Below, in pieces: positions 1 through 64,000 of a stretch of DNA of 64,000 nt. The notes beneath the pieces were generated by a model. It saw nothing but the letters and a program-made list of their open reading frames with translations. It did not search any database and was not told the origin of the DNA. The number at the start of each line of letters is the position of its first letter. Positions within the stretch are counted from its first letter, which is position 1. This stretch comes from Natrinema hispanicum (lineage in GTDB: Archaea; Halobacteriota; Halobacteria; Halobacteriales; Natrialbaceae), in assembly GCF_900111485.1 (NCBI RefSeq), contig NZ_FOIC01000008.1:62001-126000 (forward strand), written 5' to 3'. The translations under genes were made by a program, and so were the position numbers.

Positions 1-2647
1 TTAAGAAAACATCAATTAGTTCCCTATCATGGTCCCGCTTAGCGAGTTCTCGTCCGAAATCAACTGCGTTCTGTGAAGAAGCTTCATGCAGCCAATCCAA
101 CTCATCGGAAATTCTATCTGGATTTTCAACAACTTCCTCTGCCAGGGAAGCAATTCGCCTCTCTGTGACCTCTTCACGTTCTTCCGAACGATCAACCAAG
201 TTATGACCAGCGATATATCGTTTCAGTTTTGTGTGGAAATCCCGGTTCGTTAGCTCATCTTCAAACTCTTGCCATGACTTTTGAAGTTCTTCTGGGAAAC
301 CATCTGCATCATAGTGGACAATCGCACTAGTTGCTGAAATTATTTTATTAGCATCTATATCCTGATGATCTAACAATTCTCGGAGAGTGCTTTGAATGGT
401 CGGGGTCAGATCCTCACTTTCTGCCAATCTCCGGCTATTACTAGTCAGGATGTTTACTGCATTCTCAAAGTTCCCCTCACGGAATTTATCTAAATTCCTT
501 TTGATAAGTTTCCAGACTTCCTCGAAGTATTCTATTCTTTCTTCGTTGGTATCGGGAGACCAAAGATCTGGTGCTGGCTTGGCACCTTGGCGATGTGGGA
601 TTCCGCCACCCCTACTTCCTCGGATTGATAGAACTTGTTCGGCCGCTTCTAACCCAACTCGATGTTTGTCAGGGTCATGGGAAGAAAGGAGATCCTCCAG
701 AATCGGATATCGATCCATCGGAGCAACTTCAGTCGGGGCATATGGACCAGGATGCGGCGAAAATAAGTCCGCGAACAACCCTGTAGAATTGTTCACGTAC
801 TGATCATCATTCTCTGCCTCTGCTAACTTCTGTAGGAGCCTAGCTGCACCGAAAAAGTGCTCCTCCCAGACTGCGATCCGTCGCAAACTCTCAAGAATAG
901 TCCTCCGACTCTCGATTTTCTCTAGTTCCTCTCGCTCTTTCGTTCCTATGAACATTTCAAGAGTATCTAAGGCTTCATCAGGAGAGACCTCAGCAAGCCC
1001 CCTGAAAATTGGTCCAATATCCGCTTGGAATCCATATCTTCCGAACCATTCTGTTGTGTAGAGTCTATCAACAGACCAATTTTGGACTATGTCTAGGGTA
1101 TTAGCATACGGTATTCTCTCAGCAAATGTCCATTTCAATCTTGAAGGACAGCTTTCATGAAATATTGAATCTAGGATTGAGGAGTTCCTTTCAAGTGCAG
1201 ATTTCATCAAATAGGTTGCCAATGGAATTGTTCCGAGTGACAACAATTCTTCACCCTTCAATACATCTCTATCTTTCTCGTATTGGACTATTTCTGAAAT
1301 AGTGTTCTCTGAATAATCAGAGTCCAAGTCGAACGCCTTGATGACCCACTCTTTCTCATTTGAGTTGTTTTCCCAATTAATACGGTCGAAAAATGCAAAA
1401 GGTGTCAATATTCTCTTGACATCACGCAAGTCTGGTGCATCTTGTTCGTTGCCAACCAACAGGCGGTCAAAGATAGTGGAATCAGAGACTTCCACCACAC
1501 TCTCTTCTGTGTCATCAGTAGTGTATCGCTCTGCCAATAACAATGCCATTTCGGGGTATCCGTCCGCAATTGTAGCGAATCGGTCTACCGTGTGGCCTGG
1601 CAACTCTGAATACGCAGCATTTAGAATATCCTTTAATTCATCCTTTGATAAACGATCAATTGTCAAAGGCAAATCTGCAGATACTCTACTTCGATCAGTT
1701 GAGATCGAGATCAACGCCAATCGATTGTAGGACCCGTACCTGTTAATGAAGGCTCGATGCTGCTCCCTGGAGCAGTTATCCAAGATGATGATTGCTTCTC
1801 GACTATCATCCATTTCTAGCGTTGTGGCTAATTCACTGCCCTCAAATTCATCTGCGGCCCCGTATATAACGCGCTTCGAAAATTGTTCGTGATTGACTGC
1901 CTCGTACACTAAGCGGGTTTTACCTAACCCGGAGGTTCCTCGAACTCTGCAAACCGGACAATCGTCGATATCCTCAAACTCTCCTGTTTTTGTAAGCAGG
2001 CTACGTATCTTCTCTACCATAGCACGTCGCTCATCCGTCTCGACATACGTCTCTGGGACTCGAATAGGCCTCCTTTCTGACCAGGTCTCAATATCGATCC
2101 CTCCACCTTCTATAGAAGTATACTTGAAAACTAGTCCCGGGAATTGGTTGGCAAATTTTACTAATTGGCTTGTAGCAAAAAGATATACATCACAGTCGTC
2201 ATAACCTTCCTCACTCAGTTGGTTTTCAATCGCTGACATACGCTCTTCCCTTTCTTCAGAAGTGAGTTGAGAGAACGTTACATAGACGTAGTTCCCACCA
2301 GAAGACACGACATCTTTGACATATGATTTAATCTCATCGTCACTGTTCATCAATTCGTTTTCACAATCAGACTTCGAGGGCTTGCTACCTGTTTTGATTT
2401 GATATCCAGTCCTTCCCTTTGGAATTAGATCTGTTTCGTCTGCCTCGGTGACTTCCACTTCAAACTCATCCTCGACCTCGGCATCGATCCCACCATCTGG
2501 CGTATAAATATTCAGATTCACATGAGTGTCTGTTTGTATCCCCGCATTCGAGGCAGAAGCCCAGATTAGATCACGAAAGAATTTCACAGCTCGTTTGGGC
2601 TCAAATGATGAAATGTCCTCATCCACCAGTTCAATACCCTGTCTCAT
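1..2647 (-). CDS. PD-(D/E)XK-like nuclease / STAND NTPase fusion protein, C-terminus off the left edge
   Basis: An uninterrupted minus-strand frame runs from an ATG at 2647 through the window edge (882 codons visible); an in-frame TAA lies upstream with no other ATG between. Residues about 40-90 carry GGIDAEVE (Asp55) followed by GYQIKTG (Gln83, Lys85), the D...QxK pattern of Mrr/Cap4-like PD-(D/E)XK nucleases. Residues 237-244 (GTSGLGKT) are a Walker A, 285-291 (AIIILDN) a Walker B, and ADGYPEMALL near 361-370 matches the GxP motif that marks STAND ATPases. The remaining 500 residues look helical, suiting a sensor domain. Effector nuclease + STAND + helical sensor is the architecture of antiviral Avs proteins; an antiviral role is inference. 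Base composition is visibly AT-richer than nearly all genes to the right, suggesting transfer. Another STAND regulator remains possible. Confidence 0.75.
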   Translation of the reverse strand, partial: MRQGIELVDEDISSFEPKRAVKFFRDLIWASASNAGIQTDTHVNLNIYTPDGGIDAEVEDEFEVEVTEADETDLIPKGRTGYQIKTGSKPSKSDCENELMNSDDEIKSYVKDVVSSGGNYVYVTFSQLTSEEREERMSAIENQLSEEGYDDCDVYLFATSQLVKFANQFPGLVFKYTSIEGGGIDIETWSERRPIRVPETYVETDERRAMVEKIRSLLTKTGEFEDIDDCPVCRVRGTSGLGKTRLVYEAVNHEQFSKRVIYGAADEFEGSELATTLEMDDSREAIIILDNCSREQHRAFINRYGSYNRLALISISTDRSRVSADLPLTIDRLSKDELKDILNAAYSELPGHTVDRFATIADGYPEMALLLAERYTTDDTEESVVEVSDSTIFDRLLVGNEQDAPDLRDVKRILTPFAFFDRINWENNSNEKEWVIKAFDLDSDYSENTISEIVQYEKDRDVLKGEELLSLGTIPLATYLMKSALERNSSILDSIFHESCPSRLKWTFAERIPYANTLDIVQNWSVDRLYTTEWFGRYGFQADIGPIFRGLAEVSPDEALDTLEMFIGTKEREELEKIESRRTILESLRRIAVWEEHFFGAARLLQKLAEAENDDQYVNNSTGLFADLFSPHPGPYAPTEVAPMDRYPILEDLLSSHDPDKHRVGLEAAEQVLSIRGSRGGGIPHRQGAKPAPDLWSPDTNEERIEYFEEVWKLIKRNLDKFREGNFENAVNILTSNSRRLAESEDLTPTIQSTLRELLDHQDIDANKIISATSAIVHYDADGFPEELQKSWQEFEDELTNRDFHTKLKRYIAGHNLVDRSEEREEVTERRIASLAEEVVENPDRISDELDWLHEASSQNAVDFGRELAKRDHDRELIDVFL

Positions 2648-3022
2648 TGCTAAGTGGAAAGTGTACTTTGAGGTATAATAGTTCCGCTGCTCCCTCTTGC
2701 TCCAGAGTTATACCCCTATATCTATCAAATGTGATTTGTCCGTCTTGTGGGGGAGAGATGCGCCCTCGTCAGGCGGTTAGTGACGGCCGTGCACGCCACT
2801 TTTCTATCTCAACGAATGTCTGAACGCGGCTCAACTGCTAATTGATTAAATGGTCCCAGCCCATCGGTTATCAGAGAAGGTGCGACGACAGCGACCCGCG
2901 TCTAGCAGTTGGATGAACCCCGAACACGGCTCGGAGGTCGATCGCCATCGGAATCTCGAAAATAAGGTGTACAAGCGTTGTATCCTGCAATCCCGTTGGC
3001 TCAGAACCGTGCAGTTTCTGGA
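2648..3022. other. Intergenic stretch between the STAND gene and tRNA(CAT)
   Basis: No convincing gene is seen here. The left part is AT-rich and contains TATA-like strings (for example around 2672-2720) that could drive the leftward STAND gene. From about 2830 the composition shifts to the GC-rich style of the rest of the window. Short frames on both strands have no recognisable features. I looked for a second copy of the tRNA 3' end as an attachment site and found none. Confidence 0.5.
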
Positions 3023-3097
3023 TGGGCCCTGCCGGATTCGAACCAACGACCACTCGGTTATGAGCCGAGCGCTCTTACCAGACTGAGCTAAGGGCCC
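3023..3097 (-). tRNA. tRNA with CAT anticodon (elongator Met or Ile2)
   Basis: The minus strand folds as a complete tRNA: 7-bp acceptor GGGCCCT/AGGGCCC with discriminator A, D-arm TAGCTCAG..., anticodon stem CTCGG/CCGAG with loop CTCATAA giving anticodon CAT, and T-arm with GGTTCGAAT. The sequence alone does not separate elongator tRNA-Met from tRNA-Ile2, whose C34 is modified to agmatidine in archaea. No CCA is encoded, which fits a CCA-adding enzyme downstream. Its 3' end faces the AT-rich accessory block, the usual side for integration. Confidence 0.9.
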
Positions 3098-3177
3098 TCC
3101 ACTCGGCACAAACCGTGCACGCTAATTAACGTTTGCTGTCCGGTTCGCTCGCTGTCTCTCGAGCCGTGAGCTGCTGG

Positions 3178-3759
3178 CTACTCCTGATACTCCGTCAGCG
3201 TCGGCTCGTCCGTCCCGGCGCGGTGGCGCGTCGCCAGTCCCGCGAGGTGGGGCGCTTCGGGGACGATCAACTCCTCACAGGCGGTTTCGCAGGCGCTTTT
3301 GCTGCCGGGCAGACAGAACACCGGCGTATCGACGGCGATCCCCGCCGTTGCACGGGAGGCCATCGCGCGGGTGCCGACTTCCTCCCACGACAGCGAGCGG
3401 AACAACTCGCCAAAGCCCGGTAGCTCGCGCTCGAACAGCGACGCGGTCGCCTCGGGGGAGACGTCGTCGACGGTGACGCCCGTGCCCCCGGTGGTACAGA
3501 CCACGTCGATATCCTGGCGGGCGACCAGCCCCCGGACGGTGGTCCGGATCGCGGCGTAGTCGTCCCGAACCAGGCGTCGCTCGCGGACCTCGTGGCCCTC
3601 GGCTTCGAAACAGTCCTGAATGGTGTCGCCGCCCGGATCGTCGGGATCGGTGTCGGTCGCTCGTGAACTCGAGACGGTCACGATGCCTACGTAAAGCGGG
3701 TCGATGATGTCGTGGCCGTGGTGGTCTGTTCCCCGTCGGTCGTCGCTATCGCTGGGCAT
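3178..3759 (-). CDS. moaB: MoaB/Mog-family molybdopterin adenylyltransferase
   Basis: A 193-residue protein of the MoaB/MogA fold, which adenylylates molybdopterin before molybdenum or tungsten insertion in the cytoplasm. It opens the domain with VGIVTVSSSRA, carries the MPT-binding motif TTGGTGVTVDDVSPEA in the middle and CLPGSKSACETA near the end, all expected of the family. An acidic N-terminal extension of about 20 residues is typical of haloarchaea. The ATG at 3759 is the only good start. It sits alone between two tRNA genes on the same strand, so no pathway partner is adjacent. Assignment to MoaB rather than the MoeA-linked Mog type rests on size. Confidence 0.88.
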   Translation of the reverse strand: MPSDSDDRRGTDHHGHDIIDPLYVGIVTVSSSRATDTDPDDPGGDTIQDCFEAEGHEVRERRLVRDDYAAIRTTVRGLVARQDIDVVCTTGGTGVTVDDVSPEATASLFERELPGFGELFRSLSWEEVGTRAMASRATAGIAVDTPVFCLPGSKSACETACEELIVPEAPHLAGLATRHRAGTDEPTLTEYQE

Positions 3760-3868
3760 GTGTCCATGTCACTGCCAAACAACGTTAATCCTGCCCCAAC
3801 CAAGTCTGTGGCCAGTCGCCGATCGCTGACAGAGACCGTCGACTAGTCAAGCGTGAAATCGAGAGAAG

Positions 3869-3941
3869 CGCCGAAGCCAGGACTCGAACCTGGGACAACC
3901 TCGTTAACAGCGAGGTGCTCTACCATCTGAGCTACTTCGGC
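3869..3941 (-). tRNA. tRNA-Asn (GTT)
   Basis: The minus strand reads GCCGAAG...CTTCGGC with discriminator G, D-arm TAGCTCAG, anticodon stem CTCG/CGAG with loop CTGTTAA (anticodon GTT) and T-arm GGTTCGAGT. No intron and no encoded CCA. No copy of its 3' end is seen downstream, unlike several other tRNAs in this window. Confidence 0.95.
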
Positions 3942-4035
3942 TTACTCCCTTGTTGCCGGGTGCATTTAATAGGACTTTCGTTTTCCCGGCAGCGGGTTCG
4001 ATACCCTTTCACGCACCGCTCGAGTGTATCCAGCC

Positions 4036-5406
4036 ATGAGCGATGAGGACGCTGACTGCAACGCCGAGCGGGTCGTCGCCGCGGTACGCGACCGCGTCGA
4101 TCCGGCTGCCGAGGAACGGGCACGGCTTCGCGAGGTCGCCGACCGGCTGATCGAACGCGCCGAGACGGCGGCCACGGAGCTGTGTGCCGACGCCGACGTT
4201 CTGCAGGTCGGCTCGACGGCAAGGAACACCTGGATCAGCGGCGACCGCGATATCGATATTTTCGTCCGCTTCCCGCCGGAGCTCGACCGCGACACCTTAG
4301 AAGAGTACGGCCTCGAGGTCGGCCACGCGACGGTGCCCGACGGCCACGAGGAGTACGCCGAACATCCCTACGTGAAAGGCGAAGTCGAGGGGTTCGATAT
4401 CGACGTCGTCCCCTGTTTTCGTCTCGAGTCGGCGACGGAGATCCGATCGGCGGTCGACCGGACGCCCTTTCACACGCGGTATCTCGAGCAGCGACTCGAC
4501 GACGATCTCGCCGGCGACGTCCGGGTCACGAAGCAGTTCCTCAAGGGGATCGGTGTCTACGGCAGCGATCTCCGAACCCAGGGCTTCAGCGGCTATCTCA
4601 CCGAACTGCTCGTCTGCGAGTACGGTGGCTTTCGGTCGCTGCTCGAGGCGGCCGCCGACTGGCACCCGCCGGTCGAACTCGATCCCGAAGCCCACGGTCG
4701 CGCGAGCTTCGACGATCCGCTGGTCGTCATCGATCCCACCGATCCCGAGCGAAACGTCGCCGCCGTCTGTGCGGCCGAGAACGTCGCGCGATTCCAACAC
4801 TATGCCCGCGCGTTCCTCGCGACCCCACGAACTGACTACTTCGACGCCGCCGACCCGGAACCACTGACTGAAGCAGCGCTCCGTGAGCACCTCGAGCAAC
4901 GAGCCACCACGCCCGTCGCCATCCGGTTCGACGCCCCGGATCTCGTCGAAGATCAGCTCTACCCACAACTCTACAAGTCACTCGACGGGATCACGAACGG
5001 ACTCGACGACCGTGGATTCGACGTGTTCCGGGCGACGACGTTCGCCGACGACACCGCCGTCGTCTTCGCCGAACTCGCCGTCAGCGAACGGCCAGCCGTC
5101 GAGTGCCACGAAGGGCCGCCGGTTCAGGTTCGTGACCACGCCGCCGGCTTCTACGACGCCTACGCGGATGACCCCGACGCCTACGGTCCCTTCATCGAGG
5201 ACGGCCGGTACGTCACCGAGCGCCCGCGATCGTTTACCACGGCTTGTGCGTTCCTCGAAAGCGACCGGCTTTTCGATGTTGGCCTCGGGGCACACGTCGA
5301 GACGGCACTCGAGGACGACTACGAGGTCCTCGTCGACGATGAGATCGTGGCGTTGCTCGACGAGTTCGGACAAGAGTTGGCAGCGTATTTCGACCCGCAG
5401 CCCTGA
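4036..5406 (+). CDS. cca: CCA-adding enzyme (archaeal class I tRNA nucleotidyltransferase)
   Basis: A 456-residue enzyme that adds CCA to tRNA 3' ends; needed here because the tRNA genes do not encode CCA. The catalytic site is clear: GSTARNTW at about 59-66, then DID at 72-74, and a third acidic cluster FDIDVVPCF further on, the archaeal class I pattern. The C-terminal half corresponds to the body and tail domains that grip the tRNA. A GTG four codons earlier (4024) is in frame, but the ATG at 4036 gives the usual MSDED-like haloarchaeal N-terminus and is preferred. It converges with the histone deacetylase gene, 18 nt apart. Confidence 0.93.
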   Translation: MSDEDADCNAERVVAAVRDRVDPAAEERARLREVADRLIERAETAATELCADADVLQVGSTARNTWISGDRDIDIFVRFPPELDRDTLEEYGLEVGHATVPDGHEEYAEHPYVKGEVEGFDIDVVPCFRLESATEIRSAVDRTPFHTRYLEQRLDDDLAGDVRVTKQFLKGIGVYGSDLRTQGFSGYLTELLVCEYGGFRSLLEAAADWHPPVELDPEAHGRASFDDPLVVIDPTDPERNVAAVCAAENVARFQHYARAFLATPRTDYFDAADPEPLTEAALREHLEQRATTPVAIRFDAPDLVEDQLYPQLYKSLDGITNGLDDRGFDVFRATTFADDTAVVFAELAVSERPAVECHEGPPVQVRDHAAGFYDAYADDPDAYGPFIEDGRYVTERPRSFTTACAFLESDRLFDVGLGAHVETALEDDYEVLVDDEIVALLDEFGQELAAYFDPQP

Positions 5407-5424
5407 GACAGCCCTGATAGCTTC

Positions 5425-6456
5425 TCAGAGGCTGTCGACATCCACGTCGAGGTCGTGTTCCGCGAGCACGTCGTCGAGGGTGTCGATCGCCTTGTCGCTG
5501 GGGTCGTCGTCGGGTTCGATCGGTTCGCGGCCGTCAAAGGTCTCGTGGACGAGTGCGACGCTGTCGGCGAGGACGTCCAGCCCGTAGCCGCCCTCGAGAA
5601 TGAAGGCCAATGCAGCGTCTATGTCGTCGGCGAGTGACCGCATACGGTCGCTCATCAGTGCATAGGCTTCCGTCGAGAGCCGAATCCGCGAGATCGGGTC
5701 GTGTTGATGGGCGTCAAAGCCCGCACTGATGAGGACGAGATCCGGATCGAACGCGGTAAACGCGGCAGCGATCGGCCCGTCGATGGCGGCCAGATAGCCG
5801 TTCTCGTCGGTGCCAGCCGGCATCGGGATGTTCATCGTCGTCCCCGCACCGTCGCCCTCGCCGGTTTCGTCGATGTCGCCGGAGCCGGGATAGAGTCCCT
5901 GCTCGTGGATCGAGACAAAGAACACGTCGTCTCTGTCGTAGAAGATGTCGTGTGTCCCGTTGCCGTGGTGGACGTCCCAGTCGAGGATCGCCACGCGGTC
6001 GACATCGTAGTCGTCGTGATCGAGCGCACACTGGGCGGCAACGGCGGCGTTGTTGACGAAACAAAACCCCATCGCGTCGTCGTAGATCGCGTGGTGGCCC
6101 GGCGGCCGGCCGATCGAAAACGGCGTCTTGCGACCTGTCGCTCCCTCGAGCGCTGCTTCGGCAGCCCAACAGGCGAGCCCGGCACTCCGGCGAGCCGCAT
6201 CCCAGGTGGCCTCGACGGCGGTGGTATCAGGATCCCAGTTGCCGCCGCCGTTCTCACAGAACTCCCGGACCTCTTCGAGATACTCCCGATCGTGGACGGC
6301 CGCCATCGTCTCGAGGTCGCAGGGCTCGGCCTCGACGTATTCGACGCCGTGTTTGCGCTTCAGTCGTTCCCGGATCGCTCGTAGCCGGTCCGGCGACTCC
6401 GGGTGTCGCGAACCGGGATCGTGTGCGAGACAGTCCTCGCTGTAGCCGAACTGCAT
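5425..6456 (-). CDS. hdaI: Histone deacetylase family protein (class II / AcuC-like)
   Basis: A 343-residue zinc-dependent deacetylase. Family motifs are all visible: the GRPPGHHA double histidine, DWDVHHGNGT with zinc-binding Asp and His, and SAGFDAH with the second zinc Asp. I set the start at the ATG at 6456 (MQFGYSEDC), because the frame extends upstream only through the antisense-like part of the histone gene. It begins 4 nt after the histone stop codon, so the two are almost surely co-transcribed, and RPA follows upstream. Haloferax volcanii carries related genes (histone HVO_0520, hdaI HVO_0522, RPA HVO_0519) in the same neighbourhood. The true substrate, histone or another acetyl-lysine protein, cannot be told from sequence. 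Confidence 0.9.
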   Translation of the reverse strand: MQFGYSEDCLAHDPGSRHPESPDRLRAIRERLKRKHGVEYVEAEPCDLETMAAVHDREYLEEVREFCENGGGNWDPDTTAVEATWDAARRSAGLACWAAEAALEGATGRKTPFSIGRPPGHHAIYDDAMGFCFVNNAAVAAQCALDHDDYDVDRVAILDWDVHHGNGTHDIFYDRDDVFFVSIHEQGLYPGSGDIDETGEGDGAGTTMNIPMPAGTDENGYLAAIDGPIAAAFTAFDPDLVLISAGFDAHQHDPISRIRLSTEAYALMSDRMRSLADDIDAALAFILEGGYGLDVLADSVALVHETFDGREPIEPDDDPSDKAIDTLDDVLAEHDLDVDVDSL

Positions 6457-6460
6457 TTGC

Positions 6461-6892
6461 TCACTCGAATAACGAAAAGTACGTCTCGATGTCGTCGTTG
6501 GTGATCGTCCGCCGGTCGGCGTGGCGCGCGAGGATCGCCGCCGCCCGGGCGACGTTGTCGGCGTAATCCTCGAGGATGTCGGCCAGCGCGACGCGGGCGT
6601 CCATCGAGACGCGATAGCGGTCGTCAATCTCCAACCGAGCGATGCGATCAACCGGTGCGACCGGTAACTCGAGGTCGTCCTTGTCGATGACCGCTTCGAC
6701 CCCGAAATCCTGAGCCATCAGTGTCTTGCGGCCGTCCGCCGTCGCCTCCTCGGCGGCGTCGATCGCGAGCTCGCTCCCGTGTTCCTGAATCCGCGTTGCG
6801 AGTTCCTTGGACGCGTCGGCGCTCACCCGAAGCTCGCCCGCGTTCCGCCGGATGATCGTATCCACCGGGGCGAACGGGAGTTCGACGTTCAT
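6461..6892 (-). CDS. hstA: Archaeal histone, end-to-end fused two-fold doublet
   Basis: A 143-residue protein made of two histone folds in tandem: residues about 1-65 (FAPVDTIIRRNAGELRVS...) and about 74-143 (LPVAPVDRIARL...DRRTITNDDIETYF). Haloarchaeal histones are known as such covalent doublets, acting as a pseudo-dimer. It may compact DNA or act more like a regulator, since haloarchaeal histones are acidic and not very abundant. The acidic N-terminal fold lacks the basic surface of euryarchaeal methanogen histones. It is followed 4 nt later by the deacetylase gene and preceded by RPA 66 nt upstream on the same strand. Confidence 0.93.
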   Translation of the reverse strand: MNVELPFAPVDTIIRRNAGELRVSADASKELATRIQEHGSELAIDAAEEATADGRKTLMAQDFGVEAVIDKDDLELPVAPVDRIARLEIDDRYRVSMDARVALADILEDYADNVARAAAILARHADRRTITNDDIETYFSLFE

Positions 6893-6958
6893 ATCACTAT
6901 AGGCGAAGCTAACGCCCTTAACGCTTTTCCTAGACTCGTGATGGGGTTGCTCGAGGCG

Positions 6959-8386
6959 TCAGAACACGTCGTTTGCCTCGAGACGACCATCGCGGACGAC
7001 CCCTCGGGCGGTTACCTCCTCGCCGAGACCGACGTCGGCATCGGTTGCGACACTCATGGTCTCCTCCCCGTCGTCGAGGACGACCGGATCACCCGCCTGC
7101 ACGACGACGCCGGTAAACTCGAGTTCCTCGCCGTCCGACGGCTCGGTCGTCGTCGACCCGGTGTCGGTACCGGTGCCATCTGTTGCCGTTTCCTCGTCGG
7201 TTCCGTCGCCGGCAAAGGCAGACAGGCCGGCGTTTTCGTCGCTCGAGTCGGCGGCATCCGGAGACTCACTGGAGCCGGCCGACTCGGATTCTAAGATCGT
7301 AACCGTCGACTGCCAGCCGGCGGAGGCCTCGAGGTCGTCCTGCCAGCCGTCCTGAATCTCGACATCGCCGAGTGCGACCTCGTCGCCCGGCCCCACGTCG
7401 AGGTCGGCCTTCTCGCCCCACAGCGCCACGCGGATGTCGCCGGTCGCATCCTGGACGCGGATGTTCCGGACCTGTCCTTCGGAGCCGTCGTCGCGGTCGA
7501 ACGTCCGTTTGGGGTCGGCAGAGCGGACGACACCCGCGATGTCGACTGTCTGGCCGATCTCGAGGTCTTCGATCGGCGTGCTCTCGGGGACGTACTCGAC
7601 GTCTTCGTCGATTTCCTCGACGGCACCGCGGTTGCCGACGTGGAGTTCTAGCTGTCCGTCGCGTTCCTTGACGTAGCCGTCGATCACCTCGACGGTTTCG
7701 CCGGCCTCGAGTTCCGTGACAAGATCGGCCTGTTCGTCCCAGAGCGTTACGCGCACGCGCCCGGTGGAATCCCCGAGAACGAGGTTGGAGACTTTCCCCT
7801 CGGAGCCATCGTCGCGGTCGAACGTGCGCACGCTGTCGGTGTCCAGAAGCAGGCCGACGAGGGTGACATTCGAGAGGCCAAGCGAGAGGTCCTCGATCGC
7901 ATACGTATCGGAGAGCTGTACGTCGACCTCGGTGTCGTCATCGGGTTCGACATCGTCGACGCTGACCTCGACGCCGCTAAAGCCCTCTTTGGGGCGGCCC
8001 TTGATCCGGAGAACCTGTCCCTCCTCGAGTTCCTCGATGGCGGCTTCGGCGTGGTCATCCCAGAAGGCCGCGCGCACTGACCCGGTTTCGTCTGCAACCT
8101 CGACGTTGACGACTTGCCCGTCTTCGTCCTCGCCGTCACGCTCGAAGGTTCGTTTCTCGCCGATCGAAATCACTTTGGCGACGAACTTCGCCTCTTCCAT
8201 GCCAGGCTCGATATCGGCGATACCACTGACCTCGCTCTCGCCGACTTCGTGAGCGACGAGCATCGCCGCCGTCTCTTCGTCCGCGAGCCCCCCCATCTGC
8301 TCGACTTTCGCCTCGACGGCCTCGCGAAACTCCTCGAGAGAAACGTCGGCCTCAAGATCCTCGTATACACCCTCGATGTCGCTCAT
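6959..8386 (-). CDS. rpa2: Replication factor A (single-stranded DNA-binding RPA, multi-OB)
   Basis: A 475-residue protein with three canonical OB folds at about 62-150, 165-253 and 272-360, each with the repeated KRTFxRDDGSEGxVxN and GxVRVxLWD signatures, and a divergent fourth OB-like segment at the C-terminus after a Ser/Thr/Asp-rich linker. RPA coats single-stranded DNA in replication and repair. I placed the start at the ATG at 8386 (MSDIEGVYEDL); an upstream in-frame ATG-like extension to 8416 adds ten residues without family likeness. Its place beside histone and deacetylase genes matches the H. volcanii rpa2 locus. The gene symbol rests on that synteny. Confidence 0.88.
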   Translation of the reverse strand: MSDIEGVYEDLEADVSLEEFREAVEAKVEQMGGLADEETAAMLVAHEVGESEVSGIADIEPGMEEAKFVAKVISIGEKRTFERDGEDEDGQVVNVEVADETGSVRAAFWDDHAEAAIEELEEGQVLRIKGRPKEGFSGVEVSVDDVEPDDDTEVDVQLSDTYAIEDLSLGLSNVTLVGLLLDTDSVRTFDRDDGSEGKVSNLVLGDSTGRVRVTLWDEQADLVTELEAGETVEVIDGYVKERDGQLELHVGNRGAVEEIDEDVEYVPESTPIEDLEIGQTVDIAGVVRSADPKRTFDRDDGSEGQVRNIRVQDATGDIRVALWGEKADLDVGPGDEVALGDVEIQDGWQDDLEASAGWQSTVTILESESAGSSESPDAADSSDENAGLSAFAGDGTDEETATDGTGTDTGSTTTEPSDGEELEFTGVVVQAGDPVVLDDGEETMSVATDADVGLGEEVTARGVVRDGRLEANDVF

Positions 8387-8707
8387 TCTATGCTCGTGCA
8401 TGGGTAGCCCGCGCATAAGCGTTATTCATTCGCTGCTTTCCTGTGAGGGAGTGTTCGACGAGTACAGTACGCATACTGGCTGGATCGACCCATTCCGTCG
8501 TCACAGCCCCAGCACGGAACCGCCACGACCTGTTGGGGCTCGAGCGGAGACACATACCCCACCTGGCCGCCTTTCAGTATATAAATCACTGGCTGGGTAC
8601 TGTGACACTTCGTCCCTCGAGACGTGTCGGCAGACAGCAGGAATCGGCAGCCAGCGGCGGCTTCGTTTCGAAAGGGCTTTAATGGTAACCCGGTTATGTA
8701 GAGATGA
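8387..8707. other. Intergenic region between rpa2 and tRNA-Arg
   Basis: About 320 bases without a gene. It must hold the rpa2 promoter on the minus strand and the tRNA-Arg promoter on the plus strand. A clean TATA-like string (CAGTATATAAATCA) lies around 8576-8589, with no gene start at the right distance on the plus strand. No hairpin or conserved frame stands out. Confidence 0.45.
8672..8683 (+). promoter_or_regulatory. BRE/TATA-type promoter of tRNA-Arg
   Basis: GAAAGGGCTTTAATGG places a TTTAAT box at 8678-8683, about 27 nt before the first tRNA base, the normal archaeal spacing, with a purine-rich BRE-like stretch before it. Confidence 0.6.
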
Positions 8708-8780
8708 GTCCTGATAGGGTAGTGGACTATCCTCTTGGCTTGCGGAGCCAGGGACCGGAGTTCAAATCTCCGTCAGGACG
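8708..8780 (+). tRNA. tRNA-Arg (GCG)
   Basis: GTCCTGA/TCAGGAC acceptor with discriminator G, D-arm, anticodon stem TTGGC/GCCAG enclosing loop TTGCGGA (anticodon GCG), and T-arm CGGAG-TTCAAAT-CTCCG. No CCA encoded. About 113 nt downstream (8873-8880) is a faint GTTCGGAT string after a GAGCGAAGCGAG motif, a possible weak member of the post-tRNA repeat pattern described for Val, His and Phe. Confidence 0.93.
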
Positions 8781-8936
8781 CTCACTTATCGCGGATGCTT
8801 CACGTTGTTCAGCAGCCGCTCTCGCGTTCGGTCCTGACGTGCCTGACGCAACACCGACGAGCGAAGCGAGTCGTTCGGATCGGTATGAAACTCGAGCCCT
8901 CGAGCGACGGCGTCGCAACTCGCGATCGAAAACTGG

Positions 8937-9331
8937 GTGAGAGGAGTAAGCCCCCTTCTGTTCATCCCGGCATTCGGCTAAGCGTCCGCACCGTCCGCGG
9001 CGAGGCCGCGGGGTGTTCGGGCTACCACGGGACGGACTTGCACCGGTGAGGGTTCGCCGTTCCATCGATCCTCGGCCGTCAGTGCGTGGTCGGTCACGTC
9101 GAGCGTGACCTGCGGAGTTCAACCGCGAGCAACATGCGACCACGCTTCCCTCTGCGGGTTAGCTCCCCTTCCTCTCGGTCGGGTTCGCGCGCATCATCGG
9201 TCGGGCCGAGACGTGTCGTTTCTGTTCCAGAGCCAGCGGTCTCCCGCTCCGGACTTGCGTCCGGTCACCTGCCCGAACAGGTGGGGGGACTTTCCTCGCG
9301 AGCGTGGGGCGACTCGGAGAGTCGGTCCACG
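8937..9331 (-). ncRNA. rnpB: RNase P RNA (type A archaeal)
   Basis: The minus strand contains the conserved 5' core GAGGAAAGTCC (9297-9287) and the 3' core ACAGAAGGGGGCTTAC (about 8957-8942); the CCCCCC after AGT can pair with GGGGG to form P4. Between them lie several GC-rich hairpins, such as the one at about 9245-9285, and the P15-like GTGCAAGTCCG. This is the ribozyme subunit that cuts 5' leaders from pre-tRNAs. Both ends are estimated; a TATA-like CTATAAC at about 9332-9338 suggests a 5' end a little inside the given limit. Confidence 0.9.
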
Positions 9332-9338
9332 TTATAGG

Positions 9339-9367
9339 CGTTGGGCAACCCGGTGGGTTGGCCAACG
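9339..9367. other. Strong inverted repeat upstream of rnpB
   Basis: CGTTGGGCAACCC and GGGTTGGCCAACG form a near-perfect 13-bp stem with a three-base loop (GGT is shared between arms). It sits just upstream of the RNase P RNA promoter and ahead of the rightward AMMECR1 gene, so it may be an operator or a cruciform-forming site. Function unknown. Confidence 0.55.
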
Positions 9368-9563
9368 TTACGAGCGTGATGTCCCAAAGGGACGGATCAC
9401 GAGAGGTAGTCGCGCCGTTGCCGGCACGACCATCGCGGCAGCCAGGCTCTCTCTCCCACTCATTGTAGGGGCGGTTGCCGAATAAGTCCCCCGATTGGGG
9501 CTCCAAAAAGCGCCCATCGACGAATGGAAGCGCTTTAGGACGACTACTGCCATGGTTATCTGT

Positions 9564-10163
9564 ATGTCCCAGGGACAGGGCGTCGACCTTTCCTACGAGG
9601 ACGGTGCACGTGCGGTCGAACTCGCGCGCGAAGCCGTCGACTCCTACGTACGACACGGGCAACGAGAACAACCGGGCAGCATGCGCGAAGCCTTCTACGA
9701 GCGAACCGGGGCGTTCGTCCGCCTCGAGTCGACTCGTGGCCGCGGCAGCCTGCGTGGCTGTGCAGGTGGCTATCGCTCTGGCGACCAACTCGGCCACGTC
9801 ATCGTCGACGCGGCAATCGAAGCAGCCAGTGGGGACTCCTGTGGCTCCGAGGTCAGCCCCTCGGAACTGTCGAACCTAACGGTCTCGGTCTGTATCGTCA
9901 GAAACGTCGTGCTGACAGACGATCCGCTGGCCGACCTCGAGGTCGGTACCCACGGCGTCGCCGTCGACGGCGGCGAGGGTGGCTGGCTCTATCCGACGGT
10001 CCCAGTCGAAAACGGCTGGACCGCTCGCGAGTACCTCGAGCGTACCTGCCGAAAGGCAAAGCTCGCGCCGGATGCATGGCAAGACGGTAATGTTGGCGTC
10101 ACGTTGTTCGAAGGCCAGGTGTTCCGCGAGCGCGAGGCTGACGGCAGTATCGAACAAGTCTGA
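9564..10163 (+). CDS. AMMECR1 domain protein (TIGR00296 family)
   Basis: A 199-residue AMMECR1-fold protein, widespread in archaea and eukaryotes and of unproven biochemical role. It shows the family hallmark LRGCAGGYRSGDQLG near residues 62-76, matching the conserved LRGCIG motif, plus LTVSVCIV and the GWTAREYLERTCRKAKL C-terminal block. The start at 9564 (MSQGQGVDLS) is favoured over earlier in-frame ATGs because a TTTAGG box at 9534-9539 lies the right distance upstream for a leaderless mRNA. No operon partner: RNase P RNA is on its left and a small membrane protein converges from the right. Confidence 0.88.
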   Translation: MSQGQGVDLSYEDGARAVELAREAVDSYVRHGQREQPGSMREAFYERTGAFVRLESTRGRGSLRGCAGGYRSGDQLGHVIVDAAIEAASGDSCGSEVSPSELSNLTVSVCIVRNVVLTDDPLADLEVGTHGVAVDGGEGGWLYPTVPVENGWTAREYLERTCRKAKLAPDAWQDGNVGVTLFEGQVFREREADGSIEQV

Positions 10164-10261
10164 ACGGGCCGGCGGTTCTTCGAGATCCTTAGTACGCCGA
10201 TAGCAATGCACAACGCCGTTCGTTCCCGCTCGTCGCTCGTGTCGTCGCTCGGTTCGGCTGC

Positions 10262-10501
10262 TCAATCGGGATTCAGGCGTTCGAGTTTCGCCTCGAGCAA
10301 TGCGTTCAGCGCCGCGAACACGTAGTGGACGGTAAACCAGAGGACGAACAGGTTGACGACGAGGATCAGCGGGACCGAGAGCAGTGTCGGCCCCGGGAGG
10401 AGGAGCACCGTACAGACGCCACCGACCGCAAAGACGATAACGAGGCGGATCGCAAGCTGCGTCGCGATTCGAGAGTGTGGGGGGTCAGCGTCGGCGGCCA
10501 T
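10262..10501 (-). CDS. Small two-TM membrane protein
   Basis: A 79-residue protein starting at the ATG at 10501 (MAADADPPHSRIATQ). Two hydrophobic segments, around residues 18-38 and 42-65, are separated by a short turn, with a charged C-terminal tail LLEAKLERLNPD likely in the cytoplasm. I recognise it only as a conserved-looking haloarchaeal hypothetical. An upstream ATG (10537) would add twelve basic residues without evident use. It lies downstream of pncB on the same strand, about 110 nt away, but a functional link is not supported. Confidence 0.65.
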   Translation of the reverse strand: MAADADPPHSRIATQLAIRLVIVFAVGGVCTVLLLPGPTLLSVPLILVVNLFVLWFTVHYVFAALNALLEAKLERLNPD

Positions 10502-10612
10502 CGATGATCTGTTTTCCCGCCTCCGAGAAAAGGTCAACTATCCTATCTGATTTGGCATGCTCTCGCATTCGCGTCCAGGCCAGCCCACGCAGCTATCGGT
10601 CGGTAATGCCGT

Positions 10613-11764
10613 CTAGTGGTCGAATCCGACCGCTTCAGCGTCGGCCAGACACCGCTCGGTCGCGTCCGCGAGATCGAACTCGCGGACGATCTCGCCGTCG
10701 CGGACCAGTGGCTCGAGCAACGATTCACCCTCGGTTGGCCCATCGCGATCGGCCAGCGTGACGTGGTGGCCGCCATCGGGGGTCCGAGAGACGTCTTTGA
10801 CGCCGGAGAGCTTCCCGCGCTTGGAGATGGGTTCGCCCTCTATTTCGACGATGTCGAGACTGAAGTCGATCGAATCGGCATCGGTGATATGGCTGCCGAC
10901 GCCGAAGCCGTCGGCGACGTCGCGCAGTTCCCGGATCGTTTCGGGGGTGAGCCCGCCGCTACAGAAGATATCGACGTCCTCGTAACCCCGTGCGTCGAGG
11001 TCCCAGCGCACTTCACGGATGATGTGGCGGAAGTCGCCGCGTCGAGAGCCCGTCGTGTCGATGCGGACGCCATCTAGATCGTCGCCGAGGGTTTCGGCGG
11101 CCAGCAGACTCTCGCTTTTCTCGTCCCAGAAGGTGTCGACCAGCGCGATCCGCGGCACGTCCGCGCCGACAGCCTCGTCGAACGCCGTCCAGGCCTCGTC
11201 TTGGTGCCCCTCGCCGAAGCAGAACATGAGCGCGTGAGGCATCGTGCCGCCCGCCTCGCGGCCGAGGGTCTCCCCTGCTGCGACGTGTGAGAATCCATCG
11301 AGGCCAGCGAGCAACGCGGCGCGTTCGACGGTCGCCGCGATCGACGGGTGGACGTGGCGCGCGCCGAACGACAACACCAGCGACTCGGGCGCTGCCAGTC
11401 TGGCCTCGAGTGCGGCCGTCGCGAAGCCACTCGGCTGCGACAGGAAGCCGAGCAGCGAGGTCTCGAGTGCGGCGAACTCGAGGTATGGGCCTTCGATTCG
11501 GAGGACAGGTCCGCCGTCGAACAGCTGGCCGTCGGGAAGTGCATCGATATCGACGGCGCGGCCCTCGAACAGCGTTGCCACGTCTTTCACACCGGTAAAA
11601 ACCTCGAACTCCCCGGTCGGGAACTGGTCTGCGGTCACTTCGGCGACGACGTGGGGGTTTTTCCCCGCGTGCTCGAGCGTGGCCCGCGTGCGCTCGAAGT
11701 AGGCGTCAGTCGCGTCCCCCTCGAGAATCGCCTCTGAGGGGATGGTTCCGAACGGATTTGACAT
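10613..11764 (-). CDS. pncB: Nicotinate phosphoribosyltransferase
   Basis: A 383-residue enzyme making nicotinate mononucleotide from nicotinate and PRPP in NAD salvage (Preiss-Handler). Features include the N-terminal GDATDAYFERT, an LSFGARHVHP segment in the core, IRIDTTGSRRGDF in the phosphoribosyl-binding region and FCSGGLTPETIREL near residue 285, all typical of the archaeal type II PRTase form. The ATG at 11764 fits the family length. The nicotinamidase-like gene at 18.2 kb and the nadABC operon at 22-25 kb supply the other NAD routes in this window. Confidence 0.93.
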   Translation of the reverse strand: MSNPFGTIPSEAILEGDATDAYFERTRATLEHAGKNPHVVAEVTADQFPTGEFEVFTGVKDVATLFEGRAVDIDALPDGQLFDGGPVLRIEGPYLEFAALETSLLGFLSQPSGFATAALEARLAAPESLVLSFGARHVHPSIAATVERAALLAGLDGFSHVAAGETLGREAGGTMPHALMFCFGEGHQDEAWTAFDEAVGADVPRIALVDTFWDEKSESLLAAETLGDDLDGVRIDTTGSRRGDFRHIIREVRWDLDARGYEDVDIFCSGGLTPETIRELRDVADGFGVGSHITDADSIDFSLDIVEIEGEPISKRGKLSGVKDVSRTPDGGHHVTLADRDGPTEGESLLEPLVRDGEIVREFDLADATERCLADAEAVGFDH

Positions 11765-11886
11765 ATCGCCGATTTCCCGCGGGAGGCAAAAAAGCTACCC
11801 GTCTGCCGGCGTCCGAGGGTGACGTGAAGCCGCCGGGAGTAAGATTTCTGATCTGTTTTACCCCATGTGGCTCGTGCAACGGGCCG

Positions 11887-13542
11887 CTATCGCCTGCGGC
11901 CGACAGCGAGCCAGACACCCGTTCCGAACAACGCGACTGCGATCACGCCGACCGCGGCTGTCACCCCGAAGCCGGAGGTTGCTTCGGGCGCGGCACCGGC
12001 GTCGACGTTCGACAGCGCTGCCACTGACGGGGCGCGAACGATCGTCGCCGTCGTTCCGTTTCGCTCGAAATAGTACGCGCCCGAGTAGCCACCATCGTCG
12101 ATCACGAACGTGTTCTGACGACCTGCGACGGGCTCGGCATCGTGGTTCGCGAGCAGTTCTCGATACCCCTCGAGGAACTCGCCGGTATCCTCAGTTGACT
12201 GCCACTCCGTTCGCCAGACGTAGCCGGCCTGGCCCGCCGCGTCGGCGGGATCGGTCGCGTTATCGATCTCCGCAGCGGTGTAGATAACCAGCTTGTCACC
12301 GGCCCAGCCATCGGTGACGGTGTGATCGTAATTGAACCCACGCCCGCCGCCCAGGACGTCGAGATCGGTCCCGTCGAGCACGGACGGCTGGTCCTGAGTC
12401 ATCGCGTCGGCGGCGAACATCGCCACCATCCCTGCTTCACCGATGGTGTCGTTTGCCACCTCACCGTCGACGGTGAGCTGTCGCCAGCCGTCGCTCGAGC
12501 GGTCGGGTACCGAGACATTCGCCGGCTCGCGCCCGGTGCCGGGATGGATGACTGCCGACGTGGTTGCTGGCGGCTCGTCGTAGGCCGCGTTGACCGCCGA
12601 CCAGCCCTCGCCTTGCTGGCGCAGGGAGTCGATGTAGTCTGGCCCGTCGCTGTAGGGCTGGTAGATCGCGAAGTAGATGCCCCAATTGACGTCGAATTGG
12701 CCAGATCCTCCGTCGCTACGGGGTGTAAGACAGTCCCACGTGACACCACAGCGACGCTCGTATTCGCGTTCGACCCAGCTCGCATCCCCTTCGATCAACC
12801 CCTTCGTCGCCAGGGTCGCGTCCTGTGTCGAGCCGTTGAGCTCCGTGAGGTTGAATCGCTGGTCTTGCAGGGCATGGACGAGCTCGTGGCCGAGCGTGAG
12901 TTCGTCCAACGCCGGTGTTTCGGGATTTTCGGAGACGATAACGATCTCGTCAGTCTCGGGGTCGTAGTAACCCTTGACGGCACCGCCGTACACTGTCTTG
13001 GTCGCGTTGACTGCCGTCGTGTCCCGACCGACCATAAACAACGCTTCGTAGCCGATGTTCTGTTCTACCCGCTCGGCTGTCGTATAGTTCTCGAAGCGCT
13101 CGTCGTTGGTCTGCCGATATGTTTCGCGGGAGACGACGTCGACGTCGACTCCCTCTTTGAACGTTTGGTTCCGCAGTACCTCGACGCGGGCCATCGCTCG
13201 GTAGACGACGGGCTCGAGGTCGTCGTCGTCGACGACCGCGTCCGTCTGGTTGTCGACGGGCAACTCGTCGTCGTACCAGTAGCCGTCGACGTAGCCAACG
13301 GTATCTTCGGTTGATGGGCTCGCGGGGCGGTCGTCCGGCGGGGCGACCGCTGCGTTCGTTGTCGTGGCCGAGTCCAGACGCGGAGCCAGCTCGACTCGAT
13401 CGGCACTGGTGGCGGTCGTCCCGCCGGAAGCCGCGGTTGCGCTGGCTGCGAGGGCCGGGCCGGCGAGGCCGCTTGTCACCAGCGCTCCAGCGAGGACAAA
13501 TACGAGGAGGACGACGGACGTGCGGGGGCGCGTCGATGGCAT
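11887..13542 (-). CDS. Hvo_1808-family secreted surface protein with HExxH motif
   Basis: A 551-residue exported protein. An N-terminal hydrophobic segment (VVLLVFVLAGALVTSGL) followed by alanines is a Sec signal, and a C-terminal hydrophobic helix after SGFGVTAA ending in GRRR resembles the PGF-CTERM-type sorting/anchor tail of haloarchaea. In the middle, TLGHELVHALQDQRFNL contains HExxH, the zinc-binding motif of gluzincin-like metalloproteases, so a peptidase role is possible but unproven. The ectodomain is highly acidic. The family name comes from recognition of the haloarchaeal Hvo_1808 type. It stands alone, with about 60 nt to the SDR gene behind it. Confidence 0.75.
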   Translation of the reverse strand: MPSTRPRTSVVLLVFVLAGALVTSGLAGPALAASATAASGGTTATSADRVELAPRLDSATTTNAAVAPPDDRPASPSTEDTVGYVDGYWYDDELPVDNQTDAVVDDDDLEPVVYRAMARVEVLRNQTFKEGVDVDVVSRETYRQTNDERFENYTTAERVEQNIGYEALFMVGRDTTAVNATKTVYGGAVKGYYDPETDEIVIVSENPETPALDELTLGHELVHALQDQRFNLTELNGSTQDATLATKGLIEGDASWVEREYERRCGVTWDCLTPRSDGGSGQFDVNWGIYFAIYQPYSDGPDYIDSLRQQGEGWSAVNAAYDEPPATTSAVIHPGTGREPANVSVPDRSSDGWRQLTVDGEVANDTIGEAGMVAMFAADAMTQDQPSVLDGTDLDVLGGGRGFNYDHTVTDGWAGDKLVIYTAAEIDNATDPADAAGQAGYVWRTEWQSTEDTGEFLEGYRELLANHDAEPVAGRQNTFVIDDGGYSGAYYFERNGTTATIVRAPSVAALSNVDAGAAPEATSGFGVTAAVGVIAVALFGTGVWLAVGRRR

Positions 13543-13603
13543 CTGACGTGACTAGTGATCCATTTGAATAGAAGTGTAAAAAGCACGACGGTCAGATCGC
13601 CAC

Positions 13604-14623
13604 TCACTCGGCGTCGGTCGACGCGGCCCGCCGGCCAAACAGGACGCTCAGGATCGCAGCCACGAGGCCAGCCAGCAGGGCGAGCGCCCGCCGGTGCATC
13701 GACGCCTGCAGCTGGTAGCTTCGGTCGCGCGCCCGATCGTCGAACGGGCCGTGTGCACCGAAGTCGCTCGATACCGGGTCGTGAAGATTGTGCTCTCGGT
13801 CGGGATCGACCGGCTCGTCGATCTGCTGGGAGTCGTAGCCACCGCGTGCGAGATAGGTGTCGAGTCGCCGCGGCATGATACGGTTGCCGAGGATCGCTTT
13901 CACCGTCGATCGGCCGACCCAGAACTCGTCTTTGTCGTGATCGACAGCCCATCGGATCGCACGCGCGGCGACTTCCGGCTGGTAGATCGGCGGCACCGGC
14001 TGTGGTTTTCGAGACATCCGGCTTTTCGACCACTCGAACTGCGGGGTGTTCATTGCGGGCATCTGTACCATCGACAGCTGGACGTCACAGTCGTCGTGGA
14101 TGAGTTCCGTTCGAACCGATTCAGTAAACCCCTGGATCGCGTGCTTCGCGCCGCAGTAGGCCGATTGCAGGGGAATGCCCCGATACGCCAGCGCCGAGCC
14201 AACTTGGACGATCGTTCCCTCGTTGCGGGGGCGCATCCGCTCGAGTGCAGCCTGCGTCCCGTAAACGTAGCCCAGATACGTAACCTCGGTGACGCGGCGG
14301 TAGTCTTCAGCGGTCATCTCCGCGGCCGGCGAGAACACCGAGACCATCGCGTTGTTCACCCAGACGTCGATCGGTCCGAACGCGTCCTCGACAGTTTCGG
14401 CCGCGTCTGCGACCGCGTCGGGATCGGCCACGTCCGTCGGGACGACGACCGCCTCACCGCCGGCTCGTTCGACCTCCTCGCGTGCGGCCTCGAGGCCGTC
14501 TTCGCCGCGTGCGAGCAGGCCAACGTTTGCGCCGCGGGCGGCGAACGTGCGAGCGGTAGCTCGTCCGACGCCGGCCGATGCACCCGTGACGACAACGACT
14601 TCAGAGTCTGTTGCTTCTGCCAT
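13604..14623 (-). CDS. SDR-family oxidoreductase with C-terminal membrane helix
   Basis: A 339-residue short-chain dehydrogenase/reductase. The NAD(P)-binding TGASAGVGRA is near residue 14, NNAMVS near 90 matches the NNAG site, and the catalytic Tyr-Lys pair is in SAYCGAKHA near 154-162. Beyond the catalytic domain the protein continues with a basic stretch and ends in a hydrophobic helix (ALALLAGLVAAILSVLFG), which probably tethers it to the membrane. It starts 2 nt after the stop of the SPW/VKOR gene, itself overlapping the GH15 gene, so the three form one operon. Substrate unknown. Confidence 0.85.
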   Translation of the reverse strand: MAEATDSEVVVVTGASAGVGRATARTFAARGANVGLLARGEDGLEAAREEVERAGGEAVVVPTDVADPDAVADAAETVEDAFGPIDVWVNNAMVSVFSPAAEMTAEDYRRVTEVTYLGYVYGTQAALERMRPRNEGTIVQVGSALAYRGIPLQSAYCGAKHAIQGFTESVRTELIHDDCDVQLSMVQMPAMNTPQFEWSKSRMSRKPQPVPPIYQPEVAARAIRWAVDHDKDEFWVGRSTVKAILGNRIMPRRLDTYLARGGYDSQQIDEPVDPDREHNLHDPVSSDFGAHGPFDDRARDRSYQLQASMHRRALALLAGLVAAILSVLFGRRAASTDAE

Positions 14624-14625
14624 GG

Positions 14626-16104
14626 TTAGCTACTGAGGGGGTTCAGTCGGTCGACCGTCTCGAGGGTGGCGTAGCGCTCCCAGCCGCCGTACCGGTCCTC
14701 GAACGAGCCGCGGGGGACGCTGAGCAACACCACGAGCGCGCCGGCGACGACGGCGTTGATCGCGGCGAGCGTCGGAACACCGGTCGCCAGCCACGGGGCA
14801 ACGGCGATCCAGGCGGCCAGCGGAACGTTCAGGAACCGGATCGCGCGGGCGGGCTCTGCGGTCGCGATCACGGTAAAGGAGACGACAAGCGAGCCGACCA
14901 GATGGCTGCTGTCGGCCATGAAGCCGGTCGTCCCGAAAACAGTCGGCGAGAGCATGAGCCACGCGCCGAGTGCCATCGCAGCCAGCAGCGTCCACGGGAT
15001 CGAGACGCCCCAGAACGGCTCGCCGATCGGTGAGTCGCCGATCGGTCGCTCCGCGGTCTCGTCGACGCCGGATTCGTCTTCGGGGATCGTCCCACCCATC
15101 CAGAAGGCGGTCCAGAGGCTGTCGCCCTGGCGCATTAGCCGGACGAGATACTGCCCCATCGCGACGACCTCATCGACCGTCAGCGAAATCATCCACAGCA
15201 TGCCAAAGGCCGAGAGGAGACAGAGAGTACACCATGTCCCGACCATGATCGGCTGCATGATGACCAGCAGCACTTGAACGAAGCCCAGCGGGATCACGAC
15301 GACGCCGAAGAAGGCGACCATCCACGGCATCGTGCGCCAGCGCCGCCGGTCGCCCATGAATCCCATCAGAGCCTCGACCGAGTAAGCCACCGCACCGAGG
15401 CCGGCGTCGGAGACGGGGAACGCCTCCGACACCTTCGACGTGAGGATTTGCTCGGAGCCCGAGCCGTAGATCGGGTCCCAGACGCTGCCGATATAGCCCA
15501 GTTGGAAGGCGGCCATGTACCACGAGGCGACGAAGCCGAAGATCCCGAGCGCGATCAGCGGCGCGCGCTGTGCGCCCGTCGAGGGGTTGTACGACCAGCC
15601 CGGCGGAACGGCCGGTCCATCCATCTCCGAGCGCATCACGATCAGGACCGAGAACGTGATCACCATGATGCCAACGAGGCCGCTGTTCGCGTAGGCCGCT
15701 GCCGTCGGTGCCAAAAAGACGATCGGCGCGAACACCAGCCACAGGCCGACGACACCGTTGGCGTAGTTCGCGTAGCCACTCTCGCGGAAGATCGTGAGGC
15801 CAGCCAGCGCGATCAGAACAAGTCCGCTTCCCACGCTGTTCCAGAACACCAGCGCGCTCTCGTAGCCGAGTGCCGGCGCGGTCGCAATGAGCCAGATCCC
15901 AAGCGAGACGACGGCATACTGGGGCCAGATCTCCGCTGTCGGATGCTTGAGCATCATCTCGCCTGGCCGCATCGAGTCGCCGTCCTGTCTGTCGGCCTCG
16001 TCTCGGTTTCTGTCGCCGCCGTCGGCCCGCAAGCGGCGCTTACGTGCGTCGGTCGTGTCAGCGGTCCGTTCGTCGATCGAGTCGTGGGTGCTATCGTCAC
16101 TCAT
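14626..16104 (-). CDS. SPW-repeat / vitamin K epoxide reductase-like polytopic membrane protein
   Basis: A 492-residue multi-span membrane protein. After a charged N-terminus (about 70 residues), a segment WPQYAVVSLGIWLIATAP and a second one, SIPWTLLAAMALGAWLMLSP, are SPW-repeat-like helix pairs at the two ends. The central part contains GTWCTLCLLSAFGML; its CxxC in a hydrophobic helix bundle is the redox-active hallmark of VKOR-family proteins, which oxidise disulfide partners using quinone. The ATG at 16104 overlaps the last bases of the GH15 gene (ATGA type). The combination suggests membrane redox work, but partner and substrate are not visible. Confidence 0.75.
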   Translation of the reverse strand: MSDDSTHDSIDERTADTTDARKRRLRADGGDRNRDEADRQDGDSMRPGEMMLKHPTAEIWPQYAVVSLGIWLIATAPALGYESALVFWNSVGSGLVLIALAGLTIFRESGYANYANGVVGLWLVFAPIVFLAPTAAAYANSGLVGIMVITFSVLIVMRSEMDGPAVPPGWSYNPSTGAQRAPLIALGIFGFVASWYMAAFQLGYIGSVWDPIYGSGSEQILTSKVSEAFPVSDAGLGAVAYSVEALMGFMGDRRRWRTMPWMVAFFGVVVIPLGFVQVLLVIMQPIMVGTWCTLCLLSAFGMLWMISLTVDEVVAMGQYLVRLMRQGDSLWTAFWMGGTIPEDESGVDETAERPIGDSPIGEPFWGVSIPWTLLAAMALGAWLMLSPTVFGTTGFMADSSHLVGSLVVSFTVIATAEPARAIRFLNVPLAAWIAVAPWLATGVPTLAAINAVVAGALVVLLSVPRGSFEDRYGGWERYATLETVDRLNPLSS

Positions 16105-18014
16105 TGTCTCTCACTCCGTGTCGGTCGGCGGATGATCTCCTCGCTCGAGTCGAGGGCTGCGAGCGACTCGTCGCGGCCGAGCGGTGTCGGTGTGTCCGGC
16201 GATGGGGCACTCGAGCCAGCTGCATCGGCCAGCGAGAGTGCGCCGTTGATGAGCCCGATGTGGCTGTACGCCTGTGGGTAGTTACCGCGCTGTTCGCCGG
16301 TTTCGGGATCGACCGCCTCGGCCAGTAGCCCGAGCGGACTGGCGTACTCGAGGACTGACTCGAAGCGGTCGGCCGCCTCGTCGGTTCGCCCCGCGAGTGC
16401 GAGTGCGGTGACGAGCCACAGCGAGGTGACGACGAACGGGCTGTCGGTGCCCGGAAGGCCGTCGTCACCCTCGTAGCGCCGGACGAGGCCGTCGTCGGTC
16501 GCCAATCGGTCGAGCGTCGCGTCGATCGTCCCCTGGACACGGTAGTCGTCCGGCGACAGGAAGCCGACGATCGGAACGAGCAGGTTCGCCGAATCGAGCG
16601 TGTCGTCGTCGCCGAACGCGCGCACGAAACTGTTCGTGTGTTCGCTGAACCCGCGCTCGAGGATCGCCGTCCGGACGTCGTCACGACACGTCCGCCAGCG
16701 CTCGAGGGGTGGGTCGATACCGTCGGCGGCTTCGGCCAGCTTGATCCCGCGGTCCAGTGCGGTCCAGCACATAACCTTCGAGTAGACGAACTGCTGTGGA
16801 TCGCTTCGGACCTCCCAGATGCCCGCATCGGGCTCGTCCCAGCCCGCACAGACGTGGTCGATGAGGTCGCACATCACTGCCCAGTCGTCGGTCGTCACCG
16901 CCTCGCCGTAGCGGATTGCCTCGTAGATCGCGAGGATCAGTTCGCCGTAGACATCGAGCTGGTGCTGCTTTCGGGCCGCGTTGCCAACGCGGACGGGGGC
17001 GGAGCCGCGATAGCCCTCGAGGTGGTCGAGGACGCGCTCCTCGAAGTCGCTCCCTCCGTGGAGGCCGTAAACGGGTGGCACCGCGGCGGGGTCGTGCTGG
17101 CGGCAGTGGTCGAGACACAGCTGGAAGTACGACCGGGCCTCTGCAAGGTGGCCCAGTTCGGCCAGCGCCCGGACGGTGAAGGCCGCGTCGCGGATCCAGT
17201 TATACCGGTAGTCCCAGTTACGGACGCCACCGAGATTCTCGGGAAGCGATGTCGTCGGAGCCGCACACACCGCGCCACTTTGGCGGTGGATGAGCAGTTT
17301 GAGGACGAGCGACGAGCGAACGGCGAGGTCGTGCCACCGGCCGCCGACGGAACAGTCCGTCCCGTTGCAGTCGTGGCTCCATTCCTGCCAGTAGTCGAGG
17401 GTTCGCTGAAGCGTCTCCCGGTGTGCGGCCGGCGCAAGCGGGACTCCCTCGCCGTAACCAAGCACCAGCCAGCGTCGCTCGTCGGCCTCGAGCGTCACCG
17501 TCGCGCTCGCCGCATGGCCGCTGGCCGACGGCTCGATCGGAAGGTCACTCGAGAGGACTGCCCGATCGCTGTCGCCGGTCGCAACCACGCCATCCCCTAT
17601 CGACTCGACCTCGGGAATCTCTCGCGCGTAGTCGAACCGGGGTTCGAATCGTATCTCGAGTTCGAGTGGCCCGTCCACACACTCGAGTCGCCGGTAGACG
17701 GCAGGCGGCGGGTCGTCCGAACCAGTTGCGTCCGCGATGGGCATGAAGTCCGTCACCGTCGCTTCCCCGCCGGCGGTTCGGAACGTCGTCTCGAGGACGT
17801 TCGTCCGGTCGCGATACCGCTGGACGGAGTCGAACGAGCTCGTCGGCCGGACGGCAAAGCGGCCGCCGCGGTCGGCATCGAGCAACGCGGCGAAGACGCT
17901 TGGCGACTCGACGTGTGGGAGCGGACACCAGTCGATCGAGCCGTCGCGACCGACGAGGGCGACCGTGTTACCGTCGCCGATCACGCCGTACTCAGCGAGG
18001 CGGTTGTATTGCAT
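16101..18014 (-). CDS. Glycoside hydrolase family 15 protein (glucoamylase/trehalase-like)
   Basis: A 637-residue cytoplasmic-looking GH15 enzyme with no signal peptide. The N-terminal beta domain starts MQYNRLAEYGVIGDG...DGSIDWCPLPHVESPSVFAALL, the usual opening, and the catalytic alpha/alpha barrel has NLGGVRNWDYRYNWIRDAA and a C-terminal NYPQAYSHIGLINGAL, both family signatures. Members hydrolyse alpha-glucosides such as trehalose or maltodextrins. I use the ATG at 18014; a GTG two codons earlier is possible. It is the first gene of a three-gene operon with the SPW/VKOR and SDR genes. Confidence 0.88.
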   Translation of the reverse strand: MQYNRLAEYGVIGDGNTVALVGRDGSIDWCPLPHVESPSVFAALLDADRGGRFAVRPTSSFDSVQRYRDRTNVLETTFRTAGGEATVTDFMPIADATGSDDPPPAVYRRLECVDGPLELEIRFEPRFDYAREIPEVESIGDGVVATGDSDRAVLSSDLPIEPSASGHAASATVTLEADERRWLVLGYGEGVPLAPAAHRETLQRTLDYWQEWSHDCNGTDCSVGGRWHDLAVRSSLVLKLLIHRQSGAVCAAPTTSLPENLGGVRNWDYRYNWIRDAAFTVRALAELGHLAEARSYFQLCLDHCRQHDPAAVPPVYGLHGGSDFEERVLDHLEGYRGSAPVRVGNAARKQHQLDVYGELILAIYEAIRYGEAVTTDDWAVMCDLIDHVCAGWDEPDAGIWEVRSDPQQFVYSKVMCWTALDRGIKLAEAADGIDPPLERWRTCRDDVRTAILERGFSEHTNSFVRAFGDDDTLDSANLLVPIVGFLSPDDYRVQGTIDATLDRLATDDGLVRRYEGDDGLPGTDSPFVVTSLWLVTALALAGRTDEAADRFESVLEYASPLGLLAEAVDPETGEQRGNYPQAYSHIGLINGALSLADAAGSSAPSPDTPTPLGRDESLAALDSSEEIIRRPTRSERQ

Positions 18015-18230
18015 GCTCACATCTCGTGGGTCAGTTCGCGCACGGACCGTGACGAGTCATGAATAACCGTTCCAGCGCGTTCCCTATTCGGCAGTCACAT
18101 GAAAGGGCGGCTCGTGGTCGCGACGGATGCGGTGTGGCTCTCGCGGCTCACGCGAGAACGACCAAACCGCGGTCCTGCACCGACGCGGGCACGAACGTTT
18201 TCACGAACCCGGCCGTACGACCGCCTAGCT

Positions 18231-18803
18231 ATGCACCTCGAGCCAGACCGCACGGCAGTGGTGGTCGTCGACATGCAAAACGGGTTCTGTCACCCAGAGG
18301 GATCGCTATACGCACCGGGCAGCGAGGCCGTCATCGAGCCGATCGCCGAATTGGTCGAGCGCGCCCGCGAGGCCGGCGTTCAGGTCATCTTCACCCGCGA
18401 CGTCCACCCACCGGAACAGTTCGACGATGCCCACTACTACGACGAGTTCGAGCAGTGGGGCGAACACGTCCTCGAGGACTCGTGGGAAGCCGAAATCGTC
18501 GACAAACTCCCCGTCATGGAGGACGATCACATCATCGAGAAACACACCTACGACGCCTTCTACAAGACCGAACTCGAGGGGTGGTTGAACGCCCGCGGCA
18601 TCCACGATTTGGTGATCTGTGGCACCCTCGCGAACGTCTGCGTGCTCCATACCGGCGGCAGCGCGGGAGTGCGGGACTTCCGCCCGATCCTGGTCGAAGA
18701 TTGTATCGGCGCACTCGAAGACGAGCACCACGAGTACGCCTTAGAGCACGCCGACTGGCTGTTCGGCGAGGTCGAATCGAGCGCCGACCTCGAGTTCGCC
18801 TAA
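18231..18803 (+). CDS. Isochorismatase-family hydrolase, probable nicotinamidase
   Basis: A 190-residue cysteine hydrolase. The catalytic triad of the family is visible: Asp in VVVVDMQNGFC, Lys in EKHTYDAF, and Cys in CGTLANVCVLHT, with a metal-site-like DVHPPEQF. This matches PncA-type nicotinamidases, which turn nicotinamide into nicotinate for the PncB enzyme encoded 7 kb to the left; related amidases cannot be excluded. The ATG at 18231 starts MHLEPDRTAVVVVD; the frame is open further upstream but shows no family sequence there. Confidence 0.82.
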   Translation: MHLEPDRTAVVVVDMQNGFCHPEGSLYAPGSEAVIEPIAELVERAREAGVQVIFTRDVHPPEQFDDAHYYDEFEQWGEHVLEDSWEAEIVDKLPVMEDDHIIEKHTYDAFYKTELEGWLNARGIHDLVICGTLANVCVLHTGGSAGVRDFRPILVEDCIGALEDEHHEYALEHADWLFGEVESSADLEFA

Positions 18804-18920
18804 TTGCGACAGCCGTCCCACCGGCTTTTTCGTCGCCGCCGATCCAACGTGCGGTATGAACGGCTTGCAGCCACGTCGTGCGACCTCGACGATCCAGGTG
18901 CGGACGGACGGTGACACTCG

Positions 18921-19085
18921 ATGAACCAACAACAGCTGCGACCGCTGTATTTGATCGGCATTGCAGCCAGTGCATACGCGCTCTGGTACTTCGCCACGGC
19001 TGGCTCGAATCTGTACGCGATCGCGTTCGGACTCGTGACGGTCGTGCTCGTAGTTCGGCTTCGAAAACTGATTGCTGGCTCCTGA
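18921..19085 (+). CDS. Small two-TM membrane protein (54 aa)
   Basis: ATG at 18921 reads MNQQQLRPLYLIGIAASAYA, followed by a second hydrophobic run (LYAIAFGLVTVVLVVRL) and ends LRKLIAGS at a TGA. The two helices are joined by a short polar turn, and the C-terminus is basic, suggesting it stays inside. Codon use and composition match its neighbours and it fits exactly between the hydrolase and the converging thioesterase gene. I do not recognise a function. Confidence 0.6.
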   Translation: MNQQQLRPLYLIGIAASAYALWYFATAGSNLYAIAFGLVTVVLVVRLRKLIAGS

Positions 19086-19106
19086 AATGGGGCTGTAAGC
19101 CCGCTC

Positions 19107-19598
19107 TTACTGCGATCGGAAGATCCGGTATGCGCCCTGTCCAATGGCGACGATTTTCGTCTCCCCGTCAGGCGTCGTACTTTCGACGGTGATCTCGCTG
19201 ACGCCGACGCTGCTGCCGGCTCGGATCACGTCCGCGGTCGCGACGAGATCGCCCGTTGCCGGGCGCAGATAGTTGACGTTCAGGTTGATCGTCGAGATTT
19301 TCGTCTCGAAGGGATCGTCGATCGCCGTCCGAAGCGAGAGGCCGCCGACGGTGTCGATAAGTGTCGCTGCGACGCCACCGTGGAGGTCCGCCGGCTCGTC
19401 AGGGTCGGCGGTTGGCCGCGTGTTCGTCAGCTTCTCGTCGTAGGGAATCGACATCGTCATCGTCCCATCGCCGACGTTGTCGACGCTCGTATTGAGCCAC
19501 GCGAGGAACTCGTGGTCCTCCTCGAGAGAATACTGGAGCAGACTCTCGAGGTCGTCGAACTCGTCGAACACGTCCGCCGGTGGCGTCTCCTCGGTCAT
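19107..19598 (-). CDS. PaaI-family hotdog thioesterase
   Basis: A 163-residue single hotdog-domain protein. The active-site segment DLHGGVAATLIDTVGGLSLRTA near residues 75-97 corresponds to the HGG...D pattern of PaaI-like acyl-CoA thioesterases, followed by the TINLNVNYLRPATGD strand. The first 30 residues are an acidic extension. Likely cytosolic hydrolysis of an acyl-CoA of unknown type. It converges with the small membrane gene and is followed by the M23-like gene on the same strand, 54 nt downstream of the latter's end. Confidence 0.88.
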   Translation of the reverse strand: MTEETPPADVFDEFDDLESLLQYSLEEDHEFLAWLNTSVDNVGDGTMTMSIPYDEKLTNTRPTADPDEPADLHGGVAATLIDTVGGLSLRTAIDDPFETKISTINLNVNYLRPATGDLVATADVIRAGSSVGVSEITVESTTPDGETKIVAIGQGAYRIFRSQ

Positions 19599-19652
19599 AG
19601 CCTCCCGTCTGTGAGCGACAGTCTTGACGGCTACGTTTCTCGATGTTCCCTC

Positions 19653-20528
19653 TCAGTCCCGGTCGCTCGAGCGAATCCGCACCTGAACCCGGTCGCCGAC
19701 CGCGAACGACCGCTCGGGACAGATCAGTTTTGCCCCGAAATCACCATCCTGCGCACAGAACAGCGACAATCCGGTGATCGGCTCGTCGTTTGCCAGCACG
19801 GTCACGTCGTCCCACGTGATCGTGCGGCCGTCGGCGATACCGACTCGATCGCCGTTCAGCGCGACCACGGGGTTGGGATCGTCGTCACGCTCGAGCACCC
19901 CGCCGCCCTCGTAGTGTGGCAACCCGCCATCCAAGACGCCGCCCCCGTCGGCGCGCACGCCGGCGAAACCAGCGCCGGGGGCGGGGTGTGTGGGTGCGTC
20001 GAGCACCGCATAGGTGTCGCCGGTCGCGACGACGCGGCCGGTGCCGTCCCACGCGAGCGGCCGAACCGAGACGCCGAGTTCGATCGGGAGCGAGCCCGAC
20101 GCCCGATAGGGGTTCTGGTCGGGGCTACGAACCCCCACATGGAGATGATTGTCGACCCAGGGGGCGAAAAAACCTGCTCGGACGAGTCGGCCGAGCGACT
20201 CCCCCCGTTCGACGATGTCGCCGGCCGCGACCGATGGCTCGACGTGGAGGATTCTGACCGTCAGTCCCGCGAGCAGACTCGAGTCAGCGGGCTCGAGCAG
20301 GATCAGGTGGTCGTGCTCGGGGGCGTAAGGTTTCGGCGGCGCACGGACGGTGCGGGTCTCGCGGACGGTGCCGGCGACCGGGCTCGGCGCGGCGGTCGTC
20401 CGCCCGTCGACCAGCGTCCCGGGATAGAGGTCGATCGCACAGCCGCCGTCATGGGCGGGATACGGCGAGTTGTACAGCGAGAAGCGCTCGTACTGCGCCA
20501 GTACGGGTTCGGGGAGCGTGACGGCCAT
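19653..20528 (-). CDS. M23 / LytM-like duplicated-hybrid-motif protein
   Basis: A 291-residue protein without a signal peptide. It carries HDGGCAIDLYPG near residue 26, APSPVAGTV, ILHVEPSVAAGDIVERGESLG and DNHLHVGVR, the order of H...D, beta strands and HxH that defines the M23/LytM and glucose-PTS-like hybrid fold. Archaea of this class lack murein, so an endopeptidase acting on peptidoglycan is not expected; a different zinc-dependent or carrier-binding role is likely. The C-terminal half forms an additional beta-rich domain. It is divergent from the lipoate ligase-like gene with 56 nt between starts, hinting at shared control and perhaps at lipoyl/biotinyl biology. Confidence 0.65.
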   Translation of the reverse strand: MAVTLPEPVLAQYERFSLYNSPYPAHDGGCAIDLYPGTLVDGRTTAAPSPVAGTVRETRTVRAPPKPYAPEHDHLILLEPADSSLLAGLTVRILHVEPSVAAGDIVERGESLGRLVRAGFFAPWVDNHLHVGVRSPDQNPYRASGSLPIELGVSVRPLAWDGTGRVVATGDTYAVLDAPTHPAPGAGFAGVRADGGGVLDGGLPHYEGGGVLERDDDPNPVVALNGDRVGIADGRTITWDDVTVLANDEPITGLSLFCAQDGDFGAKLICPERSFAVGDRVQVRIRSSDRD

Positions 20529-20584
20529 CGGATATGAACGCTGGGCGGCGGGAGCGTTTAGACCCACCGGGTCTAACCCGTGGT

Positions 20585-21283
20585 ATGCGCGTCTTTCGTG
20601 GCCGGGCAGGGTCCATCGCGGCTGATCGCGACGTGAGTCGACGGCTGCTTTCGATCGCCGCTGACGGCGACCCCGCCGTCCGCGTCTGGACGCCCCATCG
20701 ACAGATCGCCTTCGGCCGTCGAGACGCTCGCCGCGAGGGATACGACCGCGCCCGCGCGGCTGCCGACAAACGTGGGTTCCCGCCGATCGAGCGCGATGTC
20801 GGCGGCCGCGCGGTGGCCTACGACGGCGCCACGACGCTGGCCTTTGCCCGTGCCGAGCCGGTTACTGACGGCAGAACTGGGACGACCGAGCGGTACGAGC
20901 GCGCTACGGCCGCTCTCGAGCAGGCGTTGCGGACGCTCGGCCTCGAGCCGAGCCACGGCGAGCCCGACGACTCGTTTTGTCCCGGCACGCACTCGCTTTC
21001 TGTCAATACGCGCGCGGACGGACGAGAGCGCAAGATCGTCGGCATCGCCCAGCGCGTTCGCAGTGACGCCGCCCTCGTCGCCGGAATCGTGTTGGTGGCC
21101 AATCGTGGCGACCTCTCGGCCGTGCTCGAGGCGGTCTACGACGCGCTCGACGTGGCGCTCGAGCCGGCGTCAGTGGGGAGTATCGCGGCTGCGGGCGGGC
21201 CGTCCGATCCCGAGCCCGTTCGCGCGGCGATCGAAGACGCGCTGGTTGGCGACGCGACAGCCGTTTCGATCGAATCGCTATGA
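20585..21283 (+). CDS. Lipoate-protein ligase A-like protein (biotin/lipoyl ligase fold)
   Basis: A 232-residue member of the biotin/lipoate ligase superfamily. It shows RVWTPHRQIAFGRRDARREGYD and ERDVGGRAVAYDGATTLAFA, the latter matching the RRxGGGxVxHD motif, and IVGIAQRVRSDAALVAGIVLV, matching the K(I)xGxAQ...H/G motif. The conserved lysine of KIVGIAQ activates lipoate in the family. Start at the ATG at 20585 (MRVFRGRAGS); an earlier ATG adds unrelated residues. Lipoyl groups are needed for the branched 2-oxoacid dehydrogenase-like and glycine cleavage systems. GGR instead of GGG is a small deviation. Confidence 0.78.
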   Translation: MRVFRGRAGSIAADRDVSRRLLSIAADGDPAVRVWTPHRQIAFGRRDARREGYDRARAAADKRGFPPIERDVGGRAVAYDGATTLAFARAEPVTDGRTGTTERYERATAALEQALRTLGLEPSHGEPDDSFCPGTHSLSVNTRADGRERKIVGIAQRVRSDAALVAGIVLVANRGDLSAVLEAVYDALDVALEPASVGSIAAAGGPSDPEPVRAAIEDALVGDATAVSIESL

Positions 21284-21360
21284 GAGAGTGAGATACTGTT
21301 TTTTCGCTTCGCGGTGTTCAACTCGCATATGACGAACCGATCACGACTGGAGGGAGCGCA

Positions 21361-21882
21361 ATGACGACGGACGAGTCAGCCGATGACGGGCCGGACCTGG
21401 CCGAATCCCTGTGGAACGAGCTCCTCGACGATACACGGGCGGTTGCAGATGAGTACCGCGAGGACGGCTGGGACGTCGTCGTCCTCGAGCCGACCGACAT
21501 CGCACCGGTCGACAGCGAGGAGCGAGTCGGCCTTGAGGTGACGGTCAGCGCCGACGAGTACGACGTCGTCGGGGGACTCATCGAGGGTGGGGACGTGACG
21601 ATCACCGCGGCGGACGTGTACTATCGACCGCTCGCCGAGGCGGAGACCGACCAGCGAGTCGCTCTCGCAGTCGAGCGCGATGACGACAGCGAGACGGCGG
21701 TCTTCGTCCCGCTTGCGTACGACATCACGGCTGTTCGCCCCGTCTTCGAAACGGCGCTGCGCGAGGAACAACTGCTGGTGCACGTACTGGCCGATCCGGA
21801 CGACGGCTGGGTCAGCTTCTCCCACGACGATCCGTCGCTGTTTCTCGAGGAGTCGGACGTTCGGGCCTGGAACGGGGAGTGA
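21361..21882 (+). CDS. Conserved haloarchaeal hypothetical protein
   Basis: A 173-residue acidic soluble protein of the DUF7529-like type, as I remember it. It begins with an acidic helix (ESLWNELLDDTRAVADEY) and continues as an alpha/beta domain with WDVVVLEPTDIAP and YYRPLAEAETDQRVALAVERDD, ending in a conserved-looking DDGWVSFSHDDPSLFL. No catalytic or metal-binding motif is evident. It converges with nadC, 3 nt apart, so the two genes may share a termination region. Function not recognised. Confidence 0.75.
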   Translation: MTTDESADDGPDLAESLWNELLDDTRAVADEYREDGWDVVVLEPTDIAPVDSEERVGLEVTVSADEYDVVGGLIEGGDVTITAADVYYRPLAEAETDQRVALAVERDDDSETAVFVPLAYDITAVRPVFETALREEQLLVHVLADPDDGWVSFSHDDPSLFLEESDVRAWNGE

Positions 21883-21885
21883 TAG

Positions 21886-22701
21886 TCACTCCCCGGTTCG
21901 AAACGACAAGTCGAGCGACGGCGCGGAGTGCGTAAGCGACCCCATCGAGATCACGTCGACGCCGGTCGCGGCGTAGTCGGGCACGTCCGCGAGGGTGATG
22001 CCGCCGCTGGCTTCGGCCAGCACACCATCGTAGTCTGTGAGTTCGTCGACGGCCGCTTCCGTCTGTTCGGGCGTCATGTTGTCGAGCAAAACGATGTCTG
22101 CACCCGCCTCGGCTGCCCGCGGGGCGTCGGCGACGGTCTCGACCTCGACTTCGACTTTCGTCGCGAACGACGTTCGCTCCTGAAAGCGTTCGACGGCGTT
22201 CTCGAGTCCCAGCTCGGCGACGTGGTTGTCCTTGACCATCACCATGTGGGAGAGATCGAGCCGGTGGGTGTCGCCGCCGCCCGCGACGACCGCGCGCTTC
22301 TCGACGCCGCGTAGGCCGGGCGTGGTCTTTCTGGTCGCGGCAATCGCGACGTCGTCGGACTCGTCTCTGGCCGCATCGACCGCCTCGCGGGTCCGCGTCG
22401 CGATCCCCGAGGCATGGCCCGCGATATTGACGGCGACGCGCTCGCCACGCAGCACCTCACGGGCATCCCCGACGACCCGGAGCAGTTCGTCACCGGCTTC
22501 GACCGCGGTGCCGTCCTCGAGCCGATCGGTCACGGGCACGTCGAGGTACTCGAAGACGGCCGCTGCGGCCTCGAGGCCGGCGGCGACGCCCGACTCTTTC
22601 GCGACGAGTCGGCCGACCGTCTCGCCAGGAACCTGATTGGTCACGTCGTGGTGGCCGATGTCCTCGCGGAGCCACTGCTCGATCTGTGTGTCGGTGATCA
22701 T
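21886..22701 (-). CDS. nadC: Quinolinate phosphoribosyltransferase (decarboxylating)
   Basis: A 271-residue enzyme turning quinolinate and PRPP into nicotinate mononucleotide, the last de novo step before the common NAD route. Signatures include LREDIGHHDVTN, RVAVNIAGHASGIATRTR, ATRKTTPGLRGVEKRAV and, near the end, EASGGITLADVPDYAATGVDVISMGSLTHSA. The start is the ATG at 22701, which follows the nadB stop by one base (TGAGATG), so translation is probably coupled. Longer upstream frames are the opposite phase of nadB. Confidence 0.96.
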   Translation of the reverse strand: MITDTQIEQWLREDIGHHDVTNQVPGETVGRLVAKESGVAAGLEAAAAVFEYLDVPVTDRLEDGTAVEAGDELLRVVGDAREVLRGERVAVNIAGHASGIATRTREAVDAARDESDDVAIAATRKTTPGLRGVEKRAVVAGGGDTHRLDLSHMVMVKDNHVAELGLENAVERFQERTSFATKVEVEVETVADAPRAAEAGADIVLLDNMTPEQTEAAVDELTDYDGVLAEASGGITLADVPDYAATGVDVISMGSLTHSAPSLDLSFRTGE

Positions 22702-22702
22702 C

Positions 22703-24289
22703 TCAATCGTCTGCCGGCGGTTCGGCCATCGATTCGCCGGCGTCCGCCGCGACGTAGTGGCAGCCGATGGACTCCGTATTTTCGCCGGCCGCACGCGCGA
22801 TCAACAGCGCAGTGACGCTGGCGTTGCGCAGTTCGTAGAGTTCGCGCGCCGTGCGCGTGCGGATGTAGGCGTCGACCTCACCTTTCAGCCGTCGGAGGAC
22901 AGCACTCGCGCGGGCGATCTCGTCGGGGTCGCGCTCGAGGCCCAGGTACTCGTCCATCGTCTGCTGGAGGCGCGTGAACTTCTCGGCGGCGAAGCGTGCG
23001 GGCAGGTCGGGGTCCCGATTCAGGAGTTCGGGAGCCTCGACGACGTCGGGGGCGAACCCAGTTGCATCTTCGCCCGCACGGAGGCCCCAAACGAGGCCCT
23101 CGAGCAGGCTGGTACTCGCCAGCCGGTTCGCGCCGTGGACGCCGGTGCGGGCACACTCGCCGACGGCGTAGAGCCGATCGAGCGAGGTGCGACCGCGGTC
23201 GTCGACGTCGATGCCGCCACAGAGGAAGTGCTCACTGGGGGCGACCGGAATCTCGTCGCCCTCGATCCCGCGGTCGCGACACTTCTCGGCGATGGCAGGG
23301 TAGTCGGTCTCGAACTCGAGCGGGCTGACATCCAGCACGACTTCGCCGGTTGCCTCGCGTTCGGCCTCAACCGCGCGGGCAACGACATCCCGCGGTGCGA
23401 GATCGCCCTGTGGGTGGTAGTCGTCCATGAACCGCTCGCCGCCGGGAGACTCCGTCTCCCGAGCCCCCGAGTCTCCTGACTCGGGGACGTCCCCGTTGCG
23501 GAGGATGGCCCCCTCACCGCGCAGCGCCTCGGAGAGAAGGAACGGGTCTTCGCCGTCGTAGGCGGTCGGATGGAACTGGATGTATTCCATATCCGTGACG
23601 TCCGCGCCTGCGAGCGCAGCCATGGCGATGCCATCGCCGGTGGCGTCGTCCGGATTTGTCGACCGGCCGTAGAGTGCGCCGACCCCGCCGGTCGCCAGCA
23701 CCGTCGCGCCGGCGTAGATCGGGTGCCCCTCTGGTTCCTCGTCAGTTACCGCGCCGTGAACGCGCCCCTCGGCGGTGATCAGCTCGAGTGCGGCCGTATC
23801 TTGCCTCACCTCGATTCGATCGTGGTCGTCGAGGAAGTTCAGGAACGGCCGGAGGATATGCGTGCCCGTCGCGGCGTCGACGTGGAGGATACGGAACTCC
23901 GAATGGGCGGCTTCGCGCGTATAGTCGAGGTCGCCGTCGGCGGCTTCGTCGAAGTCGACCTCGAGCGTGTCGATGAGCACGTCCTCGACGGCCTCGTCGG
24001 CGTGGTTGACGAGGGTGTCGACGGCGTCTGGATCGGCAGTGCCGTCGCTGGCCGCGATGATGTCCTGTTTGAGGCTCTCGGGATCGCCGCGCGTCGTCGA
24101 GATGCCGCCCTGCGCCCAGTCGGTGCTGGCGTCCTCGGGTTTCGTCGCTTTCGTTAGCAGGAGGACCTCCGCGCCCTCCCGTGCGGCCGACAGAGCGGCC
24201 GCACAGCCCGCGATCCCGCTGCCGACGACGAGCACGTCGGTCGTTTCGCCGTCTGTCGTCGTCGCCGTACCGGTGGTGGTTTCAGTCAT
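22703..24289 (-). CDS. nadB: L-aspartate oxidase
   Basis: A 528-residue FAD enzyme oxidising L-aspartate to iminoaspartate. It shows the dinucleotide motif VVGSGIAGCAAALSAAREGA at the N-terminus, DWAQGGIS and RILHVDAATG in the FAD/substrate regions, EYIQFHPTAYDG and the FLCGGIDVDDRGRTSLDRLYAVGECARTG block, followed by a C-terminal helical domain. Middle gene of nadA-nadB-nadC; its ATG sits at the nadA stop. A proline- and charge-rich insertion (around GDSGARETESPGGE) lies in a surface loop and looks lineage-specific. Confidence 0.96.
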   Translation of the reverse strand: MTETTTGTATTTDGETTDVLVVGSGIAGCAAALSAAREGAEVLLLTKATKPEDASTDWAQGGISTTRGDPESLKQDIIAASDGTADPDAVDTLVNHADEAVEDVLIDTLEVDFDEAADGDLDYTREAAHSEFRILHVDAATGTHILRPFLNFLDDHDRIEVRQDTAALELITAEGRVHGAVTDEEPEGHPIYAGATVLATGGVGALYGRSTNPDDATGDGIAMAALAGADVTDMEYIQFHPTAYDGEDPFLLSEALRGEGAILRNGDVPESGDSGARETESPGGERFMDDYHPQGDLAPRDVVARAVEAEREATGEVVLDVSPLEFETDYPAIAEKCRDRGIEGDEIPVAPSEHFLCGGIDVDDRGRTSLDRLYAVGECARTGVHGANRLASTSLLEGLVWGLRAGEDATGFAPDVVEAPELLNRDPDLPARFAAEKFTRLQQTMDEYLGLERDPDEIARASAVLRRLKGEVDAYIRTRTARELYELRNASVTALLIARAAGENTESIGCHYVAADAGESMAEPPADD

Positions 24290-24290
24290 C

Positions 24291-25424
24291 TTAGATCTCG
24301 AGCATCCGATCGAGTGCGACGCCCGCGAGTTCTTTCTCCTCGGGGGCGACCTCGATCACGTTGTGTTCGCGGCCCTCGGCGAGCTCCTCGAGCACCCAGG
24401 TCAGATAGTTGGGGTCGATCTGGCGCATGGCGTTGCAGTCCATACAGGCGTCGCCACAGAGCGGGACGACGTCGACCTCGGGGTGCCAGCGCTGGAGGTG
24501 GTTCGTGAGGTGGACCTCGGTGCCGATCGCCCAGGTGTCGCCGGGGTCGGCGTTTTCGATCGTCCCACAGATGGTCGCCGTCGAGCCGGCTTTGTCCGCG
24601 GCCTCGACAACTTCGCGGCGACACTCGGGGTGGACGATGACCTTCGCATCGGGGTTGTCCTCGCGAACCTGCTCGATGTGTTCGACCCGGAATCGCTCGT
24701 GGACCTGGCAGTAGCCGTCCCAGAGGATAATGTCGCGTTCTGCGACCTCCGCCGCGTCCTTGCCCTCGGGATCCCAGGGGTCCCACTGGGCGATTTCGTC
24801 TGCCATGCCGAGTCGGTGAGCAGTGTTCTCTCCGAGGTGCTTGTCCGGCAGGAACAGCACCTTGTCGCCTTTGTCGAAGGCGTACTCGAACGCTTTGTGG
24901 GCGTTCGATGAGGTACAGACGAGCCCGCCCTGGCTCGCACAGAAGGCTTTGAGGTCCGCGTAGGAGTTCATGTACGTGATCGGGATGATGTCGGCGTCGG
25001 GCGCGGCGGCGGTGATCTCGGCCCACGCGCTGTCAACCTGGAGCGCCTCGGCCATGCCCGCCATCGGACACGACGCCTCCATGCTCGGGAGGATCACCGA
25101 CTGGTCGTCGTCCGTGATGATGTCGGCGCTCTCTGCCATGAACGTCACGCCGCCGAAGATCACGTACTCCGCGTCGGCCTCGGCGGCCTGCTTCGAGAGC
25201 TGATAGGAGTCACCGATGAAGTCCGCGTGTTCGACGATCTCCCGTCGCTGGTAGTTGTGGCCCAAAATGACGACGTCGTCGCCGAGATCGGCGAGCGCCG
25301 CCTCGATGCGTTCTGTCCGCTCGTTTTCTTCGAGATCGCGGTATCGTGGCGGGAGTTGTTCGAGATTGTCGTATTTGAACAAACTGAGATCGGTTTCGAA
25401 CTCCGCCGTTTCCATATTGGCCAT
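24291..25424 (-). CDS. nadA: Quinolinate synthase
   Basis: A 377-residue 4Fe-4S enzyme condensing iminoaspartate with dihydroxyacetone phosphate. The three cluster cysteines appear in LVCTSSNA, in the CRREV segment or TATICGTIENAD, and in CGDACMDCNAMRQ near the C-terminus; ILGHNYQRREIVEHADFIGDS is the N-terminal substrate motif. First gene of nadABC; starts at 25424 or three codons later (MET). The AT-rich stretch at about 25470-25500 upstream likely holds the operon promoter. Confidence 0.95.
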   Translation of the reverse strand: MANMETAEFETDLSLFKYDNLEQLPPRYRDLEENERTERIEAALADLGDDVVILGHNYQRREIVEHADFIGDSYQLSKQAAEADAEYVIFGGVTFMAESADIITDDDQSVILPSMEASCPMAGMAEALQVDSAWAEITAAAPDADIIPITYMNSYADLKAFCASQGGLVCTSSNAHKAFEYAFDKGDKVLFLPDKHLGENTAHRLGMADEIAQWDPWDPEGKDAAEVAERDIILWDGYCQVHERFRVEHIEQVREDNPDAKVIVHPECRREVVEAADKAGSTATICGTIENADPGDTWAIGTEVHLTNHLQRWHPEVDVVPLCGDACMDCNAMRQIDPNYLTWVLEELAEGREHNVIEVAPEEKELAGVALDRMLEI

Positions 25425-25628
25425 TTCACGTCACCTATGGGTAGTCCCACATCACACGCGACTATTGAATAACTTTTTCCTTCGAAACCGAAATTCGGGT
25501 GAATACCATCCGTGAATATGACGACCGAAACCGGTGTAACGGAGAATGCGGCGCTGTGAACGTCTCTCTGGTATGAATGCCACTGTCTGAGCCGCTGTGG
25601 TCCTTATCGTGGCGCTCGTGAGTGGCAT

Positions 25629-25918
25629 ATGGCACTCGAGGTCGCCGTCCCGGATGTCCTCCGATGGACTCGCGGACGAACCGACCTCGGGCAGTACGCG
25701 ACCGCGGCAGCCGAGTGGGCCCCTCGAGAGCGGCGACGGTCGCATGGAGTACACCGGCCCCGGGTCGACGAAGCCCGCGAGGAGTTCGACGACGTTGGCT
25801 ACTGTGTGCTGTCAGGGCTGATCCCGAACCCACCGGCGAGGACGGACTGGCCGACCTGCGCGCGATCGATGCCGCCTACGAGTTGGCTGAGACGGGCCGG
25901 CGGGTCCCGTTCGACTGA
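25629..25918 (+). pseudogene. Decayed Gfo/Idh/MocA-family oxidoreductase, C-terminal remnant
   Basis: Three reading frames carry consecutive pieces that read as one protein tail: frame of 25629 gives MALEVAVPDV...ATAAAEWAP, the +1 frame near 25728-25775 gives ESGDGRMEYTGPG, the first frame resumes with DEAREEFDDVGYCVLSGL, and another shift near 25835 gives TGEDGLADLRAIDAAYELAETGRRVPFD before a TGA at 25916. The last two pieces resemble the C-terminus of Gfo/Idh/MocA sugar dehydrogenases. No N-terminal Rossmann part is left. At least three shifts make a functional product unlikely. The family match is from memory of such C-termini. Confidence 0.45.
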
Positions 25919-26027
25919 GGCGGCGACCGACCGTCGGTCGTGAGCGAGACCAGTCGCCCTCACTCGCCCTGGATCAGGCGGGGGCGCGACCGGCGGCTAT
26001 TCAAGGCCGGATCACCTACACGGCCGC

Positions 26028-26498
26028 ATGGAGGACGTTACGGACGCCGGAATCTACGCGCGGGAATCGACGTATCTCGATCGATACGTGCAAGTGGGTG
26101 CTGCAAGCGGGCGAGTCCTCAGCGTTTCCTTCCCCGACGTACCTGACGCCGACGCCGAGACCGACCACCCCGTTCTCGATCAGATCTTCGAGTACTTAGA
26201 CGGCCTCGAGCCGGTCAGCTTCGACGACGTGCAGGTCGCGATGACCATGCCGACCGACCAGCGGGCTGTCCTCGAGAGCGTCCGGGAGATCCCCTACGGC
26301 GATCAGGTCACCGTCGACACGCTCGCCCGGATGACCTCGGGGCTCGATCACGAAGACGACGATGATATCATCCTCGTCCGGACCGCACTCGACGAGAACC
26401 CGGCCCCGATTCTCATTCCGGACCATCGAGTTCGTGACGGCCCAAGCGCCGCGCCGCCGGGCGTCGAGCAGAAACTGCGGTCGCTCGAGGAACTCTAA
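26028..26498 (+). CDS. MGMT/alkyltransferase-like protein lacking the catalytic cysteine
   Basis: A 156-residue protein of the O6-alkylguanine-DNA alkyltransferase family. VREIPYGDQVTVDTLARMTSG corresponds to the helix-turn-helix DNA-binding segment and ILIPDHRVRDG to the active site, where the family has PCHRV. Here Asp replaces the acceptor Cys, so self-alkylating repair is impossible. Alkyltransferase-like (ATL) proteins, with Trp or Ala at this site, flag lesions for nucleotide excision repair; this may act similarly. No operon partner; DUF5790 follows after 117 nt. Confidence 0.8.
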   Translation: MEDVTDAGIYARESTYLDRYVQVGAASGRVLSVSFPDVPDADAETDHPVLDQIFEYLDGLEPVSFDDVQVAMTMPTDQRAVLESVREIPYGDQVTVDTLARMTSGLDHEDDDDIILVRTALDENPAPILIPDHRVRDGPSAAPPGVEQKLRSLEEL

Positions 26499-26584
26499 TT
26501 GAAGGCCTCCCTTTCGAAATCCGATCGCTGTTCTCCCGGTATTGATCCGCTCCGGCCCGATTTCACTTTCACTTTCGGGCTACC

Positions 26585-26590
26585 TTTTAA
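26585..26590 (+). promoter_or_regulatory. TATA box of the DUF5790 gene
   Basis: TTTTAA within GGGCTACCTTTTAACC lies about 28 nt before the ATG at 26616, implying a leaderless transcript and supporting that start over the open frame reaching back to 26499. Confidence 0.6.
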
Positions 26591-26615
26591 CCATGGTCCC
26601 CGTGAACACGATGAC

Positions 26616-27065
26616 ATGAGCCAAGCGACGCTCGGCGACGACGAGGAACTGTTCGGAGAAGCGGCCACCGAAATGCGCGCGGACGTCGAGTCCTCGCTCG
26701 AAGACGCCTGGGGGGCACTCCCCGACGCCGACGACGTCTGGGAGACCGACGCCGACAACGTGTTGGGTGTGCTCAACGGCCTCAACTCGGCGCTCGAGGT
26801 CGGCGACGCCGAGGCTCACCTCCGCGATGCGAAAAAGTGGTTCACCATGGGCCAGCGTGCCGACGCCTTCGATGACGCTGACGACCTCAAGGCAGAAATC
26901 GCCGACCTCGAAGCGGCAATAGCGGACCTCTCACGGGCGAGCGAGCAGGTCGGCGACCTCACGTCGACGATTCCGGCGCTTCGCGGCACGCTCGAAGATG
27001 CCGGACTCACAGACGACGCAGCTGACGATGACGCGGGCGACGACGCGGACGAAGCCGAGGAGTAA
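26616..27065 (+). CDS. DUF5790-family haloarchaeal protein
   Basis: A 149-residue very acidic protein of a family restricted to haloarchaea. It begins MSQATLGDDEELFGEAATEM, continues with WETDADNVLGVLNGLNSALE and a long helix rich in Leu/Ile heptads (residues about 85-125: DDLKAEIADLEAAIADLSRA) that should form a coiled coil, and ends in an Asp/Glu/Ala tail. Function is unknown; the coiled coil suggests dimerisation. Start at 26616 is set by the TATA box spacing. Confidence 0.8.
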   Translation: MSQATLGDDEELFGEAATEMRADVESSLEDAWGALPDADDVWETDADNVLGVLNGLNSALEVGDAEAHLRDAKKWFTMGQRADAFDDADDLKAEIADLEAAIADLSRASEQVGDLTSTIPALRGTLEDAGLTDDAADDDAGDDADEAEE

Positions 27066-27097
27066 TGATACCGTTCGGCCGACCCGCCGTCCGATCC

Positions 27098-27835
27098 TTA
27101 CCGGTGGTCGGGCCGCGAGACGTCACGCTCGGCGACCGTCTCGAGCAGCCGAGCCAGCGAGTCGGCCGCTAACTCGAGCAGCGTTTCCCCGCGTTGGGCG
27201 TCGCCATCGGCCGGATCGCCGACGACACCGTTTTCCGCAAACTCCGCCGAGTCGTAGGCCAGATTGACGTGACTCATCCAGTCGCCCCAGCCGTCGGCCG
27301 CGTCGGCACGGGCCGTCTCGATCCGATCCTCTCGGACCAGCTCCGGCTCACAGTGGCGAAGCAGTGCTGTCTCTAAGGGGCCGCCGTGGCCCATATCACC
27401 GCTGTGTTCGCCGACGGCTTCGAACCAGGTGAAGGGAACGACGTAGGCATCGCCGGCTCGCGTGAGCCGGCCCCCGATTTCTCGGAGGGCGTCGACGTTG
27501 CCGCCGTGACCGTTAACGATGACGACGCGATCGAAGCCGTGGTAAGCGAGGCTTTCGACGGCCTCGCCGACGTAGTCCCGGAAGGTGTCCTCGGAGACCC
27601 ACATTGTCCCGGGGAACTGGCGGTGTTCCGCGGCGATGCCGACCGGAATCGCCGGCGCGCGCACGACCTCGCGATCGGCGCGTTCGATCCCCGCGTCGGC
27701 GACCGCCTCCGCGGTCAGCACGTCCGTCCCAAGCGGAGCATGTGGCCCGTGTTGTTCCGTGCTCCCCACGGGAACGACGGCGAGATCGGTCTCGAGGTCT
27801 CGAACGTCCGTCCACGTCGCCGCTGTGAGATCCAT
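27098..27835 (-). CDS. arfB: Creatininase-family amidohydrolase, probable ArfB-type deformylase
   Basis: A 245-residue metal-dependent hydrolase of the creatininase fold. Metal ligands are visible in PVGSTEQHGPHAPLGTD (Glu, His, Asp), VNGHGGNVDAL (His) and HSGDMGHGGPLETAL (Glu). Archaeal ArfB, which removes formate in riboflavin/F420 precursor synthesis, belongs here and has this size, so arfB is the best guess; creatininase itself is unlikely. Start at the ATG at 27835 (MDLTAATWTDV); the longer frame upstream overlaps the divergent promoter zone. It is divergent from the DUF5789 gene, 101 nt apart. Confidence 0.75.
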   Translation of the reverse strand: MDLTAATWTDVRDLETDLAVVPVGSTEQHGPHAPLGTDVLTAEAVADAGIERADREVVRAPAIPVGIAAEHRQFPGTMWVSEDTFRDYVGEAVESLAYHGFDRVVIVNGHGGNVDALREIGGRLTRAGDAYVVPFTWFEAVGEHSGDMGHGGPLETALLRHCEPELVREDRIETARADAADGWGDWMSHVNLAYDSAEFAENGVVGDPADGDAQRGETLLELAADSLARLLETVAERDVSRPDHR

Positions 27836-27936
27836 GCACGAGTATACTATCGGCTGTACGTCAGTATGGCGGTTCGCCGGCTCGCATGGCGAGCGCAGGC
27901 CCAATCCGTTTTCGGCCCCGTCGCGTTCCGTCATCT

Positions 27937-28281
27937 ATGTCTGACAAGAGCCGCGAGCGCGGCGTCGAACTCGGCGATTTACGGGGGAAGCTCCAGGACG
28001 AGACGTATCCAATCAGCCGCGACGAGTTACTCGAGGACTACGGCGACGAGGGAATCCAACTGAGCGATACCACGATGACACTCGAGGAGGTCATCGGATC
28101 GCTTGGCGAAGATGAGTTCCAAGACTACGGTGAGGTCGAGGGAGCGATCATGAACATGGTTGGCGACGAGGCCATCGGTCGGAAAAACTACAGCGACCGC
28201 ACACCGCCTGCAATGGGCGAGAAGCGGCAAGACGAGGGTGCACCGGACAATGATGGGTACAGCGAGCAGGAGTCATTCTAG
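27937..28281 (+). CDS. DUF5789-family haloarchaeal protein
   Basis: A 114-residue acidic protein. It has the pattern of the DUF5789 family: a central domain YPISRDELLEDYGDEGIQLSDTTMTLEEVIGSL followed by EFQDYGEVEGAIMNMVGDEAIGRKNYSDRTPP. The ordering of small helices resembles DUF2795-like domains, but no role is known. The start at 27937 (MSDKSRERG) is preferred to an upstream ATG in the divergent intergenic zone. Converges with the ABC transporter gene. Confidence 0.8.
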   Translation: MSDKSRERGVELGDLRGKLQDETYPISRDELLEDYGDEGIQLSDTTMTLEEVIGSLGEDEFQDYGEVEGAIMNMVGDEAIGRKNYSDRTPPAMGEKRQDEGAPDNDGYSEQESF

Positions 28282-28335
28282 GTGCCGCATCGCCCCAATC
28301 CCATCGCGTCGGACGATGGCTGTCGGCCGGCACTC

Positions 28336-30297
28336 TTAGTCGTCGTCGGCTTCGGTCTGTGCCTGTCGACGCTGTGCGCGTTCGATGAACTCCTGTGGGA
28401 GTTCGTCGATCTCGCCGGCTTGCACCCCCCAGAGGTGTGAGTAAAGCCCGTCGTTTGTGAGCAACTCCTCGTGTGTCCCGCGTTCGACGATCTCACCGCC
28501 TTCGAGGACGAGGATCCCGTCTGCGTCCTTGATCGTCGAGAGTCGGTGCGCGATGGCGAACGTGGTTCGATCTTCCGCGAGCTCGTCGATCGACCGCTGG
28601 ATGAGCATCTCGGTCTCGGTGTCGACGTCGCTGGTCGCCTCGTCTAACACGAGGATCGCGGGATCTCTGAGGATCGCACGGGCGATCGAGAGGCGCTGGC
28701 GCTGCCCGCCGGAGAGCTTGACGCCGCGTTCGCCGACCTCCGTATCGTAGCCGTCGGGTAAGTTCTGGATGAACTCGTGGGCTTCGGCCATTTTTGCGGC
28801 CTCAATCACAGCCTCGCGATCGGCGTCAAAGGTACCGTATTTGATGTTCTCTGCGACGCTGCCATAGAAGAGGAAGGTGTCCTGGCTGACGTAGCCGATC
28901 GATTCGCGAAGACTCCGGAGGGTGACGTCTTGGATGTTCTGGCCGTCGATCCGGATCTCGCCCTCGTCGACATCGTACATCCGCAAGAGGAGCTTGAGGA
29001 CGGTTGACTTGCCGGCACCGGTCGGCCCGACCAGCGCGAGCGTTTCCCCGCCCTCGACACTAAAGTCGATGTTCTCGAGGATCGGCTCTGTCGACTCCGA
29101 CGTCTGGGTCTCGCGATCGTCATAACTAAACGACACCTCGTTGTACTCGACGCGGCCGTCGGTCACGGTGAGGTCGGGCGCGTCGGGCTCTTCATCGACC
29201 CGGTTCGGTTCGTCCATCAATCCGAAGATGCGCGCACTCGAAGCGCGAGCGCGCTGATACATATTGATTATTTGACCGAATTGCGCCATTGGCCAAATAA
29301 ACCGCTGCGTATAGAGAATGAAGACGACGAACATCCCGGTACTGAGCTCACCCGAGAACGGACCCGGTGGGCCCGAGATGACCCAGAGGCCGCCGACGAG
29401 AAATGTGATGACGAAGCCGATCCCCGCGAGCACGCGCAGTCCGGGGAAAAACTTGATCCGCGTCCGAATCGCCCCCCAGTTGGCGTCGAAGTACTCCTGA
29501 GAAACGTCCTCGACACGGTCGGATTCGTAGGACTCGGTCGTACTGGATTTGATCACCTGAATCCCGCCGAGGTTGTTCTCGAGCCGGGAGTTGACCGTGC
29601 CGACGGTCGAGCGCACCTCGGCGTACTTCGGCTGGATGGTCTGGATGAACAGATACGTGAAGCCGGCGATCAGCGGTACCGGCAGCAAGGCGACCAGCGC
29701 GAGCTGCCAGTTAATCGCCAGTAGTAAGCCGCCGATACCCACCACCATCACGAGCAGCCGAAACAGGGAGTTCATCCCGTCGTTCAAGAATTTCTCGAGG
29801 CGGTTGACGTCGTTCGAGAGGATCGACATCATCTCGCCGGTCTGTTTGTCGGCAAAAAAGCCCATATCCAGGCGCTGCATCTCGTCGTAGGTGTCGGTCC
29901 GGATGTCGTGTTGGATGTTCTGGGCGAACGTGTTGAACCCCCAGTTTCGGGTCCAGTGGAAGATCGCCGAACAAAGGAAGGCACTCGCGATGATCCCGAT
30001 TGTCAACCAGAACTGGTCGACTCGTCCGGTTGGGACATACGGTTCGATGAGCCCGCCACCTACCGGAAACGCCGCTGCATATGCAATCTCTTGACGGATC
30101 ACGGCGTCGATTGCGATCCCGAGCATCAGCGGTGGCAACAGATCCAGGACTCGAGCGCCGACGCTCGCGATCACGCCGATGACCGCAGCCCCGACGTAGT
30201 TTACGCCGTACTCGAGGAACAGCCGTTTCATCGGGTTCTCGACCTCCGCCCGTTGGTCCTCGAATGGATCGTCCTCGTCTCCGTCGGGGCGATTCAT
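28336..30297 (-). CDS. ABC-type exporter, fused permease and ATPase
   Basis: A 653-residue half-transporter. Residues about 35-330 form six membrane helices of the ABC exporter type (for example NYVGAAVIGVIASVGARVLDL and LLVMVVGIGGLLLAINW). The ATPase domain has Walker A GPTGAGKST, Q-loop YVSQDTF, signature LSGGQRQR, Walker B ILVLDEATSD and the H-loop AHRLSTI. Homodimeric lipid, drug or peptide export are all possible. The start at the ATG at 30297 (MNRPDGDEDD) is preferred to one nine codons earlier. It is a single-gene unit. Confidence 0.93.
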   Translation of the reverse strand: MNRPDGDEDDPFEDQRAEVENPMKRLFLEYGVNYVGAAVIGVIASVGARVLDLLPPLMLGIAIDAVIRQEIAYAAAFPVGGGLIEPYVPTGRVDQFWLTIGIIASAFLCSAIFHWTRNWGFNTFAQNIQHDIRTDTYDEMQRLDMGFFADKQTGEMMSILSNDVNRLEKFLNDGMNSLFRLLVMVVGIGGLLLAINWQLALVALLPVPLIAGFTYLFIQTIQPKYAEVRSTVGTVNSRLENNLGGIQVIKSSTTESYESDRVEDVSQEYFDANWGAIRTRIKFFPGLRVLAGIGFVITFLVGGLWVISGPPGPFSGELSTGMFVVFILYTQRFIWPMAQFGQIINMYQRARASSARIFGLMDEPNRVDEEPDAPDLTVTDGRVEYNEVSFSYDDRETQTSESTEPILENIDFSVEGGETLALVGPTGAGKSTVLKLLLRMYDVDEGEIRIDGQNIQDVTLRSLRESIGYVSQDTFLFYGSVAENIKYGTFDADREAVIEAAKMAEAHEFIQNLPDGYDTEVGERGVKLSGGQRQRLSIARAILRDPAILVLDEATSDVDTETEMLIQRSIDELAEDRTTFAIAHRLSTIKDADGILVLEGGEIVERGTHEELLTNDGLYSHLWGVQAGEIDELPQEFIERAQRRQAQTEADDD

Positions 30298-30394
30298 TGC
30301 ACGGGGCTCAGGGATCGCCAGCAATAAGAATTGCCGACCAATCGAACCAGATCCAGCGTCGGCGGCTGTGGTTCACGCTCGCTTTCGCTGTGGC

Positions 30395-30937
30395 TTACGC
30401 GCTGTCACCGACACCGAGGCTTGTGATGGTCGTCTGATTCGACTCGAGGTCGATGCCGACCTCGTCGCCGACCTCGATCCCGGTCTCGTTCGTGTAACCG
30501 CGTGGCACTTCAAGCACCCATTTCCCGCGGCCGGAGTACTCGAGGTCGTTGCCGTCTTCGTTCGGGCCGGGCGCGCGAGCGTGGTGAATCGTCGTGATCT
30601 CGCCGTCCGCGCTGATAAAGATGATATCGATGTCGAAATCCATCTCGCGCATCACGTAGGTCAGGTCTTGCTCGCTTCCGTAGATGAACAACATGCCATT
30701 ACCCGGCTCGAGGGAGTCGTGATTACTTAGTCCGGTGTAGCGTTCCTGAGGATCGTCTGCGACCTCGACGTCGATGACGGCTTTCGGCTCGTCGCTGTCG
30801 GCATCGTCGGCGACCCGTACCTCGCCGCTGTCGGGCCCCCACGGCGTCGAGACGAGCCCGGCCTGTACGAGGACGACACCGGCGATCGAGAGGATCGCAA
30901 TGGCGAGCAGTCCCTTCCCGACGCGCCCGATTGTCAT
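30395..30937 (-). CDS. DUF192-domain protein, membrane-anchored
   Basis: A 180-residue protein with an N-terminal uncleaved-type hydrophobic helix (GLLAIAILSIAGVVLVQAGL), then a short acidic linker and a DUF192 beta domain (residues about 60-165): ERYTGLSNHDSLEPGNGMLF, YVMREMDFDIDIIFIS and GKWVLEVPRGYTNETGIEVGD. The domain should face outside. DUF192 proteins are widespread; their role is unsettled. The start at 30937 (MTIGRVGKG) gives the usual short cytoplasmic tip. Confidence 0.88.
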   Translation of the reverse strand: MTIGRVGKGLLAIAILSIAGVVLVQAGLVSTPWGPDSGEVRVADDADSDEPKAVIDVEVADDPQERYTGLSNHDSLEPGNGMLFIYGSEQDLTYVMREMDFDIDIIFISADGEITTIHHARAPGPNEDGNDLEYSGRGKWVLEVPRGYTNETGIEVGDEVGIDLESNQTTITSLGVGDSA

Positions 30938-30999
30938 ACCCGATAGCTGCACGGCCAGAGAGTAAAGGTTATTCGGACGGACCTACTCGTCTCGGATGC

Positions 31000-31073
31000 G
31001 GGCTCGTGGTCTAGCTGGTCATGACGCGGCCTTTACAAGGCCGAGGTCGGTGGTTCGAACCCGCCCGAGCCCA
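31000..31073 (+). tRNA. tRNA-Val (TAC)
   Basis: Acceptor GGGCTCG/CGAGCCC with discriminator A, D-arm TGGTCTAGCTGG, anticodon stem GGCCT/AGGCC region with loop TTTACAA (anticodon TAC), T-arm GGTTCGAAC. Its last 21 nt recur exactly at 31183-31203. Confidence 0.95.
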
Positions 31074-31076
31074 CTT

Positions 31077-31106
31077 CCTGCTGCGAGCAACGCCGCGAGC
31101 AGCAGG
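31077..31106. other. Inverted repeat directly after tRNA-Val
   Basis: CCTGCTG at 31077-31083 pairs with CAGCAGG at 31100-31106, with further partial pairing of GCGAGC-like bases inside. It starts four bases after the tRNA and may help end transcription or 3' processing. Confidence 0.45.
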
Positions 31107-31182
31107 TGTGTGATGCGAGCGGCGGTTCGAATAAGAGAAGACGCAGCGCTCGAGCGAATGCGAGAGCGACCGTCTTCGCGTC

Positions 31183-31203
31183 GTTCGAACCCGCCCGAGC
31201 CCA
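31183..31203 (+). repeat. Exact copy of the tRNA-Val 3' end
   Basis: The 21 bases at 31053-31073 (T-arm from GTTCGAAC through the discriminator) are repeated without mismatch at 31183-31203, offset 130 nt. Upstream, GGCGGTTCGAA at about 31122-31132 is an inverted copy of the T-arm, and GAAGACG/CGTCTTC pair inside, so the segment can fold into a long hairpin ending in the copied T-arm. Confidence 0.85.
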
Positions 31204-31338
31204 GCTTTGGGGACCAACAGTGGATCACAGACCTGTCTCCGAGGAAACGTTCTCTAGCGCACGTCACGGACAGAAAGTCATACACCGCCGATCTCGCATG
31301 GGTCCCCTCGAGTACCCGATTCGGCCGACTGCTCGTCG

Positions 31339-31785
31339 TCAGTGTTTGAGCCGCGCAACGTTTTCTCGAATCTGGCCGAGGAGGCCGTCTCCCGATCTGG
31401 GTTGGAGGGCCGAATGCAGTGTCGAGTTTTCCGGTTCGTCCCCCACGACGACCCGGAGATACGGCTCGAGTTGCTCGAAATTATCCGCGAGGACCACGGT
31501 GTGATTGTCCTCGTTGTGCTCGACGACACCCGCGTCGTCCAGCTTCGGGACGTGACACTGGACCGATGAGACGTAGACGCTTTTGTACTCGTTTTTCGCC
31601 ACCTCCTCCGGTGGCACGTCGTGTTCCCAGCCGGCGACTGTCTCTGCCAGCGTCGACAGCTCGATGGGGTCGTCCTGTCCCCGGAGCGCATAGAGGAGGT
31701 ACCGTCGCCGCCGGTTCGCCAGTAACTCGAGGATCGTATCGGCATCGAGTTCGGTAGGTTCTTGACTCGAGGTAAGAGGTTCCAT
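31339..31785 (-). CDS. DUF7344-type winged-helix protein
   Basis: A 148-residue haloarchaeal regulator-like protein. ADTILELLANRRRRYLLYALRG followed by ELSTLAETVAGWEHDVPPEEV and YVSSVQCHVPKLDDAGVVEHN is the winged helix layout of the ArsR-like DUF7344 domain, with the recognition helix around KSVYVSSVQCHVPKL. The C-terminal 40 residues are less ordered. Regulated genes unknown. The ATG at 31785 is the natural start; it stands alone between tRNA-Val and tRNA-Phe. Confidence 0.82.
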   Translation of the reverse strand: MEPLTSSQEPTELDADTILELLANRRRRYLLYALRGQDDPIELSTLAETVAGWEHDVPPEEVAKNEYKSVYVSSVQCHVPKLDDAGVVEHNEDNHTVVLADNFEQLEPYLRVVVGDEPENSTLHSALQPRSGDGLLGQIRENVARLKH

Positions 31786-31977
31786 AACATGGTATTACCT
31801 CCCGGGGCGGAAAAGGGTGTCTTGAATATCCGATAATCCAACAGACGAACGGTAATCCCACATAGACCTCCGTGTATTGTCTCCGTTACTGGTTTTTCAG
31901 TACCATACTCAATATATTGGGCCTCGCTGCAGTCTCCTGTAAGCAGCGTGAAACGGCGATCGCGATTCGAAATCCTT

Positions 31978-31984
31978 TTTTATA
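31978..31984 (+). promoter_or_regulatory. TATA box of tRNA-Phe
   Basis: CCTTTTTTATATC gives a strong TTTATAT box centred about 26 nt before the tRNA, preceded by a CGAAAT BRE-like element. Confidence 0.7.
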
Positions 31985-32006
31985 TCATGGACAGAGATTG
32001 AGGCAG

Positions 32007-32080
32007 GCCGCCTTAGCTCAGACTGGGAGAGCACTCGACTGAAGATCGAGCTGTCCCCGGTTCAAATCCGGGAGGCGGCA
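32007..32080 (+). tRNA. tRNA-Phe (GAA)
   Basis: Acceptor GCCGCCT/AGGCGGC with discriminator A, D-arm TAGCTCAG, anticodon stem CTCGA/TCGAG with loop CTGAAGA (anticodon GAA), T-arm CCCGG-TTCAAAT-CCGGG. Confidence 0.96.
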
Positions 32081-32191
32081 TACTTTTGCGGCGAGCATGT
32101 TCGAGAGTCACAAATCTGCAGCCCGATTGTGATTTTTGAGCCCATTTTTCTGCGAACCAGCGAAAGAGCGGAGTGAGCATTTCTGGGCGGA

Positions 32192-32212
32192 GGTTATCCG
32201 GGAGTCGGTATC
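32192..32212 (+). repeat. Degenerate copy of the tRNA-Phe 3' end
   Basis: GGTTATCCGGGAGTCGGTAT aligns with the T-arm/acceptor end of tRNA-Phe (GGTTCAAATCCGGGAGGCGGCAT) with a three-base deletion and a few changes; the ATCCG core is offset by exactly 130 nt, the same as the tRNA-Val copy. Just upstream, AGCGAAAGAGCGGAGTGAGCA resembles the motif preceding the tRNA-His copy. Confidence 0.5.
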
Positions 32213-32346
32213 CCGAGTTTACGTAATTCTCGCTCGCAACGCGATTGCTCGGCAGACGCTATCAACGTGAAACGTACGCTCGCAGGGTGTCGCCAATCGT
32301 CGTCGCGGTCCCGTTTACAGGCGCTGGCCGCGATGCCGTGGGGACG

Positions 32347-32622
32347 TCACAGCGGTTCGAGACAGTTTCGGCAATACGTAAACGCGGGATCGTTTTCCAC
32401 ACCGCACTGCTGACACGGGAGTCGCTTGCGGTCTCCAGTGGCGTCGTCAGACGCCGTTGGCTCTGCGCCCGTCGTCTCCGTCTCGATATCGTTGTGTCGT
32501 CGCTCGGCCTGTCGCTCGAGGCCGTCCCGATAGATGCCTTTGAGCACTGGGATACTGATCCCGATCGCAGCGAGTAAGAGGCCGATGACCACTGCGGCGT
32601 AGATCTGTTCGGGAGTGGTCAC
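32347..32622 (-). CDS. Membrane-anchored zinc-ribbon protein
   Basis: A 91-residue protein. An N-terminal helix (IYAAVVIGLLLAAIGISIPVL) is followed by a charged linker of about 35 residues and a C-terminal zinc ribbon LPCQQCGVENDPAFTYCRNC (two CxxC pairs). The layout is that of DUF7577-like haloarchaeal membrane zinc-ribbon proteins; the partner is unknown. ATG at 32622. The 260 nt between tRNA-Phe and this gene hold the degenerate tRNA copy. Confidence 0.72.
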   Translation of the reverse strand: MTTPEQIYAAVVIGLLLAAIGISIPVLKGIYRDGLERQAERRHNDIETETTGAEPTASDDATGDRKRLPCQQCGVENDPAFTYCRNCLEPL

Positions 32623-32744
32623 AAAAGTACTACGGCCGCGGGCTGTTTAGTGCTGTCCACTGGTTGGAGCGCTGAACAGTGCCGGGGCTGGCAAACCGCT
32701 CGCGACCGCCAACGACTTTCCCGTTACGTCTCGGTACCCAACCT

Positions 32745-33605
32745 ATGAGCCACAACTCGATCACAAACGAGAGCGAGACGTTCGAGATTGGCGAGACGAC
32801 TGTTCACCGACTCGGCTTCGGTGCGATGCGACTCTGTGGCGAGAAGATCATCGGCGCGCCCGACGACGAGACGGCTGCACGCGAGGTGGTCCAGCACGCC
32901 GTCGACTGTGGTGTCGACTTTATCGACACGGCCGACTCCTACGGCCCGGCGGTCAGCGAGCGGCTGATCGGCGAGGCGATCGGCGATCCTGACGATGTGG
33001 TCGTCGCGACCAAAGCAGGCCTGCTGCGCAACGACGCGGGCGACTGGATCGCCCACGGTGATCCGGACTACATTCGCAACCAGGTACTCACCTCACTCGA
33101 TCGGTTGCGGACTGACTCCATTGACCTCTATCAGTTTCACAAGCCTGACGACGACACGCCATTTGAAGATTCGATCGCGACGTTTGCGGAACTCAAAGAC
33201 GATGGCTTCGTCGACGCTGTCGGCGTCAGCAACGTCTCGGCCGAACTCCTCGACCGCGCTCGCGAACAGGTCGAGATCGCGACCGTCCAGAACCGGTACA
33301 ACCTGCACGACCGCGGGAGCCGCGAAGTCCTCGATATCTGTGCCGACGAGGGTATCGGCTTCATCCCGTGGGCACCGATCGACGGCGATGATCTGGCCGC
33401 ACACGGCGACCTCCTCGACGAGATCGCTGCGGCCCACGACGCGACGCGCCGGCAGATCGCGCTGGCGTGGCTGCTCGAGCGTGCCGATGTCATGCTCCCG
33501 ATTCCGGGCACGGCCAACCGCGGCCATCTCGAGTCGAACGTTGCTGCCTCACGCTTGTCGCTGTCCGACGCGGAGGTGCGGCGATTGACCGAGGCTGCAG
33601 CGTGA
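32745..33605 (+). CDS. Aldo/keto reductase
   Basis: A 286-residue NADPH-dependent oxidoreductase of the TIM-barrel AKR family. The catalytic tetrad is visible: Asp and Tyr in DFIDTADSYGPAVSE, Lys in VVVATKAGL, His in LYQFHKPDDD. IPIPGT-like cofactor binding is seen in VMLPIPGTANRGHLESN. The start at 32745 (MSHNSITNE) is supported by the family length; the longer frame to 32679 is upstream leader. Substrate unknown; no neighbour suggests one. Confidence 0.92.
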   Translation: MSHNSITNESETFEIGETTVHRLGFGAMRLCGEKIIGAPDDETAAREVVQHAVDCGVDFIDTADSYGPAVSERLIGEAIGDPDDVVVATKAGLLRNDAGDWIAHGDPDYIRNQVLTSLDRLRTDSIDLYQFHKPDDDTPFEDSIATFAELKDDGFVDAVGVSNVSAELLDRAREQVEIATVQNRYNLHDRGSREVLDICADEGIGFIPWAPIDGDDLAAHGDLLDEIAAAHDATRRQIALAWLLERADVMLPIPGTANRGHLESNVAASRLSLSDAEVRRLTEAAA

Positions 33606-33627
33606 GTTGTTGTACCGTCGGCACGTC

Positions 33628-33795
33628 TCACTCGCCGACGTAGATCGTCTGCAGCCGCGAGCCACAGGACGGACAGCACAGTGTCTGCCATTTCGTTGGA
33701 TCCAGTCCGCCCATCGTCTTCGTTCGGCGCGCCTCGTCGAACGGGACCGTCTCACCACAGGACTGGCAGTCGAAGGGATCGTCCGTCTTGGTCAT
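33628..33795 (-). CDS. Small zinc-ribbon protein (55 aa)
   Basis: MTKTDDPFDCQSCGETVPFD starts at 33795; a second pair CCPSCG follows, so the protein has two CxxC knuckles separated by about 30 residues and ends SRLQTIYVGE. Small zinc-finger proteins of this kind are numerous in haloarchaea and some affect motility and biofilms, but this one is not known. The longer frame upstream lacks protein-like sequence. It converges with the aldo/keto reductase, 22 nt apart. Confidence 0.75.
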   Translation of the reverse strand: MTKTDDPFDCQSCGETVPFDEARRTKTMGGLDPTKWQTLCCPSCGSRLQTIYVGE

Positions 33796-33970
33796 CGGCT
33801 GAGATAGCGTGTGCACACGTATGGGTGATACTGTCTGGAGGCGGTGGGTTACTGGTGTCCGTGCGTTCCAGACCGGGACTCGGCCCGAACACACGCAAAC
33901 GGGATGCACCCTCGAGAGCCCAGCGATACCTGACGAGTTCCGTGGCTCGAAGAGCAGTCCACAATAGAAC

Positions 33971-33992
33971 GTCCGGGTGCGAGAATCGAACC
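33971..33992 (-). repeat. Exact copy of the tRNA-His 3' end
   Basis: The 22 bases at 34085-34106, the 3' end of tRNA-His on the minus strand, are repeated without mismatch at 33971-33992, 114 nt downstream of the tRNA. On the minus strand GCGAGATCGAACCA, about 50 nt upstream of the copy, is an inverted near-match to it, allowing a hairpin whose 3' arm is the copied T-arm; the loop contains GCGAAGTGAGCA. Confidence 0.88.
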
Positions 33993-34084
33993 ACGTCGAG
34001 ACGTGCTCACTTCGCTGCGCGCGACTCGTCTGGTTCGATCTCGCCTGCCGGCTTTTTCACTCCTCACTTCGGTCGTCGGAAAAG

Positions 34085-34157
34085 GTCCGGGTGCGAGAAT
34101 CGAACCCGCGTCTCAGCCTCCACAAGGCTGAAGGATAACCACTACCCCAACCCGGAC
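34085..34157 (-). tRNA. tRNA-His (GTG)
   Basis: On the minus strand G(-1) pairs with C73 around acceptor TCCGGGT/ACCCGGA, the His identity element; D-arm TGGGGTAGTGGTTATCC, anticodon stem CAGCC/GGCTG with loop TTGTGGA (anticodon GTG), T-arm CGGGTTCGATTCTCG. Its 3' 22 nt recur downstream. Confidence 0.95.
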
Positions 34158-34303
34158 ACGCTTACATCATACCCTACACGCGGTTGGCCTGAAATACGTT
34201 ACGACTCGAGGATCGCGGTGTGCGACTCCGTACCGCGCGATTTCGATCGCACTCCTCGCGACCGAGACGTTTTTCGGCACACGGCCGGTACCACCGGTAA
34301 CGC

Positions 34304-34759
34304 GTGGCCATCACCGACAAGATCTACATCAAGAACCACCGCCAGCTTAGCTCCCAGCTCGAGACGAATATCCCCAAGGGAGCGTTCAAGGGGGCAACGC
34401 TCGATATGCTCTTTCAGGGCGAGGGCCTCGAGAAACTCGACGACGCGACCCGTGATCGCGTCCTCGATTTCACGCAGGACTTTCTCGACTGTGATTGTGA
34501 TAACAACCCCTACTGTGGCTGCCCGGAGCGGAAGTTCATCCAGTACCTGCTCGAGTTGCGTGCACAGGGGCTCGGGCCAGATGCGATCGTCGACGTGATG
34601 ACCGACGACTACATGGTGTATGCCTATCCGGGCGACGTTCTTTCATTTCTCGACAACGCCGTCCGCACCCTTGAGGCTGCGGAGGGCCTTGCCCGCGTCG
34701 ACGGCGCAGACGAGGCCCGCGACGAGATCCAGCAGGCAAAACGGGATCTCGCGCGCTGA
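34304..34759 (+). CDS. DUF5814-like haloarchaeal protein with Cys cluster
   Basis: A 151-residue protein that starts at a GTG (34304), MAITDKIYIKNHRQLSSQLE. In the middle LDCDCDNNPYCGCPERKFIQYLLELRAQGL has four cysteines in fifteen residues, a likely metal site, followed by DVMTDDYMVYAYPGDVLSFLDNAVRTLEAA. The family is conserved among haloarchaea and related to a domain found with archaeal DEAD-box helicases (DUF5814); that link is from memory. GTG is used because no ATG lies upstream in frame. Confidence 0.7.
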   Translation: MAITDKIYIKNHRQLSSQLETNIPKGAFKGATLDMLFQGEGLEKLDDATRDRVLDFTQDFLDCDCDNNPYCGCPERKFIQYLLELRAQGLGPDAIVDVMTDDYMVYAYPGDVLSFLDNAVRTLEAAEGLARVDGADEARDEIQQAKRDLAR

Positions 34760-34839
34760 GTCGCCGCGCGTTCGCACCGTCGGCCGCCGAAACTGCAACT
34801 GAGCGCAAAGTTGACCTGTTCGGCCGGTGACTCGTCGCT

Positions 34840-35232
34840 ATGATCGATCGGGAAGGCCGCATTGTCTTCGGCTCGTTGCTGGCGTTCGTGATCGTCGTTG
34901 CGTGCTCGGTCGTCCTCGAGCGCCAGACTGGGATCGCGCTCCGCGAGAGACCACTGGTGTCTTTCCTGCTGATCGGCGGTGTTGCCATTGTCCTTCCGCA
35001 GCTGTATCTTGCGTGGACGGAGACGGGGGCACGCTCGCGGACGCGACTCCGATTTGCGGCTGTCACCACGGCGGCCTTCGCGGTCGCGTTCGCTGACGAT
35101 GCAGCGGGCGCGCGCTATCTGCTGCTTTCGACGATCGGCACCGGCGCGCTGCTTGGGCTGCTCTGTTATGAGGCGCTTTCGGGATATCGTGCCGTCAGCG
35201 ACGATGTCTCGTTTGATCTCCAGAATCGGTGA
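34840..35232 (+). CDS. Four-TM membrane protein
   Basis: A 130-residue integral membrane protein with hydrophobic segments around residues 9-26, 41-60, 71-86 and 93-110 and short polar loops. It starts MIDREGRIVFGS at 34840 and ends SFDLQNR. No motif is recognised. It ends 57 nt before the hmgA start on the same strand, so it might be co-transcribed, though nothing in it suggests an isoprenoid role. Confidence 0.7.
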   Translation: MIDREGRIVFGSLLAFVIVVACSVVLERQTGIALRERPLVSFLLIGGVAIVLPQLYLAWTETGARSRTRLRFAAVTTAAFAVAFADDAAGARYLLLSTIGTGALLGLLCYEALSGYRAVSDDVSFDLQNR

Positions 35233-35288
35233 CTCTCGAGTCAGGAGAATCAGCAACTGTTAGGGTAGCCGACCGTCTCGACCCATCC

Positions 35289-36515
35289 ATGACAGATCCC
35301 GAGGACCTCGCCGCGCGGGTGCGCGACGGCGACGTTCGCATTCACGAACTCGAGGACCATGCCGACTACGACACCGCGGCCGAGGCACGCCGGCTGATCG
35401 TCGAACGCGAGACCGGTGCCGATCTCGAGGCCGTCGGCGACTACTCGTTCCCCGCCGAGCAAGCGGAGCCGAACATCGAGAACATGATCGGTGCGGCACA
35501 GGTTCCGATGGGCGTCGTCGGCCCCGTTCCCGTCCACGGGGGTGCAGCCGACGGTGACCACTACCTGCCGCTGGCGACGACCGAGGGCGCGTTGCTGGCA
35601 TCTGTCAACCGCGGGCTGGGCGTGATCCGCGCGGCCGGCGGCGCAGATGCGCGCGTGACGAAAAACGGGATGACTCGCGCACCGGTCTTCCGAGTTGACG
35701 GTGTCGCCGAGGCCGCCGAGACCGTCGAATGGGTCGAGGACAACCTCGAGACGCTCCGTGAGGCCGCCGAGTCGACGACGAGCCACGGCGAACTGCTCGA
35801 CGTCGAACCCTACGTCGTCGGCGACTCCGTCTACCTGCGCTTTGCCTACGACACCAAGGACGCGATGGGGATGAACATGGCGACGATCGCCACCGGCGAG
35901 GCCTGCGAGGTCGTCGAGGCCGAAACGCCTGCCTCGCTGGTCGCGCTGTCGGGCAACCTCTGTTCGGACAAGAAACCCGCCGCGATCAACGCCGTCGAGG
36001 GCCGCGGTCGCTCCGTGACTGCCGACGCCGTGATCCCCGGTGAACTCGTCGAAGAGCGGCTTCATACGACCGCCGACGCGATCGCCGAGGCCAACACCCG
36101 CAAGAACCTGATCGGCAGCGCTAAAGCGGGCAGTCTGGGGTTCAACGCCCACGCCGCTAACGTCGTCGGCGCGGCGTTCCTCGCGACCGGCCAAGACGAG
36201 GCCCAGGTCGTCGAGGGAGCCAACACCATCACCACGATGGACACCCGCGAGCGCGAAGACGGCACCACCGACCTCTATGCCAGCGTCTCGCTTGCCTCCC
36301 TCGAGGTTGGGACCGTCGGCGGCGGCACGAAACTGCCCACACAGGCCGAAGCCCTCGAGGTTCTCGGACTGCGCGGCGGTGGCGACCCACCGGGCTCGAA
36401 CGCTGATGCACTCGCCGAGATCATCGCCGTCGGCGCACTCGCTGGCGAACTCTCCTTGCTCGGCGCGCTGTCGTCGCGACACCTCGCGAGCGCACACGAG
36501 GATTTGGGTCGGTAG
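35289..36515 (+). CDS. hmgA: Hydroxymethylglutaryl-CoA reductase (NADPH)
   Basis: A 408-residue class I enzyme making mevalonate for archaeal lipids and carotenoids; it is the target of mevinolin in haloarchaea. Catalytic residues sit in ATTEGALLASVNRG (Glu), SDKKPAAINAVEGRG (Lys), DAMGMNM (Asp) and the C-terminal SSRHLASAH (His). The dinucleotide region follows with NAHAANVVGAAFLATGQD. Start at 35289 (MTDPEDLAARV), 20 codons inside the longest frame, gives the usual haloarchaeal length. Confidence 0.97.
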   Translation: MTDPEDLAARVRDGDVRIHELEDHADYDTAAEARRLIVERETGADLEAVGDYSFPAEQAEPNIENMIGAAQVPMGVVGPVPVHGGAADGDHYLPLATTEGALLASVNRGLGVIRAAGGADARVTKNGMTRAPVFRVDGVAEAAETVEWVEDNLETLREAAESTTSHGELLDVEPYVVGDSVYLRFAYDTKDAMGMNMATIATGEACEVVEAETPASLVALSGNLCSDKKPAAINAVEGRGRSVTADAVIPGELVEERLHTTADAIAEANTRKNLIGSAKAGSLGFNAHAANVVGAAFLATGQDEAQVVEGANTITTMDTREREDGTTDLYASVSLASLEVGTVGGGTKLPTQAEALEVLGLRGGGDPPGSNADALAEIIAVGALAGELSLLGALSSRHLASAHEDLGR

Positions 36516-36544
36516 GCACCCGCCCTGGGTACCCTCTCACTCCA

Positions 36545-37069
36545 TCAGAGTAACCGATACCGCCCACGGCTCTCGCTGACGACCCCACGTCGCGTGAGTT
36601 TCTCGAGTGCCTTCTTCACGTACTCGGCTGATACCCCACGCTCGCCCGCGTACGCGACGATCTCGTCTTCGGTCGGCCCCTCAAGGGCCTCGAGTGCCCC
36701 CGTTACGATTTCCTGTTTGCTCCCACTACGGGTCGGCCCGCGCGGATCGCGGTCGCCTGCCGCCTCGATCTCGTCGGCATCGAGACCCGCTTCTTCGAGG
36801 TACTCCGTCTCGTCGACGACGCCGTCGGCGACATCGGCCTCGAGTTGGGCAAAGGAATCCAGTTTGGCAAAGGCCTCGCCCTCGCCCTGGCGGTTTGCGA
36901 GCATGGATGCGCGCACGTCGCGGGCATGGGCGGCGTCGTCGGTCTCGACGAACTTCTTGCGCTTTTCGTAGGCCTTTCGTGCGCCACAGCGGGGACACTG
37001 GCTCGTCTCCGATCGCCCCTCGAGGATCCAGAGGTTCGAACACTCGCTACAGCCGACGACGGCGTACAT
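36545..37069 (-). CDS. DUF5817-family protein: zinc ribbon plus winged helix
   Basis: A 174-residue protein starting MYAVVGCSECSNLWILEG at 37069. The first 35 residues form a zinc ribbon (CSEC...CPRC), the middle is a helical linker, and the last 60 residues (SKQEIVTGALEALEGPTEDEIVAYAGERGVSAEYVKKALEKLTRRGVVSE) form a winged helix. Both parts suggest nucleic-acid binding, maybe in transcription or RNA handling. Conserved in archaea. Converges with hmgA and diverges from the cupin gene. Confidence 0.82.
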   Translation of the reverse strand: MYAVVGCSECSNLWILEGRSETSQCPRCGARKAYEKRKKFVETDDAAHARDVRASMLANRQGEGEAFAKLDSFAQLEADVADGVVDETEYLEEAGLDADEIEAAGDRDPRGPTRSGSKQEIVTGALEALEGPTEDEIVAYAGERGVSAEYVKKALEKLTRRGVVSESRGRYRLL

Positions 37070-37173
37070 AGCTGCCAGTGGGATGTCCCGGCAGTTCAAC
37101 CTTCGGCAACCGGAGCGAAAGTGAAACAGGGCTTGCTGTGGGATTTTAGACGGTTGCCCTCGTCTCGAGGCGT

Positions 37174-37512
37174 ATGGAGCGCGTTTCCCTGACCGATAGC
37201 GAGCCCTCAGAGGCAGCCGACGGTGTCCACCTGGCGCTGCTTGCCGGCACCGAGTCGATGAACGTCCAGCACTTCGAGATCGAACCGGGCGCGGTCGTCG
37301 AGGAACACAGCCATCCCCACGAACAGACCGGCTTCATTTGTGAGGGTGAGGTGACCTTCCTCGTCGATGGCGAGGCGGTCGTTTGTGGCCCCGGCGACTC
37401 CTACGCGATCCCGGGTGAGCAGCCTCACGCGGCCGAAAACCGCGGCGACGAGACGGTTCGCGGTGTCGACATCTTCAGCCCGCCACGGGAGAACCCGAGC
37501 TGGCAGGAGTAG
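37174..37512 (+). CDS. Cupin-domain protein
   Basis: A 112-residue single cupin. HFEIEPGAVVEEHSHPHEQTGFICEGEV contains the G(X)5HXH(X)3,4E metal motif (HSHPHEQ), and GDSYAIPGEQPHAAENRGDE the second motif with its histidine. Such proteins bind a divalent metal and act as small isomerases, dioxygenases or sensors; the substrate is not evident. ATG at 37174. It precedes the Nramp-like transporter by 78 nt on the same strand. Confidence 0.9.
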   Translation: MERVSLTDSEPSEAADGVHLALLAGTESMNVQHFEIEPGAVVEEHSHPHEQTGFICEGEVTFLVDGEAVVCGPGDSYAIPGEQPHAAENRGDETVRGVDIFSPPRENPSWQE

Positions 37513-37590
37513 CCCTACCGACTGTCGTGTCTGTTGACTACCACCATTTGATACCACGAGGTTATATCACTGGGTTCGCAAGATACTCCC

Positions 37591-38958
37591 ATGGCAACTG
37601 AACAGCGGTCGGTGGGACGCGGATGGATCGGAACGGCGCTCGAGCGACTCGGGCCAACGTGGCTCGCCGGCGCGATCGCGGCGGGGCCGGCGACGATGGG
37701 CAGTCTGCTGGTCGCCGGCGCGAGCTTCGGCTATGCCCTACTTTGGGTCGTCGTCTGTTCGGCGGTGTTGGGTGCTGTCGGGCAGTATCTCGCCATGCGA
37801 TTGGGACTACTCACTGAGGCGGGAATCGTCTCGGTCGTCGAACGCCATCTGGGATCGACCTGGGCCTGGGTGCTCGTCGTCGACGTCGTGTTGGCCGCCG
37901 GCTTGGCGCAGGTAATCATCATGAAAACGTTAGCCGAGGTCAGCGCGACGATGGTTGCCAGTGCAGGCGTCGACGTCGCCGTCTTGGCCGATCCACGCCT
38001 CTGGGGTGTTACGTGGGCCGTGATCCTCGCGCTGGGACTCGCCGGCGGGGGCTACCGGGTTGCGGAACTCGGGGCTAAGGTGCTCGTCTCGATGGTCGTC
38101 GTCGCGTTCGTTGCAGCCGCGTTCATCGTCCCAATCGACCCCACTGCCGCGGTGGGCGGACTGGTGCCGGCGATTCCCGCAGGCGTCGATGGCGCACTCG
38201 TCGCCGCGGGCATTCTCGGCGGTGCGGTCCACATCACGCTGCTGACGATGCAAAGCTACACGATGCGCGCCCGCGGCTGGACCGTCCGTGACGCCGACAC
38301 CGCGATCGTCGACATCGTGAGTTCGATGCTGGGCGCGTTCGGGGTTTTCAGCCTCGCAGTCTTTCTCGTCGCGGCGAGCGTCCTCCCGGCGGCCGGCGTC
38401 GATCCCGCGACGATCGACGGGATCAGCGCCGCCCAGACCCTCGGCCCGGTCGCCGGCGAGTATGCGACCTGGGTGTTCCTCGCGGGCCTCCTCGGTGCGG
38501 CAGTCTCGACACTCGGCGGGAACACGATCGTTCCACCGTATCTGCTCGCTGACAAACTCGGCTGGGAGCAGTCGACAGACGACAACCGATATCGCGCCGC
38601 CGTCGCCGGCGTCGCACTCATCTCCGCTGTCGGTGCGTTTCTCGGCGGCGCGTTCTTCCAGTTGCTCGTGCTCACGCTGGCCTTTGGCCTCGTCGGGACC
38701 CCCTTTGCCATCGCCGTTATCCTCATACTGCTGAACGATCCCGACGTCGTCCCGACGACGAACTCCCGTGTGGCGAACCTCGGTGGATTCGTACTCTTTG
38801 CCGTCGCCGCCATGCTCGCAGGTGAGTTCGTCCGCGGGGAACTCGAGACGATCTCTGACCCGCTCTCGGCGTTCGTCGTCGCCTTCGCGGTCGCGATGGC
38901 CCTGGCACTCCTCGGACTGGCGGGACGATACGTCCGCGATCGGGTCAGCGGGGTCTAA
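37591..38958 (+). CDS. Nramp-superfamily transporter lacking the canonical DPGN metal site
   Basis: A 455-residue transporter with eleven predicted membrane helices and the overall Nramp layout. The first helix reads LAGAIAAGPATMGSLLVAGASFG where classical Nramp has DPGN, and the sixth reads GGAVHITLLTMQSYTMRARGW where MPHN is expected, so the manganese/iron-coordinating residues are absent or changed. This places it among non-canonical Nramp-related proteins, whose cargo can be Mg or be non-metal. The start at 37591 follows a TATA-like TTATATCAC about 30 nt upstream (37560-37570). An upstream cupin may act with it. Confidence 0.75.
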   Translation: MATEQRSVGRGWIGTALERLGPTWLAGAIAAGPATMGSLLVAGASFGYALLWVVVCSAVLGAVGQYLAMRLGLLTEAGIVSVVERHLGSTWAWVLVVDVVLAAGLAQVIIMKTLAEVSATMVASAGVDVAVLADPRLWGVTWAVILALGLAGGGYRVAELGAKVLVSMVVVAFVAAAFIVPIDPTAAVGGLVPAIPAGVDGALVAAGILGGAVHITLLTMQSYTMRARGWTVRDADTAIVDIVSSMLGAFGVFSLAVFLVAASVLPAAGVDPATIDGISAAQTLGPVAGEYATWVFLAGLLGAAVSTLGGNTIVPPYLLADKLGWEQSTDDNRYRAAVAGVALISAVGAFLGGAFFQLLVLTLAFGLVGTPFAIAVILILLNDPDVVPTTNSRVANLGGFVLFAVAAMLAGEFVRGELETISDPLSAFVVAFAVAMALALLGLAGRYVRDRVSGV

Positions 38959-38994
38959 CCCGGACGTCGTCACTGCCGGGGCGAAATCGAACCG

Positions 38995-39147
38995 TCACGG
39001 AAGCGCGGTTACCACACCGAAAAAGACGAGCAGCCCGAGTCCGGTAACGAGGGCCGCGATCCCGAGCGGAACGAGTATTCGGCCAGCTTGCCATATCGCG
39101 GCGATCATGGCTGCCATCGCCTTTGTTGGGGTCTGTATAGCTGACAT
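38995..39147 (-). CDS. Small single-TM protein (50 aa)
   Basis: MSAIQTPTKAMAAMIAAIWQ starts at 39147, followed by a hydrophobic stretch (LVPLGIAALVTGLGLLVFFGVV) reaching the end. It can form one or two membrane helices. The longer frame to 39207 adds residues unlike a membrane protein. It converges with the Nramp-like gene and might be an accessory subunit, but that is speculation. Confidence 0.5.
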   Translation of the reverse strand: MSAIQTPTKAMAAMIAAIWQAGRILVPLGIAALVTGLGLLVFFGVVTALP

Positions 39148-39236
39148 GTGGTAGTGTCTACCATATCGGAGACCTTGAAAGTCAGTCAGACGAGTGACAG
39201 ACGCCACGTCTCAGCGCCGCTCGAGTGTCGCACGGC

Positions 39237-39668
39237 TCACTCGAGCGACTTCCGCATCTCGACGTGGGGAATGCCGGCCTCCTCGAACTCTGCACCGCGG
39301 CGCTCGTAGCCGAGGGTGCGATAGAAGTCGGCCGCCTGCGTCTGTGAGTGGAGTGTCAGTGTGTCGAATCCGATTGCCTCGGCTTGCTTCTCGAGTCGCT
39401 CCATCAGTGCACGACCGATGCCAGCGTTGCGTCGTGATGTGCGGACGGCGACGCGTTCGACCTTGCCGATATCGTCCTCGTACTCGCGAAGCCGTGCCGC
39501 GCCGATTGGTTCGTCGCCGTCGTACGCAACGAAGTGGGTCGCCGTCTCGTCGTGTGTGTCGTACTCCAGTTCTTCGTCGACATCCTGCTCCTCGACGAAC
39601 ACCGTATGACGGACTGCAAAGGCGTCTTCCCGTTTTACTTCGGAATCGGCGACGTGCACCTCGACCAT
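39237..39668 (-). CDS. GNAT-family N-acetyltransferase
   Basis: A 143-residue acetyltransferase. The acetyl-CoA loop is RRNAGIGRALMERLEKQAEAIG (R/QxxGxG/A), preceded by VERVAVRTSRR and followed by DTLTLHSQTQAADFYRTLGYERRG, the typical C-terminal strand-helix. EVKREDAFAVRHTVFVEEQDV places it in the ElaA/YjcF-like group. Start at 39668 (MVEVHVADS). Substrate unknown. Confidence 0.92.
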   Translation of the reverse strand: MVEVHVADSEVKREDAFAVRHTVFVEEQDVDEELEYDTHDETATHFVAYDGDEPIGAARLREYEDDIGKVERVAVRTSRRNAGIGRALMERLEKQAEAIGFDTLTLHSQTQAADFYRTLGYERRGAEFEEAGIPHVEMRKSLE

Positions 39669-39723
39669 CGCAAACACGTACGACGTAGTTTGCCGAGAGC
39701 GTTTCGCCACGGTTCGATTCTGG

Positions 39724-40779
39724 TCAGTATCGCGTCTGAAAGTGGCGGACCGCGTCGAAGAACTCCCGTCGCTTGCGCTCGAGGAAAATAAAATGCGTGC
39801 CGCCCGTGATCTCTACGTACCGTTTCTGATGGTCGGTCGAACCTACAGCATCGTACAACTGCAGTGCACCTTCGCGGGAAATGATCCCATCGCTCGAGCC
39901 ACGAATCACGAGCGTTGGATCGTCGATATGTGTCGGGTGATACGTCTGCTCTTGGCGTACGAGCGGGGCAATGATCGTCTCTGGGCTATCATCGATCGCC
40001 TGGTTCGTATCGAAAATCGCCTTCCAGACTGCAGCCTGCACTGCCGTGGCAGTGAACTCGTCGCCACCGATCCAGTCATCGGTGTCAGCGCCATCGGGGA
40101 CCTCCGCGTTCCATCTTGTAATGAACTCATCACGGACTTGTGATAAATACGCCGGGCCTTTGGGATCCGCACCGACCTCAAGTGTGTCGAACGAGCCGCC
40201 GGCGAGGGTGACTGTCGCGTAGTTGGGTTCACCGAGCGTGTACACCGCACGGCCGCGCCACGTCCCTCCCGAGAGGCCCACGTAGTGTATGCGATCGAAG
40301 CCGCGTTCCTCGCGCAGCCACCGCGTCACCGCGAGGAGATCGAGCGCTTCGCGTTCAAACGACAGTGGTGGCGTATTCACCTTTGGTGGCTGTCTGTACT
40401 CGCGCGGGAGTTCGGTGTCACCGTAGCCACGCATGTCCGGTGCGAACGTCGCCTGCCCCTGTGCCGCAGCGTACCGCAGCCAGCCGAACTCCTCGGTGAG
40501 GGGTGGGTCGAACATCGACACGCCGCCGTAAGTCATTCCGTGAACGAAGAGCACGGCTTCGTCCGGATCGTCGACGGTCGTCCGCTCCCAGACCCGAAGT
40601 TGATGGCCATCGTTCATGGTCAGATCGTGGGCGGCCGGCTTCCATGCTGTTGATTTCGGCGGTTCGTTCCGCTGTTCGTCCACCGTCGCAGCTACGGTGG
40701 TCGTTCCGATAACTGTCGTCCCGACTGATCCTGCGAGAAACGACCGTCTCGACGCCGATGGCTGGTATTTGTCCACCAT
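39724..40779 (-). CDS. Tat-exported alpha/beta hydrolase
   Basis: A 351-residue hydrolase. The N-terminus SASRRSFLAGSVGTTVIGTT is a twin-arginine signal, the normal export route of haloarchaea. The catalytic domain has an oxyanion segment VLFVHGMTYGG, nucleophile elbow YVGLSGGTW (Ser), an acid in TLVIRGSSDGIIS and His in EITGGTHFIFLE. Esterase or lipase activity is likely. The ATG at 40779 is directly preceded by an AT-rich promoter region. Confidence 0.9.
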   Translation of the reverse strand: MVDKYQPSASRRSFLAGSVGTTVIGTTTVAATVDEQRNEPPKSTAWKPAAHDLTMNDGHQLRVWERTTVDDPDEAVLFVHGMTYGGVSMFDPPLTEEFGWLRYAAAQGQATFAPDMRGYGDTELPREYRQPPKVNTPPLSFEREALDLLAVTRWLREERGFDRIHYVGLSGGTWRGRAVYTLGEPNYATVTLAGGSFDTLEVGADPKGPAYLSQVRDEFITRWNAEVPDGADTDDWIGGDEFTATAVQAAVWKAIFDTNQAIDDSPETIIAPLVRQEQTYHPTHIDDPTLVIRGSSDGIISREGALQLYDAVGSTDHQKRYVEITGGTHFIFLERKRREFFDAVRHFQTRY

Positions 40780-41347
40780 ATATCAGCGTACTAACTTCAA
40801 TAGCACAACAAATAACCATAGCTAATTGGTTCGAGAACAATATACTTGACTTCTGGAACAGTCTTGCGCAAGAGAAAACGCGGTCGAGGCCGTGTCGACA
40901 GTGTTATCCCCAGCACGTCTCACGAGTCCCATTCCGACTGTAACGTCGTCCTCGATGTCGTGTGCAGTCACACAGACAACTCGGTTTCACGCTTGTGTTT
41001 CAGTTTCGAACGTGATACGTTCACGACACACAGCCATTTCGTCTCGAGGACCCGCGACGGTCGTCTCGATTGATACGGACTCCTGTCAGTCAGTGCCGGT
41101 GAGTCCGCGACCCGCAGCGGTCCCACCGGTACATCGGTACAGCAGACCGTATGAGGCAATGAGGGCAGGCTGTCGGAAGAGTGGATCACTCACTGTCAGT
41201 GATGCCGATAACAAAAGAATGCGAGAGTGAAAACCGTCTATGACAGTCTCGGTATCTGCTCAGCGTGAGCAGATCGTCCGAGATGTCCGCGCCAGCTTGC
41301 GTCTCGATATTCTCACGGCAAAGCCATGAGAGGACGAAACGCTCGCG
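40780..41347. other. Intergenic region between hydrolase and icd
   Basis: About 570 bases without a supported gene. The left 90 bases are AT-rich and hold the promoter of the leftward hydrolase. The rest contains short frames of unremarkable composition (for example a 112-codon one at 40892-41230 rich in Ser, Arg and Thr) without any family likeness. The right end should include the icd terminator. Confidence 0.45.
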
Positions 41348-42610
41348 TTATGCGAGCTTTTCGATATTGTCGACGACTTCGTCTGCGAACTCGCTGGTGG
41401 CGAGCTTCTCGGCGTCCTCGAGCTGGCGCTCGAGGTCGTAGGTGACCTTGCCCGAGGAGATGGTCTCCTCGACGGCGTCGCGGACGAGGTCGGCGGCGTC
41501 GTCCCAGCCCATGTACTCGAGCATCATGCGGCCCGAGAGGATCATGGCGGTCGGGTTGACCTTGTCCTGACCCTCGTACTTGGGTGCGGAGCCGTGGACG
41601 GGTTCGGCGAGCATCAGGCCGTCGCCGAAGTTCGCGCCGGGCGCGATGCCGAGACCACCGATCTGGGCACCACAGGCGTCGGACATGTAGTCACCGTTCA
41701 AGTTCATCGTCGCGACGACGTCGTACTCGTCGGTGCGGGTGAGGATCTGCTGGAGCATGTTGTCGGCGATGCGGTCGTTGACGACAACAGCGTCGTCCGG
41801 CGCTTCGCCGTCTTTCTCCTCCCAGAGAGTGTCCTCGGTGATGACCTCGTCACCGTATTCCTCTTCTGCGACCTCGTAGCCCCAGTCGCGGAACTGCCCC
41901 TCGGTGAACTTCATGATGTTACCCTTGTGGACGAGGGTCACGGAGTCGCGGTCGTTCTCGAGGGCGTAGTCGATAGCCTCACGGACGAGTCGCTTCGTTC
42001 CGAACTCCGTGATCGGCTTGACACCGATGCCGACGGGACCGTCGTGGATGACGCCCGTTGCGCCCATCTCGTCTTCGACGAACTCCTTGACCTGCTCGAC
42101 TTCGTCGGTTCCGGCTTCCCACTCGATGCCGGCGTAGACGTCTTCCGTGTTCTCTCGGAAGGTGATCATGTCCATCTGACCCGGCTCCTTGACGGGCGAC
42201 GGGACGCCGTCGAGGTGGTAGGTCGGGCGGACGTTCGCGTAGAGGTCGAGTTTCTTGCGCAGGCCGACGTTCAGCGAACGGAAGCCGGCACCGACGGGCG
42301 TCGTCAGCGGGCCCTTGATGGCGATGCGGTGTTCCTTGATCGCCTCGACGGTCTCCTCGGGGAGGTTCTCGTCGTATTTCTCGCGGGCGGACTCGCCAGC
42401 GTACAGGCGCATCCAGTTGATTTCGCGACCGGTCGCGTCCGCGGCAGCCTCGAGCACTTTCTGTGCGGCAGGGCCGACGTCGCTTCCGACACCGTCACCG
42501 TAGATGATCGGGATGATCGGGTTGTCCGGCACTTCGAGCTCGTCTTCGGTTCCTTCCTTCAGCGTGATCTTCTCCCCGTCCTCGGGGACGTCGATCTTGT
42601 CGTAGCTCAT
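41348..42610 (-). CDS. icd: Isocitrate dehydrogenase (NADP-type)
   Basis: A 420-residue TCA enzyme converting isocitrate to 2-oxoglutarate. Features include IPIIYGDGVGSDVGPAAQKVL, the substrate Arg/Ser region GFRSLNVGLRKKLDLYANVRP with DMITFRENTEDVYAGIEW, LVHKGNIMKFTEGQFRDWGYE and the cofactor region HGSAPKYEGQDKVNPTAMILS. Start at 42610 (MSYDKIDVPEDGE). It has its own transcription unit with long intergenic stretches on both sides. Confidence 0.97.
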   Translation of the reverse strand: MSYDKIDVPEDGEKITLKEGTEDELEVPDNPIIPIIYGDGVGSDVGPAAQKVLEAAADATGREINWMRLYAGESAREKYDENLPEETVEAIKEHRIAIKGPLTTPVGAGFRSLNVGLRKKLDLYANVRPTYHLDGVPSPVKEPGQMDMITFRENTEDVYAGIEWEAGTDEVEQVKEFVEDEMGATGVIHDGPVGIGVKPITEFGTKRLVREAIDYALENDRDSVTLVHKGNIMKFTEGQFRDWGYEVAEEEYGDEVITEDTLWEEKDGEAPDDAVVVNDRIADNMLQQILTRTDEYDVVATMNLNGDYMSDACGAQIGGLGIAPGANFGDGLMLAEPVHGSAPKYEGQDKVNPTAMILSGRMMLEYMGWDDAADLVRDAVEETISSGKVTYDLERQLEDAEKLATSEFADEVVDNIEKLA

Positions 42611-42726
42611 CTCGTCTGTACGGTTCGCCGACGGGGGTAAAAGGTCTACCATTTCTGTCTCCGACTGGCAAAACCTGCCCGATCTTTACACGAGATGTAT
42701 TTCTTGAAAATGCCGAAAACGAGGGT

Positions 42727-42746
42727 CTGAGGGGTCGAGCCCTCAG
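42727..42746. other. Perfect 7-bp stem-loop upstream of icd
   Basis: CTGAGGG, loop GTCGAG, CCCTCAG. It lies about 117 nt before the icd start in the AT-rich part of the spacer and could be an operator or the end of an unseen small RNA. Confidence 0.45.
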
Positions 42747-42859
42747 AAATAGGATGGTAAATAATGTAGAATGCCGTTAAATGAAGGGGCTACGTAACTG
42801 CCGTTTTATATTACTCATACGGATACGTTGTTCGGTGACACCTGAAACTGGTTACACAC

Positions 42860-42883
42860 TGATCGCACTGTCTCGTGCGATCA
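42860..42883. other. Perfect 9-bp stem-loop in the icd-map spacer
   Basis: TGATCGCAC, loop TGTCTC, GTGCGATCA. No coding frame covers it convincingly. Might be a binding site or RNA element. Confidence 0.5.
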
Positions 42884-43253
42884 GGTGCACTGATTGTCAA
42901 TGGCTCCTCCAACTGCCGCTTCGAGACCGCTCGAGCGACCCGCCGGGAGCGTTCGTGCCTGAGTGCGGTCCCGTGGCGACAGTTGGTGGCTCGACCCGGC
43001 GTCTGTGACGACGTGCTCGGTTCGTGGCGTCTCTCACGCCATCATACTCGAGGCGTGCATCCGGTATAACCCGTGGCGACCGTTTCATCGAGCGGCAGGA
43101 TACTATACTGCATTACTCCTGTAACAGTGGAGCGCGACACCGTTCGCTCCCCGCTCGCGTCCGGTCGCGGTGGCCACACGGGCGACAACGCGGTGGCAGG
43201 CCGTCCGACGAGGAGACGGAACCTCTTTTTGTCGACCGAACCAACCCCGGTGC

Positions 43254-44150
43254 ATGGCCGAATCCGAGGTCGACCTCGAGTCAGAGCAGTACGAGAAACA
43301 CCGCGAGGCGGGCGAAATCCTCGCACAGGTACGCGAGGAGGCAGCCGACCGTGTCGAGGTCGGTGCAAGCCAACTCGAGGTCGCCGAGTGGGCCGAAGAC
43401 CGCATTCGGGAACTCGGCGGCCAGCCCGCGTTCCCCGTCAACATCTCCGTCGACGAGGAGGCGGCCCACGCAACCCCGTCGATCGGCGACGAGACGACCT
43501 TCGGCGAGGAGATGGTTAATCTGGACATCGGCGTGCACGTCGACGGCTGGCTGGCTGACACCGCCGTCACCGTCGACCTGTCGGGCACTCCCGAGCTCGC
43601 GGAGGCCTCCGAGCAGGCACTCGAGGCTGCCCTCGAGATCGTCGAACCAGGTGTCGAGACCGGCGAAATCGGCGCGGAGATCGAGGGCGTGATCGACGGC
43701 TACGGCTACAATCCCGTCGTCAACCTCACGGGCCACGGACTGGGTCACTGGGAACAACACACCAGTCCGAACATTCCCAACCGAGCCGTCTCGCAGGGGA
43801 CGACACTCGAGGTCGGCGACGTCGTCGCGATCGAGCCGTTCGCGACCGACGGCGGCGGCAAGGTCACGGAAGGCGCAAGCGAGGAGATCTTCTCGCTCCA
43901 GCGCGAGGGAACGGTCCGCAACCGCCAGGCCCGCGACGCGCTCGAACAGATCACAGAGGAGTTCCGGACGCTGCCGTTTGCGACGCGCTGGCTCGAGACG
44001 GATCGCCCGGAGATGGCACTGCGTCGACTCAAGCGAAACGACATCGTCCACGGCTACCCTGTTCTCAAGGAAGACGACGGCTCCCTCGTCAGTCAGAAAG
44101 AACATACGATTATCGTCACTGAGGATGGCTGCGAAGTGACGACGAAGTAA
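43254..44150 (+). CDS. map: Methionine aminopeptidase, type II
   Basis: A 298-residue enzyme removing initiator Met. Metal ligands are all visible: Asp in VNLDIGVHVDGWLADTAVTVDL (two Asp), His in LTGHGLGHWEQH, Glu in VVAIEPFATDG and Glu in SQKEHTIIVTEDG. A helical insertion near the C-terminus (RNRQARDALEQI...) marks type II. The start at 43254 (MAESEVDLESEQY) is backed by the family length; the longer frame upstream is not. Confidence 0.96.
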   Translation: MAESEVDLESEQYEKHREAGEILAQVREEAADRVEVGASQLEVAEWAEDRIRELGGQPAFPVNISVDEEAAHATPSIGDETTFGEEMVNLDIGVHVDGWLADTAVTVDLSGTPELAEASEQALEAALEIVEPGVETGEIGAEIEGVIDGYGYNPVVNLTGHGLGHWEQHTSPNIPNRAVSQGTTLEVGDVVAIEPFATDGGGKVTEGASEEIFSLQREGTVRNRQARDALEQITEEFRTLPFATRWLETDRPEMALRRLKRNDIVHGYPVLKEDDGSLVSQKEHTIIVTEDGCEVTTK

Positions 44151-44271
44151 GGACGAATCGATCGGTTATCGGCATCGGTAATCGTCGCAGTGAGACGGGA
44201 GACACCACGGAGGAAGCGACGAACCCGGGAGACCAAGCAACGGCCGCTGGTGGTCGAACCGTGAGAGGCAG

Positions 44272-44478
44272 TTAGGCGTTGTTCATCCGCTGACTCGTGC
44301 GGTTTCCACACCGCTGACACTCGGCTACGCGGTAGGGCTCGCGAGAGAACTGCGCGTTCTCTTTCTTGAGACTCTCGGTTCGGAGCTGAACGGACACTTC
44401 ATGGAGAGTTTCGAGATCGCATTCATCGCAGTACTCAGTCATCCCATTAACGGAATCGTCAGTCGTTGCCATTGTCAT
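44272..44478 (-). CDS. Small zinc-finger protein (DUF7835-like)
   Basis: A 68-residue protein with two zinc knuckles, CDECDLETLHEVSVQ and CQRCGNRTSQR. It starts MTMATTDDSVNG at 44478; a later in-frame ATG (residue 13) is possible. The TTTTAA box at 44500-44505, 25 nt upstream, supports the first ATG with a leaderless mRNA. Such short CxxC proteins are common in haloarchaea; function unknown. Confidence 0.82.
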   Translation of the reverse strand: MTMATTDDSVNGMTEYCDECDLETLHEVSVQLRTESLKKENAQFSREPYRVAECQRCGNRTSQRMNNA

Positions 44479-44499
44479 ATTACCTGCCGTAGCATTATC

Positions 44500-44505
44500 T
44501 TAAAA
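44500..44505 (-). promoter_or_regulatory. TATA box of the small zinc-finger gene
   Basis: On the minus strand GGTTTTAAGAT lies about 25 nt before the ATG at 44478, a textbook archaeal spacing for a leaderless mRNA. Confidence 0.6.
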
Positions 44506-44690
44506 CCCTGCTTTATTTTGTCGTGCGAAACACAAAAATCGCAAGACGGCGGCACCATCGCCGAAAATCCTCGTCGAACGCTCGAACCGTTTACGAGAAC
44601 CGCGCGTTCGTTCAAGACCTAGTTGTAGTCATCTATCCCACCGATCCAGGGTGTATCGAACTGCTTGAGCAGGCAGCCAGGCTGAAACCC

Positions 44691-44696
44691 TTTAAG
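44691..44696 (+). promoter_or_regulatory. TATA box of the HIT gene
   Basis: GAAACCCTTTAAGACC places TTTAAG about 25 nt before the ATG at 44719; leaderless transcription is likely. Confidence 0.6.
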
Positions 44697-44718
44697 ACCT
44701 CATCGAGAGACCAGTAGT

Positions 44719-45258
44719 ATGGAGCAGGTGTTTGCACCATGGCGTATCGAGTGGATCAGACGTGAGGACAAAAACGCGGAGATCGAGGACTGTGTCTTCT
44801 GTGAACTGCCCGAGCAGGACACCGACCGGGAGAACCTGATCGTCGCGCGAAGCGACCACGCCTTCGTCATGCTGAACAACTACCCGTACAATCCGGGTCA
44901 CACCATGGTGATCCCTCACGTACACACCGGCGAGTATGCAGCGCTTGAAGACGAGATGCTCCTCGATCATGCCCGCTTGAAACAGCGAACCTTCGATGCA
45001 CTCGAGGCTGCACTCGAGCCAGACGGCTTCAATGCCGGCTTGAACCTCGGAAACGGGGCTGGTGGCTCGATCGATGACCATCTGCACACTCATGTCGTCC
45101 CACGCTGGCAGGGGGACACCAACTTCATGCCTGTGCTAAGCGATACCACAGTAATCGTCGAAGCGCTCGAGGCGACGTACGAGCACGTCCACGAGGCGTT
45201 TGCCACACAGGAGGGAACGACTGTTCCCGACGCGGACAGCGCAGTCGTCATCGAGTAG
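44719..45258 (+). CDS. HIT-family nucleotide hydrolase/transferase
   Basis: A 179-residue HIT-domain protein, starting MEQVFAPWRIEWIRREDKNA. CVFCELPEQ is a zinc-binding-like N-terminal CxxC, NNYPYNPGHTMVIPHVHTGEY the substrate strand, and DDHLHTHVVPRWQGDTNF the histidine triad HxHxH. Members hydrolyse dinucleoside polyphosphates or AMP conjugates (Hint/FHIT/Ap4A phosphorylase-like). No partner genes adjacent. The C-terminal 25 residues are an acidic tail. Confidence 0.94.
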   Translation: MEQVFAPWRIEWIRREDKNAEIEDCVFCELPEQDTDRENLIVARSDHAFVMLNNYPYNPGHTMVIPHVHTGEYAALEDEMLLDHARLKQRTFDALEAALEPDGFNAGLNLGNGAGGSIDDHLHTHVVPRWQGDTNFMPVLSDTTVIVEALEATYEHVHEAFATQEGTTVPDADSAVVIE

Positions 45259-45390
45259 CGGCGTTCGTCGACGGGTCGTCGCAGACAAACATCTGGCACG
45301 CAGTGCCGGCGCGACTGCGGGGTGCCTTGCGATCGCGCCGGGGCTCGAAACCGCCATCACCAACTGGAATCGTCCGAACGAACGTGACCG

Positions 45391-45753
45391 TCAGGGTTCG
45401 CAGTACAGCGTCTTGCCATTCCGGATACACTCGATCCGGAGCGGCTCGTCGTAGGTCACAGACACGTGGTCGGCCGACCGGACGTAGACAGCGGGTGTCT
45501 CGCCGGACTGACGGTTGAGATTGGTGAGCAGGCCGGATTCGTGGAGTCGGTCGACTTTTCGATAGGCCGTCGAGAGCGGGAGATCGTGTTCCGCCGCCAG
45601 CTCGCGGACCGTCGTCGGCTCGTCAGCGGACAGGAACATGGCCCGCGCGTCATCGTCACTCAGCAAGTCGATGATCTGGCCGGGATTGCACCCGAGTTCA
45701 TCGTCCCGCTGGGCGCGCGTACACGGTGAGAGCTGCCTGGCTGTCTCGCTCAT
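45391..45753 (-). CDS. Winged-helix transcriptional regulator (ArsR-like)
   Basis: A 120-residue regulator. DDDARAMFLSADEPTTVRELAAEHDLPLSTAYRKVDRLHESGLL is a classic winged helix with recognition helix STAYRKVDRLHES; the wing and a short beta region end with RNGKTLYCEP. A CNPGQII segment precedes it. Targets unknown. It lies upstream of the methylthiotransferase end on the same strand as a separate unit. Confidence 0.85.
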   Translation of the reverse strand: MSETARQLSPCTRAQRDDELGCNPGQIIDLLSDDDARAMFLSADEPTTVRELAAEHDLPLSTAYRKVDRLHESGLLTNLNRQSGETPAVYVRSADHVSVTYDEPLRIECIRNGKTLYCEP

Positions 45754-45823
45754 GCACGATCGGTCGCCGCGGGGCTGTTTATCTGCGGTTTCAATTCCCG
45801 CGAACTGAAGATTAGGTCATGTA

Positions 45824-45841
45824 TTGACTCTCTCGAGTCAA
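45824..45841. terminator. Stem-loop after the methylthiotransferase gene
   Basis: TTGACTC, loop TCTC, GAGTCAA form a perfect 7-bp stem about 90 nt past the leftward gene's stop codon. It may mark transcript end; archaeal termination is usually oligo-T based, so this is tentative. Confidence 0.35.
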
Positions 45842-45930
45842 ATCGAACCCATCGTCCGGCGTCAGACGGATTCCTCTCAGTCCATTCCCGCACGATTCAG
45901 GTAGGCCGGCATCTCGCGACAGCAACCGTC

Positions 45931-47184
45931 TCAGACCGGATTGCCGAACGCGTACATCGTCTCGTGGGCCGTTACCTCGAGGTCGACGAAGTCGCCGGGC
46001 TCGAGACCGTGCTCGCTCGCGTTCTGGACGATGATCTGTCGGTAGGCCGAATCGCGACACTTGACGGAGTCGGCGGTCCCTTCCTCGACGACGAGACAGT
46101 CCTCACGACGCTCGCCGACCATGTCTCCGTAGGCGTCGGCGACGAGGTCGCGTTTGAGCTCGCTCATCTCTTTCGAGCGTTCCTTTTTGACGGTTCCGCC
46201 AAGCCCTTTCATCTCGGCGGCGTCGGTGCCCGGGCGCTTCGAGAAGCGCGTGACGTTGATTTTCTCCGGGCGTGTCTCCCGCAGCAACGCCATCGACTGT
46301 TCGTGGTCGTGGTCGGTCTCGGTGGGGAAGCCGACGATGAAGTCAGTCGACAGCGTCCAGTAGTCAAGCGCCGCATCGAAGGTGTCGACGACCTCGAGAT
46401 ACTCTTCGACCTGATGCTGGCGGCGCATATCGCCGAGGACATCGTCGCTTCCGGACTGGACCGGCGCGTGTAAGAAGTCGTAGAGTTCGTCGTTCGCAGC
46501 GAAGACCTCGGCGAGTTCCTCACGGATGCCGTGGACGCCCTTCGGGTTAGCCATCCCCACGCGGACTCGGAAGTCGCCATCGATGGCACAGATTTCCTCA
46601 AGCAAGCGGTGCAGCTTGCGTTCGCCCTCATCCCAGCCGTAGACGCCGGTGTCCTGGCCCGTGATGCGGATCTCCTTTGCGCCGGCGTGGATCAGCGCGC
46701 GGGCCTTTTCGACGTTTTCCTCGATCGGCGGGGAGTCGATCTTGCCGGTGGCCTTCTTGGTGATACAGTACGAGCAGTCGGACATACAGCCGCGCGCGAT
46801 CGGGAGGATGCCGACGACGCCATCGAGGATCGGTTCGGCGTCGGGAGTCGTCGTCGGACACTCGCCGTTGGTGACGGCTTCGGGGACCTCGTCCCAGTGG
46901 AGGACCTGGCCGTCGATGTCGGCCTGGGCGAACTCCTCGCCCTGTGCGAGAGCCATACAGCCGGTGATAAAGAGATCGGCCGTCTCGTCAGCCAGCTCCT
47001 CAGCCCGTCGGAGCATGTTGCGCTCGGTCTTTTCGACGACGGTGCAGGTGTTGAGGATCGCGACGTCAGCCTCGTCCGGTCCGTCGACCCGGTAGTGACC
47101 CGCATCACGGAGCCGTCGCTCGATCTCGCGACTCTCCCCGCGATTCGACGTACACCCATACGTTTCGATGTGATACCGGGCCAT
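45931..47184 (-). CDS. tRNA t6A37 methylthiotransferase (MtaB/e-MtaB type)
   Basis: A 417-residue radical-SAM enzyme adding a methylthio group to t6A37 in tRNA. The N-terminal MTTase domain starts MARYHIETYGCTSNRGESRE and has cysteines in LNTCTV and ITGCMA for the second cluster; the radical-SAM site is GCMSDCSYCITK (CxxxCxxC). A C-terminal TRAM domain (GDFVDLEVTAHETMYAFG) follows. The start at 47184 is set by the conserved N-terminus. Acts on ANN-decoding tRNAs. Confidence 0.94.
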   Translation of the reverse strand: MARYHIETYGCTSNRGESREIERRLRDAGHYRVDGPDEADVAILNTCTVVEKTERNMLRRAEELADETADLFITGCMALAQGEEFAQADIDGQVLHWDEVPEAVTNGECPTTTPDAEPILDGVVGILPIARGCMSDCSYCITKKATGKIDSPPIEENVEKARALIHAGAKEIRITGQDTGVYGWDEGERKLHRLLEEICAIDGDFRVRVGMANPKGVHGIREELAEVFAANDELYDFLHAPVQSGSDDVLGDMRRQHQVEEYLEVVDTFDAALDYWTLSTDFIVGFPTETDHDHEQSMALLRETRPEKINVTRFSKRPGTDAAEMKGLGGTVKKERSKEMSELKRDLVADAYGDMVGERREDCLVVEEGTADSVKCRDSAYRQIIVQNASEHGLEPGDFVDLEVTAHETMYAFGNPV

Positions 47185-47263
47185 CCGTTTCGTCCAACTG
47201 TCGGGGACCGGACGGCAAAAGCCCGACGGATCGGAGCAGCTACAAGCGACCCCGATCCGCCGA

Positions 47264-47611
47264 TTAGTCGTCGAAGCCTCGAGACACGCGTCGGCTCGAG
47301 GAGCCGCTCCGATAGACCACATAAAGGAGCAACACCGCGATGAGGAAGTCGAACCCGTGTTCCATGAGGTGATGGACAGTCATCGGGGTGAGTCCGAGGA
47401 CGGTCCCCAGTCCGATCACCGAACGGACGACGAGGATTCCCAGCACGGCTGTGATCAGGACGTAGCGGGCCGACCGACGCTGCGAGTACGCAACAAGGCC
47501 GATGACGAACAGTGCCGTCGTTCCGATGACGGCAAGGATGATGACGGCGACGAGGATCGGCGCGAGTTGCGGATCAAGCCACTCGTCGGTAAACGACAGC
47601 GCGAGCACCAT
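47264..47611 (-). CDS. Small haloarchaeal membrane protein, DUF7471-like
   Basis: A 115-residue integral membrane protein with three hydrophobic segments (LAPILVAVIILAVIGTTALF, RYVLITAVLGILVVRSVIGL and FDFLIAVLLLYVVYRS). HH in MTVHHLMEHG between the last two may be a metal or heme-type site. It is divergent from the winged-helix gene at 47853, a pairing that recurs in haloarchaea and suggests the regulator controls it. Function unknown. Confidence 0.75.
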   Translation of the reverse strand: MVLALSFTDEWLDPQLAPILVAVIILAVIGTTALFVIGLVAYSQRRSARYVLITAVLGILVVRSVIGLGTVLGLTPMTVHHLMEHGFDFLIAVLLLYVVYRSGSSSRRVSRGFDD

Positions 47612-47852
47612 GTGATCGACATGTGAACTGGGCGGGGCAGTAACCTATTCCCTTTGGTCCGTCCGTGAAAAGCTCGTGACCGACCGCAATGACGGTTAGC
47701 GGCCCGAAAAACGGCGTTCACGGCTGTTTCCGGGCTGTTTCGGGTTCGTACATCGGACGCGGGCGGTTCTCGGCGAGTGGGAACGCGGGAAACCCGTTAT
47801 ATGCCCCCCACCGCTAGGCACGGATACGACCCATCAGGGGGGAAACAGTGAT

Positions 47853-48380
47853 ATGACCGATACGCGAGATGAGATCCACGCTCACGTCCGAGCCAACGCC
47901 GGCGTTCATTTCAACGAACTCGTCAGAGAGTCGGCGTTCGCGCCGGGACAGGTCCAGTACCACATCCGTCGGCTGCTCGAGGACGATCGCCTCGTCCGGG
48001 AGGAGTGGTACGGCCGGACCCACTACTACCCGCCGGAGTACGACGCGTGGGAACGAAGCGCGCTGGCGCTGTTCCGTCGCGAAACCGCCCGCGAGATCGT
48101 CACGCATCTGATCGAGAACGAACCCGCCGCGCCTGGCGACATCGCCGACGACCTCGGAATCGCCCGGAGCACGCTCGAGTACCACCTCGACCGATTGGTC
48201 GAACACGACATCGTCGACAAGCGCTACGACGAGCAAAACCGCGTCGTCCTCGAGCTCGCAAACCCCGATGAGACCGGTCGGCTGTTGACGACGGTGACGC
48301 CGACGGTCCCCGATCGGTTCGTCGATCGGTTCACGCGACTCGTCGACGAGTTGCTCGCAGGCACGTCTGACGCACAGTAA
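47853..48380 (+). CDS. Double winged-helix transcriptional regulator
   Basis: A 175-residue regulator with two winged-helix units: residues 1-60 (DEIHAHVRANAGVHFNELVRESAFAPGQVQYHIRRLLEDDRLVRE) and about 75-130 (REIVTHLIENEPAAPGDIADDLGIARSTLEYHLDRLVEHDIV). Both are ArsR/MarR-like and have strong recognition helices (QVQYHIRRL, STLEYHLDRL). It lies divergent from the small membrane gene with 240 nt between, which includes a palindromic-looking stretch of GGTTAGCGGC type. Likely autoregulates the pair. Confidence 0.85.
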   Translation: MTDTRDEIHAHVRANAGVHFNELVRESAFAPGQVQYHIRRLLEDDRLVREEWYGRTHYYPPEYDAWERSALALFRRETAREIVTHLIENEPAAPGDIADDLGIARSTLEYHLDRLVEHDIVDKRYDEQNRVVLELANPDETGRLLTTVTPTVPDRFVDRFTRLVDELLAGTSDAQ

Positions 48381-48457
48381 CTCCTCTCACGACTGCAGTC
48401 GTGGGCGTTCTCCTCGAATCAGTATAACAGTCGGCTGGTCGTCGGACCGCTGTTTTC

Positions 48458-49477
48458 CTATTGCAGTCCGGGAGTTTTCTCGAGTCGGTTGTAGTGATCG
48501 TTCAGCACGTTCAGCGTCGCGATCAGCGCGCCGAGGACGACAGGGCCGTAGAACAGCCCCATGACGCCGAACGCGTAGACGCCGCCGAGGACACCGAGGA
48601 TGATCACAGCGGGGTTGAGATCGGCGTAGCGATCGACGAGAATCGGTCGGAGGTAGTCGTCGGAAAGTCCGACGATGATCGTACTGTAGACGAGGAGTGC
48701 CACCGCAAGCACCGGCTCGTTCGTCAGCAACAGGAAGGCCACAGCCGGTCCCCAGACGAGAAACGAGCCGACCAGCGGGATCAACGAGAGGACGATCATG
48801 ATCACCGTCCAGAACGCAGCGTTCGGAATTCCGGTCGCGAGCAGCCCCAGTCCGGCGAGCGTTCCCTGAATGATCGCGATCAGGACGTGCCCGACGAGGA
48901 CGGCCCCCATCACTGCGTCCAGTTCCCGATAGAAATCGTCCTGGACATCGTCGGGTAGCGGCGTCAGCCTCCTGATCCAGTCCAACAGCGCAGCCCCGTC
49001 TTTGAGCAGGTAATACAGCAGGAAGATCGCGACCCCCAGTCCGACGGCAGTGTGTGTCAGCGCGCTAAACCACGCAGTCGACTGCTCGAGGACCGTGCCG
49101 CCGACTCCCTGTGCGGAGTCGGTGAGTGTGGCCGTCAGATCGACGGTCATGCCGGTCTGTTCCTCGATATATCGCTCGAGTTCAGTCGCGCCAAGCGATG
49201 CCGTATCAGTGTTTTCGACGAGCTGTCGAGCGTCGCTGGCGACCAGTGCAACGATTACGAGCAGCGGAACGACGACACCTGCGACTGTCACGGCGACGAG
49301 TCCGAGGGCGGCGACCGGCGACGGAACCTGCTGCTCGAGCCGTCCTTGAATCGGGAAGAGGACGTAGGCGACGAGGATTGCACCGAGAACGTACTGGAAA
49401 AACGGGAGCACAAGCAGCAACGAGAGATATGCGAAGATACCGATGAGGACCAGCAGAAATCCCTTGCTGAGATTCAC
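48458..49477 (-). CDS. AI-2E family transporter
   Basis: A 339-residue membrane protein of the PerM/YdiK superfamily, with about eight helices. It starts MNLSKGFLLVLIGIFAYLSL and shows the family signatures IFLLYYLLKDGAALLDWIRRLTP, VGHVLIAIIQGTLAGLGL, LSLIPLVGSFLVWGPAV and VIILGVLGGVYAFGVMGLFYGPV. Cargo unknown; some relatives act as Na/H antiporters, which would suit a halophile. Single-gene unit. Confidence 0.93.
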   Translation of the reverse strand: MNLSKGFLLVLIGIFAYLSLLLVLPFFQYVLGAILVAYVLFPIQGRLEQQVPSPVAALGLVAVTVAGVVVPLLVIVALVASDARQLVENTDTASLGATELERYIEEQTGMTVDLTATLTDSAQGVGGTVLEQSTAWFSALTHTAVGLGVAIFLLYYLLKDGAALLDWIRRLTPLPDDVQDDFYRELDAVMGAVLVGHVLIAIIQGTLAGLGLLATGIPNAAFWTVIMIVLSLIPLVGSFLVWGPAVAFLLLTNEPVLAVALLVYSTIIVGLSDDYLRPILVDRYADLNPAVIILGVLGGVYAFGVMGLFYGPVVLGALIATLNVLNDHYNRLEKTPGLQ

Positions 49478-49594
49478 GGCTGTTATTTCCAGTGTTAGTG
49501 AGATAAAACTACGGCCTGAACGTATTGCCAGTCAGGACTGTCGTCGCGAAGCGTCACACGGCTTCAAGGGCCTGGTTCGTGAAGTGAGACTCGA

Positions 49595-50335
49595 ATGTCG
49601 ACGCAGCTCGATCCACTCTCGCTCTCGGCGGATCTTCTCTATACTGTCAAGACCGAGGGCGACGCGGACCCGTTGCGGGAACGCCTCGCGACGCTCGAGC
49701 GGTCACTCCTGGATCGGGCACTGACCGGTCGCAAGGGAAAGCTTGCGTTCTGGCTCAACTGTTATAACGCGTACGCCCAGCTCCTCCTCGAGGAGGAGGC
49801 CGACGACGACCTGTTCGATGGCGGGTTGCTCGACGAATGGAAGTTCTTCGCGCGCGATCAGATCCCGATTAGCGGGGTCTGGCTGAGTCTCAACGACATC
49901 GAACACGGGATGCTTCGGAGTTCGAAACTGCCGTGGGGGATGGGCTATCTGCCACGACTGTTCCCGTCGTCGTTTGAACGGCAGTTCCGCCTCGGGGAAT
50001 GTGATCCGCGGATCCACTTCGCGGTGAGTCACGGTGCCGATCACTGTCCGCCGATCGCGGTCTACTCGCCCCGTGACGTCGACGAGGAACTGGATATCGC
50101 CATCGAGTGGTTCTTAGAGGAGAACGTTTCTTACGATTCCGACGAAGCCAAAGCGACGATTCCGCGCCTGTTCCGCCAGTATCGAGGGGACTTCGGCGGG
50201 ACGAGCGGGATCGTCTCGTTCCTCCGGGAGTACAACGCCGTTCCGGCTGAGACTACCCCGTCGCTCGAGTACGAGCGCATCGACTGGTCGGCCGATCTCG
50301 ACGTCGATCTCGACGGAAACGACGTCCGGCGGTAG
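49595..50335 (+). CDS. DUF547-domain protein
   Basis: A 246-residue soluble protein. GKLAFWLNCYNAYAQLLLEEE, FARDQIPISGVWLSLNDIEHGMLR and DPRIHFAVSHGADHCPPIAVY follow the conserved blocks of DUF547, whose cysteine and histidine pairs resemble transglutaminase-like proteases (Cys in NCYNAY, His in ALSxGA-type segment, here HFAVSHGADHCP). Enzyme activity not shown. Starts MSTQLDPLSL at 49595. Converges with the amphi-Trp gene. Confidence 0.9.
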   Translation: MSTQLDPLSLSADLLYTVKTEGDADPLRERLATLERSLLDRALTGRKGKLAFWLNCYNAYAQLLLEEEADDDLFDGGLLDEWKFFARDQIPISGVWLSLNDIEHGMLRSSKLPWGMGYLPRLFPSSFERQFRLGECDPRIHFAVSHGADHCPPIAVYSPRDVDEELDIAIEWFLEENVSYDSDEAKATIPRLFRQYRGDFGGTSGIVSFLREYNAVPAETTPSLEYERIDWSADLDVDLDGNDVRR

Positions 50336-50371
50336 TCCATCGGCCGCAGGTGCGGGAGCCGGCGACAGTAC

Positions 50372-50908
50372 TCAGTCGCGCCGTTGAATGGTCGCCGTCG
50401 GCGCGTTGCGCATGACGCCGCGAGCCGCCCGTTCGGCGTTGAACCGCGAGGCGTAGCCTTCGCCGCTATCGGCGATGATGTTGCCGTTCCAGTGGACGAG
50501 CCGCCAGCGCCACTCGCCCGCCACATCCTCGTAGACCTCGAAGCGGCTGGTTCGCTCGGTGCCGTTCGTCGGCTCGGCGTCCGTCGTGTCGCCGTCATCA
50601 CGATCGGTGACCCGAACACTCGAGCCGTCGGGATCGTCCCACTCGAGTTCGAGGGTCAGATCGGCGACCGGGTGGTCGGTAGTCGGATCGCTCGTCGCTT
50701 CGAGTCCGGCGACGACGCGGTCCGGAATCGTGATTCTGACCGTCTGCCCGTCGTCGGAGACGGTAACCGGTCGTCCCGACTCGGCAGCGGCCGTCAACTC
50801 GCGGAGAAGCTCCGCAACGTCCATGCGGTCGTACGCCCGCTCGAGGGCGAAGCTAGCAGCTGTGTCTGTGTCGTCCGATCGATCGGCATCGTTCGGTGTG
50901 TCGGTCAT
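50372..50908 (-). CDS. amphi-Trp domain / DUF1508 (HVO_2922-type) fusion
   Basis: A 178-residue protein. The N-terminal half (residues about 20-95) has RMDVAELLRELTAAAESGRPVTVSDDGQTVRITIPDRV, the amphi-Trp pattern, and the C-terminal half (about 125-178) has RFEVYEDVAGEWRWRLVHWNGNIIADSGEGYASRFNAERA, the YegP/DUF1508 fold with its typical GNIIADSGEGY. Both are small, stress-associated domains. Functions unclear. Start at 50908 (MTDTPNDADRSDD). Confidence 0.82.
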   Translation of the reverse strand: MTDTPNDADRSDDTDTAASFALERAYDRMDVAELLRELTAAAESGRPVTVSDDGQTVRITIPDRVVAGLEATSDPTTDHPVADLTLELEWDDPDGSSVRVTDRDDGDTTDAEPTNGTERTSRFEVYEDVAGEWRWRLVHWNGNIIADSGEGYASRFNAERAARGVMRNAPTATIQRRD

Positions 50909-51016
50909 AGTGGAACTTCGTGGCGCTGTGAGTTAGTGGTTGGTTCTCACCGTCGGTGTGTCCCGATCGTCTCTTCTGCCGGTGTGTTTTTGTCGTCGCG
51001 CTGTCTTCGCTCGCTC

Positions 51017-51814
51017 GTGACTGCACGCGACTGGACCGCCGACCGAGAGTCCGTATTCGACCGCGACGCGTTCACGTGTCGCCACTGCGAGACCGTCGGC
51101 GACGACGCGACGGCGCTTCGACTCTCTCCCGTCGGTGACGTGCCGCGCGAGGGGACCGTTCACGAAAGCGCGCTCGTCACCGTCTGTGCGGACTGTTTCG
51201 AGACACTCGAGACAGCTCCGGCGACGCCCTCCGCCACCGCCGAGACGCTGTTTCACCGCGTTCGCGAGACGACCCGGCTGCAGGGAGCGACGATTTCGGA
51301 CGTCGCGACTTTTGCGTCGCTGTCGACATCGCTGCCCGCGACCCTCGAGTCCGCTTGCGACGACGGGACCGAGGTCGACAGCGACGCGGTGTCGAACTAC
51401 CGCCGCACTCGGCGCGACGTCCTGCTTGCGATCGCGATCGTCGACGCCCACCTCGAGGAACTCGCTGCCCTCGAACCGGCCGTCGCCCCCGACGTTCGGC
51501 CGTCGCTCGAAGCGTTCACCGAGACGGCAACAGCCCTCCAGTCGCGGCTCGTCGAGGCCGTCGAACTGAGCGAGACGGTCGTGTCAGCACTCGAGCGCTG
51601 TCACGGCTGTTTCGACTCACTCGAGGGGCAGACGTGTTCGACCTGTGGACTCGAGGCCTGCGAGACGGCTGCCTGGCACCATCCCGGTGAGTCGATCGCG
51701 TTCGATCGACTCTTCGGCACGATCAACGAGACGCTGCAGGACGCTTCCGAGACGACCGACACACTGACCGATCGGGCGACGGCACTCGCAACACAGCTCA
51801 CGGCGGAGCTATGA
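51017..51814 (+). CDS. Degenerate HNH-like protein with zinc knuckles
   Basis: A 265-residue protein starting at a GTG at 51017 (MTARDWTADRESVFDRDAFT). The first 60 residues resemble an HNH nuclease (RDAFTCRHC...LVTVCADCFETL), but the His-His active site is ALRLSP and the last His is missing, so cleavage is doubtful. The middle is helical, and residues about 195-215 hold a second metal site CHGCFDSLEGQTCSTCGLEAC. The long frame continues upstream to 50384 but only as the complement of the amphi-Trp gene. Possibly a DNA-binding scaffold. Confidence 0.7.
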   Translation: MTARDWTADRESVFDRDAFTCRHCETVGDDATALRLSPVGDVPREGTVHESALVTVCADCFETLETAPATPSATAETLFHRVRETTRLQGATISDVATFASLSTSLPATLESACDDGTEVDSDAVSNYRRTRRDVLLAIAIVDAHLEELAALEPAVAPDVRPSLEAFTETATALQSRLVEAVELSETVVSALERCHGCFDSLEGQTCSTCGLEACETAAWHHPGESIAFDRLFGTINETLQDASETTDTLTDRATALATQLTAEL

Positions 51815-51835
51815 GCATACGGCTAGTGGCGGAGA

Positions 51836-51842
51836 TTTATAC
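51836..51842 (+). promoter_or_regulatory. TATA box ahead of the uORF/usp unit
   Basis: GGAGATTTATACTCAC puts TTTATAC about 28 nt before the ATG at 51867 but about 71 nt before the usp ATG at 51910, so a typical transcript would begin at the small upstream frame. Confidence 0.55.
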
Positions 51843-51866
51843 TCACACCGGCGGAACACCTGGACG

Positions 51867-51917
51867 ATGACTGAACAGTTCGAACGCAGCTACGTCGGGA
51901 GGTGGATCGATGGGTAG
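51867..51917 (+). CDS. 16-codon upstream ORF overlapping the usp start
   Basis: ATG at 51867 encodes MTEQFERSYVGRWIDG and stops at TAG 51915-51917, overlapping the usp ATG (51910) by 8 nt in another frame. The TATA spacing makes it the first codon of a leaderless message. Termination-reinitiation coupling to usp is inferred. It may equally be an untranslated leader. Confidence 0.4.
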   Translation: MTEQFERSYVGRWIDG

Positions 51918-52350
51918 CCTCCTCGAGACGATCGTGGTCCCGATCGCGAGCGAGGACGATGCCGACGAGACGTGTCAGGCGATTTTGCAGGCGATCGACG
52001 ACGACGAGCGACCGGCGATCCACGTCGTTCATGTGATCGAAAAGGCCGGTGGCGCACCCGACAAAGCAGGTGTCGAACAGCGCGAAGAACACGCTGCGCG
52101 CATCTTCGACCGCGTCGATGCACGACTGGCCGACGAGCCGGTCTCCCTCGAGACGGAACTCCTGTACGGTACCGACGTTGCGGCGACGATTCTTGACGCT
52201 GCACACGAACTCGACGCAACGGCGATCGTCTTTACGCCCCGTAGCGCGAACCGGTGGCTGAAGCTGCTCTCCGGCGACGTCGAACGAAAACTCCTCTCGC
52301 AGGCCGATCGGCCGCTCGTCGTGTTGCCGCGGTCCAATCAGGAGACGTAA
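51910..52350 (+). CDS. Universal stress protein (UspA family)
   Basis: A 146-residue USP. TIVVPIASEDDADET starts the fold; the ATP-binding loop is altered: the usual GxxG...GS(V/T) near the C-terminus is seen as VFTPRSANRWLKLLSGDVERKLLSQADRPLVVLP, where PRS replaces GSHG, so ATP binding is uncertain. Starts at the ATG at 51910 in this frame. It is downstream of the small upstream ORF and converges with the nucleoside phosphorylase gene. Confidence 0.88.
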   Translation: MGSLLETIVVPIASEDDADETCQAILQAIDDDERPAIHVVHVIEKAGGAPDKAGVEQREEHAARIFDRVDARLADEPVSLETELLYGTDVAATILDAAHELDATAIVFTPRSANRWLKLLSGDVERKLLSQADRPLVVLPRSNQET

Positions 52351-52371
52351 CGAGACCCTCGCCGTCGCCAG

Positions 52372-53100
52372 CTACAGGTTGGTCGCTGCCTCGAGTGTGA
52401 TATCGATCGCGCGACCGACGTTGTTCTTGGCCTTGTCGGGCAGTTCGTCGTCGGCGGTGTCGGTTCCCTTCTGGGTGCCTTCGACGAGGTTACCGTCGAC
52501 GGTACAGATCGCGCCGGCGCGGAGACCCTTGCGGCGGGCGAGCGAGAAGACGGCGGCGGCTTCCATTTCGACGGCGAGTAAGCCAGCGTCCTCCCAGTCG
52601 TCGACGGTATCGCCAGTCTCGGCGTAGAAGGCGTCGTCGGAGGTGACGGGGCCGACGTGGACGTCCTCGTCGTTCGCTTCCGCGGCGTCGACCAGTGCCG
52701 ACAGCGCGTCGTAGTCCGGCACGGCGGGGTACTCGACGGCCTCGTAGCGCTTCGTGGTCCCCTCGTTTTTCGCCGCGCCGGTCGCGACGATCATGTCGCC
52801 GATCTCGATGTCCGACTGGAGTGCCCCCGTGGTGCCGACCCGGAGGAACGTCTCGACGCCGACGTTTGCCAGTTCCTCGATGGCGATCGCGGCGGACGGA
52901 CAGCCGATTCCCGTCGAACAGATCGTCAGTTCTCGCCCCTCGTAGGTGGCGTTGACGACCTTGTACTCACGGTTTTGGGCGATCGTTTCGGCCTCGTCGC
53001 AGTGATCGGCGATGCGATCGACCCGCCCGGGATCGCCCGGGATAAGCGCGATATCCGTCAGCTCTCCGTCGTCGACCAGCAGATGTGGCTGCGTCGCCAT
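52372..53100 (-). CDS. Nucleoside phosphorylase (uridine phosphorylase type)
   Basis: A 242-residue PNP/UDP family enzyme. DIALIPGDPGRVDRIADHCD is the phosphate-binding start, TICSTGIGCPSAAIAIEEL and FLRVGTTGALQSDIEIGDMIVATGA are substrate strands, and LLAVEMEAAAVFSLA the ribose-binding MEAA motif. It splits a nucleoside and phosphate into base and (deoxy)ribose 1-phosphate; the base preference is not clear and guanosine is possible. Its product can feed the kinase and isomerase 1-4 kb downstream. Confidence 0.9.
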   Translation of the reverse strand: MATQPHLLVDDGELTDIALIPGDPGRVDRIADHCDEAETIAQNREYKVVNATYEGRELTICSTGIGCPSAAIAIEELANVGVETFLRVGTTGALQSDIEIGDMIVATGAAKNEGTTKRYEAVEYPAVPDYDALSALVDAAEANDEDVHVGPVTSDDAFYAETGDTVDDWEDAGLLAVEMEAAAVFSLARRKGLRAGAICTVDGNLVEGTQKGTDTADDELPDKAKNNVGRAIDITLEAATNL

Positions 53101-53196
53101 ACCGATGCCTTCCGTCGGTACTGAGAAAAAAGGTTCGTCGTCTCGGTTCTCGCGCTATCCCCCAACCCCGCCCTTACCGACGTGCGCCCACGGCGG

Positions 53197-53499
53197 TTAC
53201 CTCGCGGGACACACGTCGATGCGGTCGGATCGGATCGTGACGACGGCGTCGTCGACCTCGAATTCGACTGTTCCAGTCGGCCGTCTAGCACCCCGATTCG
53301 TTTCGGCAAAGAGGCTATCGAGTGCGTCCGGATCGATGTAGTCGTATAGCCGTGTACTGGTCGCAGTAACGTCGTCACCGAAGTACTGGGCCAGTGCCAT
53401 TGCAGCGGCGATACTCGGCGGCTCGTCAGCGTCTCGTTCGTACTGGATGTGCCGTCTGAGGCCACATCCGTGGGACTCGGTTACCCTTCCTTTCGTCAT
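53197..53499 (-). CDS. HalOD1 output-domain protein
   Basis: A 100-residue protein. HIQYERDADEPPSIAAAMALAQYFGDDVTATSTRLYDYIDPDALDSLF and GTVEFEVDDAVVTIRSD are the hallmark sequence of HalOD1, an output domain found alone or in haloarchaeal response regulators. It stands alone here without a receiver domain. Role unknown; possibly a protein interaction module. Start at 53499. Confidence 0.86.
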   Translation of the reverse strand: MTKGRVTESHGCGLRRHIQYERDADEPPSIAAAMALAQYFGDDVTATSTRLYDYIDPDALDSLFAETNRGARRPTGTVEFEVDDAVVTIRSDRIDVCPAR

Positions 53500-53647
53500 G
53501 TCTCTCAGTCACGAAATCGTGACCGTCTTACTCGAGTGGCCCACGCCTCTCCGTATATAACTACCGTCAGACGGCACCCGGTGAGAACCACCTGACGGCA
53601 GCCGATCACGGTGACTCCAACGTCCACAAGAACCGTTCACATGTATG

Positions 53648-54529
53648 TCAGTTTATGAGAACGTCTTCGACGGCTTCGGCCGTCGGTGCGCTCCGCGCGC
53701 CGTCACGACTCGCAGTCAGCGACCCGCAGGCGTTTCCGTAGGCGAGTGCGCGATCGACGCCGCCATCCGCGAGCCAGGTCGAAAGAAAGCCCGCCGCGAA
53801 GGCGTCGCCTGCACCGGCCGTATCGACCGGCTCGATGTCGAACCCAGAATGGACGAGCGACCCCTCCGGGGTGTACGCTTCCGCGCCGTCGGCACCACAG
53901 GTGACGACGATGATCCGATCGTCGACCAGCGCCGCCGGCGACTCGTCTGCGAGCAGTGCTGTCGCCTCTCGATCGGTCACGAAGACGACGTCAGCGAGCG
54001 CGAGCGCATCGCCGTAGTCCCGGTCGACGAGTCGGCGGCCGGGATCGAAACTGACGGACCCCCCGGCCTCGCTGGCAGTGCGTGCGATCGCCGCGGCAGT
54101 GTCAGGCCGCTGGCCGGTCAGATGGACGTGGTCGGCCGCCCGGATCCGGCTTGGCTCGAGGTCGTCGGGCGTGACGGCTTCGTTGACGCCGTCGTTGCCA
54201 AGGATCGCGACCTCGCCGTCCTCGTCGACAAGCAGGTACTTGACGGCCGTGTCGGCGTCTTCGATCACACGAACGCCCGAGACGGAGACATCCGCTGTCT
54301 CGAGTTCTCGGCGGGCGAGCAGGCCATGGTCGTCGTCACCGACGCTGCCGATCAGCTCGGTTTCGATGCCTAACCCGGTGAGTGCGGCGGCGACGTTTGC
54401 GGCGCTGCCACCCCCAGACTGGCGCTGTGAGCGGATCGCGGCCTCGCCGTCGGGTTCGGGGAGTCTGTCGACCCGAAGGGTTACGTCCCAGTTGACGTGG
54501 CCGGCCACGAGAACCGATACAGAAGCCAT
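53648..54529 (-). CDS. PfkB-family carbohydrate kinase, candidate ribose-1-phosphate kinase
   Basis: A 293-residue ribokinase-like kinase. N-terminal SVLVAGHVNWDVTLRVDRLPEPDGEA, QSGGGSAANVAAALTGLG as the GG substrate motif, and C-terminal DTAGAGDAFAAGFLSTWL with the catalytic Asp (GAGD) are clear. PfkB members act on many sugars and nucleosides. In haloarchaea a PfkB-type ATP-dependent ribose-1-phosphate kinase belongs to the pathway whose other enzymes (phosphorylase, R15P isomerase) lie on both sides. Identity is inferred from context. Confidence 0.82.
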   Translation of the reverse strand: MASVSVLVAGHVNWDVTLRVDRLPEPDGEAAIRSQRQSGGGSAANVAAALTGLGIETELIGSVGDDDHGLLARRELETADVSVSGVRVIEDADTAVKYLLVDEDGEVAILGNDGVNEAVTPDDLEPSRIRAADHVHLTGQRPDTAAAIARTASEAGGSVSFDPGRRLVDRDYGDALALADVVFVTDREATALLADESPAALVDDRIIVVTCGADGAEAYTPEGSLVHSGFDIEPVDTAGAGDAFAAGFLSTWLADGGVDRALAYGNACGSLTASRDGARSAPTAEAVEDVLIN

Positions 54530-54620
54530 TCGATGATAGAAGGTGCACGAGAGCCGTCGATAAAAACCTAGTGACGGTGACTGTCATTCGAGTGCACCGG
54601 AACTGACGTCGTAGTCCGTA

Positions 54621-55442
54621 TCACCCCACCATGAACAGCAGCGTGTTGTGAACGGCTGGACCGAGGCCGACCGCGGCGACCAGCGCGAGCAGCGTCCGGG
54701 CCTGTCGGGGGCGCTCCTCAACGTATTCCCGAAACAGCCCGAGGATGACCGTCGCGAGGCCGACTTTGACGAGGACGAACAGCCACCCGGCACCGATAAC
54801 GCCAGCGGTCGGAAGCGCTTTCCCGGTCTCTAAGATCAGCAACGAGAGCGGGACGTTCTCGCTGGCCCCGAGGACGTCGTAGCCGACCGCGGTCGAAACG
54901 CCGTCTAACGTGTGCCCGAAGACGACGAGCGCCCCGGTCATGCCCGTCGTCGCCGCGACGTCGGTAAACCAGAGGCCCAGTACGAGCCACGCGATGGCGG
55001 TGAGGATGCCGGCAACGATGACTGAAACGACGGGCCAAAACGGCGCGAAGGTCCCCAACTCGACGCTCTGGAAGATCGCAAACATCGCGAAGACGGTGAA
55101 AAACGCCGTGCCGGAGATGCCGACGAACCGCGCGATCGTCGGCTGCAGGCCACCGACGTGGAGAAAGATCGCGACGATCCAGGCGAGCCCTGCGATGACC
55201 GCGGTCACCGCATAGACCATCGGGGCGCTGAACAGGGGTTCGATGGTCGCTGGAAACGCGTCCAGCTTGTAGAGCACGTGGAGACTCGAGCCGAACATCA
55301 TCCAGGGTGCAAACGAAAGCACCGTGCGATCAGTTACCGGCGGCTCGAGCGCCCACAGCAGTGCGATGACGCCCCCCAGTATCACGACGACCGGAACCAG
55401 CAGATACCATGGTGGGACGACGAACCCCTCGGGAACTACCAT
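54621..55442 (-). CDS. DUF63-family membrane protein
   Basis: A 273-residue integral membrane protein with seven or eight helices. It starts MVVPEGFVVPPWYLLVPVVV at 55442 and contains APWMMFGSSLHVLYKLDAFP, GHTLDGVSTAVGYDVLG and VKVGLATVILGLFREYVEE, the conserved blocks of archaeal DUF63. Function unknown. It lies between two genes of nucleoside-sugar metabolism on the same strand, but links are not established. Upstream frame to 55535 lacks membrane character. Confidence 0.9.
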   Translation of the reverse strand: MVVPEGFVVPPWYLLVPVVVILGGVIALLWALEPPVTDRTVLSFAPWMMFGSSLHVLYKLDAFPATIEPLFSAPMVYAVTAVIAGLAWIVAIFLHVGGLQPTIARFVGISGTAFFTVFAMFAIFQSVELGTFAPFWPVVSVIVAGILTAIAWLVLGLWFTDVAATTGMTGALVVFGHTLDGVSTAVGYDVLGASENVPLSLLILETGKALPTAGVIGAGWLFVLVKVGLATVILGLFREYVEERPRQARTLLALVAAVGLGPAVHNTLLFMVG

Positions 55443-55627
55443 AGCCAGGTGTTGCTCACACCAGTAACTAACACTTTCCGATTGCCGGAGAAACGCGAAC
55501 GGAATCGGTGGTAGAACGGATGAGACAGCGATCACAGGGCCGTTGCGATCGGGAGACGGTGGCGGTCAGTGATGCCGAGCGCAGTGTCCAGTATGGATGC
55601 TCCGAGACGGTGGTGTAGCAGCTCGTC

Positions 55628-56665
55628 TCAGCTCTCCCATGGATCGTCCGTCGGTTCGCCGAACAGCTCGCGCATGAGCGTCACGATGCTTTCGGGCGGA
55701 AACTGGCCGCGTTCGGTCACGATCGCGTCGACATATCGCGGCGGTGTGACGTCGAAGGCTGGATTCTCGACGGTTAGCCCGCTGTCGGTCACTGGTGCCT
55801 GGTCGACGTCTCCGGTCGGCTTCGTCTTAGCATCCGCATCCCCGTCGGTCGCGTCGCCAATGATCGCCGCTCGCTCCTCGTCGGACAGTAGTTCGCGTTC
55901 CGATCGCATCTCGATCTCGACGGTGTGGCCGGTCATGGTGTCCGGGTGGAGTTTGATCGTCTGGGCTGCGACCATCACTGGCACGCCCCGTTCGCGGGCG
56001 TTGACCGCCAGCCCGCTCGTTCCGATCTTGTTGATCACGCTGCCGTCGGCTGCGATGCTGTCAGCGCCGACGAGGACGTGATCCGTCCGGTCGAGATACC
56101 GTCGGGCCGCGTTGTCCGCGATCAGCGTCACCGGCACGTCCCACTCGCGCAACTGGCGGGCCGTGATATGGCCCTGCTTGCGCGGGCGGGTCTCCTTGAC
56201 GATCGCCTCGAGCTCTTTGCCTGCCTCGAGTGCGGCCTCGACGCATGCGAGCGCGTCCGTCGAGTGACAGTGGGTCAGCACGGTGTCGCCGTCCTGGAGC
56301 CGGTGGGAACCGATCTCGCCGAGGCGATCCTGGGCCTGTGCGAGATCGCGCGTGAAGCGCTCGGCCCGGGTGATCGTCGACGAGCGAAGGGCAGCGACGG
56401 TGTCGCCGTCCATCCCGCGAAGGACATACCGGAGGGCGTTCGGAAGGCTCACCGCGGTCGGCCGCGTCTCGTATAGCGTCGCCGCCGCTGCCCGGAGTTC
56501 CTGTTCGAACGCCGCGGGGCTGTCGGCCGTGGAGCGTTCGGCCTGCGTTGCAAGCGCTGTGGCGGCTGCATCGGCGATCGCCGCGGCACCGCGAATCCGC
56601 ATCGCAGTGATGTCGTCGGCGGTGGATTCGACGGCCGGTACGACACCGGATTCGGGACCATCCAT
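55628..56665 (-). CDS. Ribose 1,5-bisphosphate isomerase
   Basis: A 345-residue aIF2B-fold isomerase converting R15P to ribulose 1,5-bisphosphate. Landmarks are MRIRGAAAIADAAATAL (R15P loop), TVLTHCHSTDALACVEAAL, the KETRPRKQGHITARQL substrate motif, HVLVGADSIAADGSVINKIGT and KLHPDTMTGHTVEIEMRS. A C-terminal acidic insertion (DATDGDADAKTKPTGD) is halophile-specific. Start at 56665. No Rubisco gene is in this window, fitting the haloarchaeal route that avoids Rubisco. Confidence 0.88.
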   Translation of the reverse strand: MDGPESGVVPAVESTADDITAMRIRGAAAIADAAATALATQAERSTADSPAAFEQELRAAAATLYETRPTAVSLPNALRYVLRGMDGDTVAALRSSTITRAERFTRDLAQAQDRLGEIGSHRLQDGDTVLTHCHSTDALACVEAALEAGKELEAIVKETRPRKQGHITARQLREWDVPVTLIADNAARRYLDRTDHVLVGADSIAADGSVINKIGTSGLAVNARERGVPVMVAAQTIKLHPDTMTGHTVEIEMRSERELLSDEERAAIIGDATDGDADAKTKPTGDVDQAPVTDSGLTVENPAFDVTPPRYVDAIVTERGQFPPESIVTLMRELFGEPTDDPWES

Positions 56666-56737
56666 GTGAGTCGATTGCACACCGGTCGTGAAAAGTGACC
56701 GGGCGGGTTTTTCCTCGTCCGGCGAGTCCACACCGGT

Positions 56738-57379
56738 ATGAATCGCAGCGACCTCGCGCCCCTGATCGATCACACCGTTCTCGGTCCCGCGACGACGCCC
56801 GACGACGTTCGCATGACCCTTGACGAGGCCCGACAGTACGGAATGAACGCCTGTGTCCCGCCGTACGCGCTCGAGCTGGCTGTCGAGTACGCTCCCGAGG
56901 TGACGCTCATGACGGTCGTCGGCTTCCCACATGGCCACCACGACCCTGCTGTGAAACGGGACGAAGGTGTGACAGCGTGGCGGGCTGGTGCTGACGAACT
57001 CGATGTCGTTCTCAACGTCGGCCGACTGAAAGCCGGCGAGGACGACGCGGTCAGGGACGAACTCGCAGAACTGGTCGCCGCCGTCCCGATTCCTGTGAAA
57101 GTCATCATCGAAACCGCGCTCCTGACCGACGCGGAGAAACGCCGGGCCTGCGAAGCTGCCGCGGCTGCCGACGCGGCGATGGTCAAAACCTCGACCGGCT
57201 TTGCCGACGGCGGTGCGACGGTCGACGACGTCGCCCTCATGAGCGAGTCCCTCCCTGTCAAGGCAAGCGGCGGCATCGGCAGCTACGACGAGGCCGTCGC
57301 CATGCTCGAAGCCGGTGCTAACCGCATCGGTGCCTCGAGTGGTGTGGCGATCCTGGAGGGCGCACCGACACAGGCGTAG
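56738..57379 (+). CDS. deoC: Deoxyribose-phosphate aldolase
   Basis: A 213-residue class I aldolase splitting deoxyribose 5-phosphate to glyceraldehyde 3-phosphate and acetaldehyde. [17 protein letters not shown] starts the barrel; Schiff-base lysine is in [16 protein letters not shown], with the proton relay Asp in ELDVVLNVG and Lys in [15 protein letters not shown]. Divergent from the R15P isomerase gene with 72 nt between starts, a layout that suggests shared control of nucleoside sugar breakdown. Confidence 0.95.
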
Positions 57380-57417
57380 CCAAACAGTTTTGGTTGTGCC
57401 CGGACCAACGAAACGCT

Positions 57418-58827
57418 ATGCTCGAGGGGGTTCGAGAGCGGCTGTGGGCGCTCGCGAGACGACTGCGACGCCTCGAGCGGCGCGAACTCGACGCTTTCTT
57501 GCGCTGGATCGAGCGGACGGGCAATCTCTTGCATCTCTCGGTGTTGCTGTTCGTCCCGCTGTTGATCGCGGTGGTGACGTGGCTGGCGAACGCAACCGCG
57601 GCGGTCTCGTTCCTCCTGTTTCCGCCGCTGGCGTCGGGGACGTACACGCTCTTTGCCGATCCCGAGGGAACGTACGCCACGCCGTCGACGTTCGTCGGGG
57701 GGATGACCGTCGGCGCGCTCTGTGGCTGGGTCGCGCTCGCGCTGGCGACGACGGTCGGACTCGGGGGTGGCCGTGTCAGTGCAACTGGTGCGGCACTCGG
57801 CGTGTTCTTCACCGGCGTCTGTACGTGGGCGCTCGACCTCGAGGAGCCGGCGGCGTTCTCGACGGCACTGCTCGTACTCTTGACCGGCAACGCGCAGTTG
57901 GCGTACGTCATCGGGATCATCATCTCAAGTGCGTTCGTCGCGGTCGCGTTCGTCGTCTGGCGGCGTCACTTCTACCAACAGCGCGCCCGCTATCTCTATG
58001 GGACGACGAGCGGTGACGATCACGTGCTCGTCCCGATGGCCGACGCCGACGAGACTGTCGCCCGGTTCGCCGCGTCGATCGCCACCGCCCACGACGCTGG
58101 CAGGGTCGTGCTCTTCGACGTCATCGACGAACAGCACGATGACATCGATGCCGACAGTGACGACGAGTCCCCCTCCATCGAACGGGCAGCCGACGACGCG
58201 GCCCGTCATCTCGAGTCACTGGCGGCCGATCTCGAGACCGCCTACGGCGTCTCCTGTGACGCCGTTGTCGCGGCCGCACGCGACCAGTCTGCGAGTCTCG
58301 TCCTCAGAACCGCCCGCCAGCAGAACTGTGATCTCGTCGTCGCGCCGTATGCCGAACACGAGAACGGCGGGCTCTCGTCGTTTCTCAAAGGATTGTTCGA
58401 CAGCGAGATCGACGTCATCGCGTTCCGGTCGAACGGTATCCGGCGGCGACACTGGCGAAGCAGCTTGGTCGCGGTTCGGGGTGCCGGCGACACCGCTCGC
58501 GCGATGGTCGACTTCGCGATCCGTATCACCGAACCCGGACGCCCCGTCACCGTCAGTACCTGTATCGACGACGAATCGCGTCGTCGACCGGCCGAAAACA
58601 CGCTCGCCGATCTCGTCGATGCGTTCTCGGGCCGATTCGAAACACACGTCGTGACCGCGCCGGTCGAGACCTATCTCTCCCGTGTCGCACCCCGGTACGA
58701 CGTGTGCTTCGTCGGCTCGAGTACCGACCGATCGGCCGCCTCGCGGTTCGTCTCGCCGCCGACGTTTCGCAAACTCAGCGACCTCGAGGCCGACGTGGCG
58801 ATCGTTCATCGTGGACGGCACCGCTGA
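57418..58827 (+). CDS. HPP-type membrane domain fused to UspA-like domains
   Basis: A 469-residue protein. After a charged amphipathic start, residues about 38-185 form four to five membrane helices of the HPP family (FLLFPPLASGTYTLFADPEG, GGMTVGALCGWVALALATTV), followed by residues about 195-469 with one or two USP-like domains (HVLVPMADADETVARFAASI, and SLVAVRGAGDTARAMVDFAI). A membrane transporter controlled by a stress sensor is suggested. Start at 57418 (MLEGVRERLW), 38 nt after deoC on the same strand. Confidence 0.82.
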   Translation: MLEGVRERLWALARRLRRLERRELDAFLRWIERTGNLLHLSVLLFVPLLIAVVTWLANATAAVSFLLFPPLASGTYTLFADPEGTYATPSTFVGGMTVGALCGWVALALATTVGLGGGRVSATGAALGVFFTGVCTWALDLEEPAAFSTALLVLLTGNAQLAYVIGIIISSAFVAVAFVVWRRHFYQQRARYLYGTTSGDDHVLVPMADADETVARFAASIATAHDAGRVVLFDVIDEQHDDIDADSDDESPSIERAADDAARHLESLAADLETAYGVSCDAVVAAARDQSASLVLRTARQQNCDLVVAPYAEHENGGLSSFLKGLFDSEIDVIAFRSNGIRRRHWRSSLVAVRGAGDTARAMVDFAIRITEPGRPVTVSTCIDDESRRRPAENTLADLVDAFSGRFETHVVTAPVETYLSRVAPRYDVCFVGSSTDRSAASRFVSPPTFRKLSDLEADVAIVHRGRHR

Positions 58828-58868
58828 TGGTTCCGGTTGTTTCTGTATGATTATCAGTTATTGTTGTG

Positions 58869-58888
58869 ACCCCTCGTACCGAGTGAGT
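58869..58888 (+). repeat. ORB-like repeat, copy 1
   Basis: ACCCCTCGTACCGAGTGAGT, taken as the reference copy. Plus orientation, 5' side of the AT-rich core. Confidence 0.7.
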
Positions 58889-58917
58889 CAGTGTCGTGAT
58901 ACTCCTTCGCCGGACAC

Positions 58918-58937
58918 CCCCCTCGTACCGAGTGAGG
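58918..58937 (+). repeat. ORB-like repeat, copy 2
   Basis: CCCCCTCGTACCGAGTGAGG, two end mismatches to copy 1, same orientation, 49 nt downstream. Confidence 0.7.
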
Positions 58938-59174
58938 TCTTCGCAAATAGAGCCGTGTCTTTCTGTGGAACGCCCGCCACAGTCTTTCAAAGAAGTTTCG
59001 CACCCATTCAGAGATCATTCAGAGATGGGAGTTTAATATATATGATTATATCTTACTATATTATTGTTAGTTATCCCGGTACAGTAGAGTACAGTAGCCG
59101 TTTTTTGAATACGGCCTATCGATCTACGGAGTATTTATATAGGCTGTATGAGTTAGCTACCAAGTGGATTCGCA

Positions 59175-59194
59175 ACTCACTCGGTATGAGGGGT
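59175..59194 (-). repeat. ORB-like repeat, copy 3 (inverted)
   Basis: On the minus strand ACCCCTCATACCGAGTGAGT, one mismatch to copy 1, on the far side of the AT-rich core. Confidence 0.7.
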
Positions 59195-59293
59195 GGGGCT
59201 GTTCTCGACTCTCCTTATTAATGACTAGTGGATGCCGTTAACAGGGTCCCTTGCGCTCGAATTTTGAGTCTCAGTCAGCGGCTGGTTCGGTGC

Positions 59294-59301
59294 GTTTAAT
59301 T
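59294..59301 (+). promoter_or_regulatory. TATA box of orc1/cdc6
   Basis: GTTTAATT is centred about 26 nt before the ATG at 59324, implying a leaderless transcript. Confidence 0.55.
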
Positions 59302-59323
59302 TCCTAGAACGTAATCTCGGTCC

Positions 59324-60529
59324 ATGGCAGAGGACGGGGAACTGACTGATATATTTGATACTGGTGATATCTTCGCAAATCGAGAGCTGGTTCGAGTCGG
59401 TCACGTTCCTGAACTTGACCGCGTTGTGGGCCGTGACGAGGAAATCCGATCGGTTGGGAGTGCGCTTGCTGCTGCAACCGAAGGTGGGCCGCCAGAAACG
59501 ACGATTATCTACGGGAAAACAGGGACCGGGAAATCGCTCGTCTCGAGATGTGTCACGCGTCAAGCGTCCAGACGAGCCGCTACCAATGGAGCCGCGCTCA
59601 AATACGCATACGTGGATTGTTCAGATTATCAGACAGAAACGCAAGCAAGCCGTGAATTAGCCCGGGAATTGAACGAACATCTCGAAGCAGGGGAGTCTAT
59701 CCCGCAAACTGGATTGAGTGCCGTGGATTATCGTGACATCACGTGGGACCTGCTTTCTGATTACGATGTCGACTCACTTGTTGTCATCCTCGACGAAATC
59801 GATAAGCTCGAGAACGAAGATCTGCTTCGGAGCCTCTCGAGAGCTCGTGAGAGTGGGAAATCAAACACGTTCATCGGCGTTATCTGTATCAGTAATAAGA
59901 TCGAATACCGAGAACGGTTGAACGAGCGCGTGGATTCGAGTTTGCAGGACAACGAGCTCGTGTTCGATCCATACGGCGCAAAACAATTACGCGCGATCCT
60001 TGAAAACCGGAAAGACGCGTTCAAACCTGGTGTCTTATCGGACGAAGTCATTCCGAAGACGGCAGCGCTTGCAGCTCGAGAACATGGTGATGCACGCAAA
60101 GCTGTCGAGACGTTCTACGAAGCAGGCCGTCTTGCAGAGAAGAACGGAGACGGGCAGGTAACTGAAGCGCACGTTGATGAAGCGATTACCCAAGCAGAGG
60201 TCAACCGATTCCATCGCCTCGTGAGTGGCCAGACACCACATGTAAAGTACATCTTACGAGCGCTTGCTGCACTGACTGCTTCAGAGGAGAAAAAACAGTT
60301 CCGGACAGCGGAAATATACGATCTCTATACGACGATCGCGACCCAGGAGGGATCGGACCCGTTGTCACACGATCGAGTTAGACGGCTCCTCAAAGAACAA
60401 GCGTTCCTGGGGATTACTGAAAGCGAGCATACTGGTGGTGGTGATCGAGAGGGGAGTTATCTCGTTCATCGGCTGATGCGTGATCCGGATATCGTGTTCA
60501 ATGCCCTCAACGCTGATCACGGTCCCTGA
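59324..60529 (+). CDS. Orc1/Cdc6-family replication initiator
   Basis: A 401-residue AAA+ initiator. Walker A is IIYGKTGTGKSLV (about 65-77), Walker B VVILDEIDKL (about 152-161), sensor 1 IGVICISNKIEYRERL with the initiator-specific region nearby, sensor 2 REHGDARKAVETF, and the C-terminal 110 residues form a winged helix (ALTASEEKKQFRTAEIYDLY). It binds ORBs and loads MCM. Codon use is less GC-rich than its neighbours, and with its private origin it may be a secondary or acquired replicon module. Start at 59324 follows a TATA box. Confidence 0.93.
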   Translation: MAEDGELTDIFDTGDIFANRELVRVGHVPELDRVVGRDEEIRSVGSALAAATEGGPPETTIIYGKTGTGKSLVSRCVTRQASRRAATNGAALKYAYVDCSDYQTETQASRELARELNEHLEAGESIPQTGLSAVDYRDITWDLLSDYDVDSLVVILDEIDKLENEDLLRSLSRARESGKSNTFIGVICISNKIEYRERLNERVDSSLQDNELVFDPYGAKQLRAILENRKDAFKPGVLSDEVIPKTAALAAREHGDARKAVETFYEAGRLAEKNGDGQVTEAHVDEAITQAEVNRFHRLVSGQTPHVKYILRALAALTASEEKKQFRTAEIYDLYTTIATQEGSDPLSHDRVRRLLKEQAFLGITESEHTGGGDREGSYLVHRLMRDPDIVFNALNADHGP

Positions 60530-60628
60530 TATCCTCTGAAGTGCGAGTGGTCCTTTGCTGGCGCGACAGTCACAACTGTCGTCTCAGACGGACTCCTGGC
60601 GGTCAGTGCCGACCGGCCGCGCCGGTTC

Positions 60629-60674
60629 TGTGGCCCACCGGGATATCCTGCGCCCGTCTTGTGGCCCACCGGGA
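60629..60674. repeat. Direct repeat pair downstream of orc1/cdc6
   Basis: TGTGGCCCACCGGGA occurs at 60629-60643 and 60660-60674, a 31-nt period. Purpose unknown; close to the fourth ORB-like copy. Confidence 0.65.
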
Positions 60675-60700
60675 CAGCGGGACAACAGCCCGTCTCACTC

Positions 60701-60720
60701 ACTCACTCGGTGCGAGGGGT
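60701..60720 (-). repeat. ORB-like repeat, copy 4 (downstream of the gene)
   Basis: On the minus strand ACCCCTCGCACCGAGTGAGT, one mismatch to copy 1, about 170 nt past the orc1/cdc6 stop codon, so the repeats bracket the gene. Confidence 0.65.
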
Positions 60721-61071
60721 GGCTGGCTCGCTCTCCCAGTGACGAGGATGATAGAGATGGATTTCACAAGTACTGTTCATGGGTTGGTTCTATGCGATCT
60801 CACAGCGAACCAGAAGATACGTCGGTGTGTGAACTTCCCGCTGCGGATAATGAGTAGCAGCCGCTCGCTTCGCGAGCGATTCACCGGCGGAGTGGGGTGA
60901 AACCCCGCGACGCCGGCTTTTTGGCATCGACGGGTTTTGCCGGGGGTTGAGGCGAGCGTCTTCGACGCTCGTCGATGCCTCCCGGTAACAGAGGGTGCTG
61001 TACTGATCGAATCAGGTGTTCATAACGACGTTCTGGGAACGGTCCTCTGAACCACTCTCCGTCGTCTGTGA

Positions 61072-62253
61072 TCACCTCTCGAGGATCCGGTCGATCAGGC
61101 CGCTTTCGTCGCTTCCGAGTGCCGACCGAACGAGCAGGTGGCCGCCCAGTTGTGCAGGACTGATCACCGCATCCGCGCCGGCGCGCTCGAGTTTCTTGAC
61201 GTTCTCGCGGTCCGTCGCCGCGGCGACGATTCGCATCTCCGGGGCGAGTTGGCGAGCGGTGAGGACGGTCAGTGCGTCCTCGGCGTCGTGATTCGTGGCG
61301 ACGAGGGTCGCGGCTGCACGATCGATTTTCGCGCGTCGAAGCGGGTCCTCGTCACTCGGATCGCCGCTGACGACCGGCATGTCTCGGTTCCTGAGTGCCG
61401 TTGCGGCCTCTTGGTCGTTAGTGACGACGACGAACTCACGGCCGGTGTCTGCGAGTTCGTCGACGATCGGTTCCGTCAGTTCGCCGTAGCCGAGCACGAG
61501 GAGGTGCTCGTCTAAGAGTTGGAGCTGTGAGTCGGTCATCTTTCCGAGTGTTCTCGAGATACGATCTTGGATCAGCGGGCCGACGAGCGCCCCGATGGCG
61601 ATACCGAAGCTCGCGACGCCGAGGATGAGCACGGACATGGTAAACAGCATCGCCTGTACCGACCCCGTGTTCGGTGTCACGTCGCCATAGCCGACCGTGC
61701 TCGAGGTGATCAATGTGAAGTAGAAGGCATCGAGGATGTTGCTGATCCCGTCGAAGTGCTCCCGGAGGGTGTATCCGCCAATGGTCCCGTACACTTGGAC
61801 TCCGACCAGTGCAGCACCGGCCGCGAGCTGGGTCGTCGACAGCGAGAGCGACTTGTCGAATCGCTCGCGGGTGAGCAGCAGAAACGGGATCGACACGATC
61901 GAGCAGACGACCAGCGGGAACGAGTACGGACTCGACTGGAGGAGTCCCTGTGCTGCGGTCAGCGGAAGCAACAGCAGCGTCGCCCACCAGCCCGCTCGGA
62001 GCCCGCGTCGAAGTGACAGCGCGCTGCCGACCATTAGAAAGCCGGTGAGCGCGCCGGTAAAGGCCGCAGCGTTTCGGACGGCGTCGGGAACGTATTCCTC
62101 GAGCGGGCCGCCGACGGCGTTGGTCCCGATGTTGACGACGGCAGTCGCGACCGAGAGTAACGCGACGAGCAAGACGAGTACCACGGCTGTCCGCGTCGTG
62201 AGAACGCGCCGCCAGTTCTCCGGCAGGCGCGTTCGCAACGACCGGCCGTCGAC
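61072..62253 (-). CDS. TrkA-N potassium channel (Kch-like)
   Basis: A 393-residue channel. After five hydrophobic segments the pore helix carries the potassium filter TVGYGD at about 187-192 (FYFTLITSSTVGYGDVTP), followed by TMSVLILGVASFGIAIGALV. From about 252 a Rossmann RCK/TrkA-N domain begins (LLVLGYGELTEPIVDELADTG), with RAGADAVISPAQLGGHLL near the end. It gates potassium by nucleotide binding. Start at the ATG at 62253 (MVDGRSLRTRL); an ATG three codons earlier is also possible. Confidence 0.92.
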   Translation of the reverse strand, partial: VDGRSLRTRLPENWRRVLTTRTAVVLVLLVALLSVATAVVNIGTNAVGGPLEEYVPDAVRNAAAFTGALTGFLMVGSALSLRRGLRAGWWATLLLLPLTAAQGLLQSSPYSFPLVVCSIVSIPFLLLTRERFDKSLSLSTTQLAAGAALVGVQVYGTIGGYTLREHFDGISNILDAFYFTLITSSTVGYGDVTPNTGSVQAMLFTMSVLILGVASFGIAIGALVGPLIQDRISRTLGKMTDSQLQLLDEHLLVLGYGELTEPIVDELADTGREFVVVTNDQEAATALRNRDMPVVSGDPSDEDPLRRAKIDRAAATLVATNHDAEDALTVLTARQLAPEMRIVAAATDRENVKKLERAGADAVISPAQLGGHLLVRSALGSDESGLIDRILER

Positions 62254-62345
62254 CATACACACCGCTCGGCGGTGGTGCTAGTTAAACGTCTCCGTCTTGG
62301 CCGAACCGACCGGCCTCGGACCACCGGAGACGCACTCGCGTGCGA

Positions 62346-62741
62346 TCAACGGACGACGGTCACTGGCACGGGCGAGCGCTTGAACACGGTATCGGCGACG
62401 TCGCCGACGAACAGCCGGTCGATCATGTCGTCGCCGTGGCTACCAATCACGACCGCATCGTAGTCGTCTGCGCGGCGGACGATCGCTCGCCCGGGGCGGC
62501 CGATGGCGACGACGGTATCGATCTCAGCGTCGTGGTCGGCAGCCATCTCGTGTGCCCGGTCGAACACCGATTCAGCGCGCTCCTGTGCGGCCGCCTCGAT
62601 GTCGTCCTCGAAGGCGATGCTCATCGCTTCCCCCATCATCACGGAGGGTTCTGCGACGATCGTGAGGACGGTTACCGCTGCGTCGGGATGGTTCTCGAGT
62701 GCGTACTCGAGCGCCCGCTCGGATAGCTCGGAGCCGTCCAT
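62346..62741 (-). CDS. Universal stress protein with a short or non-canonical N-terminus
   Basis: A 131-residue USP if the ATG at 62741 is used (MDGSELSERALEYALENHPD). The ATP loop VVIGSHGDDMIDRLFVGDVADTVFKRSPVPVTVV is intact. In frame before the ATG lie codons for LSRLSRVLVP, the missing first strand seen in close relatives as MLSRVLVPMDGSE, preceded by ATA at 62774-62772 instead of ATG and a 9-nt duplication (CTCTCTCGA/CTCTCTCGC). The true start may be the ATA, or the protein may really lack strand 1. Confidence 0.85.
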   Translation of the reverse strand: MDGSELSERALEYALENHPDAAVTVLTIVAEPSVMMGEAMSIAFEDDIEAAAQERAESVFDRAHEMAADHDAEIDTVVAIGRPGRAIVRRADDYDAVVIGSHGDDMIDRLFVGDVADTVFKRSPVPVTVVR

Positions 62742-62789
62742 TGGAACGAGAACGCGAGAGAGTCGAGAGAGTATACGATCGCTATGATG

Positions 62790-62809
62790 ACCGAACCGAT
62801 AAGTTCGGT
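62790..62809. promoter_or_regulatory. Operator-like inverted repeat between usp and the TrkA-C gene
   Basis: ACCGAAC and GTTCGGT separated by CGATAA, placed between the divergent starts and next to the TATA box of the rightward gene; a possible regulator site. Confidence 0.5.
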
Positions 62810-62821
62810 CGCCGATGCTCC

Positions 62822-62827
62822 TTTATC
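62822..62827 (+). promoter_or_regulatory. TATA box of the TrkA-C-like gene
   Basis: GCTCCTTTATCTG puts TTTATC about 25 nt before the ATG at 62850; leaderless transcription is likely. Confidence 0.55.
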
Positions 62828-62849
62828 TGTTCCGCGCCACCTGCCCACA

Positions 62850-64000
62850 ATGCCATCCCTTCCGGTCGAACTACTGCTCGGCCTCTATCTCGGGCTCTTG
62901 ACTGGCATCGTCCCGGCGTTCGTCGCCGGCTCGCTGGGGTTTCTCGTCCGGTATTTCACCGGCGTTACGCTTCCCGGGTTCGGTGTCGTTGTCCTCGCGC
63001 TGTCGATCGCCAGCGTGCAGGGTGGCCTTCTCGGCCTCGTCGAACCCACGATCGCCCAGTCGCCCCGGCTACTCGTCGCCGTCTTGGTCGTGCTCATGCT
63101 CGCACTCTATGCCCACAATCAGGGCGACAAACTCGGGGCTGAACTCCCCCGCCGGATCTCCCTGACTTCCATTCGACAGCGCACTCTCTCGGCTGACGTG
63201 GTCGAACTCGTCGGTTCGGTTGGTCAGGTCACGGTCCGTCCGACCAGTGAGATCCGTGACATGGAGGGCTACCCGCCACTGTCGCCCGATCTCCGTAGGC
63301 GGCTCAAAGCCAACTCGTGGCGACTCCCTGCCGATCTCCCGCTCTCGGAACTCGAGGCTCGGCTCGAGGAACGACTCCGAACGGACCACGACCTCGCGGC
63401 CGTCGAGATCGCGATCGACGAACGGGCGCGGGCAACGATCGCAGCAGCACCGCCCTCCGGCAGCCTCTCCCGGCGGGTATCGGCGGGGAAACGTGCCGTC
63501 TCGATCGCGACGCTCGTCCCGACGGGCCTCGCCCGCGGCGATGAGGTCACCGCCAGCGCCGACGATCGGTCGATCACCGGAACGGTGCTGAGCGTCCGGA
63601 CCGACCACGACGACGATCGCGTTGTGGCTCCCGTCCCGGACGACCCCGCAGACGACGTGGCGACCGATGGAGGCGACGCCGACGGGAGCGACGCGAGCGA
63701 CTCGGTCGTCTCCACAGCGAGACCGACCACGGCGACCGCCGGCGGACCCGGCCGCGTGACCCTCGCTATCGCTCGCCGGGACGTGAAACCCCTTCTCGAG
63801 GCCGAGTCGGTACGTCTCGTCGTCCGCTCTCGAGGAACGAGCCGGGAGTTCGAGGCCTTTGCACTCCTCAAAGGCGAGGGCTACGCGATCCGTCGGCTGA
63901 CAGTCGGTGCAGACGGCGAGCCGGAAGCCGACACCGAACCCGCCTCGATGCCGGACGTGACGATTCTCGCCGTCCGACGCCAGGGGAGCGAAACCGGCAG
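62850..64000 (+). CDS. Membrane protein with TrkA-C (RCK_C)-like domains, cut by the right edge
   Basis: A frame of at least 383 codons that leaves the window open. It starts MPSLPVELLLGLYLGLLTGI and has three to four hydrophobic segments up to about residue 90 (LTGIVPAFVAGSLGFLVRYFTG, VVVLALSIASVQGGLLGLVE, LLVAVLVVLMLALYA). The soluble rest has beta-rich repeats with VVELVGSVGQVTVRP and FEAFALLKGEGYAIRRLTVGAD, like RCK_C/TrkA-C domains of haloarchaeal potassium uptake proteins. Neighbouring K channel and USP fit a role in potassium homeostasis. End not seen. Confidence 0.7.
   Translation, partial: MPSLPVELLLGLYLGLLTGIVPAFVAGSLGFLVRYFTGVTLPGFGVVVLALSIASVQGGLLGLVEPTIAQSPRLLVAVLVVLMLALYAHNQGDKLGAELPRRISLTSIRQRTLSADVVELVGSVGQVTVRPTSEIRDMEGYPPLSPDLRRRLKANSWRLPADLPLSELEARLEERLRTDHDLAAVEIAIDERARATIAAAPPSGSLSRRVSAGKRAVSIATLVPTGLARGDEVTASADDRSITGTVLSVRTDHDDDRVVAPVPDDPADDVATDGGDADGSDASDSVVSTARPTTATAGGPGRVTLAIARRDVKPLLEAESVRLVVRSRGTSREFEAFALLKGEGYAIRRLTVGADGEPEADTEPASMPDVTILAVRRQGSETG

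Follow-up and report, generated by a model that had tools for sequence, protein, structure and literature searches.

Gene-less units of about 110 bp behind tRNA genes of Halobacteria may be micro-integrative elements that rebuild tRNA 3' tails

The SNJ2-type proviruses and plasmids (SNJ2 and Halfgib1 among them), which use tyrosine integrases of the IntSNJ2 type, target the 3' end of a tRNA gene and restore the tRNA, as do the short units described here. They displace a tail copy of 13-14 nt, and the core of Halfgib1 is the piece that is kept in some of the units; they are, however, 11-20 kb long, carry integrase genes and have no inverted arm with core hairpin (L'-core) at the att sites inspected, whereas the units carry no gene. 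A NAR paper on IntSNJ2 might describe inverted repeats at such sites. Integron cassettes with attC sites share with the units a tandem arrangement in which every member terminates in an imperfect palindrome, its paired arms interrupted by a bulge and by a middle part left unpaired, and a gene-bearing unit (L178) adds to this likeness. In attC the folded palindrome keeps its structure, with its sequence free to vary. Integrons rely on IntI and an attI platform, whereas the units use tRNA genes as their platform and the integrases seen are of the SNJ2 type; moreover, the arms of the units follow the tRNA rather than an attC consensus, the pairing being tRNA-specific and base 60 bulged in the L' pairing in 34% of 130 units. 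Casposon-type target duplication goes with a Cas1 gene and element-specific terminal inverted repeats, whereas the inverted arm of the units follows the tRNA and not the element. MITEs are likewise short, gene-less and presumably moved by an enzyme encoded elsewhere, but they depend on transposases and terminal inverted repeats, while the target of the units is a tRNA tail and their borders fit a tyrosine recombinase. The SMR-A elements of Haloquadratum are similar in length (~110 bp), in the lack of genes, in their inverted repeats, in a preference for palindromic targets and in being haloarchaeal; in the sections of the source consulted, their mode of mobilisation is given as unknown, and they sit in IS605-type elements and make no target duplication (PMC3119063). 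The units, in contrast, are flanked by a duplicated tRNA tail, a distinction drawn from the description of SMR-A. The parts of the literature covered, including sections of PMC3119063, PMC8371274, PMC7911831 and PMC9668308, yielded no description of such units.

The window, a 64,000-nt stretch of Natrinema hispanicum DNA, contains two of these units. At the first, the 22-nt tail of tRNA-His (34085-34106) recurs base for base at 33971-33992, as the initial annotation had reported, with a maximal repeat length of 22 and a spacing of 114; the copy lies 3' of the gene on the minus strand, that is, downstream. The insert contains both GCGAGATCGAACCA, the inverted near-match reported upstream of the copy, and GCGAAGTGAGCA, the motif assigned to the loop. 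The features are as follows.

34084..34156, minus strand: tRNA-His(gtg), the host gene (ARAGORN, Rfam tRNA model, exact repeat)
34053..34083, minus strand: hairpin 1, with a T run (TTTT) at its start directly behind the tRNA (sequence, fold)
34031..34052, minus strand: left arm L', which imperfectly matches the reverse complement of the tRNA tail, most closely in the T-loop and T-stem
33993..34030, minus strand: core hairpin of type a, common to units at other tRNAs (sequence comparison)
33971..33992, minus strand: right arm, an exact copy of the tRNA-His tail, the old target end (exact repeat; empty site L150)
31000..31074, plus strand: tRNA-Val(tac), host of the second unit of the window (ARAGORN)
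31075..31203, plus strand: second unit, with hairpin 1, inverted arm (about 31121-31131), core and tail copy (31183-31203)

The order of a unit is tRNA tail, hairpin 1, inverted T-arm, core hairpin and tail copy, and hairpin 1 of the His unit appears terminator-like from its sequence. When folded, the His stretch yields one long hairpin, in line with the proposed hairpin ending in the T-arm copy; as single-stranded DNA it reaches a z-score against dinucleotide shuffles of -2.4 on one strand (5/200 shuffles as good) and -2.7 on the other (2/200). Between positions 30000 and 35000 nothing but tRNAs exceeded the Rfam threshold, and a known RNA family at the His unit was discarded.

The arrangement is strongly enriched behind tRNA genes of this genome. 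The Rfam model located 45 of them, of which the 44 with a definable 3' tail were searched for a match of at least 17/22 to their own tail within 500 nt downstream. Such a copy follows 11 of the 44 (His, Val(cac), Val(tac), Arg(tct), Lys(ctt), Gly(gcc), Met(cat), Ser(tga), Leu(taa) and two Asp), though for one of the two Asp genes, which opens a tandem pair, the "copy" is the tRNA-Asp gene that follows. The upstream side gave 2/44, both tandem tRNA pairs, tails swapped from other tRNAs gave 35/1876 and random 22-mers of the window 9/1500, values that rule out chance duplication; the comparison with random positions (11/44 against 9/1500) is the one that the initial annotation had named beforehand as its refuting test. 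A search of the genome with the region also located the His-type core behind tRNA-Val(cac) on another contig. The tRNA-Phe gene of the window (32007-32080) is followed by just a 15/22 tail match at about +107 (within 32081-32220), which is perhaps a decayed unit. A double hairpin within the cores of the tRNA-Val(cac) unit (L002, 1527-1590) and of the Gly(gcc) unit (L014) is a dispersed haloarchaeal repeat, matched by 41 plasmid records, none of which covers a whole unit.

The recurrence of the pattern behind several tRNAs, already suspected, extends across Halobacteria. An exact 21-base piece of core plus right arm was found in 34 stretches of a species-genome collection, with a tRNA gene directly upstream in 30; haloarchaeal titles are borne by 33, and the remaining one, titled Pirellulales (L084), contains no unit. 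The core pattern, searched without a tRNA requirement, matched 31 of the 292 genomes of the class in eight families, with none for the reversed control, and this is an undercount, as it misses N. hispanicum itself, whose cores differ at single bases. All 30 core-pattern loci that were fetched were inspected: a tRNA lies 48-232 nt upstream in 26, and by eye the other four (L223, L238, L239, L240) have a tRNA-tail remnant in place of the tRNA. Insert lengths have quartiles of 92-115 nt (141 units). In Natronorubrum bangense, the same tRNA-Val(cac) gene with its unit occurs on a plasmid (L067) and on the chromosome (L066).

Both ends of the duplication are sharply defined, one at position 53 and the other where the tRNA ends. 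Among 127 copies (at least 19/22) from 176 unique tRNA instances, identity between copy and tRNA is 0.88-1.00 over positions 53-73 and 0.76 at position 52; it does not exceed 0.41 at positions farther upstream and is 0.45 right after the tRNA. Selection by similarity favours identity inside the repeat stretch but not outside it, and the low values outside therefore indicate that the repeat stops at the tRNA end. Such an end would fit elements that must restore a working tRNA. A narrower boundary is suggested by the type-a units, in five of which (5/26) a stretch of five bases takes the place of the copy's T-loop (57-60) and 61-73 is retained, with one mismatch in all five together; the T-loop is shared as well in the other 21. 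The tRNA-derived part would thus be bordered at about 60/61, leaving 13 nt. This sole shared part of the five units appears to correspond to the att core of SNJ2-type elements (13-14 nt, from the 3' strand of the T-stem to position 73), and the attP annotated for Halfgib1, which derives from a tRNA-Arg, is the same 13-nt stretch 61-73. The majority of copies match from position 53 and are longer than this core.

The left arm is specific to the tRNA behind which it stands. Averaged over 17 tRNA types, its pairing scores 11.64 with the own tail against 9.32 +/- 0.36 when the assignment of tails is shuffled, and none of 5000 permutations was as high; the type-level comparison is the fair one, because related units share ancestry. 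The excess of own over other tRNAs' tails lies at positions 57 (0.92 against 0.44), 59 and 61-64, and weakly at 71 and 73, with none at 65-69, and this swapped-tail control led us to drop the notion of L' as a mirror of the whole acceptor. At the level of single units the signal is modest: with the arm anchored in 123 of 141 units (18 without an anchor were dropped), the own tail was strictly the best of 23 tails in 17 only, and tRNA-Phe (14 units) and tRNA-Gly (4 units) displayed no own-tail excess in this anchored test. A first version, in which a 15-nt tail was compared with the whole insert, was weak (12.7 for the own tail and 11.9 for other tRNAs, the own being best in 12/141). In one of 118 units (L208) the core is inverted between L' and the right arm, which indicates that the two arms acted as partners at least once, whatever the mechanism.

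Units come and go at one and the same site. The orthologous tRNA-His site, marked by the conserved neighbour gene P0001, was found in 118 of 121 genomes of the family; 70 loci were examined, 30 of them returned directly and 40 fetched (38 from the other 88 and two wider stretches of loci already included), and 66 sites were counted after removal of the two repeats and of two loci without a definable tail. At least one copy lies within 400 nt in 48 of the 66 sites, two or more in 9 and none in 18. The site in L150 is empty: in an alignment with the window, precisely the 114 bp of the insert are missing, and what follows its tRNA is homologous to the sequence that follows the displaced copy of the window. 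The closest relative, L149 (marker protein 99% identical), carries a unit shortened between two short repeats. Several core types occupy this His site in different relatives, although 17 of the 57 copies could not be sorted by core type.

Larger elements with integrases occur at such sites. A 6.2-kb element at tRNA-Phe (L196, with L190 as a broken relative) encodes a protein with a Phage_integrase match, to which 13 phage records are similar, the best being SNJ2 at 46% identity. Integrases of this type were identified by tblastn in L190, L016, L240, L216, L064, L075 and L005; that of N. hispanicum itself (L016, 382-1383, contig C53) is an open SNJ2-type frame that encodes 347 aa and lies close to tRNA-Ala(ggc), and the genes of L240 and L064 are closely followed by a tail remnant and a unit. 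This co-occurrence is weak evidence, since tyrosine integrases are common in haloarchaea. The gene-bearing unit of L178 is 950 bp long, 204-1154 nt behind the tRNA-His tail, and ends in L', core and tail; its metallo-beta-lactamase-fold frame lies between two tail copies and, as far as the His loci are concerned, is present in just three genomes, with a decayed end in two of these. Similar predicted lipoproteins lie between tRNA-Phe tail copies in L190 (3481-4263) and L192 (339-1082), that of L192 having no Pfam match. No L'-core was seen by eye at the attP regions of SNJ2 and Halfgib1, nor at the right end of the L196 element, which suggests that the substrate formed by the units differs from the known one. 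Phage records searched by DNA similarity contained no unit and gave no match at E 1, so a phage origin by this route was set aside. In IMG/VR, GGCGTGGTTCAAATC is present in the 59 viral-contig stretches fetched, with TTTGAA at most 130 nt upstream in just two, neither of which has the core by eye.

The initial annotation described the pattern but gave no mechanism; the present analysis adds an inverted arm that follows the host tRNA, a site lacking the insert, arrays in tandem and the correspondence with the att core of SNJ2-type elements. We propose, with about even confidence, that the units are micro-integrative elements devoid of genes, which an SNJ2-type tyrosine integrase would move in trans. 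An element of ~110 bp would insert at the 3' end of a tRNA gene, and the right half of its recombination site would copy the tRNA tail, so that the tRNA remains complete and the original tail ends up downstream. An SNJ2-type (pleolipovirus-like) integrase is suggested by the position of the borders, by the att core and by the use of tRNA tails as targets; it would most likely exchange strands at the border of T-loop and T-stem (~57-61). A 114-bp insert has no room for an integrase gene, and since the units are without genes we infer movement in trans, as we do the identity of the recombinase and the roles of the hairpins. Hairpin 1 probably restores termination behind the tRNA, L' and the core hairpin may be the element's own recombinase-binding or folding part, and repeated insertion into one tail would build tandem arrays. 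The case for mobility is a comparative one, made from empty and filled sites.

The main rival is that the units are immobile deletion relics, left when an SNJ2-type provirus or plasmid at a tRNA loses its interior and hairpin 1 at its left end is joined to L', core and tail at its right end. We consider this possible but doubtful. SNJ2-type elements do occupy the same tails, a hairpin, as judged by eye, immediately follows the att core of SNJ2, deletion does shorten units (L149), and repeat-mediated deletions that leave terminal-only elements have been described in haloarchaea, in the portion of the source consulted (PMC3119063). Random deletions, however, would not give lengths as tight as those of the 141 units, complete units occur in tandem, and no L'-core stands at the virus attP sites inspected or at the L196 element end; these three points would speak for independent elements. 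Against the proposal of mobile elements, on the other hand, stand the lack of an L'-core at the known att sites inspected, the extent of most copies beyond the 13-nt core and the absence of units from the phage records and viral-contig stretches searched; a double-stranded circle of 110 bp would also be strained. By analogy with attC, the units could instead form a cassette system of their own, in which the excised circle is single-stranded, the tail pairs with L', two hairpins cap the ends as in a dumbbell and the folded strand offers the recombinase site, with tRNA genes as docking sites and an occasional gene as cargo (L178); we regard this as unlikely.

Two further readings dispense with integration. 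Template switching, in which the copying strand turns back at hairpin 1, makes a reversed copy of the tail (L'), turns again at the core and resumes in the forward direction, would account for the succession of tail, inverted tail and tail with a hairpin at each turn, and the inverted core of L208 is in keeping with it. It is nevertheless improbable, as copying errors do not explain why, across many different tRNAs, the repeat stops where the tRNA does; one core type recurs behind many tRNAs in many genera, so the hairpins were not locally made, and the excess of complementarity is limited to 57-64 with weak spots at 71 and 73. Still harder to sustain is a role as RNA, in which the hairpin, as part of the transcribed trailer, would for instance terminate transcription or help to process or regulate the tRNA. 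A unit does lie directly 3' of a transcribed gene, folds as RNA and has a left arm complementary to the tail of its own tRNA, but its presence is patchy among close relatives and among tRNAs, the T run of hairpin 1 would probably end the transcript early, and Rfam recognises only the tRNAs at the locus.

A review of archaeal tyrosine recombinases asks, in the part consulted, whether the short att site of IntSNJ2, free of stem-loops, suffices for recombination (PMC8371274). The units offer natural variants of this site, with an exchanged T-loop and a folded partner arm, on many tRNAs. If the proposal of micro-integrative elements is true, they would be among the smallest integrating elements, dependent on integrases of the viral type and remaking tRNA tails again and again across Halobacteria.

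What the first reader, a model, noticed from the sequence alone, without database searches (positions are those of the whole stretch)
58828..59323. Candidate origin: inverted ORB-like repeats around an AT-rich core, next to orc1/cdc6
Two direct and one inverted copy of ACCCCTCGTACCGAGTGAGT enclose the AT-rich region, with 18-19 of 20 positions kept. The layout equals archaeal origins. The repeat differs from ORB sequences I remember, so it may define its own specificity class with this Orc1.
Basis: partly seen in the sequence, partly recalled or inferred. Interest (0 to 1): 0.66.

Follow-up and report, generated by a model that had tools for sequence, protein, structure and literature searches.

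The report
Acquired haloarchaeal replication-origin cassette with initiator gene
This is a compact DNA-replication start site packaged with its own initiator gene, slotted exactly between two neighbouring genes of a salt-loving archaeon; it belongs to a known kind of origin, although its relatives hide an unexpected extra initiator-binding site inside the initiator gene itself.

Summary
These four are the only copies within 3 mismatches in the 3.96-Mb genome. The three upstream copies, with G-strings pointing outward, flank the most AT-rich stretch of the window. The adjacent gene (59324-60529) encodes an Orc1/Cdc6 with AAA+, lid and winged-helix domains. This meets the published structural criteria for a haloarchaeal orc/cdc6-adjacent origin.

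It is not a new specificity class. The box (TCACTCGGTRYGAGG[G/T]GTG) accompanies one Orc clade across many haloarchaeal genera, including plasmid pHTUR04, whose three orc genes were all scored as origin-associated in 2012. The cassette is an insertion: in most genomes of the genus the flanking genes are direct neighbours, and homology breaks at 58825 and resumes at 61075. In Haloterrigena sp. H1 an IS element interrupts the AT-rich core, so activity may be dispensable. GC skew gave no support for firing; activity is untested.

A side finding may be new: in about 20 relatives a near-perfect box lies inside orc, in the Walker-A codons, with the strongest synonymous conservation of the gene. In this window it is degenerate.

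The parts
58826..61074 (.). whole inserted cassette: origin, orc gene and downstream box, between two convergent genes
   Evidence: BLASTN of the window against empty-site relatives stops at about 58817-58825 and resumes at 61075-61079; gaps of 9-41 bp in many same-genus genomes against 2250 bp here
58869..58888 (-). ORB 1 (ACTCACTCGGTACGAGGGGT read on the - strand), G-string outward
58918..58937 (-). ORB 2 (2 mismatches), G-string outward
58938..59174 (.). AT-rich core, putative duplex-unwinding element (GC 40%; 33% in the 150 bp from 59006)
   Evidence: lowest-GC 60/100/150-bp windows of the 64 kb start at 59006-59014
59175..59194 (+). ORB 3 (1 mismatch), inverted relative to ORBs 1 and 2
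59295..59302 (+). TTTAATTT, possible TATA box 22-29 bp before the orc start codon (inference from sequence only)
   Evidence: read directly
59324..60529 (+). orc1/cdc6-family initiator gene, 401 aa, AAA+ / lid / winged helix
   Evidence: TIGR02928 E 1.3e-110; Cdc6_lid, Cdc6_C, AAA_16; homologous to 2v1u and 2qby chains
59534..59553 (+). Walker-A codons where relatives carry an intragenic ORB; degenerate here (5 of 20 mismatches, not significant)
60701..60720 (+).
57394..58827 (+). left flanking gene (HPP transmembrane region plus Usp domain), not part of the cassette
   Evidence: conserved neighbour at empty sites
61072..62262 (-). right flanking gene (ion channel plus TrkA_N), not part of the cassette
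   Evidence: conserved neighbour at empty sites

Best explanation
The locus is an orc/cdc6-adjacent replication origin of the usual haloarchaeal kind, acquired as a compact replicator-initiator cassette of about 2.25 kb. The adjacent Orc binds the three upstream ORBs in opposite orientations, its winged helix on the TCACTCGGTACGAG part and its AAA+ domain on the G-string. This opens the AT-rich core between ORB 2 and ORB 3 and loads MCM for bidirectional replication. The downstream ORB 4 probably binds the same Orc and modestly restrains initiation or orc expression. Shown here: the anatomy, the rarity of the boxes, the co-occurrence of box class and Orc clade, and the precise insertion. Inferred: binding, unwinding, firing and the role of ORB 4. 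Whether it fires in wild-type cells or is a dormant origin is open; I put roughly even odds on measurable firing.
For: Boxes far beyond chance and only here in the genome. AT-rich core between inverted boxes. Outward G-strings match the order of the C-run and G-run given for H. hispanica oriC1 in PMC3936714. Intact Orc with AAA+, lid and winged helix. Box class next to homologous Orcs in about 45 loci with a recurrent layout, and absent beside the outgroup Orcs. The other Orc genes of the same genome mostly have their own different boxes. A 50%-identical Orc paralogue (L006) has the nearest box, TTTCACTCTGAACGAGGGGTG. The family occurs on plasmid pHTUR04 with the same boxes. Precise empty sites.
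Against: No sharp GC-skew inflection within 150-200 kb in two near relatives. In Haloterrigena sp. H1 (97% identical Orc) an IS element sits inside the AT-rich core, so the origin can be lost. The genome has about a dozen other orc/ORB pairs, so many of them may be silent. Published predicted origins include inactive or dormant ones (PMC3528665, PMC4595724). Seven ORB-like 18-mers lie away from any Orc of this clade in three other genomes.
Confidence: 0.82

Rival explanations
1. Dormant or decaying origin (a sub-case that overlaps the best explanation): the cassette is origin-shaped and its Orc can bind, but it does not fire in wild-type cells because established origins dominate. It persists as an acquired, dispensable element, like oriC4-cdc6H of Haloferax mediterranei.
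For: Patchy presence within the genus and precise empty sites; no skew signal; IS in the core in a sister species; published precedent that recently acquired origins are dormant (PMC4595724).
Against: The window's boxes, core and gene are intact; three near relatives keep the same four-box layout.
Confidence: 0.45
2. Operator rather than origin: the Orc acts as a transcription factor on the boxes (autoregulation or regulation of neighbours), as the non-initiator Orc1-2 does in Sulfolobales, and no replication starts here.
For: In many relatives a box lies 55-90 bp before the start codon; Orc paralogues with regulatory roles exist (PMC9738581, listed).
Against: Inverted boxes around the most AT-rich stretch, downstream boxes and plasmid-borne copies fit a replicator better; the promoter-proximal box of relatives is absent in this window.
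Confidence: 0.1
3. Relic of an integrated plasmid replicon that now serves only as a plasmid incompatibility or partition determinant.
For: Homologous Orc and boxes on pHTUR04; orc GC 52% against 64-66% in its neighbours.
Against: Only origin, orc and one box are inserted; no other plasmid gene or integrase was recognised between 58826 and 61074.
Confidence: 0.08
4. Chance repeats.
For: None.
Against: Expected 0.01 matches, 4 found; conserved in relatives.
Confidence: 0.005

Closest known systems
Haloarchaeal orc/cdc6-adjacent replication origins (Wu et al. 2012, PMC3528665)
   Same: Inverted ORB-like repeats with a halophile G-string in the intergenic region next to an orc/cdc6 gene, AT-rich core between them, one box class per Orc clade, frequent transfer between species.
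   Different: Compact insertion with exact gene-end boundaries; only four boxes.
Origin on Haloterrigena turkmenica plasmid pHTUR04 (HTUR_RS24735 locus)
   Same: Orc 73% identical; same box core TCACTCGGTACGAGG in inverted arrangement.
   Different: Nine boxes (four left, three right, two downstream), G-string GAGGTGTG rather than GAGGGGTG; plasmid rather than chromosome.
Haloarcula hispanica oriC2-cdc6E with the downstream ORB-rich oriC2D (PMC3936714)
   Same: ORBs both upstream and downstream of the initiator gene; the downstream boxes are reported to restrain initiation.
   Different: One downstream box here against 11 in 722 bp there; the Haloarcula relatives found here (L033, L037) are not the cdc6E locus by that criterion.
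Haloferax mediterranei dormant origin oriC4-cdc6H (PMC4595724)
   Same: Patchily distributed, acquired orc/ORB cassette in a genome with several other origins.
   Different: Sequence relationship not tested; activity of the present locus unknown.

Membership tests
Haloarchaeal orc/cdc6-adjacent origin (criteria of PMC3528665) | ORB-like repeats with a G-string in the intergenic region directly adjacent to orc/cdc6 | tested here: met
Haloarchaeal orc/cdc6-adjacent origin (criteria of PMC3528665) | at least two inverted ORBs flanking an AT-rich element | tested here: met
   ORBs 1-2 against ORB 3
Haloarchaeal orc/cdc6-adjacent origin (criteria of PMC3528665) | initiator over 300 aa with AAA+ and winged-helix domains | tested here: met
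   401 aa
Haloarchaeal orc/cdc6-adjacent origin (criteria of PMC3528665) | box sequence shared by members of the same Orc clade and different for other Orcs | tested here: met
   exceptions L125 and L126 (57-64% identity)
Haloarchaeal orc/cdc6-adjacent origin (criteria of PMC3528665) | autonomous replication activity | not testable with these tools
   needs a plasmid assay
Haloarchaeal orc/cdc6-adjacent origin (criteria of PMC3528665) | replication peak at the locus (marker frequency) | not testable with these tools
   no read data; GC-skew proxy inconclusive
oriC1 family | conserved in all haloarchaea | tested here: not met
   homologue at E<=1e-150 in 23 of 293 genomes of the order, and in only 2 of the 16 same-genus genomes listed
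oriC2-cdc6E with downstream titration cluster | cluster of many ORBs downstream of the initiator gene | tested here: not met
   one downstream box
oriCa / oriCb families of PMC3528665 | Orc at least 80% identical to named members | not tested
   named chromosomal members could not be fetched; supplementary alignments are not held

The most novel reading that the evidence does not exclude
In the sister lineages of this Orc the initiator gene is itself part of the replicator: a selected ORB lies inside the coding sequence, exactly over the Walker-A codons (TCACTCGTTRCGAGGTGTGT = S-L-V-T/A-R-C-V), where Orc can bind its own gene and act as a roadblock, titration site or further origin box, much as lambda's origin lies within the O gene (the lambda comparison is from general knowledge). 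DNA-level selection there would also steer the protein residue after SLV (Thr/Ala where the box is kept, mostly Ser where it is lost, as in this window).
Probability: 0.55. Interest if true: 0.55.

Novelty: new member of a known kind. Interest (0 to 1): 0.36.

Why it matters
It adds a clean case of an origin and its initiator moving as one small cassette, with the empty site, the filled site and an IS-broken site all visible in close relatives, which makes the 'acquired origin: active or dormant?' question testable in one genus. The intragenic box in sister lineages, if bound, would show that searches limited to intergenic regions have missed part of archaeal origins and would suggest direct feedback of an archaeal initiator on its own gene.

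Tried and rejected
GC skew around the origin in 400-kb stretches of two near relatives: no sharp inflection; the right-side G excess at 50-100 kb coincides with an rRNA operon about 78 kb away, so inconclusive. Identification with Haloarcula cdc6E: rejected, because the Haloarcula homologues lack the 11 downstream boxes. A new box class unique to this Orc: rejected. Phage origin: no phage record encodes a relative. Similar Walker-A boxes in the other Orc families of this genome were looked for and not found. Literature searches for an intragenic ORB gave nothing, but the library is open-access only.

Full report
OBSERVATION. Shuffles of the window expect 0.01 matches; the whole 3.96-Mb genome has only these four. 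Read with the G-string at the 3' end, the box is ACTCACTCGGTACGAGGGGT. Boxes 1 and 2 lie on the - strand, boxes 3 and 4 on the + strand, so the G-strings of the upstream boxes face away from the AT-rich core, the same order as the C-run (site I) and G-run (site II) given for H. hispanica oriC1 (PMC3936714). The core between box 2 and box 3 (237 bp) contains the most AT-rich 60-, 100- and 150-bp windows of the entire 64 kb.

THE INITIATOR. The gene at 59324-60529 is a full orc1/cdc6-family protein (TIGR02928, E 1.3e-110; Cdc6_lid and Cdc6_C), homologous to the solved archaeal Orc1/Cdc6 chains 2v1u and 2qby. The genome encodes about 15 further Orc homologues, the closest only 50% identical. A de novo search of their flanks shows that most have their own, different G-string boxes, while L015, L018 and L020 have no convincing ones. 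A 50%-identical paralogue, L006, has the closest box, TTTCACTCTGAACGAGGGGTG. One Orc, one box class is therefore the pattern of this genome.

RELATIVES. Named relatives (60-99% identity) come from Natrinema, Haloterrigena, Natronolimnohabitans, Halosimplex, Halomicroarcula, Halobellus, Halocatena, Halorubrum, Haloferax, Haloarcula, Haloquadratum, Halapricum and Halobacterium, with further unnamed ones. Nearly all carry boxes with the core TCACTCG[G/T]TRYGAGG. The recurrent layout is left boxes on the - strand 200-600 bp upstream, right boxes on the + strand at about -150 and -60, and a box soon after the stop codon. On the tree the box class is confined to this clade; the outgroup Orcs L007-L009 lack it, and so do two divergent members, L125 and L126. 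The window's subclade ends its box in GAGGGG, like some but not all relatives; many others have GAGGTGTG. The family also sits on plasmid pHTUR04 with nine such boxes; Wu et al. 2012 list pHTUR04 as having three orc genes, all origin-associated (PMC3528665). The class is therefore not new, though which named family of that paper it belongs to could not be settled.

INSERTION. In 21 same-genus genomes the left (HPP/Usp) and right (ion channel/TrkA_N) neighbours are present. In many of them they are convergent and 9-41 bp apart; in a few the gap is 320-430 bp and holds an unrelated element. Here the gap is 2250 bp. BLASTN of the window against empty-site relatives stops at 58817-58825 and resumes at 61075-61079, that is, at the ends of the two flanking genes. 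The orc gene is 52% GC against 64-66% in its neighbours. In Haloterrigena sp. H1, whose Orc is 97% identical, an IS element with terminal repeats (GTGTTCAGATAAG) and a 211-aa transposase-like ORF is inserted in the AT-rich core (the transposase call is mine from the sequence, not from a family search). The cassette was thus acquired, and in at least one lineage its core is broken.

IS IT ACTIVE? Not shown. Cumulative GC skew in 400-kb stretches of two near relatives has no sharp turn at the locus. An rRNA operon about 78 kb downstream is transcribed away from the locus in both, which resembles known active origins (PMC4441112) but proves nothing. Published experience is mixed: five of seven predicted H. 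hispanica origins had ARS activity (PMC3528665), and an acquired H. mediterranei origin is dormant until others are deleted (PMC4595724). I therefore separate 'origin cassette' (0.82) from 'fires in wild type' (about even).

ELSEWHERE. The 18-mer CTCACTCGGTRYGAGGGG occurs in 10 of 392 genomes of the order with no control hits. Nineteen of 26 places are beside an Orc gene of this clade, two of them (G040) beside a fragment. Seven are not: four in G071, two in G389 and one in G344. G071 and G389 have no Orc of this clade; some of their boxes lie near serine-recombinase (resolvase) genes, and in G071 about 2-7 kb from a divergent Orc. These are unexplained.

SIDE FINDING. In many relatives a box lies inside the gene, over the codons following the Walker-A lysine: TCACTCGTTACGAGGTGTGT or TCACTCGTTGCGAGGTGTGT, 1-2 mismatches from the clade's box, against 7-9 expected from the gene's own codon usage. 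The per-gene p is at the floor of 0.0005 for about 15 genes; the genes are related, so the tests are not independent. Between two divergent subclades this stretch holds the most conserved synonymous codons of the gene (0.77-0.81 same codon given same residue, mean 0.44, sd 0.10). A pattern search found it in 18 genomes inside an orc gene of this clade; only one of 25 matches had no such orc beside it. It is absent at the same position in the genome's other Orc families and degenerate in this window (5 mismatches, p 0.09). Wu et al. searched only intergenic regions, so it would have been missed. Binding is untested; shared codons by descent or an RNA-level constraint remain possible.

VERDICT. 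A well-formed, laterally acquired member of a known kind of origin, of modest interest in itself; the intragenic box of its relatives is the part that could surprise a specialist.

Noticed in passing
L028:3196-3215, L033:3211-3230, L035:3187-3206 and about 20 other relatives; degenerate at window 59534-59553: A near-perfect ORB lies inside the orc gene over the Walker-A codons, with the highest synonymous conservation of the gene.
   Followed up: yes
L024:2104-2739 (Haloterrigena sp. H1): IS element with terminal inverted repeats inserted in the AT-rich core of the orthologous origin, splitting left from right ORBs.
   Followed up: partly
L068, L070, L071, L072, L073, L074 (gap between the two flanking genes): At the same junction other species of the genus carry a 320-430 bp conserved element without an obvious gene (CTGCTATCGTGGCAACAGGGAATCGCCACGCCCTCCCCAGCCGATTC...), so this junction receives different inserts.
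   Followed up: no
L181:7509, L182:6922-11772, L183:5394-16794 (genomes G071 and G389): Exact or near-exact ORB 18-mers in genomes without an Orc of this clade, some of them near resolvase genes; two loci share a 1.2-kb, 90% identical segment.
   Followed up: partly
L006-L020 (own genome): About 15 further Orc homologues, around a dozen with their own distinct G-string boxes; three (L015, L018, L020) without convincing boxes.
   Followed up: partly
G295:C1:497492 and G293:C1:1138273: In both near relatives with long contigs an rRNA operon lies about 78 kb downstream of the cassette and is transcribed away from it.
   Followed up: no
window 60619-60643 and 60650-60674: Two 25-nt direct repeats (GTGGCCCACCGGGA core) between the orc gene and ORB 4, of unknown role.
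   Followed up: no
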